DNA from: Nitrospirota bacterium
GTDB taxonomy: Bacteria; Nitrospirota; Thermodesulfovibrionia; Thermodesulfovibrionales; UBA6898
Direction: 5' to 3'
DNA length: 43,406 nucleotides
Assembly (NCBI GenBank): GCA_012026685.1
Contig: VEOY01000058.1
Coordinates: forward strand, 1-43,406
The translations under genes and the position numbers were made by a program. The notes beneath the pieces are model-generated. The model made no database searches. It was not told the origin of the DNA and worked only from the letters and a program-made list of their open reading frames with translations. Below are positions 1 through 43,406 of this stretch, piece after piece (the stretch's first letter is position 1; the number at the start of each line of letters is the position of its first letter).

Positions 1-393
1 AGGTTTACTTGCCGCATTGCCGGGGAATGTTCCGGCGTTTATCTCAATAATGTTGGAGAAGGTATCGTTATCCGAGTCCTGCGACTCGATATTTTTAAAA
101 TTATGGCCTGCATTTGCATATGCGGAACCATAGGCATTCCGCGATCCTCCCGAGGGACCATGGCAGACAGTGCATAGATTACCCGGCTGTCCTGATACTA
201 TAGAGAGGCTGCTCAAAGGAGAGGAAGGATAGGTCGATTTGAATGAAGTGGCATAGCTTGGGACCGCATGGGACATCCCTGATGACGCGACGACCATCAC
301 AAGAGCTATGCAGAAAGCGAACATCAATCTTATACCCGGATGATCAAGGGACAACTTCCTGCTGATCACACTTTTTTCATAGATTCTTTTCAT
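1..393 (-). CDS. c-type cytochrome-like secreted protein, 3' end truncated by the window edge
   Basis: Not in the ORF track because it runs off the window. Minus-strand translation from ATG at 393: MKRIYEKSVISRKLSLDHPGIRLMFAFCIALVMVVASSGMSHAVPSYATSFKSTYPSSPLSSLSIVSGQPGNLCTVCHGPSGGSRNAYGSAYANAGHNFKNIESQDSDNDTFSNIIEINAGTFPGNAASKP; contains CxxCH (CTVCH, approx. 160-174), an N-terminal hydrophobic segment, and SD AAGGAGGT at 397-404. Confidence 0.8.
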   Translation of the reverse strand, partial: MKRIYEKSVISRKLSLDHPGIRLMFAFCIALVMVVASSGMSHAVPSYATSFKSTYPSSPLSSLSIVSGQPGNLCTVCHGPSGGSRNAYGSAYANAGHNFKNIESQDSDNDTFSNIIEINAGTFPGNAASKP

Positions 394-518
394 GTTACCT
401 CCTTACGGTTCGATGATTTCTTACACTGATGATTAGAATTTGGCGAGCGCTCTTGGAACTTTCTGCATTCGCCTGTTCGAAGCTTGTTCCCACATAAAAT
501 TCCTGGTATTTCCGACAT

Positions 519-554
519 AAAAAAAGCCTGTTCCCCGGCAATGAGAAACAGGCT
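519..554 (-). terminator. intrinsic terminator, expression platform of the upstream riboswitch
   Basis: Minus strand AGCCTGTT-TCTCATTGCCGGGG-AACAGGCT followed by a T run (519-525 on + is A-rich). Confidence 0.8.
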
Positions 555-574
555 GTCATTATTGTCGACCAGCA

Positions 575-660
575 TGCTTCTTCGGCAGCCCGGCTGTCCC
601 CTCCAGGACCCGATGGCTTTGTGCCCCCTGATCTCTCAGGGTTTACCTTTTTCGGAAACA
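575..660 (-). ncRNA. GEMM-I (cyclic di-GMP-I class) riboswitch aptamer
   Basis: Minus strand GAAAAAGGTAAACC-CTGA-GAGA-TCAG-GGGGCACAAAGCCATCGGGTCCTGGAGGGGACAGCCGGGCTGCCGAAG: GGYAAACC motif, stem capped by GNRA loop GAGA, CAAAGCC core, and the GCCGGG..GCCGA 3' element. Confidence 0.88.
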
Positions 661-904
661 ACTTTCATCCATGCACAATTTCAAATAGCAGCATTACAAC
701 TATTTGTAAGATACAAGACGTAAGAAACAATGTCAAATTAAGTTAAGTTAACACTATAAAAATTATTTAATTTAGGGAATAGGGTGGTAGCTGAGGCCTT
801 TTTCCCGATATCTCAGGTCATCATATTGAACATTAATTAAGAGGAAAACGCCTCAAGTTGATTATAATAAGACCTCGATTTCTTCAAGACAGGAAGGGCA
901 GACG

Positions 905-1468
905 ATGAAAGACAGGCTGATACAACTTATTTTCGAAAAGGCATTCAAGTACAGCAAAGAACCTTCATTCAAACTTGTCTCCGGCCGCATGAGCAATTAT
1001 TATTTTAACTGCAAGACCGTAACGCTCCATCCCGAAGGCATGTATCTTATCGGCAATATCATTTTCGGTATGATCAATAAAGCGGGAATAAAGGGCATTG
1101 GCGGTCTTACCCTCGGGGCTGACCCCATAGCCGATGCCGTTGCTTACTCATCCTATCTGAAAAACAGCCCGATAGAGGCCTTTGTAGTCAGAAAGACTGC
1201 GAAGGCACATGGCACCATGCAGTGGATCGAGGGGAATATAGCGGCAGGAGACAAGGTTGCGATCGTTGATGATGTCATCACGACCGGCAAATCAACGATC
1301 GAGGCGATACAAAAGGCTCAGGAGGGCGGACTCGAGATCGTAAAGGTCATCGCCCTTGTGGACAGGCAGGAGGGCGGCAGAGAAAACATCGAGGCCCTCG
1401 GCCACACGGTAGAGACTGTGGTGACCCGGGAAGAGGTGATGGAGCTGTACCGGGCTAAGAATCCCTGA
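905..1468 (+). CDS. pyrE: orotate phosphoribosyltransferase
   Basis: PRPP-binding motif VAIVDDVITTGKST; typical 187-aa length. Confidence 0.93.
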   Translation: MKDRLIQLIFEKAFKYSKEPSFKLVSGRMSNYYFNCKTVTLHPEGMYLIGNIIFGMINKAGIKGIGGLTLGADPIADAVAYSSYLKNSPIEAFVVRKTAKAHGTMQWIEGNIAAGDKVAIVDDVITTGKSTIEAIQKAQEGGLEIVKVIALVDRQEGGRENIEALGHTVETVVTREEVMELYRAKNP

Positions 1469-4271
1469 GATATTTCTGCGCCAGTTCTGCTATTGCGGTT
1501 CTCGTGTTTCCGATCCTGACAATAAGGTCCTCAGGATCTTTGCATCCCATGAACCCTGATGCGCTCTTCAGACTTTCGTCGTCCTTCTTGAGCACGCTTT
1601 CACCCCTGAGCCTGAGAAGACTTTCCAGTGTGCGCAGCGACCAATAGCCATCTTTCAATGTTTTGGCCTCTGATGCACTGATAACGCTTGAGGAAGAGAG
1701 CCGGTGAATAGCGGCAATCGTACTCTGAACAAGAAGCTTCCGGTTGTTTCTGCAATGCCTGAGCTGCAGGAACTGAACGGCGAACTCAATGTCCTCGATG
1801 CCCCCGGGGCCAAGCTTGATATCATATCCTTCGGATTCCTTTGCCAGTTCCCGCCTGATCCGGTCTCTCATCTGCCTCACATCTGCTGCACTGACCCTTC
1901 CCCCCTTATGCTGAAGTGTGTCCCGGGCCATATCCATGAAGCGGCAGCCGGTCTTCATATCGCCCGCGACAGGCCTTGCCTTAAGAAGCGCCTGAAACTC
2001 CCAGAAGGCCGCAGCCTCCGCATAGTATTTTTTGAACGCCTCTACCGACGAAACCAGCGGCCCCTTGGACCCTTCCGGTCTGAGCCTTGTGTCCACACTA
2101 TACGCCAGTCCGTCCCGCGTATAGGAGATAAGCAGTCTGAGCAGCTTTTCACCGACCTTTGTCTGCTCCAGGGTTACTGCGTCTCCGGCCACGAAGATCA
2201 GATCGAGGTCAGAACCAAAGGTGATCTCCCTGCCCCCCAGCTTGCCGAAGCCTATGACCGCAATTTCCTCCACACCTTCCGCAACATACTCTGTTGCTGA
2301 GGCGAGAATGGCCTCTGCAGTCCTGCTCAGCGCTTTGGTGGTACGGATAACATCGATCCTCTGTTGAAGGAATAGAAGCCCTATCCGGATCTCTTCCATC
2401 TGCTTGAGGATCCTTACGGCATCGCTGATCGAACGGCCTTCGGTACGGGAATCATTGATCTCGGCTTTCAGTGCCCGGGAGTTCTTCTTCAGTATCTCCT
2501 GCCAGCCGATCATCTCAAGGTGCTGCGGCCTTGCAATGAGCATTTTTGAGAGATACCTGCTCTGGGAAAAGACATAGACAATGAGATCAATGAGGGACGA
2601 GTTCTTGCTGAAGATCTCAAGGTACGATTCATTCATGCTCAAAAGAACAGCGAATGCCTGGATGTGATTCAGCGCCATATCAGGACTGCCGGACCTGAGC
2701 GCGCTGTCGACGAACGCGGGCAGGATCTCGGACAGGAGCCTGCGACCTCTGAGCGTCTGGAAATTGAACATGCTGTCCTTTATGGCCCTTATGTTACGCA
2801 GGGCCTTGTCAATTTCCCTCAGGTTGGTACCTGAGAGAAACTCTTTCAGCTCGCCATCGCTGAACTCTTCGTCAAAAAGCGTGCTGCCCGCTGATGAGCC
2901 CTGATTTTTCTCCGCAAAGAGAGAGTCATAGATCAGCCGCACCTGGTCCCGTCTCCGCTCAAGATCAACGGAGAACTGTTTCTCCGAGGCATACCCCATC
3001 TTTCTCCCCAGGATAAGCAGTTCGGCCTCACCTGCGGGCAGCGTATGGGTCTGGATATCGTTCACCTGCTGAAGACGGTGCTCGAGCGTCCTCAGATAGC
3101 GGTAGTTGTCCGAGAGGACCCCATAGTCGTCCTGTCCGATGAGGCCTTTGAGAGAAAGGCGATGCAGGACCTTCAGCACGCTTCTCTCTCTGAGCAGTGG
3201 TTCCCTCCCGGCATAGATGAGCTGCAGGGCCTGCGCAAAGAATTCTATCTCCCTGATACCTCCGTATCCTCTTTTGATATCCCCCTTCTTGAACGCAGAG
3301 TCTATCTTCGTCTTCAGCTTGCTTATCTCGTCTATGGAAGTAAAATCAAGATACTTCCTGAAGACGAACGGCCGTATCATCTCCATGAAGCTGTTGCCAA
3401 GGTACGCGTCTCCGGCAACAGGGCGAGCGCGCAGCAGCATGGCCCGTTCCCATGCCCTGCCCCAGGACTCGTAATACATCTCATATCCCCTGAGGGCGAG
3501 CGCAATAGCACCCCGCTGCCCCTCTGGCCGCAATCTCAGATCGACCCTGTAGGCGAATCCAGCCTCGGTATTGTGAGAGAGGAACCGGGAAAGCTCCTCT
3601 CCGACCTTGCAGAAATATTCATGGTTCGATATCCTGTTCTTCCGTGTACCCTGAGCAGTGACAACCCCTGATGTCTCGCCGATCTCCGTGCCGTACACAT
3701 ACATGAAATCAACGTCGGAACTGAAGTTCAGTTCCTCGGCGCCGAGCTTGCCGAGTGCGATCACAGCGAATTCATCTGTCTCGGGCACACCGTAGATGCC
3801 GCTTACATACTGACGCACGATCCTCAGCGATGCATCGATGATCGCATCGGCGAGGCAGCTCATCTCGAGCATGATGTCCACGAGGTCAGCCTTCCTCAAA
3901 ATATCCCTGAGCGTAATCCTCAGGAACTCCCTCAGCCGCATCCTGCGGATCGCGCTCATATAGAGCGGCAGCGTTGTCCGGTTGGGGGGCTCGCTGACGG
4001 ATTCAAACGCCAGCTGCAGGGCAGCGGCATAGCCCTCCCTGCCGAATTCGCTGTCTAAGGACCGAAGAGCGGCAAAAAGATCATCGGGATAAGATATGCC
4101 GTAATTTGCAAGGAACTGGCTGTGACTGAAGAGCGTGACAATGGCCCTGATATTCTCCTTAAGCTCATTCTCGCGCGAGGGGTTCTCTTCAAGAAAGGAC
4201 CGCAGGTTGTTAAGTGCCCTGTCCGGGTCAGGCGTTCCTGCAGTCAACTCTCTCATGTCCCGTTCGTTCAT
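1455..4271 (-). CDS. glnE: bifunctional glutamine synthetase adenylyltransferase/deadenylase
   Basis: Two nucleotidyltransferase modules (ELNFSSDVDFMYVY and EITFGSDLDLIFV) and two GGIREIEF/GGIEDIEF motifs; about 938 aa. ATG at 4271 preferred over GTG at 4274. Confidence 0.95.
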   Translation of the reverse strand: MNERDMRELTAGTPDPDRALNNLRSFLEENPSRENELKENIRAIVTLFSHSQFLANYGISYPDDLFAALRSLDSEFGREGYAAALQLAFESVSEPPNRTTLPLYMSAIRRMRLREFLRITLRDILRKADLVDIMLEMSCLADAIIDASLRIVRQYVSGIYGVPETDEFAVIALGKLGAEELNFSSDVDFMYVYGTEIGETSGVVTAQGTRKNRISNHEYFCKVGEELSRFLSHNTEAGFAYRVDLRLRPEGQRGAIALALRGYEMYYESWGRAWERAMLLRARPVAGDAYLGNSFMEMIRPFVFRKYLDFTSIDEISKLKTKIDSAFKKGDIKRGYGGIREIEFFAQALQLIYAGREPLLRERSVLKVLHRLSLKGLIGQDDYGVLSDNYRYLRTLEHRLQQVNDIQTHTLPAGEAELLILGRKMGYASEKQFSVDLERRRDQVRLIYDSLFAEKNQGSSAGSTLFDEEFSDGELKEFLSGTNLREIDKALRNIRAIKDSMFNFQTLRGRRLLSEILPAFVDSALRSGSPDMALNHIQAFAVLLSMNESYLEIFSKNSSLIDLIVYVFSQSRYLSKMLIARPQHLEMIGWQEILKKNSRALKAEINDSRTEGRSISDAVRILKQMEEIRIGLLFLQQRIDVIRTTKALSRTAEAILASATEYVAEGVEEIAVIGFGKLGGREITFGSDLDLIFVAGDAVTLEQTKVGEKLLRLLISYTRDGLAYSVDTRLRPEGSKGPLVSSVEAFKKYYAEAAAFWEFQALLKARPVAGDMKTGCRFMDMARDTLQHKGGRVSAADVRQMRDRIRRELAKESEGYDIKLGPGGIEDIEFAVQFLQLRHCRNNRKLLVQSTIAAIHRLSSSSVISASEAKTLKDGYWSLRTLESLLRLRGESVLKKDDESLKSASGFMGCKDPEDLIVRIGNTRTAIAELAQKYLRDS

Positions 4272-4332
4272 CACCTACATCATACACGATTGACAAAATG
4301 GCGTGCACTTGCAGCTGAAGCTGTGAAGTCTG

Positions 4333-5259
4333 CTATGTCCTGTCCGATTCCCACAAGCGCGGGTCGATGGAGTCCCTGATGCCTTCCCCGAGAAGGTTGT
4401 AGCCGAGCACCGTGACAAGGATGGCAAGGCCGGGGAATACCGAGAGCCACCACGCGATCTCGATATTGTCCTTGCCGAGGGTAAGGATGTTCCCCCAACT
4501 CGGCGTGGGCGGCTGGACGCCGATGCCGAGAAAACTGAGAGCAGATTCAACAAGGACTGCTCCCGCAATGCCAAGGACTGCAGAGACGAGCACGGGAGCC
4601 ATACTGTTCACTAGGATATGCCTGAAAATGATCCTGAGGTCACTTGCTCCAAGAGCGCGCGCGGCCATGACATAGTCCCGTTCCTTCACAGACAGGAACT
4701 CCGCACGTACCAGTCGCGCGACCCCCATCCATCCGGTCAGACCGATGACAATCATGATGGTCATGATGTTGGGATCGATGATGACCACTTCCAAAATTCG
4801 TTGGACCTCTGGTGCAAGATATGTAACCCAGAGATTCGGGTCCATAAATGCCATCACCGCAAGAATGAGAAAAAACGTAGGGATGGTCAGCATGATATCG
4901 ATGAACCGCATGGCAATACGTTCAATCCATTTACCGTAATACCCGGCAACCGCTCCAACGATCAGCCCGATGAATGTTGCAATGCTGACAGAGACAAATC
5001 CGACGGCAAGAGATATCTTGCTGCCATAGATCATCCTTGACAGCACGTCTCTGCCAAGATCATCCGTCCCGAACGGGTGCGCCAGACTCGGCGGCATCAG
5101 GATATATTTTCTGTCAATCTCATTCGGTTTATAGGGTGAAACAATCGGCGCCAATGCCGCGACCACGAACAGAAGCAAAACGATAATGCCTCCTGCCACA
5201 GCAAGTTTGTTACGCTTGAATCTTCTCCAGAAGACGCTGCCGGGCGAATCAGTCCTCAT
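4333..5259 (-). CDS. oligopeptide/dipeptide ABC transporter permease (DppC/OppC type)
   Basis: EAA-type loop [36 protein letters not shown]-terminal DSIDPRL. Confidence 0.93.
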
Positions 5260-6257
5260 CGTTCCGTCCTTATCCTTGGATCGGCGAGCATGTATCCGAT
5301 GTCTGCAAGAAGGTTCCCGAGAAGGGTAAGAAAGGCTCCGATCGTGAGGATGGCCATGATGAGCGGATAGTCCCGCGCCATGACACCGTTGAAAAAAAGC
5401 TGTCCCATTCCGGGAATGCTGAAGATCTGCTCGAAGATAACACTGCCGCCGATAAGACCCGGGACCGAAAGGCCCATCAGCGTGATAAGCGGGAGCAGCG
5501 CGTTCCTGAAGGCATGCCGGTAAATGACCTTCTTCTCAGGCAAGCCCTTCGCCCTCGCAACAGTCACATAATCCTGCCTGATCACCTCGAGCATGCTGCT
5601 TCTCATGTACCGCGAATCTGCTGCGAGACCTCCGAAAGCCGCGATAAACATGGGAAGGATGAGATGTCTCGCCCTGTCCAGAATCTTGCTTCCCATGGCA
5701 AGCGAATCATAGCCCATTGACTTAAGTCCTGATATCGGCAGCCATTCGAGATATACCCCAAAGAGCATCATGAGCAGCAGTGCAAGCCAGAAAGGAGGTG
5801 TGGCAAAGCCAAGAAAGACTGCAGTCGTCGTGATCTTGTCATAGAGGGTGTTCTGATGCGTTGCGGACGAAATGCCGAGAGGTATGGCGATCATGAGGAT
5901 GATGACCATCGCCATCAGGTTCAGCATAAATGTGATAAAAAGTCTTCTGTCAAGCAGGGGTTGCCGGGTGTCCCAGATCTTCTGCATCACCGGTCTCCGG
6001 TCCATTGAGAACGACTCGCCGAAGTCAAACTTTACAATCCGTTTGAGCCACAATCCATATTGGACAATGATAGGCTTATCGAGGTTATATAGCTTTTCAA
6101 GCCGTTCCCTGGCCTCAGGGGTCATCTTGGGATTCATCTCGGAAAGTGCGTCCGTCGGCTTGCCCGGGGCAAGGTGGATGATAAGGAATGATATAAGCGT
6201 GATGCCGAACAGTGTCGGGATCATCTCAAGAAGGCGCTTTGCAAGATACGTGAGCAT
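5256..6257 (-). CDS. oligopeptide/dipeptide ABC transporter permease (DppB/OppB type)
   Basis: Starts [46 protein letters not shown] loop; TAATG overlap with the upstream gene favours ATG at 6257. Confidence 0.92.
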
Positions 6258-7897
6258 TACGGCACCATCGCATGCCGCTGCAGAGACTTCGGCACATACC
6301 ATTTCGGAAGGTTGTAACTGATGCCTATGGGGGCCGGTTTGATCCCCCTGATCCGGGCGTGGACGATCGGTGTGGCATCAGGCACATAAAGGAAAATATA
6401 GGGCACTTCCTCGGCAAGGATCTCCTGTATCCTGTAGTACGCCTTTTTTCTCTTCCCGATATCGAACGTTCGCCTCCCCCTTTCGAGGAGTTCGTCGACT
6501 TCGGGATTGCTGTAGCTGATGAAGTTCAGCTCTTTTTCCTTGGTCTTGGAAGAATGCCAGATATCATACTGGTCTGCGTCGAGGCCTATGGACCAGCCGA
6601 GAAGAACGGCCTCGAACCGCTTCTTGTCGATGAACTGGTTGATGAACGTGGACCATTCGAGCGGCCGTATTTCTACCTTGATCCCGATCTTCTCGAGCCG
6701 CCACTGGATGATCGTGGCGGTATTCTTCCGCAGCGCGTTGCCGGCATTCGTAAGGACCGTGAACCTGAAGGACCTGCCGTCTTTATCGAGAATCCCGTCA
6801 CCGTCAGTATCCTGCCAGCCTGCCTCTTTGAGGAGTTGCTTTGCCTTTCCAGGGTTGTAGTCATATTTTTTCACGTTCGGATTGTATGGCCAGGTGTTCG
6901 GCACATAGGGGCCGGTAGCCGGAGTTCCGAGCCCGAAGAGCACTACGTCTACAATCTCGTCCTTGTCTATGCCGTAGGCTATCGCCTGCCGCACCCTCTT
7001 ATCGCTGAACCAGGGATGTTTCTGGTTGAAGGCCAGATGCGTATACTGGAATGCGGGATACCGATACTTCCGGTAATTGTTCCTGAAAAACCCGGTGTCC
7101 GTCTGCTTGGTATACTGGATAGGCGTCAGCCCCATCATGTCTATGCCGCCGGTCTTGAGTTCGAGGAACATCGTGGCGGGATCCGGGATCACCCGGTAGA
7201 GGTAATGGTCGATGTACGGCCTCCCCTCAAAATAGTCCTTATTGGACTCGAGTATCAGTTCTTGTCCTGAAGCCCACTTCGAAAGTTTATACGGACCAAG
7301 CCCAACAGGATTCCTCGCCATATCGCTTTTGGTGATATCCTTTCCTTCAAGCAGATGTTTCGGCAGGACCACGAGACTGCCCCAGGACGTGAGCGCAGGG
7401 GCGAACGGCTTCTCATAGGTCACACGGAACGTGTACCTGTCCGGCGCATCAGCCTTTTTCACCTGGAGAAAATCCTCTTTGTAGGCAGAAGGCGTCTTCT
7501 CATCGATGATCGTTCTGTACCCGAACATGACGTCATCTGCAGTGAACTCCGTCCCGTCTGTCCACTTCACGCCTTTCCTGAGGTGAAACGTTATGACCAG
7601 CCCGTCCTTTGAGATGTCCCAGGATTCGGCGAGGTCGCCGGTAATGCTCAGGTCTGTATCGTACTTCACCAGTCCGTTGAAGATAAGGCCGGAAATATTG
7701 TGTGAGGCAGAATCGCTGGCGAGCATGGGAATAAGGTTGGAAGGCTCACCGATCGTGCCCTCGATAATAGCATCACCGTAAGCGGGTTCCCCGTCTCCGT
7801 CCTTCCCCCCTGCAGCATTCCCCGTTGTCTGCTGTCTGCAGCCTGCAGCCATGAGGATCAGCACACACAGGGCGGAAACAACGGCACCTCTTTTCAT
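6257..7897 (-). CDS. peptide ABC transporter substrate-binding protein (SBP family 5), lipoprotein
   Basis: Signal with lipobox-like LMAAGC; Y-x-x-NP-x-GLGPYKL and [16 protein letters not shown] motifs typical of SBP_bac_5. Confidence 0.92.
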
Positions 7898-7942
7898 AAT
7901 GGATAAGGATACTGCACTATTTTCCGATTTTGCAATGCCGGC

Positions 7943-10669
7943 TCAGGCGTACTTGGCGAGAAATGTTCCGGTATAGGAGTTTTTCGCCTTCACGATGTCA
8001 TCGGGTGTTCCTTCGAATACGATCATGCCTCCCTTGCCTCCGCCTTCCGGCCCGATATCAACGATCCAGTCAGCAGCCCTGATCACGTCAAGGTTATGCT
8101 CGATGACAACCACGGTATTACCCGCCTCGACCAGTCTGTTGAGGATATAAAGCAGCGCCTTCACGTCATCGAAGTGAAGACCAACGGTCGGCTCATCAAG
8201 GATGTAGAGATGACCGCCTTTTGCCGTTGTGCCCATCTCGGAGCAGATCTTGAGCCTCTGCGCCTCTCCGCCTGAGAGCGTTGTCGCGGGCTGGCCGAGC
8301 CTGAGATACCCAAGACCGGTCTCCATGAGGAGGGCAAGCTTTGCCCTGACAGGAGGCTTGTCGTGAAAAAGCAGGGCTGCCTCTTCCACCGTCATATTCA
8401 GAATATCGTGTATGTTCTTCCCTTTGTAAGAAACCCGAAGCGCCTCCGGCCTGTACCTCCTGCCCTCGCATTTCTCGCACGTGATGTACAGGTCCTCGAA
8501 AAAGAACATCTCCATGAGTTCAAGTCCGCCGCCCTTGCAGGCCTCGCATCTGCCGCCCGGCACGTTAAAGGAAAAGAAACCGGGACCATAGCCGTATGCC
8601 CGCGCTTCCTTCTGGTCAGCAAGGGCCTTCCGTATATGGTCAAATATCTTGAGATAGGTGACGGGATTGGACCGCGGACTCCTGCCGATGGGTGTCTGAT
8701 CGATGAGCTTCACCCCTTTCAGCAATTTTTCCCCCCGAAGTGCTTTGAACGGCAGCGGCTGTTCAAGCCCTGTCTTGAAGTGCTGCGCGACCGCACGATA
8801 GAGCGTCTCAACGACAAGACTGCTCTTCCCTGAGCCTGAGACCCCGGTCACCGCGGTCATTCTTTTCAGGGGGACGGTGAAATCGATGTTCCCGAGGTTA
8901 TTGCCCCGGGCGCCCCGCAGCAAAAGTTCCTCTCCCGAAAAAGACCTTCTCCTGACCGGCAACTGCACTTTTTCGTCTCCGCGCAGGTACCGGGCCGTAA
9001 GCGTGTCCGCCTTCCGGAATGCGTCCATGGGGCCGGAAAAAACAATATTGCCTCCCCTGTGGCCGCCCCCGGGGCCGAGTTCAATGACCCATTTCGAAGA
9101 TTCGATGACGCCCCGGTCGTGCTCCACCACGACCACTGTGTTGCCCAGGTCGGCAAGCCTGTTCAGGATGCCCGATATTCTGTCCGTATCTCTTGGATGG
9201 AGTCCTATGGTCGGCTCGTCAAGCACGTAGAGCGTGCCGGTGAGAAGCGATGCGAGCTGGTTCGAAAGATTGATGCGCTGATACTCCCCTCCTGAAAGCG
9301 TTTTCCCATGGCGGTCGAGCGTGAGATAACCGAGACCGACCTTTTCAAGGTATTCGATCTTCATGCCTATCTGCCGCAGAAGCTCTTTTGCCATATCCCT
9401 TCTGAACGGCGAAAGACCGATATCAGCGAAGAACGCTGAAAGTGCGTCGACAGGCATGGCGCACAACTCAGCGATATCGAGGCCGGAAATCTTAAAGGCC
9501 AGAGCTTCCTTTTTCAGCCTTTTCCCATTGCATGCATGACAGGTAGTGGACCGCCGGTAGCGGGACAGAAAGACCCTCACATGCAGCTTATACCGCCAGC
9601 TTTCGAGTTCGTTAAAAAAATCGTCGATACCGTAGAACCCTTTGACCCCCTTGAAGAGGATAGCCTTCTCGGCAGGCGTCATCTTTTTATACGGCTTATC
9701 GAGATCAAGCCCGGCCTTTTTCCCTTTTTCAAGGAGCTGCTTCTTCCACCATTTTGCTGCCGGCTTGTTCCAGGGGTCGACCGCGCCCTTTGCCAGGGAC
9801 AGCCCCGGGTCAGGAACGATAAGATTTTCGTCGTATCCGAGCGTATCTCCGAACCCTTTGCATTCCGGACAGGCGCCTACCGGGTGATTGAAGGAAAAAA
9901 GGATGGGAGAGGGTTCGGGCAGTTCTATTCCGCAGGCCTCGCAGGCATGAGCGGACGAGAAAGGAAGAAGCGATAGCGTGCTGTGGTCCTCCATGAGGAT
10001 CACTTTCATGCTGCCCTTGCCTTCTTTCCACGCGGTCTCTATGGAGTCGGACAGACGCGGTTCTCCCCTGATGACCAGCCTGTCGAGCACCATGGTAAGC
10101 CCGACTTCTCCCGCATCCAGACCGGCATCGAGTTCCTGCGTCCCGCCATCCTTCCATATCCTGAAATAACCCTTTCTTCTCAGCTCTGCAGGATGTTCTC
10201 TGGTATCGAACAGGATGATCGCCTTCTTGCCGGAGTGCTTCTCCAGAAGTTCGGCAGCGATCTGCGACGGATCCCATTTGCGCACCTCCCTGCCGCACCG
10301 GGGACAGTACGGGGTACCTGCCTTCGCGTACAAGACCCTGAAAAGATCGTAGAGTTCTGTAAGCGTACCGACCGTTGAACGCGAACCACGGACGGGATTT
10401 TTCTGTTCAAGTGCGATAGCAGGCCGTATGTTCCGGATAGCGTCGACATCCGGCCTGTCGAGTTTTTCGAGGAAGAGCCTGGCATAGGACGACAACGACT
10501 CTATGAAGCGCCACTGCCCCTCGGCAAAGATCGTATCGAATGCGAGTGATGATTTACCCGATCCGGAGACACCGGTGACAGCTATCACCGTATCATGGGG
10601 GATGCTGAGACTTACATTCCTGAGGTTGTTCTGTCGTGCGCCCTCAATGACCAATTCCTGCGTGGACAT
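7943..10669 (-). CDS. uvrA: excinuclease ABC subunit A family protein (UvrA or UvrA paralog)
   Basis: Two Walker A motifs (GVSGSGKSS), UvrA zinc modules (CEACG..CPECKGFG; CEACKGGG..CEKCEGRRY), two LSGGE signatures, VLDEPTIGLH and ILDEPTVGLH. Confidence 0.9.
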   Translation of the reverse strand: MSTQELVIEGARQNNLRNVSLSIPHDTVIAVTGVSGSGKSSLAFDTIFAEGQWRFIESLSSYARLFLEKLDRPDVDAIRNIRPAIALEQKNPVRGSRSTVGTLTELYDLFRVLYAKAGTPYCPRCGREVRKWDPSQIAAELLEKHSGKKAIILFDTREHPAELRRKGYFRIWKDGGTQELDAGLDAGEVGLTMVLDRLVIRGEPRLSDSIETAWKEGKGSMKVILMEDHSTLSLLPFSSAHACEACGIELPEPSPILFSFNHPVGACPECKGFGDTLGYDENLIVPDPGLSLAKGAVDPWNKPAAKWWKKQLLEKGKKAGLDLDKPYKKMTPAEKAILFKGVKGFYGIDDFFNELESWRYKLHVRVFLSRYRRSTTCHACNGKRLKKEALAFKISGLDIAELCAMPVDALSAFFADIGLSPFRRDMAKELLRQIGMKIEYLEKVGLGYLTLDRHGKTLSGGEYQRINLSNQLASLLTGTLYVLDEPTIGLHPRDTDRISGILNRLADLGNTVVVVEHDRGVIESSKWVIELGPGGGHRGGNIVFSGPMDAFRKADTLTARYLRGDEKVQLPVRRRSFSGEELLLRGARGNNLGNIDFTVPLKRMTAVTGVSGSGKSSLVVETLYRAVAQHFKTGLEQPLPFKALRGEKLLKGVKLIDQTPIGRSPRSNPVTYLKIFDHIRKALADQKEARAYGYGPGFFSFNVPGGRCEACKGGGLELMEMFFFEDLYITCEKCEGRRYRPEALRVSYKGKNIHDILNMTVEEAALLFHDKPPVRAKLALLMETGLGYLRLGQPATTLSGGEAQRLKICSEMGTTAKGGHLYILDEPTVGLHFDDVKALLYILNRLVEAGNTVVVIEHNLDVIRAADWIVDIGPEGGGKGGMIVFEGTPDDIVKAKNSYTGTFLAKYA

Positions 10670-10708
10670 TTTTGTATTTTACCACGAGAACAGTCTTCGA
10701 GTCCGAGG

Positions 10709-12727
10709 CTACTGCGGCATGGTCACTTTGTACAGGACATACAGCCGGTTTCTCAGGACCGGCAACAGCATGGGCTCCTTGTCCAGGAACGCGGCAAACG
10801 GCAGTGGAGCATACACCAAGGTTACCCCGTAACGCTTCAGGATCGCTGCCCTGTCGATCGTGCTTTGCGGATCAAAAAAAAGGACAACGTCGCGCACTCT
10901 TTTGAGAAAATCGTCTTCCGCGAGAGGCATCATGCCCAGGGAGCGGTAGAAGCTGAGAACTGCCTGCTGTCCGGTAAAGTTTGCGGCGAGCGAAGGTTCG
11001 GTCTGGTTGAGAGGATGGAGGATGACGCTGCCCGACGGCGCCCTGTCCAGAATTCGGATGACCTCCAGGTCTTCCTTCCTGAATTCGATATAGTGCCTGT
11101 CGTATCGCAATGTCAGGAACTGGACCGTAGAAGGAAGAGAAAGCAGCAGGACAACGACCGCGGAAACAGCGAAAAGGACCTTTCGCTCCCGGATCTGCGA
11201 AAGCGTGAGGATCAGGAGGAACCATGCGACCATGAGCGAGGTCGCGGAAAACCACATTGCATTATTCACGTTCCCGAAAAAAATAGTGATATTCATCATC
11301 TCTGACAGTGCAAACCCCGACAGGACAACGATGACCAGGAACAGGCTGACCGGATCAGGCCTTCGGGAAAATATCTGGCGTGCCTGCCACAATCCGGGGA
11401 CACGTGCACCGAAGGTCCCTATGATGTATGCCAGGAAAAAAAGCGCATGGCTGCCCCATCCCTTTGGGGCAATTCCGATCTTTTTCAGTGACAGCCCGTA
11501 GATATTGAAAGGGGCAAAGGTCATCCTGACATTGCTGGTCCCGCCCCGGAGCAGGAAAACATCCGCAATAACAGCCGCCAGCAGCACCGCTGACACCGCG
11601 GCAAGCCCCACGCCCTTCTTTCTTGTTTCGGTTCTCAAGGACAAAAGGAGACCCGTAAGAAGTGCCGCGGCGGCGGCATGGAGACCCATTGAGCTCTTGA
11701 ACCCCAGAGCAGCATAGCCGAGAATGGCAAAGAGTGCGAGGTCCCGGGACGAGCCATGATCGCCGTATCGCTGCAGATGCATCATCATCAGGACCAGGAC
11801 GACGAGTGCCGGCAACTGGCCGTTCAGGGTGAGCAGCGACCATATCGTGGTCTGGAATATTACCGTCCACGGCCTGCCCGCGAACGCCCCGAGCATACCA
11901 GGGACAAAGGAAAGATCAGAGCCGAATATGAGGACGGCGATCAAATAGGCAAGGCTGGTGCTCTTCGTGATGTTTCTGACAAAGGAGAAGGATATCGCGA
12001 CCAGCAGAAAAAAGTACAGGAGCGGGAAATGGAAATATGAAAGACGGAGCGTATCCAGACCAAACAACCGGTGGAACATTTCGATCTGCAGATGCATGGC
12101 CACATGATAATGCCCGAACTTCGCACCGCTTGCATAAGGAAACGCCGGGGGGAAAGAATCGCGGAGTGCGTTGACAATCCCCAGATGGAAATCTGTTTCG
12201 GACGCATCCAGCGTCCGGATGCCGAATCCATCCGGGCGGAAACGCACATCCGTAAAATGGGAAACGTGAAGCAGCGCGAGGATCACGGCCAAAAGTACGG
12301 CAAAATGCCCGATGGTGGCCCAGGATGCCTCCGCAGGTTGGACCGATTGCACTGCCTCTTTTTTCCGTATGACCGCGAAGACCTTCGGCATCATCCAGAG
12401 CAGCAATGTCCCCAGGAAGAAAAAAAGGATAAGCGATGGCGCGCCGACCCTCTGGAAAATAATATACGGCAGCGGCATCAGCGCTGTACCGAGCGCCGTG
12501 GCGTGAACAGCATTCATCACCCGGTCCTGCCCATGATTTCCCAGCCAGCCGAGAATGAGACTGCCCGGCACAAAGAAGCAGATGAAGAGTCCGACGCCCC
12601 AATACATCGTATCACCAAGGGGAACATGGTAAAGCCCCTGGAGCAGGATCGCTGTGATACCAATAATAAAGGGGAATACGAGATACGTCAGTGATCCCCT
12701 TGTGCTGCGACGATGTACAGGCATCAT
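10709..12727 (-). CDS. large polytopic membrane protein, GT-C-like, tandem paralog of the next gene
   Basis: Many TM segments; shares SDFHLGI.NAL...PP..PYASG.....YH...HL..EM.HRL.G.DTLRL with 12817-14862. Start MMPVHRR with SD GGAGGA. Confidence 0.75.
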   Translation of the reverse strand: MMPVHRRSTRGSLTYLVFPFIIGITAILLQGLYHVPLGDTMYWGVGLFICFFVPGSLILGWLGNHGQDRVMNAVHATALGTALMPLPYIIFQRVGAPSLILFFFLGTLLLWMMPKVFAVIRKKEAVQSVQPAEASWATIGHFAVLLAVILALLHVSHFTDVRFRPDGFGIRTLDASETDFHLGIVNALRDSFPPAFPYASGAKFGHYHVAMHLQIEMFHRLFGLDTLRLSYFHFPLLYFFLLVAISFSFVRNITKSTSLAYLIAVLIFGSDLSFVPGMLGAFAGRPWTVIFQTTIWSLLTLNGQLPALVVLVLMMMHLQRYGDHGSSRDLALFAILGYAALGFKSSMGLHAAAAALLTGLLLSLRTETRKKGVGLAAVSAVLLAAVIADVFLLRGGTSNVRMTFAPFNIYGLSLKKIGIAPKGWGSHALFFLAYIIGTFGARVPGLWQARQIFSRRPDPVSLFLVIVVLSGFALSEMMNITIFFGNVNNAMWFSATSLMVAWFLLILTLSQIRERKVLFAVSAVVVLLLSLPSTVQFLTLRYDRHYIEFRKEDLEVIRILDRAPSGSVILHPLNQTEPSLAANFTGQQAVLSFYRSLGMMPLAEDDFLKRVRDVVLFFDPQSTIDRAAILKRYGVTLVYAPLPFAAFLDKEPMLLPVLRNRLYVLYKVTMPQ

Positions 12728-12816
12728 TCCTCCGGGATCTGCGGGCATGGCGGTATTACAACACGGGAAATGCTGTACACTTCTCGGTTACTCACTGTTT
12801 CTGCCGGAGCTTCGAT

Positions 12817-14862
12817 TCATTTCTTAACAGCGTATACAACATAGCTCCTGTTCTTCAGGACAGGGGTCAGGCGCGCTTCCGCATCGAGCATCGATGCAGC
12901 AGACCTCGCGGCATACACATAATCCACGCCATACCTGTCAAGGATGCCGGCCCGTTTCCCCGAATCGTCAGCACTGAAGAAGACAAGGATATCGGTCAGC
13001 CGCCGGCTGAATTCCTCTTTCGTGAGATGCGGAGTGACAAACGAACGAAAAAAACTCAGCACGGACGATCGTCCCGCAAAATTTGCGGACAAGGACGGCA
13101 TATCCCTGTTCATCTCATGCAGGACAACGGACCCGGGGGGGGTATCCTTCAGGTATGTGATAACTTCCATGGCATCCCCGTCGATATGGACGTACCGATT
13201 GTCAAATCGCATCTTCAGGAATTGCAGGGTCGTAGGCAATGCAAGCACCACTATGATCACGGCGATAACAGCCTTTTTCTTCCTGCTCTCCGCTTTTTCA
13301 AGAAAATACGGGACCATGAGCCAGGCGCAGATGAGCGATTGCACGGCAAACCATACCGAATCGTTCGCAGCACGAGCAAGTGTTCCCAAGTATATCATGT
13401 CGGAAACGACGACGCCGGTCAAACCGAAAATAAGGATAAAAAAAAGCATGGGGTCAAAACGACGCTTTTTCATCATCGCATCCGCCAGAGGTATCCAGAT
13501 GATCCTTGGGCCAAGAAGCATGATTATGTACACCAGAAGAAACAGGGGAAGATAATTCCACGAGATAGTACGGATGCCGACCCTCCCCAGCGAGGCATAG
13601 AAATTATTCAGTGGCGCCCACGCGACAATATTTTGCCCTATGCCGCCCCTCAGCAGGACAACATTGATCGCAATGCAAACAGCCGCAACAAGAGAAATTG
13701 CGCAGACAAGAGCGCCTTTTCTCTTGTCCTCACTGAATACCGCAGATCCGACCCCCGTGATAAAAGCTGCAGCGACAATATGCAGTCCCATCGAACTTTT
13801 GAATCCATAGGATGAAAAAACCAGGAAGCCGAAAACAACAAGAAGTGATGCGTCCCCCTGTTCATAATAACGTTTCAGGTATGCCATGCAGAGAAACAGG
13901 ACAATGAGCGCGGGCAAATAGCCGTTCAGGGTAAAAAGAGACCATATCGTTGTATAGAATGCTACGGTCCACGGATTTCTGCCGGACAGCATGTTAAGCA
14001 GGCCGGGAATGAAGGAAAGATCCGCGCCAAAGATAAGGAGCGAGGTAAAGAGTGCAACCCATCTGGGCGCCTTACATGCCCTGACAAAGAAATAAACCAT
14101 GCCGACCAGGAGGAGGAAGTACAGGAGCGGAAAGAAAAAGAACGTCAATCTGAGCGTATCCATACCGATCAGCCGATGAACCATCTCGACCTCAAGATGC
14201 AGATTCATATGATAATATGCCAGGCTCGTGCCGCTTGCATAGGGACTGACAGGAGGATACGCATTGGCCAGGGCTTTGATTATCCCGAGATGGAAGTCGG
14301 ATTCCGTCAGGAGGGTGCTGCGGATCTTGAAGCCATCGTCCAACAGGAGCACATCGGTGAAATGAGAAAGATGCAGCAGAACGAGCACGAGCAGAACCAA
14401 AGAACAAACCGACGCAATATCATAGAGCGACGTCTCCGGGACAAGTTCTTTCCTCCGATAATCTCTCATGGCAAGAACGAGCCAGACGATCAGAAAAACT
14501 GCACAGAAGATAAAAATAAACTCCGGATGGCTGAGACGCCTGAACAAACTATAGACAAGAGGCATCAGCGCAACCCCAAGTGCCATAGCATGGGAGACGT
14601 CCAGGAAAAACTCGCCGCTTTGGCCGCGGGTCAGGCGAACCAAACAATATCCTGTGGGATAAAAAGCGACCATGGCACCAGCGTACCAAAGGAACGTCCC
14701 GCTGAAAGGCAAACTGTAAAGCGCTTTCAGGACGCCGGCAACAAGTATCAGAAGAATGCCGCCGACCAGGAGAACGACTCCCCCGGTTATTCTTTTGTTC
14801 CCGGCTTCCCCGGGAGATTCGTCTGCCGCATGATATGGCGGGATCACCTCATTCAATACCAA
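12817..14862 (-). CDS. large polytopic membrane protein, GT-C-like, tandem paralog
   Basis: Multi-TM ORF, paralogous to the gene at 10709-12727; start uncertain (TTG overlapping the upstream stop, or downstream GTG). Confidence 0.72.
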   Translation of the reverse strand: MVLNEVIPPYHAADESPGEAGNKRITGGVVLLVGGILLILVAGVLKALYSLPFSGTFLWYAGAMVAFYPTGYCLVRLTRGQSGEFFLDVSHAMALGVALMPLVYSLFRRLSHPEFIFIFCAVFLIVWLVLAMRDYRRKELVPETSLYDIASVCSLVLLVLVLLHLSHFTDVLLLDDGFKIRSTLLTESDFHLGIIKALANAYPPVSPYASGTSLAYYHMNLHLEVEMVHRLIGMDTLRLTFFFFPLLYFLLLVGMVYFFVRACKAPRWVALFTSLLIFGADLSFIPGLLNMLSGRNPWTVAFYTTIWSLFTLNGYLPALIVLFLCMAYLKRYYEQGDASLLVVFGFLVFSSYGFKSSMGLHIVAAAFITGVGSAVFSEDKRKGALVCAISLVAAVCIAINVVLLRGGIGQNIVAWAPLNNFYASLGRVGIRTISWNYLPLFLLVYIIMLLGPRIIWIPLADAMMKKRRFDPMLFFILIFGLTGVVVSDMIYLGTLARAANDSVWFAVQSLICAWLMVPYFLEKAESRKKKAVIAVIIVVLALPTTLQFLKMRFDNRYVHIDGDAMEVITYLKDTPPGSVVLHEMNRDMPSLSANFAGRSSVLSFFRSFVTPHLTKEEFSRRLTDILVFFSADDSGKRAGILDRYGVDYVYAARSAASMLDAEARLTPVLKNRSYVVYAVKK

Positions 14863-15881
14863 ATGATGTTACCGTCCCTGCTCTTGACCGGCACCTTTCT
14901 CATGGTCATCTGTTTTTCCCAAAGGTGCCTGTTTTCCTTGTACCACTGGATGGTCTTCTGAAGACCGTCCGCAAATGAGGTCTTGGCCCTGAAACCGAGG
15001 ACCGTTTCGGACTTATCGGTAGAAGAAATATGGTTCTGCACCTGGCCGAAGCGCTCTTCCATAAACGTGAAATCGGCTCCGGCAATGTCGAAGATGTCAG
15101 CTATTCTTCTTGCGATCTCGATCACGCTGATACTGACGCCGGTGCCCAGGTTGAACACCTCTCCCCTGACCTTTTCAAGAGGTGCGTGGATAGCCCGGTC
15201 AACCGCCTCTGCGGTATCTTCGGCATACAGCCAGTCGCGTGCCGCAGAACCGTCGCCATGGATCGTAAAAGGTTCCCCCAGAATGGCGCTTGTGATGAAT
15301 CGGGGGATCACCTTCTCCAGGTGCTGGTTGGGACCGTAATTATTGAACGGTCGTATAATAACGCCCGGGATACCATAGGAAACGACGTAGGAGGACACAA
15401 GCCTGTCCGCACCGGCCTTGGCCGCAGCATAGGGCGTCGTCGGCTCAAGGGGATGACCCTCGTCCATGGGCTCGACACGCGCGCTCCCATAGACCTCTGA
15501 TGTTGAAATGTGGATGAACCGGTCAACGGTATCGGAATGTTTCAGGACCGCGTTTACCACTGACTGGGTCCCCAGGACATCCGTCGTGAAAAAGACGCGG
15601 TTGAGGTAGAGGGAACGTGCGACATGGGTCTCAGCGGCAAAATGCACGATCACCTGGGATCTTGCCACAAGATCATTCATAAGGTCGAGATTGTTGATAT
15701 CTCCGTACCAGAACTCGAAACGCTCCGAGTCCCTGATCTCCTGGGGAATATTCTCGATATTTCCGGCGTAGGTCAGCGCATCAAGCACCATGATCTTATA
15801 TTCAGGATATTTTCTGAATATATGCCGGATGAAATTGCTGCCGATAAAACCGGCTCCGCCGGTCACGAGAACTGTTTTCAC
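14853..15881 (-). CDS. NAD-dependent epimerase/dehydratase, dTDP-glucose 4,6-dehydratase-like
   Basis: Rossmann VTGGAGFIGSNFIRHI, STSEVYGSA, YAAAKAGAD (YxxxK), RPFNNYGPNQHLEKVIPRFI; GTG start with SD AAGGGGGA. Confidence 0.9.
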   Translation of the reverse strand: MKTVLVTGGAGFIGSNFIRHIFRKYPEYKIMVLDALTYAGNIENIPQEIRDSERFEFWYGDINNLDLMNDLVARSQVIVHFAAETHVARSLYLNRVFFTTDVLGTQSVVNAVLKHSDTVDRFIHISTSEVYGSARVEPMDEGHPLEPTTPYAAAKAGADRLVSSYVVSYGIPGVIIRPFNNYGPNQHLEKVIPRFITSAILGEPFTIHGDGSAARDWLYAEDTAEAVDRAIHAPLEKVRGEVFNLGTGVSISVIEIARRIADIFDIAGADFTFMEERFGQVQNHISSTDKSETVLGFRAKTSFADGLQKTIQWYKENRHLWEKQMTMRKVPVKSRDGNIIWY

Positions 15882-15899
15882 AAGAATCCCCCTTCGTGA

Positions 15900-17030
15900 T
15901 TACTGGTTCAGCTCTTCTTTGAGAACCTGTACGACATAGGCAAGCTCATCGCGTGTGAGATCAGGATAGAACGGCAGAGATATCGTGCGTCTCCCTATTT
16001 CTTCAGCGATCGGAAAATCGCCTTCCTTATACAGAAAGTTTTCACGGTAGTATTTTAAAAGATGGATCGGACGGTAGTTTACGGCAACGCCGATACCTCT
16101 GTTCTGGAGGGCCCACAGGAGCCGATCACGTTTGGGGGCAGGCACAAGGGCCGTAAGCAGATGCCGCGCATGCTGAACACCTGCAATGGTCCTGAGCATT
16201 TGCGCATCTCGAACATCTTTCAGGGCCTCTTCGTAAGCCCGCCACGTCTCTTCCCGCTGCTTATGGAGCATGTCGATACGTTCGAGCTGGCCGATAAGGA
16301 GAGCTGCCTGAATATTGTCCATATTGTATTTCCATCCGAGAAGCGGCATGTCCCAATGTTCGTACCGTTTGGTATAACGGTCTGCTGCTCCCCGGTCTAT
16401 CCCGTGCTGCCGGAGCATCCTCAATTCATCCGCGAGCAGGGGATTCCCCGTTGTCACCGCGCCCCCTTCACCGGATGTGATATTCTTTGTTGCGTAAAAA
16501 CTGAAGCACGCAGTGTCTGCAAGTTGCCCCACCCTGACACCGTCCCGTGAAGCCTCAATCGCATGCGCAGCGTCTTCAATGATATGCAGGCGGTATTTAT
16601 CGGCAATTGCCCGTATCCTCTTCATATCGCACATCTGCCCGTACAGATGAACCGGAATGATCGCCCTGGTCCGTTCGGTGATGGCAGCCTCAATGAGCTC
16701 CGCGTTCAGGTTGCCGGTCCCCTCCTCCACATCCACAAACACCGGTGCAGCCCCCGCGTGCAGGACAGCATTGGCTGTTGCGCAGAAGCTCATGGGCGTT
16801 GTTACCACCTCATCCCCGGTGCCGACATTGAGCGCGATCAGGCTGAGATGAAGTGCAGCCGTACAGCTGGTAAGACCTATGGCATGCTCCTGGACCGTAT
16901 AGGCAGCAAACAGTTTCTCGAACTCTGCGACCTCCCCGCCTGTCGTAAGGAAAATGGAACGAAGGACCGCAGACGCACGTTCGATGTCTTTATCATCTAT
17001 ACAGTGTCTGAAGAACTCTATCTTTTTCAT
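15900..17030 (-). CDS. DegT/DnrJ/EryC1/StrS family sugar aminotransferase
   Basis: EDAAHAIEA and CFSFYATKNITSGEGGAV (PLP-lysine region) motifs; ATG at 17030 preferred over TTG at 17036. Confidence 0.92.
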   Translation of the reverse strand: MKKIEFFRHCIDDKDIERASAVLRSIFLTTGGEVAEFEKLFAAYTVQEHAIGLTSCTAALHLSLIALNVGTGDEVVTTPMSFCATANAVLHAGAAPVFVDVEEGTGNLNAELIEAAITERTRAIIPVHLYGQMCDMKRIRAIADKYRLHIIEDAAHAIEASRDGVRVGQLADTACFSFYATKNITSGEGGAVTTGNPLLADELRMLRQHGIDRGAADRYTKRYEHWDMPLLGWKYNMDNIQAALLIGQLERIDMLHKQREETWRAYEEALKDVRDAQMLRTIAGVQHARHLLTALVPAPKRDRLLWALQNRGIGVAVNYRPIHLLKYYRENFLYKEGDFPIAEEIGRRTISLPFYPDLTRDELAYVVQVLKEELNQ

Positions 17031-17097
17031 GCGCAATATTATAAAATCTTTACGGAAAAAATACTTAAAGCCTTTTCAAGGAGAGCAGGGACGAGGC

Positions 17098-18051
17098 ATG
17101 CCGGACTCTCAGGTGTTCATTTCAGTAGTCATCCCTATCTATAACGAGGAAGAAAACATCCCGGAACTTCATGAGAGGCTTACCCCCATACTCGAGAAAC
17201 TCTGCTCGGATTCCGGACAATCCCGTGAAGACTATGAGATCATCATGGTCGATGATGGCAGCAGGGACCGTTCCTGGGAGCTCATCAGGGACCTGCACCG
17301 TCGCGATGGCCGGGTCAGAGGAATTACCTTCGCGCGCAACTTCGGCCATCACATAGCACTCACCGCCGGCCTCGACAACTGCCGCGGCTCAGCAGTTGTC
17401 CTCATGGACGGGGACCTGCAGGACCCGCCGGAGGAAATCCCGCGGATGTACGCGCTGTTCAACGCGGGACATGACCTGGTCTACGGCATCAGGGAAGTGC
17501 GAAATGACAGCCTGTTCAAGAAAATGACATCGAAGCTCTTCTGGTGGATGCTCAGAAGATTTTCCGGGGTCGCCATCCCGGAGGGGCAGACCATGCTCAG
17601 GATCATGAGCAGGCGTATGGTGGACGCACTGAAACAGATGCGGGAGCGGGCACGGTTCGTCCATGGCATGATGGCATGGGTAGGGTTCAATGTCACGACC
17701 ATGGACGTGAAGCATGCGCCGCGTTCGAAGGGAAAGAGCAAATACAACATACCGCGCATGTTCGCCCTCGCCTTCCATGCGATAACCTCATTTTCAACAG
17801 TCCCGTTGCGGCTTGCTACCTACACAGGCCTCCTGTGTGCCTGCATCAGCATGCTCATTGGGCTCTATTTCATCTATCAGAAGATATTTCATGATATACC
17901 CGTCCTTGGCTATGCTTCCATCATTGTCTCGATCTTTTTTGTGGGTGGCGTCCAACTCCTGATGCTCGGCCTGTTCGGCGAGTATCTTGGGCGGACCTAT
18001 CAGGAAGTGCAAGGCAGGCCGCTCTACATCACCAGGGAAACCTTGTTGTGA
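17098..18051 (+). CDS. family 2 glycosyltransferase (DPM1/ArnC-like) with C-terminal TM helices
   Basis: FISVVIPIYNEEENIPEL, MVDDGSRDRSWE, VVLMDGDLQDPPEEIP; two C-terminal TM helices. Confidence 0.92.
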   Translation: MPDSQVFISVVIPIYNEEENIPELHERLTPILEKLCSDSGQSREDYEIIMVDDGSRDRSWELIRDLHRRDGRVRGITFARNFGHHIALTAGLDNCRGSAVVLMDGDLQDPPEEIPRMYALFNAGHDLVYGIREVRNDSLFKKMTSKLFWWMLRRFSGVAIPEGQTMLRIMSRRMVDALKQMRERARFVHGMMAWVGFNVTTMDVKHAPRSKGKSKYNIPRMFALAFHAITSFSTVPLRLATYTGLLCACISMLIGLYFIYQKIFHDIPVLGYASIIVSIFFVGGVQLLMLGLFGEYLGRTYQEVQGRPLYITRETLL

Positions 18052-18055
18052 CCGC

Positions 18056-18769
18056 ATGATTCGGGAGCTCGTCTGGGACAGTACCCTGCTCGGCAAGAAA
18101 ATCGGCAGGCTGACCATAACTGCAGCCAGCCGCGCCACCCTCGTCGCTGACCTGAAAAGAGCCGCCTCCGGGGGGTTCGCGTATGTAACCTGTAAAGTTC
18201 AGGGCCATGATGAAAGAATCATCCGCCTGCTGGAGTCATCAGGATTTTATCTTTCCGACATCGGCATAACGTGGCAGAAAGATATTGATATCCTGTCCGG
18301 AGGAATATGCGTCGAGCCGCAGACCCCGGAAACCATCCGCATCGCCGATGAGCATGACATCCCGGAGATCAGGAAAATGTCCCGCTCGCTTTTTACACAG
18401 AGCCGCTTCTATCATGACCCTTTTTTCTCAAAAAGAGATGCTGACACTATTTATCAGGAATGGGCAGAAAACTCCGTGCGAAAGGGAGCTGCTGACATCG
18501 TCTTTTATCTCCCGAACGGGGGATTCATAACCTGCTGCAAAAAGGCCAGGGGCATCGGTGAAATCGTTCTCATCGGCCTGAGGCCGATGTTTCGGCGCAG
18601 GGGATATGGCACGAAAATGGTTCATACAGCCCTGCAGTGGTTCAGCGATAACAGGGTCAGAAACGTGAGGGTGAGAACCCAGGCAAAGAATATCTCGGCG
18701 ATGAACTTCTACCTGAAATCGGGTTTTATGGTCCGCGAGATAGATATCGTGTACGGCCTCATCCTTTAA
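18056..18769 (+). CDS. GNAT family N-acetyltransferase, WecD-like
   Basis: N-term WDSTLLGKKIGRL as in dTDP-sugar acetyltransferases; C-term GNAT core IGLRPMFRRRGYGTKMV...NISAMNFYLKSGF. Confidence 0.82.
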   Translation: MIRELVWDSTLLGKKIGRLTITAASRATLVADLKRAASGGFAYVTCKVQGHDERIIRLLESSGFYLSDIGITWQKDIDILSGGICVEPQTPETIRIADEHDIPEIRKMSRSLFTQSRFYHDPFFSKRDADTIYQEWAENSVRKGAADIVFYLPNGGFITCCKKARGIGEIVLIGLRPMFRRRGYGTKMVHTALQWFSDNRVRNVRVRTQAKNISAMNFYLKSGFMVREIDIVYGLIL

Positions 18770-18815
18770 CGTCGGGGGAGGCAAATATGTCCTTTGCAGC
18801 ACGCCACGCATATTG

Positions 18816-20627
18816 CTACTGCCGGGCTTTGATTTCCGTTGCCCTTTCTCTCAGCAGCCTGCTTTTCTCATTTTCCCCTACGAGTGCATACGCCGCGGAA
18901 AGATTTACGTACATCGTATAATCTTCCCTTACGTTCAGGGCTTTTTCATACAACGCGATGGCAAGCCGGGGCCTGTTGCTTTTGATGTACTGAACACCAA
19001 GATTGTTGATGAGCACAAACGAGTCGGGATATATGCTGAGCGCCTTTTGAAAATATTCTATTGCCCTGTCATACTGTCCCATCGCACCGTATGTCCTGCC
19101 AAGTTTGTTCAGCACATCGAGGGTGCTCAGCCTGTCCTTTCTGCCGGCACCCAGGGCCTTGTTAAGGTATTCAATGGATTTCCCGTAATTGCCGCGCTGG
19201 TACTCGACATCGCCAAGATTATAATAAGGGGCGGTAAAGTCGGCCTGCAATTGCAGCGATTTTTCAAAACATGCAATGGCGCGGTCATACTCCTTCCTCT
19301 CCTTATAGACAGTACCCAGGTTATTGTACCCCCTCGCGTTAAGTGGCGCTTTTGTCACGACATCAGCCCATAGATGCTCGGGACTTGTCCAGACCCGGTT
19401 CCGGGCATACGCACCCGCAGAGAACAGGATGACCAGGGCCGCAACGATCGCCATACGGAGCTTTCCCTTGACTACGGCACTGTCCAGGGCAGCGAGCGCG
19501 GCAATCAGGAACCCTATGGATGGAAGATAGGCGCGCTGTTCATTGATGACATCGCGAATGGGAATAATGCCGGATTCAACGGAAAGAGCGATAAAAAACC
19601 AGGCAATACCCAGAGACACCATTCTGTTTCCTCTGTATGCCCAAACAGCAAGCCAGACCAGGGAACTCAGCAGAGCAAACGACGCGAGAACTGCCGGGGC
19701 AAGAACGGTCGTGAACCTCGGATAGTCGTAATCCAGCACCTGGTTCACCGGCAGCAGAAGCAGACGCAGATAGGTGACAATGACCCTCAACTGCGTGAAG
19801 AAATAGTCTGAACGGGATATTGACACGGTTTCCTTCGAAGCCGCGTCAATGCTCGAAAGCACTTCTGCGAGCGGCCGCCCGGTCTTGCCGATCATCATAT
19901 ATGCCGCAGCTGCAAGAACCAGCATGCCGAGCAGGATACCCACCCTTTTCGCAGACCGTCTTCCGTCATTGAAACAGAAAAGTTCGATGCTGATGATCAT
20001 GAGCGGAAGGGTTGCAACGATCTCCTTCGTTTTCAGTCCGGCCAGGGCAGCCAGCACAGCCAACGCATAGAATACGATCTGTTGTGCGGAGACACCCGGG
20101 GAAGGTCCCCTGTCGAGAGCCCTTGCCTTCAGGTAACAGATAACTGATGAAAGATAGAACAGGGTCGCAAGCGCGGTCACCCGCTGCGAGACATATGCCA
20201 CAGATTGCGTATGGAGCGGGTGCGCCACAAAAAGGAACGCGGCCGAGAGCGCAAGAAATGATGTTGAGCGTTCATCCCTTGCAATGCCCGGAACAGCGCA
20301 CAGGAGACGGACAAGAAGATAGGTCAGGACCGCGTTGCAGATATGGACAAGGATATTTACGAGGTGATATCCGAAGACGCGCTGACCGCTGAAATAATAG
20401 TTGAACGAGAAGGTAAGGTTGCCGATATAGCGTCTGTCAGAGATATTTGCGATCGACCGGGAAAGGCTCTTGACCGTCTCGTTCTCAATAATACCGCTCC
20501 GGTCATCGAAAAGAAAAGGGCCGAAGAACACCCTCGAATAGATAAGAATCCCGAGCAGCGACAGGCAGAGCAAGAGAAGGAAGACAACCTTGCGCCTGTC
20601 TTCCTCTAAACGCAGCTCAATGCCCAC
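18816..20627 (-). CDS. GT-C-like polytopic membrane protein with C-terminal TPR repeats
   Basis: First loop FLFDDRSGIIEN (acidic pair as in GT-C/TMTC-like proteins), multiple TMs, then TPRs (ARGYNNLGTVYKERKEYDRAIACFEKSL etc.); stop/start overlap TAGTG with the upstream pilin gene. Confidence 0.82.
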   Translation of the reverse strand: MGIELRLEEDRRKVVFLLLLCLSLLGILIYSRVFFGPFLFDDRSGIIENETVKSLSRSIANISDRRYIGNLTFSFNYYFSGQRVFGYHLVNILVHICNAVLTYLLVRLLCAVPGIARDERSTSFLALSAAFLFVAHPLHTQSVAYVSQRVTALATLFYLSSVICYLKARALDRGPSPGVSAQQIVFYALAVLAALAGLKTKEIVATLPLMIISIELFCFNDGRRSAKRVGILLGMLVLAAAAYMMIGKTGRPLAEVLSSIDAASKETVSISRSDYFFTQLRVIVTYLRLLLLPVNQVLDYDYPRFTTVLAPAVLASFALLSSLVWLAVWAYRGNRMVSLGIAWFFIALSVESGIIPIRDVINEQRAYLPSIGFLIAALAALDSAVVKGKLRMAIVAALVILFSAGAYARNRVWTSPEHLWADVVTKAPLNARGYNNLGTVYKERKEYDRAIACFEKSLQLQADFTAPYYNLGDVEYQRGNYGKSIEYLNKALGAGRKDRLSTLDVLNKLGRTYGAMGQYDRAIEYFQKALSIYPDSFVLINNLGVQYIKSNRPRLAIALYEKALNVREDYTMYVNLSAAYALVGENEKSRLLRERATEIKARQ

Positions 20628-21079
20628 TAGAAATTTCTGTTATTTCGGCAGTCTACGTCAAACTGATCGAGGTCAACACGGGTGCCGGTGTTGCCGAACG
20701 CCCGGGCCGCGAAACAGCCGGACAATCCAGTGCCGTCCATAGTCTCGTCCTGCTCGATGCAATAGCTGTACATGGTGTTGGGGCCTGGGCGGAACCCGGG
20801 AAGATCATTAGCGGGATCTAGCGCGGCACCGCCCTGCTGGATCTGGGTAATATTACCAGGATTATCCTTGGCGCATGTGCCTAAGCTGACGGTATATCTT
20901 CCGTTTTCTGCATAGAACTGCTCTTCGAGAAGCCGCAGATTCTCAAGATTGGTATACGCTTCTGTTCTCGCAGCCCTTTTCTGCTGGCCAAGATACCCGG
21001 GAATAGCTATCATGGCAAGAAGACCGACAATGGCAACGGTGATCAGCAACTCTATCAAAGTTATACCCTTACTGTTCAT
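20627..21079 (-). CDS. type IV pilin-like protein (PilE/PilA family)
   Basis: Class III prepilin signal KG/ITLIELLITVAIVGLLAMIAIPGY; SD AAGGAGGATC. Confidence 0.9.
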   Translation of the reverse strand: MNSKGITLIELLITVAIVGLLAMIAIPGYLGQQKRAARTEAYTNLENLRLLEEQFYAENGRYTVSLGTCAKDNPGNITQIQQGGAALDPANDLPGFRPGPNTMYSYCIEQDETMDGTGLSGCFAARAFGNTGTRVDLDQFDVDCRNNRNF

Positions 21080-21140
21080 ATCAGCGATCCTCCTTCTTCC
21101 TTAAATACGCGATCTGAATCCGTTTTGTAATGATAGCACA

Positions 21141-22982
21141 TCATTGCGCAGGGCTGCCGCTCTCGCGGACGGACCTCATCCTGTTGAGGGCGGCCTTCGC
21201 ATCGGCATCCTGAGGGTCGAGCCGCAGGACATGCTGGTATGCCTTTTCAGCCTGTTCGGGTTTGTCCATCTTCTCGAACGCAAAACCGATATCATAATAG
21301 TAAGCCTTGTTTTGTACATCAAGCAGGGCTGCACCCGACGCATACCGGATAATGGACCAGAGCAGGTCCTCCCTGCTCATCCCATACTTCTTTATCAATG
21401 CACTGTTTCCGTCAATATTTCTCACAAAGACCACCGAAAAACCGTCGTTAAAGACCGGCTTCCAGCGCGGGTTGTCGACGAGGTCCTTTGTCAGACCCCA
21501 CATTTTGCCTTCGAGCGACATCATATGGAAGGCAAGGATATTCACATCATAGGTCGAAAGAAGGCGCTCCCATACAGGACGTTTCTTGTCGATTGAGGGA
21601 GCGGCGATCATGACCGTATTGAATTCAACATGCGACGCTATATCGATCTGACGGGTATCGACAAATACTTTTTTCCATGGATAAAGCTCCCAGACCAGAT
21701 AGCCGCCGAGAAAGTCGGAGTTGAACATGCGGCCCGGTATGGCACTTTCCCGGATGAACTTCCCGAGATACTGCGAGGGCGGAGTGATCGGGGCCTTGGA
21801 CAAATGGGGGATCGCCTTCACGAACTGCTGATAATTCAGGCCAAAGATCACCAGGGTGAAGACCACAAGAACAGCAGCTCCAAGCTTTTCTATCTGCGGC
21901 TTTGCGCGTACAAAATACCTGTCAATCATGCTTTCCCATAACCTGAAGACCTGGGGCCCGCTTATGAGTATTCCAACCGTTACGGTAAAAGAGAAATAAC
22001 GCATGGACTGGGCCCCCATCACCGTAACCCCTATCAGGAGAACTATCTGCGAAATACGCATTTTATGGATTCTCAAGATGCTGAGCACAAGAATTCCGAG
22101 AATCACAAAAATATTTTTGTCCACGGGAAGCGACGGCCGTCTCAGATACACAATCAGGGGCTGATATTCCTGGATGCCCTCATAAAAATAGTCATAATGG
22201 GGCATGAACATATAAAAGACAAGGAAGCCGTTCGGGTTGCAGAACGATGCCGCTGCCCCCCCCAGCATACAATAACAGTAAAAACGGAACTCCTCCCGCG
22301 AGAATGCTGATTTTCTCAGCAGATACAAGACCGCTTCAATAAGCAGATTCGTACCGATCATGACGAGGCCAAATACAAAGCCGCCATGGAGATTAGACCA
22401 GAGGAGCATGGCCACAGGCAGCAGCAGGAGCAGCTTTCCGGGCTTGCGATGATATTCCTCTATCAGGAGAAAAACAATGGTTCCAAAAAGAAAACTGAAC
22501 AGGACTGGGCGGTCTGCAGAAAACTGCTGCAAAAAAACAAAAAAGACCGGGACAACCAGCGACAGAGAGACAGGCAGAGGGACTGCAGACCTGCGCAGCC
22601 CGACATAGACCAGAAAGACGGTCAGCGTCAGAAGCGCCGACCGCAGCAGAACAACACCCCATCCCCCGAAATATTCGTACAAGCCATAGAACAATACCTG
22701 CGCAAGCCAGTATTGCCGCATGAGGAACGGCTCCCGGTACTTGGTGGTTTCAAATTTGCCCCGGTTCTCCTGAGTTACAAAGGAGAAGGGGTCCTCGGCA
22801 GGGATAGTCCCGGTCTCCACGACGTTCCTTCCAGTGGCAATATGCCACCAGAAATCGAAGTCCCATATCCTTATGCAGCTTATCCGGAGAAAAACGGACA
22901 GAAAGAACAGGGCAAGGAGTATGACGGACACCCTGCGCTGCCAGGCATGCAGCGCGGTCCCAGAAAAAAGGGAGGAGATCAT
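21141..22982 (-). CDS. polytopic membrane protein, GT-C-like, with C-terminal TPR segment
   Basis: WDFDFWWHIATGRNVVETGTIPAEDPFSF loop, multiple TMs, C-terminal KAYYYDIGFAFEKMDKPEQAEKAYQHVLRLDPQDADAKAAL; SD GGGAGGAG. Confidence 0.78.
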   Translation of the reverse strand: MISSLFSGTALHAWQRRVSVILLALFFLSVFLRISCIRIWDFDFWWHIATGRNVVETGTIPAEDPFSFVTQENRGKFETTKYREPFLMRQYWLAQVLFYGLYEYFGGWGVVLLRSALLTLTVFLVYVGLRRSAVPLPVSLSLVVPVFFVFLQQFSADRPVLFSFLFGTIVFLLIEEYHRKPGKLLLLLPVAMLLWSNLHGGFVFGLVMIGTNLLIEAVLYLLRKSAFSREEFRFYCYCMLGGAAASFCNPNGFLVFYMFMPHYDYFYEGIQEYQPLIVYLRRPSLPVDKNIFVILGILVLSILRIHKMRISQIVLLIGVTVMGAQSMRYFSFTVTVGILISGPQVFRLWESMIDRYFVRAKPQIEKLGAAVLVVFTLVIFGLNYQQFVKAIPHLSKAPITPPSQYLGKFIRESAIPGRMFNSDFLGGYLVWELYPWKKVFVDTRQIDIASHVEFNTVMIAAPSIDKKRPVWERLLSTYDVNILAFHMMSLEGKMWGLTKDLVDNPRWKPVFNDGFSVVFVRNIDGNSALIKKYGMSREDLLWSIIRYASGAALLDVQNKAYYYDIGFAFEKMDKPEQAEKAYQHVLRLDPQDADAKAALNRMRSVRESGSPAQ

Positions 22983-22992
22983 CTCTCCTCCC
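22964..22992 (-). terminator. intrinsic terminator overlapping the start of the downstream gene
   Basis: Minus strand GGGAGGAGA-GATGA-TCTCCTCCC-TTTTTT; 9-bp perfect stem; ATG of the 613-aa ORF lies across the loop. Confidence 0.8.
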
Positions 22993-23021
22993 TTTTCAGA
23001 TAACGGAAAAAGTGCAAAGGA

Positions 23022-23546
23022 CTAGTCAGACGCGATAACCTTTGTGTACAGCATTGCCCCTGTCGCATCGTATGCATTGACCGTAATGTTGCCGCTGCCG
23101 GGATGCCCGCAGGTGATGGTACCACTCGTAGCCGCAGACCCGGGAGACCAGAGCGACTGGCCCGCGATCCAGGGGGACTGCTCGTTGTTCAGGTTCCAGC
23201 GGGCCATGATGTACGCGGAACACAGACCGTCTGCGGCAGCGTACGTGGTTGCCAGATCGCTATTGTTCTGGTCGGCAGCGCTTTCGACAATACCATTACC
23301 ATTGGTATCCACCTCAACAAGGGTGAGCTGGATGCCGGTCTTCTTTGCTGCGGTGAGCCAGCCCTGAAGGTCTGCGACTGCTGCTTCAGCTGCCCTTACG
23401 ACCGCGCCCTTCCTTGACCTTTCCTGCATGCCGATGTAGCCCGGGATAGCGATCGCGGCGAGAATACCGATGATCGCCACAACGATCAGGAGCTCGATCA
23501 GGGTAAAGCCTTTTTGATTCTTGACATTGTGCATTGCCTGGTACAT
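23022..23546 (-). CDS. type IV major pilin-like protein
   Basis: QKG/FTLIELLIVVAIIGILAAIAIPGYIGMQERSRK; two Cys in the C-terminal half; SD AAGGAGGAAGG; sigma54-like promoter upstream. Confidence 0.92.
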   Translation of the reverse strand: MYQAMHNVKNQKGFTLIELLIVVAIIGILAAIAIPGYIGMQERSRKGAVVRAAEAAVADLQGWLTAAKKTGIQLTLVEVDTNGNGIVESAADQNNSDLATTYAAADGLCSAYIMARWNLNNEQSPWIAGQSLWSPGSAATSGTITCGHPGSGNITVNAYDATGAMLYTKVIASD

Positions 23547-23663
23547 AAAACCTTCCTCCTTTTATGAATTATTCTAAATTAATCATGGCCGTAAACAGCC
23601 ACTTGATCCATAAGTTGGTGCTTCCTGCCTCACCTCCTTAATAAGAAATAACTATCTAAAAAA

Positions 23664-23680
23664 AGCACGTTCCATGCCAA
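23664..23680 (-). promoter_or_regulatory. sigma54 (RpoN) promoter for the pilin gene at 23022-23546
   Basis: Minus strand TTGGCATGGAACGTGCT; GG and GC have the -24/-12 spacing of TGGCAYG-N4-TTGCW with one mismatch (GTGC). Confidence 0.75.
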
Positions 23681-23749
23681 TATGAACAAAATATAATGCC
23701 TTGCTTTTGCATAATATACATTCTTTTCCCTGCGTTTACAAGCTCCTGC

Positions 23750-23775
23750 TGACAATTTTTGTCACTATCGTGTCA
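23750..23775. promoter_or_regulatory. candidate enhancer-binding (PilR-like) site
   Basis: TGACAATTTTTGTCA perfect inverted repeat followed by CGTGTCA, about 100 bp upstream of the predicted sigma54 start site. Confidence 0.4.
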
Positions 23776-23799
23776 AATTACGGCATGCATAAAGAGCAA

Positions 23800-24306
23800 T
23801 CAATCAGTGGAGACGATCTTAACATATACGGGGTTGCCGTCCTCATCTGCCGCAGAAAGCAATATCGTAGGGCCGCTCGGACCATGGGAACATGTTATTC
23901 TCCCCGGCTGCGGAGGCCCTGCGAGCCAAAGGCTGTGATTCCCCCAGGGAGACATCTCCGGCTGGAAGTTGTACCGGGCCTCTATGAAACGGGAACAGAG
24001 CTGGTCCTGTATGGCGAAATCTGCATTAAGAGCGCTGTTTTGCATATCGTTGCTGTCGACATGTCCGTCTCCGTTGGTATCAACTTCATGAAGCGTCTGC
24101 TGAAAGCCGACCTTTTTGGCTGACGAAAGCCACTGCTGCAGATCCGGCACCGACGATTGAGCAGTTCTGAGGACAGCCTTTTTCCGGGACCGCTCCTGCA
24201 TGCCGATATACCCCGGGACAGCGATAGCTGCCAGTATGCCGATAATAGCAACAACGATCAGGAGCTCGATCAGGGTAAAGCCTTTTATTGATTTTATCTT
24301 GGACAT
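23800..24306 (-). CDS. type IV pilin-like protein, paralog of 23022-23546, with EF-hand-like loop
   Basis: IKG/FTLIELLIVVAIIGILAAIAVPGYIGMQERSRKK; DTNGDGHVDSND loop; stop codon immediately upstream fixes ATG at 24306. Confidence 0.92.
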   Translation of the reverse strand: MSKIKSIKGFTLIELLIVVAIIGILAAIAVPGYIGMQERSRKKAVLRTAQSSVPDLQQWLSSAKKVGFQQTLHEVDTNGDGHVDSNDMQNSALNADFAIQDQLCSRFIEARYNFQPEMSPWGNHSLWLAGPPQPGRITCSHGPSGPTILLSAADEDGNPVYVKIVSTD

Positions 24307-24424
24307 GCATCAAGTATAAACAAATTTCATGCCCGCTCCACAGGTCGCAATAAGCAGCGCCATCATAAATACCATCGGGCATGCCCGTAGAGAATTTTTT
24401 TATGATATAATTTGTTAACCTCCT

Positions 24425-27400
24425 ATGAACTATATCGGTCTTGACGCCGGCTCTGTCGCGGCAAAGATTGTTGCCCTTGATGAAAAAGGAAGAATTGTAT
24501 TCCGCGCGTATGAGCGCCACAAGGGAAGACCGCTTCAGATATCCCTTGATCTTCTGACGCAAACGCTCTCCCATGTGCCTGCGTCCGCCCAGGACTGCTC
24601 TCTCTCGCTTAGCGGTTCTGCCGGAAGACTGATCGGTGAAATTCTCGGCATCCCCCCGGTGAATGAAGTGGTTGCTCACGCTTACGCGACCAGGATGCTG
24701 TATCCCCGGATCAGGACCATCATCGAACTGGGCGGCGAAGATTCGAAACTGATATTCCTCAACGAAGATTCGTCTGCTGCCAGGGACTTTTCGATGAACT
24801 CGGTCTGCGCAGCGGGTACTGGCTCGTTTCTTGACCAGCAGGCAGAGCGCCTCAACCTGTCCATCGAGGAGTTCAGCGATCACAGCTGCCGGTCTAAAAA
24901 ACCTCCGCGGATCGCGGGAAGGTGCAGTGTATTTGCCAAGTCGGACATGATACACCTGCAGCAGATCGCCACGCCGGTGGAGGACATCGTGGCCGGCCTC
25001 TGTTTTGCCGTGGCGCGGAACTTTAAAGGCTCCATTGCCAGAGGAAGAAGCCTCCATTACCCGGTCTCCTTCCAGGGGGGAGTAGCGGCGAACAAGGGCA
25101 TGGTCAGAGCGTTCAGGGAGGTCTTCGGGATAGAGGAACTCTTCATCCCTGAGGAATTCGCACTTATGGGCGCTATAGGCGCAGCCCTGAAAGACAGGGA
25201 TACCGGCAAACGCAATGCTTTCTCTCTTCAAACGCTCCGGGAGTATATCGTTACTGGCAGACAGGCTGAAAAGGGTCTCACCCCCCTGCTCGATGCTGCC
25301 GGTGATTTTCCGCGGAGGCACCTGCTTACGGCTGATGCATCTGCGGGCAGACGCGAAAAAATATCCCGGCTGCCGGCCTCATCACTTCACAGGAAAGCAT
25401 ATCTTGGGGTGGACATCGGCTCCATAAGCACCAACCTCGCAGTGATCGATGAGGACTGCACGGTGCTTGCCAAAAGATATCTCATGACTGCAGGAAGGCC
25501 TATCGAGGCGGTCAAACAGGGGCTTGAGGAGATCGGCACCGAGATCGGCAGAGGGGTGGAGATCGCAGGGGTCGGCACGACCGGCTCAGGGCGCTACATG
25601 ATCGCCGATTATATCGGTGCCGATATTGTGAAGAACGAGATCACCGCACAGGCCACGGCAGCAGCATATATAGATAAAGATGTTGACACCATATTCGAGA
25701 TCGGGGGACAGGATTCAAAATATATCTCTCTCAAGAACGGGGTCATTGTCGATTTCGAGATGAACAAAGCCTGTGCTGCCGGCACCGGGTCGTTCATTGA
25801 GGAGCAGGCGGAAAAACTGAACATCTCTGTCAAGGGGTCGTTCCAGGATGCAGCGTTCCGGGCCCAGAACCCCTGCAGGCTCGGAGAACGCTGCACCGTA
25901 TTCATGGAGAACTCCCTCATGGCAAACCTCCAGAAGGGGGTAGCAAAAGAGGACCTGCTTTCCGGGCTTGCATATTCGATCGTTCAGAACTATATCAACC
26001 GCGTTGTCTGCAAGCGGGCCATTGGCGATAAAATATTCTTTCAGGGGGGCGTTGCCTTTAACAAGGCCGTCGTCGCCGCGTTCGAGAACTATCTCGGCAA
26101 GAAGGTCATTGTGCCGGAGCACCATGACGTCACGGGAGCCATCGGCATGGCGCTCATCGCAAAAAAACATGGGGAGAAAGCCTCGTCCGGCAATGGCAAG
26201 TCGCAGTTCAAGGGGTTTGATATCTCACGACGCCTGTATGAGATATCATCGTTTGAATGCAAGGGCTGCCCGAACATATGCGAGATCAACCGCGTCCGGG
26301 TCGAAGGCGAGAAAAACTACCTGTATTATGGCGGCAGATGCGATAAATACGATGTAAAAAAGAAAAAAACATCAGCCGAGCTGCCCGATCTTTTTGCCTT
26401 CAGGGACGACATGCTCTGGAAGTATCATGTCGCATACCAGGACGTGCGTGCATCAGGGGGCATGAAGCAGAAGAAGACGAGGGGCAGGATCGGCATCCCC
26501 TATATCTTCTATTTCCATGACTTCCTTCCGTACTGGAGCACCCTGCTCTGGGAACTCGGTTTCGATGTGGAGGTCTCGCCGAAAACCGGAAGAGACATCA
26601 TAGATCTCGGCAATGAAACCATTCTTGCTGAAACATGTTTCCCGGTCAAGGCCGCCCATGGTCACATCGCCTTCCTTCTGAAAAAAGGGATTGATACCGT
26701 TCTTGTCCCGAGTTTTGTAGACCTTAACACCAGCGGCACAGGTTCCGGCAGCGCTCTCGCCTGCCCTTATACGCAGACCATCTCTTACATGGCGCGGACG
26801 GCGTTCCCTTCTGCATCTATTCTCGCTCCTGTGGTCAGACTTGCCCTGGGCAGAAAAAAACTGCAGAGCGAACTCCTCAGCTGTCTCAAAGGGTTCCGCA
26901 TCTCTGCCTCTGAACTTGCCGCTGCCATGAACGTCGCGGAAAAGGCACAGGAGAATTTCGTCAGCGCCATACAACAAAAAGGGCAGGAGGTCCTTTCAGG
27001 ATTGACCCGGAAAGCCCTTGTCATCGTCGGACGGGCCTACAATGCATTTGATCGCGGGATGAACCTCGACATCCCCCGAAAGGTGGGCGGCCTCGGCGTC
27101 CTCACCATTCCGATGGACTTTCTTCCTCTCTCTGATGTTGATGTACGGAAGACCTGGCCGAACATGTATTGGCGGGCAGGCCAGCGGATTCTCAGCGCGG
27201 CCCGCACCATTACAGCGCATCCGCTTCTGGATGCGGTCTATATCGGCAATTTCTCCTGCGGACCGGACTCCTTCATCCTGAAGTTCTTTGAGGAGGAAAT
27301 GGCCGGGAGATCCTGGCTTCATCTTGAGCTTGACGCGCACAGCGCCGATGCCGGAGCCGTCACCCGCTGTGAAGCGTTCCTTGACAGTATACGGGACCGG

Positions 27401-28675
27401 TCGAACAGCAGCGGTACCGTTCGCAGCAATTCTGCCCCAAAAAGCCGGTTAGAGCACGGGGCGGCACTCCCCGGCAGATCACGGCGGACAGTATACATCC
27501 CCCGTATGTCAGACCACGCATACGCGCTTGCTGCGTCGTTTTCACGATGCGGGGTTGAAGCAGAGGTGCTGCCGGAGTCCACGCAGGAATCCCTTGATCT
27601 CGGCAAACGGTTCGTCTCCGGCAAGGAATGTTACCCCTGCGCGATTACGACCGGCGATATGGTCAGGAAGATCCTGGAGCCGGGATTCGATCCGGACCGT
27701 GCGGCCTTTTTCATGCCGTCGGGCACCGGCCCGTGCAGGTTCGGCCAGTATAACGTATTTCAGCGCATGGTGATCCGGGACCTGGGCATGCAGAACCTCC
27801 CGGTCTTCTCGCCGAACCAGGATGAGGAATTCTACAAGCATCTCGGTATCGTGGGAAAGGACTATGCCGCGACAACGTGGGAAGGTATCGTTGCTGTGAG
27901 CCTTCTTAAAAAGTGCCTCCGCGAGACACGGCCCTATGAGGTCGACAGAGGGGTTTCCGGCCAGATTTATGAAGAATATCTTCTGAAGGTCTGCAATGCC
28001 CTGAAGAACAGGGAGAGCAATGTTACCGACGTTCTGGTGAATGCGAAGCGGCAGTTCGAAAATGTTGCCGTATCACGGGAACCCAGACCGCTCATCGGCG
28101 TAATCGGTGAGATCTTCGTCAGGTCAAACAGGTTTTCAAATGAAGACCTCATCTGCAGGATCGAGGCACTGGGCGGTGAAGCATATCTCACTCCGGTCGA
28201 CGAGTGGATCAGTTATGTCAATCTCATGGGAATCCGTAAGGTCTTGATTAAAAAAGACCTCTCTGGTATGATTACTCTTCTGTTAAAGAGGTTCTTTCAA
28301 AAGCGAGTCGAGCACAGGATGGGGACGCATTTTGCAGGATTCCTGAGAACACTGCACGAACCTGACACGAGGATTCTGATCAGGAACGCCCGTCCCTATA
28401 TCGATGCTTCGTTCGAAGGTGAGGCGATCCTCAGCATAGGGAAGAGCATAGACCTGGTGAAGAGGGGGGCCTCGGGTATCGTCAATGCCATGCCGTTCGG
28501 ATGTATGCCGGGGACAATCGTGAACGCCCTCCTGCGAGGCGTCAAGAACGCCTACGGGATCCCCTATCTTAGCATCCCCTACGACGGTACGGAATCTCTT
28601 ACAACCGAAATACAGCTTGAAGCATTCATCGACCAGGCAAGGGAATACGGCAAGGACTCAGCCGGCAGAAAATAG
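24425..28675 (+). CDS. acyl-CoA dehydratase activase family protein (duplicated BadF/BadG/BcrA/BcrD ATPase domains fused to a DUF2229-type region)
   Basis: Two ASKHA modules with CAAGTGSFLDQQAERLN and CAAGTGSFIEEQAEKLN, ELGGEDSK/EIGGQDSKY, ECKGCPNICEINRV; 1416 aa. Confidence 0.9.
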   Translation: MNYIGLDAGSVAAKIVALDEKGRIVFRAYERHKGRPLQISLDLLTQTLSHVPASAQDCSLSLSGSAGRLIGEILGIPPVNEVVAHAYATRMLYPRIRTIIELGGEDSKLIFLNEDSSAARDFSMNSVCAAGTGSFLDQQAERLNLSIEEFSDHSCRSKKPPRIAGRCSVFAKSDMIHLQQIATPVEDIVAGLCFAVARNFKGSIARGRSLHYPVSFQGGVAANKGMVRAFREVFGIEELFIPEEFALMGAIGAALKDRDTGKRNAFSLQTLREYIVTGRQAEKGLTPLLDAAGDFPRRHLLTADASAGRREKISRLPASSLHRKAYLGVDIGSISTNLAVIDEDCTVLAKRYLMTAGRPIEAVKQGLEEIGTEIGRGVEIAGVGTTGSGRYMIADYIGADIVKNEITAQATAAAYIDKDVDTIFEIGGQDSKYISLKNGVIVDFEMNKACAAGTGSFIEEQAEKLNISVKGSFQDAAFRAQNPCRLGERCTVFMENSLMANLQKGVAKEDLLSGLAYSIVQNYINRVVCKRAIGDKIFFQGGVAFNKAVVAAFENYLGKKVIVPEHHDVTGAIGMALIAKKHGEKASSGNGKSQFKGFDISRRLYEISSFECKGCPNICEINRVRVEGEKNYLYYGGRCDKYDVKKKKTSAELPDLFAFRDDMLWKYHVAYQDVRASGGMKQKKTRGRIGIPYIFYFHDFLPYWSTLLWELGFDVEVSPKTGRDIIDLGNETILAETCFPVKAAHGHIAFLLKKGIDTVLVPSFVDLNTSGTGSGSALACPYTQTISYMARTAFPSASILAPVVRLALGRKKLQSELLSCLKGFRISASELAAAMNVAEKAQENFVSAIQQKGQEVLSGLTRKALVIVGRAYNAFDRGMNLDIPRKVGGLGVLTIPMDFLPLSDVDVRKTWPNMYWRAGQRILSAARTITAHPLLDAVYIGNFSCGPDSFILKFFEEEMAGRSWLHLELDAHSADAGAVTRCEAFLDSIRDRSNSSGTVRSNSAPKSRLEHGAALPGRSRRTVYIPRMSDHAYALAASFSRCGVEAEVLPESTQESLDLGKRFVSGKECYPCAITTGDMVRKILEPGFDPDRAAFFMPSGTGPCRFGQYNVFQRMVIRDLGMQNLPVFSPNQDEEFYKHLGIVGKDYAATTWEGIVAVSLLKKCLRETRPYEVDRGVSGQIYEEYLLKVCNALKNRESNVTDVLVNAKRQFENVAVSREPRPLIGVIGEIFVRSNRFSNEDLICRIEALGGEAYLTPVDEWISYVNLMGIRKVLIKKDLSGMITLLLKRFFQKRVEHRMGTHFAGFLRTLHEPDTRILIRNARPYIDASFEGEAILSIGKSIDLVKRGASGIVNAMPFGCMPGTIVNALLRGVKNAYGIPYLSIPYDGTESLTTEIQLEAFIDQAREYGKDSAGRK

Positions 28676-28722
28676 CCGGCACTACGACATTCGCATGATC
28701 ATTACAAGAAGGAGGTGAGTCT

Positions 28723-28818
28723 GTGGGAAGCGTTGTCAAGTGGCGTAAAAAGAAGATGAGCAAGCATAAGCACAAAAAGTTGCTCAGGAAGACCAAACAT
28801 CAGAGGAGGAACAAGTAA
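28723..28818 (+). CDS. bS22-like / AURKAIP1-COX24 domain small ribosomal protein
   Basis: Absent from the ORF track (31 codons). GTG start: VGSVVKWRKKKMSKHKHKKLLRKTKHQRRNK; SD GGAGGTGAG at 28711-28719; closely resembles the remembered mycobacterial bS22 pattern [28 protein letters not shown]. Confidence 0.88.
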   Translation: MGSVVKWRKKKMSKHKHKKLLRKTKHQRRNK

Positions 28819-28868
28819 TCAGCCCGGTCGGTTACATACGGCACTGCTGCATTCCGGACAGCCTGCGG

Positions 28869-29600
28869 TCAGTCCAGCCGGGTCACCTTTATCCCGACAA
28901 AGGGCATTTCAGCGCTGTACTCTGAAAAAAGAACCTTCTTCACCATTCCCCCCTTGTTCTTCTGGCCAAACGCACTGATAAGATAGACGGCATCGCGCTC
29001 TCGCTTGATGATGCCCATGTGGCCGATGATCTCTTTGTCCGTTCTTTTTTTAGGGGCCTTCACGAAAAAGATGATGTCGCCGTTCCTGAGCCTGTCGAGC
29101 GCCTCGGAGATCCCCTGCTTCGCTATCATGAAAACTCGTCTCCGGCCCCTGCTGCCCTCAAGGGAAACGGTAACGCCGAGTTCTGCCGTGATCTCTCTGC
29201 CCCATTTGCCGCTTTCGATCATATCCTCGCCATACCTGAAACGATCAGGGTAATTCCCGACTTTCCCGTTCTCAACGATGCCCCTTCCCGGGAAACGCTT
29301 GTCAAGGGCAAGGTCCACAGACTCTTCAGGGTCTCTTCCCAGTGCAAGCTCTACTGCCCTGAACGTCAGATACATGCAATCGACACGCTCGTCCGCGACA
29401 ATAATATTTCTGCGAACATAGTCGCCAAGGGGATCAGGGTCATACGGGACACCGACGAACTGCTCTGCCCAAAAGGCTATCCTGTCGCCGGCATTCCAGC
29501 CGGCGGTTGTCTTCTGCAGCGCAGCAATTTCGTCGTCGGGCATGAAGGCCTGTGCGAAGGACGGACAGAGGATCAGCACGAAAAGAATCAGCCTTTTCAT
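28869..29600 (-). CDS. secreted DUF1460-like (N-acetylmuramoyl-L-alanine amidase-like/NlpC-type) protein
   Basis: Signal peptide MKRLILFVLILCPSFAQA; WAEQFVGVPYDPDPLG...VDCMYLTFRAVELAL; LRNGDIIFFVKA...IGHMGII pattern of NlpC/P60-fold enzymes. Confidence 0.7.
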   Translation of the reverse strand: MKRLILFVLILCPSFAQAFMPDDEIAALQKTTAGWNAGDRIAFWAEQFVGVPYDPDPLGDYVRRNIIVADERVDCMYLTFRAVELALGRDPEESVDLALDKRFPGRGIVENGKVGNYPDRFRYGEDMIESGKWGREITAELGVTVSLEGSRGRRRVFMIAKQGISEALDRLRNGDIIFFVKAPKKRTDKEIIGHMGIIKRERDAVYLISAFGQKNKGGMVKKVLFSEYSAEMPFVGIKVTRLD

Positions 29601-29667
29601 GTCTTATTATACTTCAAGCGGACAAAAAGACTTTGAAACGTTGTCCGTTGATAGGGTATCATCAAAG

Positions 29668-30672
29668 ATGATTAACCCATTTACCACAACGGGCATAGGC
29701 AGCCTCCCACACCGCAGCGTTACGGACGGCTGCAGGCTTGTGCTCAGTTCTTTCGACATCCCCTTCTGGCCCCAGTTCCCCGCCATATCCTTCAAGGAAC
29801 TCATGATCCCGCAGTACGCTGAGGGACTTCCGTTTCTCAGAATGGACACGGAGAAACAGATGATATGGGTCGACAGAAACGGATCGGACGAACTGGAGCG
29901 GTTCTACGAGAGCTGCACAACCGAAAGCAGAATCGCTATCTCCGAAGACCATGCACAGGGCCTGCATGCACTGCTCAAAATGATCAGGGGGAGGCGCTTT
30001 GCATATCTCAAGGGGCAGGTCACGGGCCCGCTCACCTTTTCGCTCGGCCTCAAGGATGTCAGCGGGAAGGCAGTTTATTTTGATGAAGAATTCCGCGAGA
30101 TATCTCTCATGCTCCTTCAGGCAAAGACACGGTGGCAAATTGACATGCTGAAGCAGCATGCGGAAAAGGTCGTTATCTTCGTAGATGAACCGATCCTTTC
30201 CGCACTCGGAAGCTCAAGCTACCTCGGCGTCAGTTCTGAAGAGGCACTGCGGCTTCTCCGAGAGATAATCGCAACCATAAAGACTGAAGGAAGCATCGCC
30301 GCCATTCACTGCTGCGGCAACGCAGACTGGCCCATGGTCATGAAGAGCGGCGCAGATATCGTGAACTTCGATGCCTATGATTACCTTGACACGCTTGCGC
30401 TCTACCACCAGGAGTGCGGGGATTTTCTCAAAAATGGCGGTTATCTTGCGTGGGGTATTGTCCCAACATCCGATGCGGTCATTGGCGAAAACCCGGATTC
30501 AATCCGGGCTCGTTTTCAGGAAGGGATCGGCAGATTTTCAGAGCATATCCCGCGCGAACTCCTGCTGTCCCGCATGCTCCTTACCCCTTCCTGCGGAACA
30601 GGATCGAGAAGCGTCGAAGAAGCGGTGAAGATCTTTCAGCTCCTTATGCGTCTGAAAGAGACAATGGTATGA
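29668..30672 (+). CDS. MetE C-terminal-domain-like (UroD/MetE-like) methyltransferase-fold protein
   Basis: TTTGIGSLPH N-term, HCCGN and C-terminal LTPSCGTGSRS (putative Zn ligands). Confidence 0.75.
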   Translation: MINPFTTTGIGSLPHRSVTDGCRLVLSSFDIPFWPQFPAISFKELMIPQYAEGLPFLRMDTEKQMIWVDRNGSDELERFYESCTTESRIAISEDHAQGLHALLKMIRGRRFAYLKGQVTGPLTFSLGLKDVSGKAVYFDEEFREISLMLLQAKTRWQIDMLKQHAEKVVIFVDEPILSALGSSSYLGVSSEEALRLLREIIATIKTEGSIAAIHCCGNADWPMVMKSGADIVNFDAYDYLDTLALYHQECGDFLKNGGYLAWGIVPTSDAVIGENPDSIRARFQEGIGRFSEHIPRELLLSRMLLTPSCGTGSRSVEEAVKIFQLLMRLKETMV

Positions 30673-31301
30673 GGGGCGCCTTTCTGTCGTTCGAAGGCAT
30701 CGAGGGCACGGGCAAATCGACGCAGTCAGGCCTCCTTGCCGACTTCCTTCGGAGCCAGGGCCATAGAGTTGTACGGACCGCTGAGCCGGGGGGCACGCCG
30801 ATAAGCCTAAAGATCCGCGAGCTCCTCCTTTCGCTTGACAGCAAAGGCATGGATCATGTAACGGAACTGCTCCTTTACAACGCCGCCCGCGTACAGCATA
30901 TCAAAGAGGTCATCGCTCCGTCACTTGCACGGGGGGAGATCGTCCTCACGGACCGCTTCTGCGACTCTACGTGCGCTTATCAGGGCTATGGGAGAGGAAT
31001 CGACCGGCAGGTCATAGACGCCCTTGACGCTGTTGCAACCGGGTGCATGAGACCTGACCTGACGCTGCTTCTGGATATCGACGTTGAGACCGGATTGCGG
31101 AGAAACAAAGAAATGAACAAGAACGACCGGCTCGAGCTCGAGGATATCGCATTCCATCAAAGAGTGAGAACGGGATTTCATGAAATCGCCGCCGCAGAGC
31201 CTGAGCGTATACGCGTCATTTCCTGTGCTGAAAGCGTTGAGTCTGTGCATGAAGCGGTAAAGGACATTGTCGTCGCATTCCTGAAACAGAGGAACGTATG
31301 A
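30669..31301 (+). CDS. tmk: thymidylate kinase
   Basis: MRGAFLSFEGIEGTGKSTQ P-loop, DRFCDSTCAYQGYGRG; ATGA overlap with the upstream gene. Confidence 0.95.
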   Translation: MRGAFLSFEGIEGTGKSTQSGLLADFLRSQGHRVVRTAEPGGTPISLKIRELLLSLDSKGMDHVTELLLYNAARVQHIKEVIAPSLARGEIVLTDRFCDSTCAYQGYGRGIDRQVIDALDAVATGCMRPDLTLLLDIDVETGLRRNKEMNKNDRLELEDIAFHQRVRTGFHEIAAAEPERIRVISCAESVESVHEAVKDIVVAFLKQRNV

Positions 31302-31335
31302 TAATCAGGGTTGCACGTGCCGCGGAGCCCGTGGC

Positions 31336-32349
31336 ATGGCATTAAAAGATATCATCGGTCAGGAAAAGGCGGTTGCAATACTTCTGGGCATCCTGAAGAG
31401 AAAGAGGATCGCCAGCGCATATCTCTTCTCCGGAGAAACAGGCATCGGCAAGAAAACTACAGCATTAAATTTCGCCAAGGCCGTGAACTGCCTGAATACC
31501 GGCAGCGAAGCTGACACCTCCCCGGAAAATCTTTTGCCTCCTGCCGGCCAGGCATCAGGTGTCGCCTCTCTTGATGCCTGCGATATGTGCGAGTCATGCC
31601 GAAAGATCGATTCGGGCTCCCACCCCGATGTCGTACTCATATCTCCCGAGGAACGGCTGATAAAAACCGATGAGATACGATCGGTAGAAGAGGCTCTTTC
31701 CTTCAGACCCTATGAAGGAAGGAAGAAGGTCGTTATCGTGGACGATGCAGATACGATGAACCAGCAGGCAGCAAATACTTTTCTGAAGACCCTTGAAGAG
31801 CCTCCGGAGGACAGCCTGATCATTCTGATCTCTTCTCGGACCGACAGGCTTCTCCCGACGATCCGTTCCCGATGCTCCGCGATAGTCTTTCATCCCCTCT
31901 CCCTGGATTCCTGCAGGCGAATACTGCAGGGCAAGATCGGCGACGATGACATGGAGCAGGCGGTACGACTGTCGCTGGGGCGGCCCGGGCTTGCGCTCAC
32001 CGCTGACATCAGGGAAGAGAGGGACTGGTTCGTAAATCTCCTGAAGGCCATGCTGCGCTCAGAAAAAGACAGCTGGGCTTCCCGCGAAGAAGTCGAGAGG
32101 TGGTTCGACCATGCGCTCCTGTTCATGAGAGACCTCGCCGTGCTCAACATAACCGGCCGCCGGTCTCTGCTGATAAACGAGGACCTTGCCGAAAACCTGG
32201 GAAGACTGGGAAAATCTGTCGGTCTACAGGGTATAATAGATATTCATAAGGAACTGAGCTTCATCAGGAACATGCTGTTTTTCAATCTGAACAAATCTCT
32301 TACATGGAACTATACATCAGCACTGCTCAGAAAGGAACTGGTCCCGTAA
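31336..32349 (+). CDS. holB: DNA polymerase III delta' subunit
   Basis: DIIGQEKAV, SGETGIGKKTTA, zinc-type CDMCESC, VDDADTMNQQAANTFLKTLEEPPEDSLIILIS. Confidence 0.92.
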   Translation: MALKDIIGQEKAVAILLGILKRKRIASAYLFSGETGIGKKTTALNFAKAVNCLNTGSEADTSPENLLPPAGQASGVASLDACDMCESCRKIDSGSHPDVVLISPEERLIKTDEIRSVEEALSFRPYEGRKKVVIVDDADTMNQQAANTFLKTLEEPPEDSLIILISSRTDRLLPTIRSRCSAIVFHPLSLDSCRRILQGKIGDDDMEQAVRLSLGRPGLALTADIREERDWFVNLLKAMLRSEKDSWASREEVERWFDHALLFMRDLAVLNITGRRSLLINEDLAENLGRLGKSVGLQGIIDIHKELSFIRNMLFFNLNKSLTWNYTSALLRKELVP

Positions 32350-32350
32350 C

Positions 32351-33208
32351 GTGTCTGACATAGTCGGAATCCGGTTCAAGAGCTGCGGGAAGATATATGA
32401 CTTCGATTCCGGCGGTCTTGCCCTCCGGAGTGGTGACAGGGTTGTGATCGAGTCCGAGTTCGGCCTGAACATCGGCTCGGTGGTCGAGCCTCCTCATCCT
32501 GCCGAGAGTTCCCCGAAGGATCTGAAAAAGGTGCTCCGCATCGTGACAAACGACGATCTCAGACAAAAGGCAGCGAACGAGAAATTCGAGCAGGAAGCCA
32601 GGAGCTTCTGCTACGAGAGGATCATGGCACGGGGTCTCCCGATGAAGCTGGTGCGTGCGGAGGCAACGCTTGACAAGAAAAGGATCGTCTTTTATTTCAC
32701 AGCCGACGGCAGGATCGACTTCAGGGAACTGGTCAAGGACCTCGCCGCGCGGTTCAAGACCCGCATCGAGATGCGCCAGATCGGGGTGCGGGACAAGGCA
32801 AAGCTTGTAGGGGGCTTTGGTCTGTGCGGCAAAGAGCTCTGCTGTAAGGTCTTCCTCACAACGTTCGAGCCCATCTCGATCAAGATGGCAAAACAGCAGG
32901 ACCTGACCCTGAACACCGGTAAGCTCTCCGGCGCGTGCGGCAGGCTGATGTGCTGCCTCGGGTACGAATATCACGAGGGCCTGCCTGCCCCGGTCGCGAA
33001 AGAACAGCAGGCAAAGGCAGACACCGCGGAACAGGAGATTTCACCTGAACCGGCAGAGACCGGGATGGTCGAGGAATATGCGGCAGTTGGAGAACCCTCT
33101 GCTGATGGATCTGTTACCGCTGCCGACAAGACAGGAGACCAGCAGAAACAGCCGCATAAGAGAAGAAGGAGAAGAAGGCACAAAAAGAAGCCGCCCAAGA
33201 ATGAATAA
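32351..33208 (+). CDS. PSP1 domain protein (RicT/YaaT-like)
   Basis: Cys-rich LCGKELCCKVFL...SGACGRLMCCLGYE; directly follows holB as in many genomes; GTG start at 32351. Confidence 0.9.
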   Translation: MSDIVGIRFKSCGKIYDFDSGGLALRSGDRVVIESEFGLNIGSVVEPPHPAESSPKDLKKVLRIVTNDDLRQKAANEKFEQEARSFCYERIMARGLPMKLVRAEATLDKKRIVFYFTADGRIDFRELVKDLAARFKTRIEMRQIGVRDKAKLVGGFGLCGKELCCKVFLTTFEPISIKMAKQQDLTLNTGKLSGACGRLMCCLGYEYHEGLPAPVAKEQQAKADTAEQEISPEPAETGMVEEYAAVGEPSADGSVTAADKTGDQQKQPHKRRRRRRHKKKPPKNE

Positions 33209-35171
33209 GAGATTCTACGTTACAACACCCATATACTATGTAAATGATATCCCCCACATAGGGCACGCATATACAACGATAGCCGCCGATGTCCTTGCCC
33301 GCTATCACCGGCTGCTCGGACAGGACGTTTTTTTCCTGACGGGCACGGACGAGCATGGCCAGAAGGTGGAAAAGGCTGCTCTGGGAAAGGGCCGCTCACC
33401 CAAAGAGCATGCCGACCTGCTCGTTGAAAATTTCAAGGCGATCTGGAAACGGCTGGATATATCGAACGATGCCTTTATCCGGACAACTGACCCGAACCAT
33501 ATAAAGACTGTGCAGGGGCTCCTCCAGATGCTCTGGGACCGGGGAGAAATTGAAAAGCGCTCTTATGCGGGCTGGTATTGCACGCCTGATGAGCGGTTCT
33601 GGACAGAAAAAGACCTGGTGAACGGAAACTGCCCTGACTGCGGACGGCCCGTCGAGCAGATCCGGGAAGAGAACTATTTCTTTCTCATGTCAAAATATCA
33701 GGACCGCCTTATCGCATACATCGAACAACATCCTGCATATATCCTGCCGGAGACCAGGAAGAATGAAGTGCTCGGGTTCCTCAGGATCAATGTTCTCGGC
33801 GACCTCTGCATCTCGAGGCCGAAACAGCGTCTTGCATGGGGCATACCCCTGCCGTTTGACGACGCCTTTGTCACGTATGTATGGTTCGACGCGCTGGTGA
33901 ATTATTTCTCGGCAACGCGCTATCTTGCTCCCGGTGCAGAACTGGCCGGAGAAGGGAATTTTTGGTGGCCTGCCCAGCACCACCTCGTGGGCAAGGATAT
34001 CCTCACCACCCACGCAGTCTACTGGTCTACGATGCTTATGGCACTGAACATGCCGCTCCCGGAGAATATCTTTGCCCATGGCTGGTGGACGATCGAGGGC
34101 CAGAAGATGTCAAAGTCAGTGGGGAATGTGGTAGACCCTCACGCAATGGCGGACAGATACGGCGCAGACGCCTTCCGCTATTTCCTGCTCCGTGAAGTCC
34201 CCTTCGGCCTTGACGGCGATTATTCCGAACAGGCTCTTGTGAACCGCATCAACACTGACCTTGCAAATGATCTGGGCAACCTCCTGAGCAGGTTCATGAC
34301 CATGGCGGAGAAGTACTTCGCGGGCTCCATTGAGAAGCCGGCGCCGTATGGCCGCGCAGACAATACCTTTGGCCGTCAGTGCGTCAATGCCTTTGCATCA
34401 GCGCACCATAAGGATCTGTGGTCTCGCCTGCAGTTCAACATCATCCTTGACCATATCTGGGAAATGGTGCGTGCCGCAAACAACCATATAGCACAGACCG
34501 AACCATGGAAGCTTGCCAGGAGCGAACCCGACCGGCTCAGGGATGTCATGTTCGACCTCTGGAATACGCTGAGACTGACTGCGCTGTCCCTTTATCCCTT
34601 TGTTCCCGGGACCGCAGAGAAAATATGGAAGCAGCTGGGCCTCAGATCTCTGACAGAGGAAACCGCAGAGAGCATCAAAGGGGCAGAGGACTTTCCCCAG
34701 GGGGTCTTTGATATAGAATGGCTCCCCGGCTACGCCATAAAAACATGGAAGAGTGAACAGCTTTTCCCGAGAATCGAAAAAGAAAAAAAGATGACCGGAG
34801 AGATAAAATCAGAAGCCTCTGTTCAGGGGGAACGGAAAGAAGATACGAATCTCATTGCCATCCAGGATTTTGCAAAGGCGGAGCTCAGGATCGGCAAGGT
34901 CGTCAGCGCAGAACGGGTGAAGAAGTCCGACAAACTGCTCTGCCTTCAGGTCGACACCGGCGGCATGCGGCAGATCGTAGCGGGAATAGGCAGGACATAT
35001 GCTCCTGAAGACCTGATCGGTCGAAAGATCGTTGTCGTTACGAACCTCCAGCCTGCGAAACTCATGGGGGTCGAATCGCAGGGCATGCTGCTTGCCGCAA
35101 CGGGAGCTGACGGGGTGCCGGTAATCCTTATACCTGAAAAGGACGTTACGGAAGGCTCAAAGATAAAGTAG
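33201..35171 (+). CDS. metG: methionyl-tRNA synthetase with C-terminal tRNA-binding domain
   Basis: FYVTTPIYYVNDIPHIGHAYTT, GQKMSKSVGNVVDP (KMSKS), C-terminal AELRIGKVVSAERVKKSDKLLCLQVDTG. Confidence 0.96.
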   Translation: MNKRFYVTTPIYYVNDIPHIGHAYTTIAADVLARYHRLLGQDVFFLTGTDEHGQKVEKAALGKGRSPKEHADLLVENFKAIWKRLDISNDAFIRTTDPNHIKTVQGLLQMLWDRGEIEKRSYAGWYCTPDERFWTEKDLVNGNCPDCGRPVEQIREENYFFLMSKYQDRLIAYIEQHPAYILPETRKNEVLGFLRINVLGDLCISRPKQRLAWGIPLPFDDAFVTYVWFDALVNYFSATRYLAPGAELAGEGNFWWPAQHHLVGKDILTTHAVYWSTMLMALNMPLPENIFAHGWWTIEGQKMSKSVGNVVDPHAMADRYGADAFRYFLLREVPFGLDGDYSEQALVNRINTDLANDLGNLLSRFMTMAEKYFAGSIEKPAPYGRADNTFGRQCVNAFASAHHKDLWSRLQFNIILDHIWEMVRAANNHIAQTEPWKLARSEPDRLRDVMFDLWNTLRLTALSLYPFVPGTAEKIWKQLGLRSLTEETAESIKGAEDFPQGVFDIEWLPGYAIKTWKSEQLFPRIEKEKKMTGEIKSEASVQGERKEDTNLIAIQDFAKAELRIGKVVSAERVKKSDKLLCLQVDTGGMRQIVAGIGRTYAPEDLIGRKIVVVTNLQPAKLMGVESQGMLLAATGADGVPVILIPEKDVTEGSKIK

Positions 35172-35177
35172 CAGAAG

Positions 35178-35816
35178 CTATCCTTCCGTTTTTCTCTGTG
35201 CTGTAAAGCGTACGATCATCTCAGGAAATTCGATCTTTTTCCCGTCCTTTTCGATGGTCATCAGCACCTTCACCGCCGCCGGGAGCATTTCTTTGTCCTC
35301 AGGGTCCCATTCGGATACCCAGCTTCCCTGCTTCTCGCCCTCGGAGAAATCGAGATATTCGAACGCTATCTTCTTTATATCAGGGTCAAGCAGATATACT
35401 TTCCCACCGCTGTCATCGAAAACGTCCTTAAGAAAGTAGACCTTTTCCCGTATCTTGAGGCCTTCCTTATCCGTGAAGATCGAGATCCACTTGAGCCCTC
35501 CCCGGTCCTCTGGGCCCTGGCCGCGGTCATCCACACTTGAGGTCACAAAGCCGGCACGGTCAGACTTCCCTTCAAAGAAGAGCTTCTGCTCGTCGACCGT
35601 ATTGAGATAAAAGGGATAGGCTCCTCTCAGGAGCCATGCGATCCTGTCGCTGATGAGACGCACTTTTTGTGTCTGCTCGCTCCGTTCCGTACCCCTGGCC
35701 TCTGATTTGTAGCCGAGGCGCATGGCCGCGAAAAGTATTATAAGGATAACGATCGAAAGCGAGATCGCGATGAGAAGCTCAAGAAGCGTAAAGCCATGCC
35801 TATTCCTGAGGTTCAT
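35178..35816 (-). CDS. type II secretion minor pseudopilin, GspJ-like
   Basis: RHG/FTLLELLIAISLSIVIL prepilin signal; position after GspI. Confidence 0.8.
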   Translation of the reverse strand: MNLRNRHGFTLLELLIAISLSIVILIILFAAMRLGYKSEARGTERSEQTQKVRLISDRIAWLLRGAYPFYLNTVDEQKLFFEGKSDRAGFVTSSVDDRGQGPEDRGGLKWISIFTDKEGLKIREKVYFLKDVFDDSGGKVYLLDPDIKKIAFEYLDFSEGEKQGSWVSEWDPEDKEMLPAAVKVLMTIEKDGKKIEFPEMIVRFTAQRKTEG

Positions 35817-36183
35817 ACATGCTCCGCAGACCCCTGATTTTCAGGCTGCCCGACGGGGGCCAGGTAACCGTGACCGTTATCTGGTAAAGCTTTGTCTTCC
35901 CGTCTTCAGAAGCCGACTGCACGGCGACGTCTCTGACGACTTTATACGGCCCGGCATCCTTTGACGCCGCAGCTTCCGAGAGGTCCGGAAGGGCATAGGC
36001 TTCGTCCATCATGGATCTGGCGCACAGGACCGCGCTGGTATAGTCGTCCGCCTTTTTTACGGAACGCAGGGCAAGGGAGTAGAGTTGGAATACCGCCACC
36101 ACGGAGATCGACATGATCGCGAGAGCGACCATCACCTCCATCAGGCTAAAGCCGTTTGATCGCAGACGTGCCGAGGACCTCAT
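35800..36183 (-). CDS. type II secretion minor pseudopilin, GspI-like
   Basis: SNG/FSLMEVMVALAIMSISVVAVFQLYSLALRS; start MRSSARL preceded by GAGGTGG chosen over 36216. Confidence 0.8.
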   Translation of the reverse strand: MRSSARLRSNGFSLMEVMVALAIMSISVVAVFQLYSLALRSVKKADDYTSAVLCARSMMDEAYALPDLSEAAASKDAGPYKVVRDVAVQSASEDGKTKLYQITVTVTWPPSGSLKIRGLRSMYEPQE

Positions 36184-36589
36184 CCACCTCGATAACATAT
36201 TTCGTTCCCTTTTCATTTTTAATCTCTATGATACCGCCCGAGCTGTTGCCCTTCGGGTAAAAGAAGAGGTCCTTGCCTGAAAGGGGAAATTTTTTCGGAA
36301 CAGCGTGCATCTCGGAGGTCCTGTCCTTTCCATAGTCCAGCCAATAGCGGTTCCCCTCTTCGTCGATCTTCAGGGCCACATCCTGCCGTTCAAGGATCGC
36401 GACCTCCCTGGCATGTCGTGCCGTAAGATATATCTTCCGCGCTTCCTCTCTGAACACCGAGCTGTCCCTCATCCGGCCGGCAGAAACTGCCACAATGGCA
36501 GTTGTCAGGCCGATAATGAGAAGGACAACGAGAAGTTCGAGGAGCGTTACCCCTTTGCTATTCCCAGCTGTTGACGTCTTTGTTCTCAC
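36146..36589 (-). CDS. type II secretion minor pseudopilin, GspH-like
   Basis: SKG/VTLLELLVVLLIIGLTTAIVAVSAG; small pseudopilin in a gsp cluster. Confidence 0.78.
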   Translation of the reverse strand: MRTKTSTAGNSKGVTLLELLVVLLIIGLTTAIVAVSAGRMRDSSVFREEARKIYLTARHAREVAILERQDVALKIDEEGNRYWLDYGKDRTSEMHAVPKKFPLSGKDLFFYPKGNSSGGIIEIKNEKGTKYVIEVDEVLGTSAIKRL

Positions 36590-36992
36590 CTTCTCCGCCA
36601 GCAGCCCCGTCTAAGCCGTAGGAGAACAGGTCATAGTCTCCGTGAGTCCCCGGGGACTGGTACTGATACGGCTTGCCCCATGGGTCGTTCGGCAAGGCCT
36701 TCTTCAGATACGGACCATCCCACCCTTGTGCACCGGAGTTCGTTACCAGCGCGTTTAAACCCTCGGACGTAGAAGGGTATTTGCCGATATCAAGACGATA
36801 GCTGTCGAGCGCCTGGCCGAGCATCTCGATCTGGGTCCGCGCAGCCGACTGTTTCCCCTTGCCGACCTTGCCGAATATCTGAGGCCCGACAAGGGCGGCA
36901 AGCATGCCAAGGATCACCATGACCACGAGAAGTTCGATAAGCGTAAACCCTTTGCGGTTCCTGAGACGGCCCTCTATTCTCTTATATCCCAT
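36558..36992 (-). CDS. gspG: type II secretion major pseudopilin GspG
   Basis: RKG/FTLIELLVVMVILGMLAALVGPQIFGKV; KYPSTSEGLNALV; DGAAGGEGENKDVNSW C-terminus. Confidence 0.93.
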   Translation of the reverse strand: MGYKRIEGRLRNRKGFTLIELLVVMVILGMLAALVGPQIFGKVGKGKQSAARTQIEMLGQALDSYRLDIGKYPSTSEGLNALVTNSGAQGWDGPYLKKALPNDPWGKPYQYQSPGTHGDYDLFSYGLDGAAGGEGENKDVNSWE

Positions 36993-37034
36993 ATATCCTC
37001 CTTTGTCGTACTCAATTAGATATGCACACTTGCA

Positions 37035-38228
37035 TCAGATAGGTATCTCGTTGATGCTGAAAATGCCCATCAGCATGGAGATAACGATCAGGCCGACGAC
37101 CAGACCCATGAGCAGGATAAGCACCGGCTCAAAGAGGCTCACGAACCGCTTGATCAGGTTCCGGGTATCGGTCTCGAACCGGTCCGCGATGAGGAGGAAC
37201 GTCTCCTCAAGTTTTCCCGCTTCCTCCCCGACGGTCACCATCTGGTTGAAGATCGGAGGGAACACGCCGCTCTCACGCAGGGGAACCGATATACCCTTTC
37301 CCTTGCTCACCCCTTCTTCCAGCACGCTCAGCTTCTGCGCGATGACGTCATTGTCTATGACATCCCTCGATACCCGTATGGCCTCGAGAATTGGGACGCC
37401 GCTCTGAAGAAGCGTACCGAACGTGCGGGAGAACCGTGCAATGATGAACTTCATGCTCAGTTTCTTCAGCACCGGCACCTTCAGCTTCAGGTTATCCAGA
37501 TAGTTCTTGCCTTCTGCTGTCCTCAGATATCCCCTGAGCAGCACTGCCAGACCGATAATACCCCCGAGGAAAGCCCACCAATAGGAGGCAAAGATGTCGC
37601 TCACTTTTATCAGGATCAGAGTCGGCAGAGGAAGCGTCTGTCCCATGTCAGAGAAGATCTTCGAAAAGTTCGGGATAACATACAGCATGAGGACGGTTAC
37701 GGCAAGACCGCCAACGACCGTCAGGAGGATCGGATAAATAAGCGCGGAGATGATTTCCTTTTTGAACGTCAACGTAGTTTCGAGGAACACGACCAGCCTC
37801 TTGATTACTACCTCGAGGATACCTCCCGCCTCCCCGGCCCGTATCATATTAATGTATAACCGGGGGAAGATCTTGTGTTTTCCCATGGCGTTTGAAAGCG
37901 TATTGCCCTTCTGGATATCGATATAGACTTCCTTGATGATAGCCCGCAATGCCTTCTTCTCCGCATGCTCTGAAAGGACGAAGAGAGCACGGTCAATGGG
38001 AAGGCCGGAGTCAAGCAGATTGCCGAGTTCCTGGGTAAAGATCAGGATGTCCTCGCTTGATATTCTCTGGAAAAAAGAGCTCTCCCTCGCTTCGCTGGTC
38101 CTGATGCTGAGAGGCACCAGACCCATGCCCCTGAGGGTTGACTTGAGGGTATCCTCGTCAGCAGAAGAGATCGTTTCCTTAACTTTTTTGCCGGAAGTAT
38201 CAATGGCCTCGTAGGTGTAAAGCGGCAT
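37035..38228 (-). CDS. gspF: type II secretion inner-membrane protein GspF
   Basis: MPLYTYEAIDTSGKKV; FTQELGNLLDSGLPIDRAL; VGEEAGKLEETF; three-TM architecture. Confidence 0.93.
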   Translation of the reverse strand: MPLYTYEAIDTSGKKVKETISSADEDTLKSTLRGMGLVPLSIRTSEARESSFFQRISSEDILIFTQELGNLLDSGLPIDRALFVLSEHAEKKALRAIIKEVYIDIQKGNTLSNAMGKHKIFPRLYINMIRAGEAGGILEVVIKRLVVFLETTLTFKKEIISALIYPILLTVVGGLAVTVLMLYVIPNFSKIFSDMGQTLPLPTLILIKVSDIFASYWWAFLGGIIGLAVLLRGYLRTAEGKNYLDNLKLKVPVLKKLSMKFIIARFSRTFGTLLQSGVPILEAIRVSRDVIDNDVIAQKLSVLEEGVSKGKGISVPLRESGVFPPIFNQMVTVGEEAGKLEETFLLIADRFETDTRNLIKRFVSLFEPVLILLMGLVVGLIVISMLMGIFSINEIPI

Positions 38229-38234
38229 AGTGCT

Positions 38235-38264
38235 ATCTTATCACGCAGGAGAAAATACCGTCAA
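38235..38264 (-). promoter_or_regulatory. sigma70-type promoter of gspF
   Basis: TTGACG-18 bp-TAAGAT with extended -10 TGA; ATG follows the -10 hexamer by 6 nt. Confidence 0.65.
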
Positions 38265-38343
38265 ACAAGGTTTCTTGCAGGACGATATTGGACTGTCCTG
38301 ATGTCAGGAATGACAGATCTGACGAACGCAGAGTGCATCGAAC

Positions 38344-38381
38344 ATACGGAGATCCCAGCCAAGAGAAAGGGTTCTCCGTAT
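38344..38381. repeat. inverted repeat / hairpin
   Basis: ATACGGAGA-T-CCC-N12-GGG-T-TCTCCGTAT. Confidence 0.8.
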
Positions 38382-38387
38382 CAAACA

Positions 38388-38433
38388 ATCAGGCGGAGCC
38401 AGGTTCGCTCCAGGCGAAGTCGCTCCGCCTGAT
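38388..38433. repeat. large compound inverted repeat / hairpin
   Basis: 12-bp perfect arms ATCAGGCGGAGC / GCTCCGCCTGAT with an inner TTCGC-TCCAG-GCGAA stem. Confidence 0.85.
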
Positions 38434-38447
38434 GCAAGATGTGAACT

Positions 38448-38636
38448 TCAGGAAACCTTACGGATCTCGGAACGCTTGATTTTTACATGGGAGCCGGATT
38501 CAAGCACCGCCCTCACCGTGGTCGCGGAGTGATACTCCTTTTCCATGCATTCGAGCTGCATCCCCTTTTCAAGCTTCACCTCATTACCGTCAACGGTTGT
38601 TGCTGTCCTGGTCTCCCCGATGTACGTTATCTTCAT
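38448..38636 (-). CDS. small hypothetical protein (62 aa)
   Basis: MKITYIGETRTATTVDGNEVKLEKGMQLECMEKEYHSATTVRAVLESGSHVKIKRSEIRKVS; SD AGAAGGAGGAAA directly upstream of ATG at 38636. Confidence 0.7.
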   Translation of the reverse strand: MKITYIGETRTATTVDGNEVKLEKGMQLECMEKEYHSATTVRAVLESGSHVKIKRSEIRKVS

Positions 38637-38689
38637 CTTTTCCTCCTTCTCATCGGGCACATGTGTCTGTGTCCCGTGTTGTTCCGTTA

Positions 38690-40645
38690 TTAGCTGACCG
38701 TCTGTGTCTCCTTCGGCAGTATCCCTTCAAGATGGGGGAATTCATCAAACATATGAGGGAACTGCATCGCCTCACCGAATCGGTCGTTGAAATCCTCCTC
38801 AAGGGCGAGTTCCACATACTCAACTTCCCGGGCAATGACGTTGGCCTCTTTACGCTCATCGGTACTGAGCAGGGCGATGCGGGCACCATCTCCCGCAGCA
38901 TTCCCGATGTATTCGACCTTTTTCAGATCGCAGTCAGGGAACATGCCGATCACCATGGCCGCCACCTTATCGATATGGCTTCCAAAGGCACCGGCAATAG
39001 CAAGACGATCGAACTTCTTGATCCCAAGCTTGCGAAGCATGATCAGGCATCCGGAATAAAGGGCTCCTTTGGCCAGCTGGATGGCACGTACATCCTTCTG
39101 GTTGACCACAATGTCAGCATCTATGGCCGTTTCATGCTTCCAGGCAAGCACATATTCGCTGAGACCCTTGTCGTTTTTCCGTATCCTTTTCGATGTGAGG
39201 TCATGGTTGATCTGGCCGTTCTTCTTCAGGATTCGGGCCCTGAACATCTCGGCGATGACATCGATTATAGCTGACCCGCAAATGCCCTTGGCCTGCATAT
39301 TGGTCTCACCATCGCTCCATCGGTTGCTGCCGATGACTTTATAGGCAGGCTCCAGTGTCTCGGGATCGATCTTGACACGCTCAATAGCTCCGGGCGCTGC
39401 CCGCATGCCGAATTCGATCTGCGCACCTTCAAGTGCGGGGCCTGTTGCGCAGGAACAGGAAATGAGCTTGTCCCTATTGCCCAGAACGAGCTCACCGTTG
39501 GTCCCGATGTCGATAAGAAGTGTCATTTCCTTTCTCTTATGCGGCTTGTCTGCGATAAGACAGCCGACGTTGTCCGCGCCGACAAAGCCTGCTTCAATAG
39601 GCAGGACATGGATATTGCCGGCAGGCAGTATGTGGATGCCGAAGCGCTCTGCCTTTATGTCCACTGAATGGTGCAATGCCGGGGTAAAGGGCGCAACACC
39701 CATGTATTCGGGGTTGATGCCGAGGAGAATATGGTGCATTGCCGTGTTGCAGACTAGGGTCATTTCACTGATGTCATCTGTCGAGAGCCCGGCCTTATGC
39801 GTTGCCTGTTTCGCGATCGTGTTAAGCCCCTCGATTATCGTGTCCTGAAGCTCTTTCAACCCTGTCTCTTCATTAAACATGCAATAGGAGATTCTGGACA
39901 TAACGTCTTCGCCGTATCGCACCTGGGGGTTCATCATGGACTCTGTCACAATCACATCACCGGTGGTAAGGTCCGTCAGATATCCGGCAACAGATGTTGT
40001 GCCGATATCAACGGCAAGCCCGATATTCGTCTCGACCTTCCCCGGCTCAATCCGGATGATTTCCGCGTCATTCCAGACGGTGACAGTTATCTTCCAGTCG
40101 CTTTTTCTCAAAATGTCGGGAAGCTTCTGGAGGGCCCGGTAGTCTATGGAAAGCTTCTTCATCTTCGGATTGTTCCCGTATAACACCTTCTCTATTCTCT
40201 CGAAATCGCCGAGCGGATCGTCAAGGTTAGGTTCAGGCAGTTCCACATAATATTTCCGGACTGCGGGCTTCAGCCTGACCTTGATCTTGCCGGCCGCCTT
40301 GCTGCCGACCTGCTTGCCTGTCCGGCTTGCCTCAGGAACAAACACGAGCACGTCTCCATAAATTTTTGTACAGCAGGCAAGACGGACGTGCTCCTCAGCA
40401 TCCTTGCGTTTCAGGACCTTCTTCTCCTTCTCGTCGAGACTGCTGAGATGGTTCATCGAAGAGGTGATGTCTTCCTTCTGGAATTTGCCTTCCATGATTT
40501 TGACCCGGCACTTGCCGCAGACAATCAGCTCACCGCAAACGGCTTCAATGTCGACGCCCAATTTTCTGGAGGCATCGAGGATTGTGGTTCCCTCCGGCAC
40601 CAGACCGCGCCTGCCGGATGGTTGAAAAATAATCGTATGATCCAT
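38690..40645 (-). CDS. RACo-like reductive activator of corrinoid proteins (2Fe-2S + ASKHA/DUF4445)
   Basis: N-terminal ferredoxin Cys set CGELIVCGKCRVKI...LACCTKI; ASKHA motifs GLAVDIGTTSVAGYL and LLIDIGTNGELVLG; IAGAFGSHID. Confidence 0.92.
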   Translation of the reverse strand: MDHTIIFQPSGRRGLVPEGTTILDASRKLGVDIEAVCGELIVCGKCRVKIMEGKFQKEDITSSMNHLSSLDEKEKKVLKRKDAEEHVRLACCTKIYGDVLVFVPEASRTGKQVGSKAAGKIKVRLKPAVRKYYVELPEPNLDDPLGDFERIEKVLYGNNPKMKKLSIDYRALQKLPDILRKSDWKITVTVWNDAEIIRIEPGKVETNIGLAVDIGTTSVAGYLTDLTTGDVIVTESMMNPQVRYGEDVMSRISYCMFNEETGLKELQDTIIEGLNTIAKQATHKAGLSTDDISEMTLVCNTAMHHILLGINPEYMGVAPFTPALHHSVDIKAERFGIHILPAGNIHVLPIEAGFVGADNVGCLIADKPHKRKEMTLLIDIGTNGELVLGNRDKLISCSCATGPALEGAQIEFGMRAAPGAIERVKIDPETLEPAYKVIGSNRWSDGETNMQAKGICGSAIIDVIAEMFRARILKKNGQINHDLTSKRIRKNDKGLSEYVLAWKHETAIDADIVVNQKDVRAIQLAKGALYSGCLIMLRKLGIKKFDRLAIAGAFGSHIDKVAAMVIGMFPDCDLKKVEYIGNAAGDGARIALLSTDERKEANVIAREVEYVELALEEDFNDRFGEAMQFPHMFDEFPHLEGILPKETQTVS

Positions 40646-40711
40646 ATCGCTTAAATCCTCCTTATTTGAGGAACCGCATCCTCAATCGCATAAAGCTGCA
40701 TAACCATCTCC

Positions 40712-40752
40712 CCCTGTCCCCTGCTCTTTCTCTGCAAAGATAGGGGACAGGG
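40712..40752. repeat. intergenic inverted repeat / hairpin
   Basis: 11-bp perfect arms CCCTGTCCCCT / AGGGGACAGGG, 19-nt loop. Confidence 0.85.
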
Positions 40753-40768
40753 ATTGGTCGCCGACATG

Positions 40769-41440
40769 TTATGCCGCTCTTCCTTTTCTGAGTGTCTCGA
40801 GCATCTTCATTGCTTCCTTGAGCGCATTCGGGGCATTATCGGCAGTTATATCCGCCCCATACTCCTCAACCGTCTTCTCCGTAATGGGAGCGCCTCCGAT
40901 CATGATCTTCACCTTCGGGTTCTTCTCCTTGATCATGGGGATGAGTTTTTTGATGCCTACCATTGACGTCGTCATCATGGCCGAGAGCATCACGATATCG
41001 GAATCGGTCTTCAGCTGTTCTTCCACGAACCTCTGAAGAGGAACGTCCCTGCCAAGGTCATGGACCGTCCAGCCCGAGGCCTCAAAGATGGCCTTGATGA
41101 TATTTTTGCCGAGGTCATGCACATCCCCCTGCATAACACCAAGCACGACCTGCCCTCTCGCGCCGCCAGCCTGCAGCTTGATATGAGGCTTCAGCACGTC
41201 AAGCGCTGCGTAGAGAGCCTTTGCGCAGAGCAGTGTCTCGGGGACAAAATATTCATGACTGTCAAACTTCTCGCTGACAACCTCCATGCCTCCTGCAAGA
41301 CCCTCCATGGTGACGGTGTACGCGTCAGCGCCAACAGCTACCGCTTCTTCAGCGATCTGCTTGGCATCGGCGACTTTATAATTGATAATCGCATCCTGTA
41401 ACCTCTTGATCAATTCCTTTTCTTTTTCTTTTGTTGCCAT
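40769..41440 (-). CDS. corrinoid (methyltransferase) protein, MtaC/MtbC-like
   Basis: B12-binding GDVHDLGKNI (DxHxxG), LSAMMTTSM, IGGAPIT; N-terminal helical cap domain. Confidence 0.94.
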   Translation of the reverse strand: MATKEKEKELIKRLQDAIINYKVADAKQIAEEAVAVGADAYTVTMEGLAGGMEVVSEKFDSHEYFVPETLLCAKALYAALDVLKPHIKLQAGGARGQVVLGVMQGDVHDLGKNIIKAIFEASGWTVHDLGRDVPLQRFVEEQLKTDSDIVMLSAMMTTSMVGIKKLIPMIKEKNPKVKIMIGGAPITEKTVEEYGADITADNAPNALKEAMKMLETLRKGRAA

Positions 41441-41478
41441 TTTTTAGCCTCCTTGGTTTTTATGAACTATGTGTTTCG

Positions 41479-42540
41479 TTATTTCTTATACACGCCGTAC
41501 TTCTTGCCTGCTTCAACAATCCTGCGGGCATTGAGAAGCGGAGCATTCGGCGGATATTCGCAGCCTGTTGAAAGGATAAAGCCGCCACCCTTGGCGAATA
41601 TCTCTATCTCTGCCTTGCACTCCTCCTCGATCTCTTCAGGCGTACCGAGCATTGCAACCGGACCGGGCGGAATCCATCCGATCGTCGCGATCTTGTCGCC
41701 CCATTTGACCTTGTGTTCTTCCCAGCTGTCCACGTCATCCGAGACGTACGCATGGGATATTGCATGGGGTTTCGCCCATTTGTACGACATGTCGAAATAA
41801 ATGCCGTTACCGCAATTGTGCAGCGCAACAAGCGCCCCCTTCTCACGGATGGCGTCGCAGAGTCTCTTAATGGAAGGGCCTTCAAACTTCTCCCAGAGCT
41901 CCTTGCTCAGGATGCTCTGCGAGCAGTAGAGATGGTCATAGCAGACCGCGTGTGCACCGGCTTCCGCCTGCGCCATTGCGTAATCGAGGAGCGTGTCGTC
42001 CATGGCCTGAAGGGCCGGGAGAACAGCGTCAGGATTCTCGATGAGGTCCATAAAGAATTGTTCTGCGCCTCTCATCATGCTCATGACGCCGAGGGAGCCA
42101 TATACGAAGCCGACGATAGCGTGGGTCTTGCCGACTTCCTTGGCGATACCGGCGACCATGTCAATGACGCTCTTCATCCTCTTCGACTTCCGGGGATTGA
42201 TCCTTTGGATCTTCTTGTAGTCGTCGATTGTCTTGATATACGGGTTGTCGTAATTCGGATAGGCGGTATTCATCTCGGGGAAAAAGACCTCCTGCCCAAA
42301 GTCGGCCGCCTCCACGGAGAGATCCACCAACGCGACAACGCCGTCGTGACCGAGCAGTTTCAGCGCGTCAAGATGGCCGCGGACCATGGAATCCACGTCA
42401 TCTCCCGACGACCATTCGCCATAGCTTATTCCTGCCACGCGGTGTGATGCGCCGCATACCAGGGGGGCCACAGGTACCCGGTCCCCTTCCTTGAACTGCA
42501 GGGCAGTTGCTACTCTCTCAAGTCCGTTCATCTCATCCAT
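41479..42540 (-). CDS. uroporphyrinogen decarboxylase-family corrinoid methyltransferase (MtaA/CmuA-like)
   Basis: ALHNCGNG (HxC) and late LSTGCEYPP Cys as Zn ligands; SD AAGGAGG upstream of ATG at 42540. Confidence 0.88.
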   Translation of the reverse strand: MDEMNGLERVATALQFKEGDRVPVAPLVCGASHRVAGISYGEWSSGDDVDSMVRGHLDALKLLGHDGVVALVDLSVEAADFGQEVFFPEMNTAYPNYDNPYIKTIDDYKKIQRINPRKSKRMKSVIDMVAGIAKEVGKTHAIVGFVYGSLGVMSMMRGAEQFFMDLIENPDAVLPALQAMDDTLLDYAMAQAEAGAHAVCYDHLYCSQSILSKELWEKFEGPSIKRLCDAIREKGALVALHNCGNGIYFDMSYKWAKPHAISHAYVSDDVDSWEEHKVKWGDKIATIGWIPPGPVAMLGTPEEIEEECKAEIEIFAKGGGFILSTGCEYPPNAPLLNARRIVEAGKKYGVYKK

Positions 42541-42607
42541 TTCCAAAGCCTCCTTTTCAAGTTATGCATCGGTATCGCCTTGATGTTGTACAAAGCGATA
42601 CAACTCT

Positions 42608-43288
42608 CTAATCGATTAACAGCAGGCCTGACCAGACAATCTCCGTCTTCGGCGGCATGTCAAACGGAAGACCTGCCCTGACGCACGTTTGAAGAACGTC
42701 AATGCCGACGCCTTCCATCGATGGCCTGGCCTCGAACGGCCGGCGGCACCCTTCCGATGCGCAGGGGCCCACGCAGGCCGGACAGAGCATACATTCGCCG
42801 CCGATAAGCCCCAGAGCATACGGGAATCCTATCGACATGGCCTTGCCTTCCACCTCGTTTACCAGCTTATGCAGCCGTACCGCAGCGATCTTCACGTTAC
42901 TGAAATCGTCTTGCGCTCCTCCCCCTTCACCCCCTTTCGCTTGCGTCGTTTTTGCCGGGTTCATAAAAAATCTCTTCACCTCTTCCTTGTCATACGAATC
43001 TATCTCCCCGCTCAATGAACTGCGCGTCTGGATCAGGAGCGCCTTCCGGTAATTCCCGAGGGCCTTCCTGAACTCGTCGACGGTCGGCACATTGGGCGGA
43101 CAGGTGAGCGTTCTGCCGTAATGCGGACAGAGCGGTATCTGGCATTTCATCCGCACCCGCTCGTCAATGGTAACGCCCTTTGAGGGAAAGACACGGGCGC
43201 GATAGGCTCCCTTGCTGCGGGCGAATTCCTCGAGCTCTGCAAGTCTCTTCCGCTCGTCGGAGGTGTTCCTTCTGCCCGGCGTCTTCAT
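42608..43288 (-). CDS. DUF2284-type putative metal-binding protein
   Basis: CPHYGRTLTCPPNVPTVDEFRKAL and GGECMLCPACVGPCASEGCRRPFEARPSMEGVGIDV cysteine clusters; start MKTPGRRN with upstream GAGGTGG. Confidence 0.82.
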   Translation of the reverse strand: MKTPGRRNTSDERKRLAELEEFARSKGAYRARVFPSKGVTIDERVRMKCQIPLCPHYGRTLTCPPNVPTVDEFRKALGNYRKALLIQTRSSLSGEIDSYDKEEVKRFFMNPAKTTQAKGGEGGGAQDDFSNVKIAAVRLHKLVNEVEGKAMSIGFPYALGLIGGECMLCPACVGPCASEGCRRPFEARPSMEGVGIDVLQTCVRAGLPFDMPPKTEIVWSGLLLID

Positions 43289-43298
43289 GAAAGCCACC

Positions 43299-43406
43299 TC
43301 ACATCCTGGTCTTTCTTCCGCCGAAGACAAAGACCTTCGGCTTATACTGAATCGCATTGACCATGTCCTGCTCCAGCATGACCCGTTTCACCTTCCAGCA
43401 GACAGG
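43299..43406 (-). CDS. C-terminal end of an unidentified protein truncated by the window edge
   Basis: Open in frame from the edge: PVCWKVKRVMLEQDMVNAIQYKPKVFVFGGRKTRM*; stop immediately precedes the SD of the DUF2284 gene. Confidence 0.55.
   Translation of the reverse strand, partial: PVCWKVKRVMLEQDMVNAIQYKPKVFVFGGRKTRM

Follow-up and report, generated by a model that had tools for sequence, protein, structure and literature searches.

The leader and the gene at the contig end

The window (the whole stretch of 43,406 nucleotides analysed here) carries a complete riboswitch leader on its minus strand, extending from about position 736 to 391 and ending at the start of a gene for a CxxCH-containing secreted protein. 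In the direction of transcription, the leader comprises a promoter-like site, a GEMM-I aptamer, a terminator and about 125 nt of untranslated RNA with the ribosome-binding site AAGGAGG (398–404, minus strand, assigned from the sequence), followed by the ATG at 393–391. The putative promoter TTGACA-17-TATCTT (708–736, minus strand) has 10/12 matches, and TTAACTTAATTTGACA is largely conserved in the aligned leaders of relatives; the count of promoter-like sites in the region is no higher than in shuffles. The signature elements of the aptamer are GGTAAACC at 647–640, a GAGA-capped stem, CAAAGCC and GCCGGGCTGCCGAAG, and AGCCTGTT...AACAGGCT with seven T residues forms the terminator (554–519, minus strand). 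The fold of the full leader is better than those of 200 of 200 dinucleotide shuffles (z −3.8). An 88-aa ORF at 395–661 overlies the riboswitch and was dismissed as a non-coding frame.

The initial annotation had described a GEMM-I riboswitch with a terminator about 125 nt before the ATG of a CxxCH gene, and all the elements that it named are present on the minus strand. The riboswitch–terminator unit stands, but the antiterminator and the polarity were missing from that reading, and the P1 pairs 659–655/580–576 carry the switch beyond a plain aptamer on both its 5′ and its 3′ side.

The coding sequence (1–393, minus strand) is open at window base 1, where contig C12 of the assembly ends. The truncated product of 131 aa contains an N-terminal hydrophobic segment (by inspection), one CxxCH (codons 174–160) and a DxDxD motif; an AlphaFold model of this fragment, made with a two-row alignment, had a pLDDT of 42 and was not used. 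The CxxCH motif of this exported protein, as expected of a c-type cytochrome, is invariant in 25/25 homologs, and three complete riboswitch-linked orthologs of 433–465 aa contain one CxxCH each. Some homologs possess further CxxCH motifs, and one of these is fused to true cytochrome c domains. The CxxCH of the orthologs lies in a domain with resemblance to Temptin_C and to the NCBIfam diheme GEGP protein, the family matches being partial and below cut-off (NF041762 diheme_GEGP, E 9.6e-13; Temptin_C). The genome holds about 600 CxxCH-coding matches versus 115 in a reversed control, as well as cytochrome c assembly genes. The invariance of the motif, the homolog with cytochrome c domains, the roughly 600 matches and the assembly genes make a heme c protein plausible, and the product of the regulated gene is probably a heme c-binding protein that is exported. 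The cytochrome of the initial annotation is thus plausible, but the riboswitch-linked orthologs have one heme motif each, no evidence connects them with extracellular electron transfer, and a link of the riboswitch gene to this process is speculation.

The aptamer and its ligand pocket

The Rfam scan of the whole window gave one match, RF03167 (c-di-GMP-I-GGC), at 656–580 on the minus strand with 65.6 bits (E 1.9e-13), above the gathering score of 59. The RF01051 model (c-di-GMP-I) also scored the aptamer above its cut-off (62.7 bits versus 35). The covariance-model check on the minus strand, proposed with the initial annotation, was therefore positive with both models, and the GEMM-I class assignment is borne out. 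In 57 aptamers, 93.4% of cells pair and two-sided changes occur in 21 of the 24 pairs, although these pair counts lean towards the structure because the alignment was fitted to the same structure. The covariation score was reached by none of 500 shuffles, and slid-structure controls gave 0.06–0.13 versus 0.58. The P1 5′ strand GUUUCCG (653–659, minus strand; the P strand) pairs with 584–576, and the outer P1 pairs covary across the 57 aptamers. The minus strand carries a real GEMM-I aptamer at 659–576.

A covariance model was built from the source genome and its relatives, and 120 aptamers were aligned with it. This alignment places the pocket bases of the window aptamer at 647 (G20), 620 (A47) and 585 (C92), with the U22–A45 and G21–C46 pairs intact. 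The G that had been aligned to G20 in the initial annotation, and taken there to favour c-di-GMP over cGAMP, is confirmed at 647, in place of the A that marks GEMM-Ib cGAMP aptamers at this position. In a Geobacter cGAMP aptamer, the A20G substitution changes the ligand to c-di-GMP (PMC6456294). Because of the G at position 20, c-di-GMP rather than cGAMP is the predicted ligand, and the window riboswitch very probably senses c-di-GMP.

The label of the highest-scoring model needs some care. The "GGC" in the name of RF03167 appears to denote G20/G47/C92, which we infer from the G at position 47 of the model consensus. The window has A at this position, and therefore a plain c-di-GMP-I pocket is a better description than GGC. 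It is very unlikely that the aptamer senses 3′,3′-cGAMP, as GEMM-Ib aptamers do, or a further variant ligand of the Rfam "GGC" class. The best Rfam model is indeed c-di-GMP-I-GGC, and the same genome contains a GacA-like Hypr GGDEF protein and four A20 aptamers, but the window combines G20 with A47, the consensus G47 is absent, and A47 occurs in 120/120 aligned aptamers. Like the window aptamer, eight other A47 copies in the genome carry the c-di-GMP-I-GGC label despite the G47 of the model. A sub-family label of Rfam can evidently suggest a pocket variant that is absent from the sequence, which is a labelling pitfall.

Terminator, antiterminator and the predicted polarity

The strong intrinsic terminator AGCCUGUUUCUC-AUUGCC-GGGGAACAGGCU with its U-tract occupies 519–554 (minus strand); its hairpin (554–525) has 12 pairs and −18.1 kcal/mol, and none of 5000 permutations gave an arm pairing as good. 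It is separate from the aptamer (distance +29), and both can coexist. The P1 3′ strand AGAAGCAUGCUGGUC is complementary both to GUUUC of the P1 5′ strand and to GACAGCCUGUUUC of the terminator 5′ arm. The A strand CGAAGAAGCAUGCUGGUC (567–584, minus strand) can take as its partner either the P strand, in the aptamer, or, from 581 on, the T strand GACAGCCUGUUUCU (544–557, minus strand; the terminator 5′ arm), in an antiterminator. The A/T duplex has −14.7 kcal/mol in the window, where 4 of 500 shuffled arms reach this value, and −12.3 to −17.3 kcal/mol in related leaders. This OFF-type platform is common to 18 leaders of the source and related genomes, in which the arm is conserved. For 16 distinct leaders, the pairing of each flank with its own arm was reached by 4 of 5000 permutations in a test that ignores the relatedness of the leaders, and the distal antiterminator helix covaries (GCUG/CAGC, GCUA/UAGC, GCUU/AAGC, GCUC/GGGC). 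The analysis shows the aptamer with its pocket bases, the terminator, and two complementarities that exclude one another and are conserved.

For a window transcript that ends ahead of the terminator 3′ arm, folding without ligand gives the antiterminator pairs a probability of 1.00. With the aptamer forced, the terminator arm is set free, and the full leader folds into the terminator. In the truncated-transcript ensembles, the antiterminator probability is low in 4 of 19 leaders, though the duplex exists. The full unliganded leader prefers the terminator fold by about 5 kcal/mol (−63.8 versus −58.5 kcal/mol), and read-through must therefore rest on kinetics. Cd1 of C. difficile is a tested OFF switch with the strand order P-A-T-H, and its read-through is likewise reported as kinetically controlled (PMC9262584). 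As in Cd1, the window has a separate terminator, the 5′ arm of which pairs alternatively with the P1 3′ strand, and since the P-A-T-H order is the same, binding of c-di-GMP should cause termination.

At low c-di-GMP, the P1 3′ strand (581–567) would pair with the terminator 5′ arm (557–544) once the arm is transcribed, and this antiterminator would let transcription continue into the CxxCH gene. When c-di-GMP is high, P1 (659–653 with 584–576) would be locked by the ligand, leaving the terminator arm free; the 554–525 hairpin would then form and transcription would stop. It is likely that this c-di-GMP-I (GEMM-I) riboswitch is a transcriptional OFF switch of the CxxCH gene, a prediction for which we infer the ligand, the affinity and the kinetic outcome of the switch.

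The opposite polarity is unlikely. Most Geobacter GEMM-I switches act as ON switches, as would five copies in the same genome (L001 and L008–L011, on contigs C180, C160, C149, with two copies, and C9), in which the aptamer 3′ strand is the terminator 5′ arm. In the unconstrained MFE of the window, the aptamer 3′ strand also forms an alternative hairpin with GCAUGCUGGU. However, the window terminator lies apart from the aptamer and can coexist with it, and the alternative hairpin, rejected here for lack of conservation, is not kept in orthologous leaders, whereas the OFF-type antiterminator is. It is hardly credible that the predicted OFF switch is a degenerate or non-functional remnant. Its A strand reads GAAGC instead of GAAAC, which makes a wobble in either pairing, and the contig ends within the downstream gene. 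Both pairings nevertheless survive through the wobble, and relatives conserve the pocket bases, the terminator, the promoter and the linkage to the gene.

The window switch is a c-di-GMP-I riboswitch of a known kind, most likely of OFF type. It shares with Cd1 the c-di-GMP GEMM-I aptamer, the P-A-T-H order, the competition of P[AT] with [PA][TH] and, by prediction, the polarity (PMC9262584). Cd1 controls flagellar genes in a Firmicute, whereas the window switch lies before the gene of a CxxCH secreted protein and differs in its P1 extension, GUUUC/GAA(A,G)C. The Geobacter GEMM-Ib cGAMP riboswitches (pilM, Gs1761, Gm0970) have the same aptamer fold and similarly occur in a cytochrome-rich genome, where they precede cytochrome and pilus genes, but they have A20 and are ON switches, whereas the window has G20 and is predicted to be OFF. 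Repression of a probable heme protein by c-di-GMP at the level of transcription, as predicted here, would be the reverse of the Geobacter cGAMP switches, which activate cytochrome genes.

Related switches and a candidate cGAMP synthase

A GEMM-I aptamer precedes such a CxxCH gene, directly or by adjacency, in five genomes, namely the source genome (G000), G004, G005, G007 and G010. G004, G005 and G007 are of the same genus, and the G004 aptamer is partly lost at an assembly gap. In G010 the linkage is by adjacency, two aptamers in tandem leading into a near-identical gene where a contig ends. This locus (L099, G010:C388:336-765) shows two complete OFF-type riboswitches in series before the CxxCH gene, each with its own terminator. 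Most other homologs of the CxxCH domain have no detectable upstream aptamer in the available sequence, the linked G010 copy not being among the loci surveyed. In relatives, the OFF platform is also followed by genes for CxxCH/acidic-repeat proteins, beta-helix-like secreted proteins and a sigma-70-family factor. The sigma-70-family gene was seen behind an OFF-type platform at two loci, L122 (G013:C109) and L044 (G014:C1), with the family match run on L122 only.

The source genome contains 13 aptamers over the RF01051 cut-off, plus two weaker ones. Among the five copies with the ON layout are switches ahead of the genes for a PilZ-like protein and a response regulator. Four aptamers (L002, L003, L006 and L012, on contigs C90, C45, C21 and C149) have A20, the cGAMP-type base, and the genes behind them encode a PhnD-like binding protein and secreted proteins. 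Among the 120 aptamers, a script assigned the ON layout to 36 with G20 and to 0/18 with A20.

The genome also encodes a GGDEF protein (G000:C205:47097-48494; L172, L188) with Ser in GHLVGS together with GGDEF. In the PDB it matches 6d9m best, with 169.6 bits versus 109 for the next entry; from its construct description, we take 6d9m to be the GacA domain of Geobacter metallireducens. The combination of Ser and GGDEF is the Hypr signature (PMC6456294), and it is kept in 28/28 readable sequences of this protein and its orthologs. It seems that this GacA-like protein is a candidate cGAMP synthase. The GacA-like Hypr GGDEF protein is conserved through much of the order, and a small-GTPase-like gene follows it in the source genome.

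The interesting context of the window switch is its genome, which seems to hold switches of two polarities and probably for two signals. It may be, with the balance even, that a single RNA fold serves one cyclic-dinucleotide regulon here, in which c-di-GMP ON, c-di-GMP OFF and cGAMP-type A20 switches coexist with the genome's own GacA-like cGAMP synthase. An assignment of targets, for which belief and doubt weigh the same, would place PilZ-like, response-regulator and secreted-protein genes under the ON switches, and CxxCH and other secreted proteins under the OFF switches. If the regulon reading is true, rising c-di-GMP would swap sets of surface and redox proteins, and cGAMP would be read separately. 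With their opposite outputs and two types of pocket, the near-identical aptamers of the genome form a natural set on which the evolution of polarity and ligand choice could be tested within one regulon. The Desulfobacca acetoxidans cluster (PMC9481103) likewise has c-di-GMP-type and c-AMP-GMP-type GEMM-I aptamers in one genome, but those are predicted to be ON and are joined with AdoCbl riboswitches, whereas here OFF, ON and A20 types lie at separate loci.

The second gene after one of the A20 aptamers (L002, on G000:C90) encodes a protein of 959 aa with a single CxxCH. The same contig has an open frame of 960 aa that contains a GGDEF domain and is probably the same protein.
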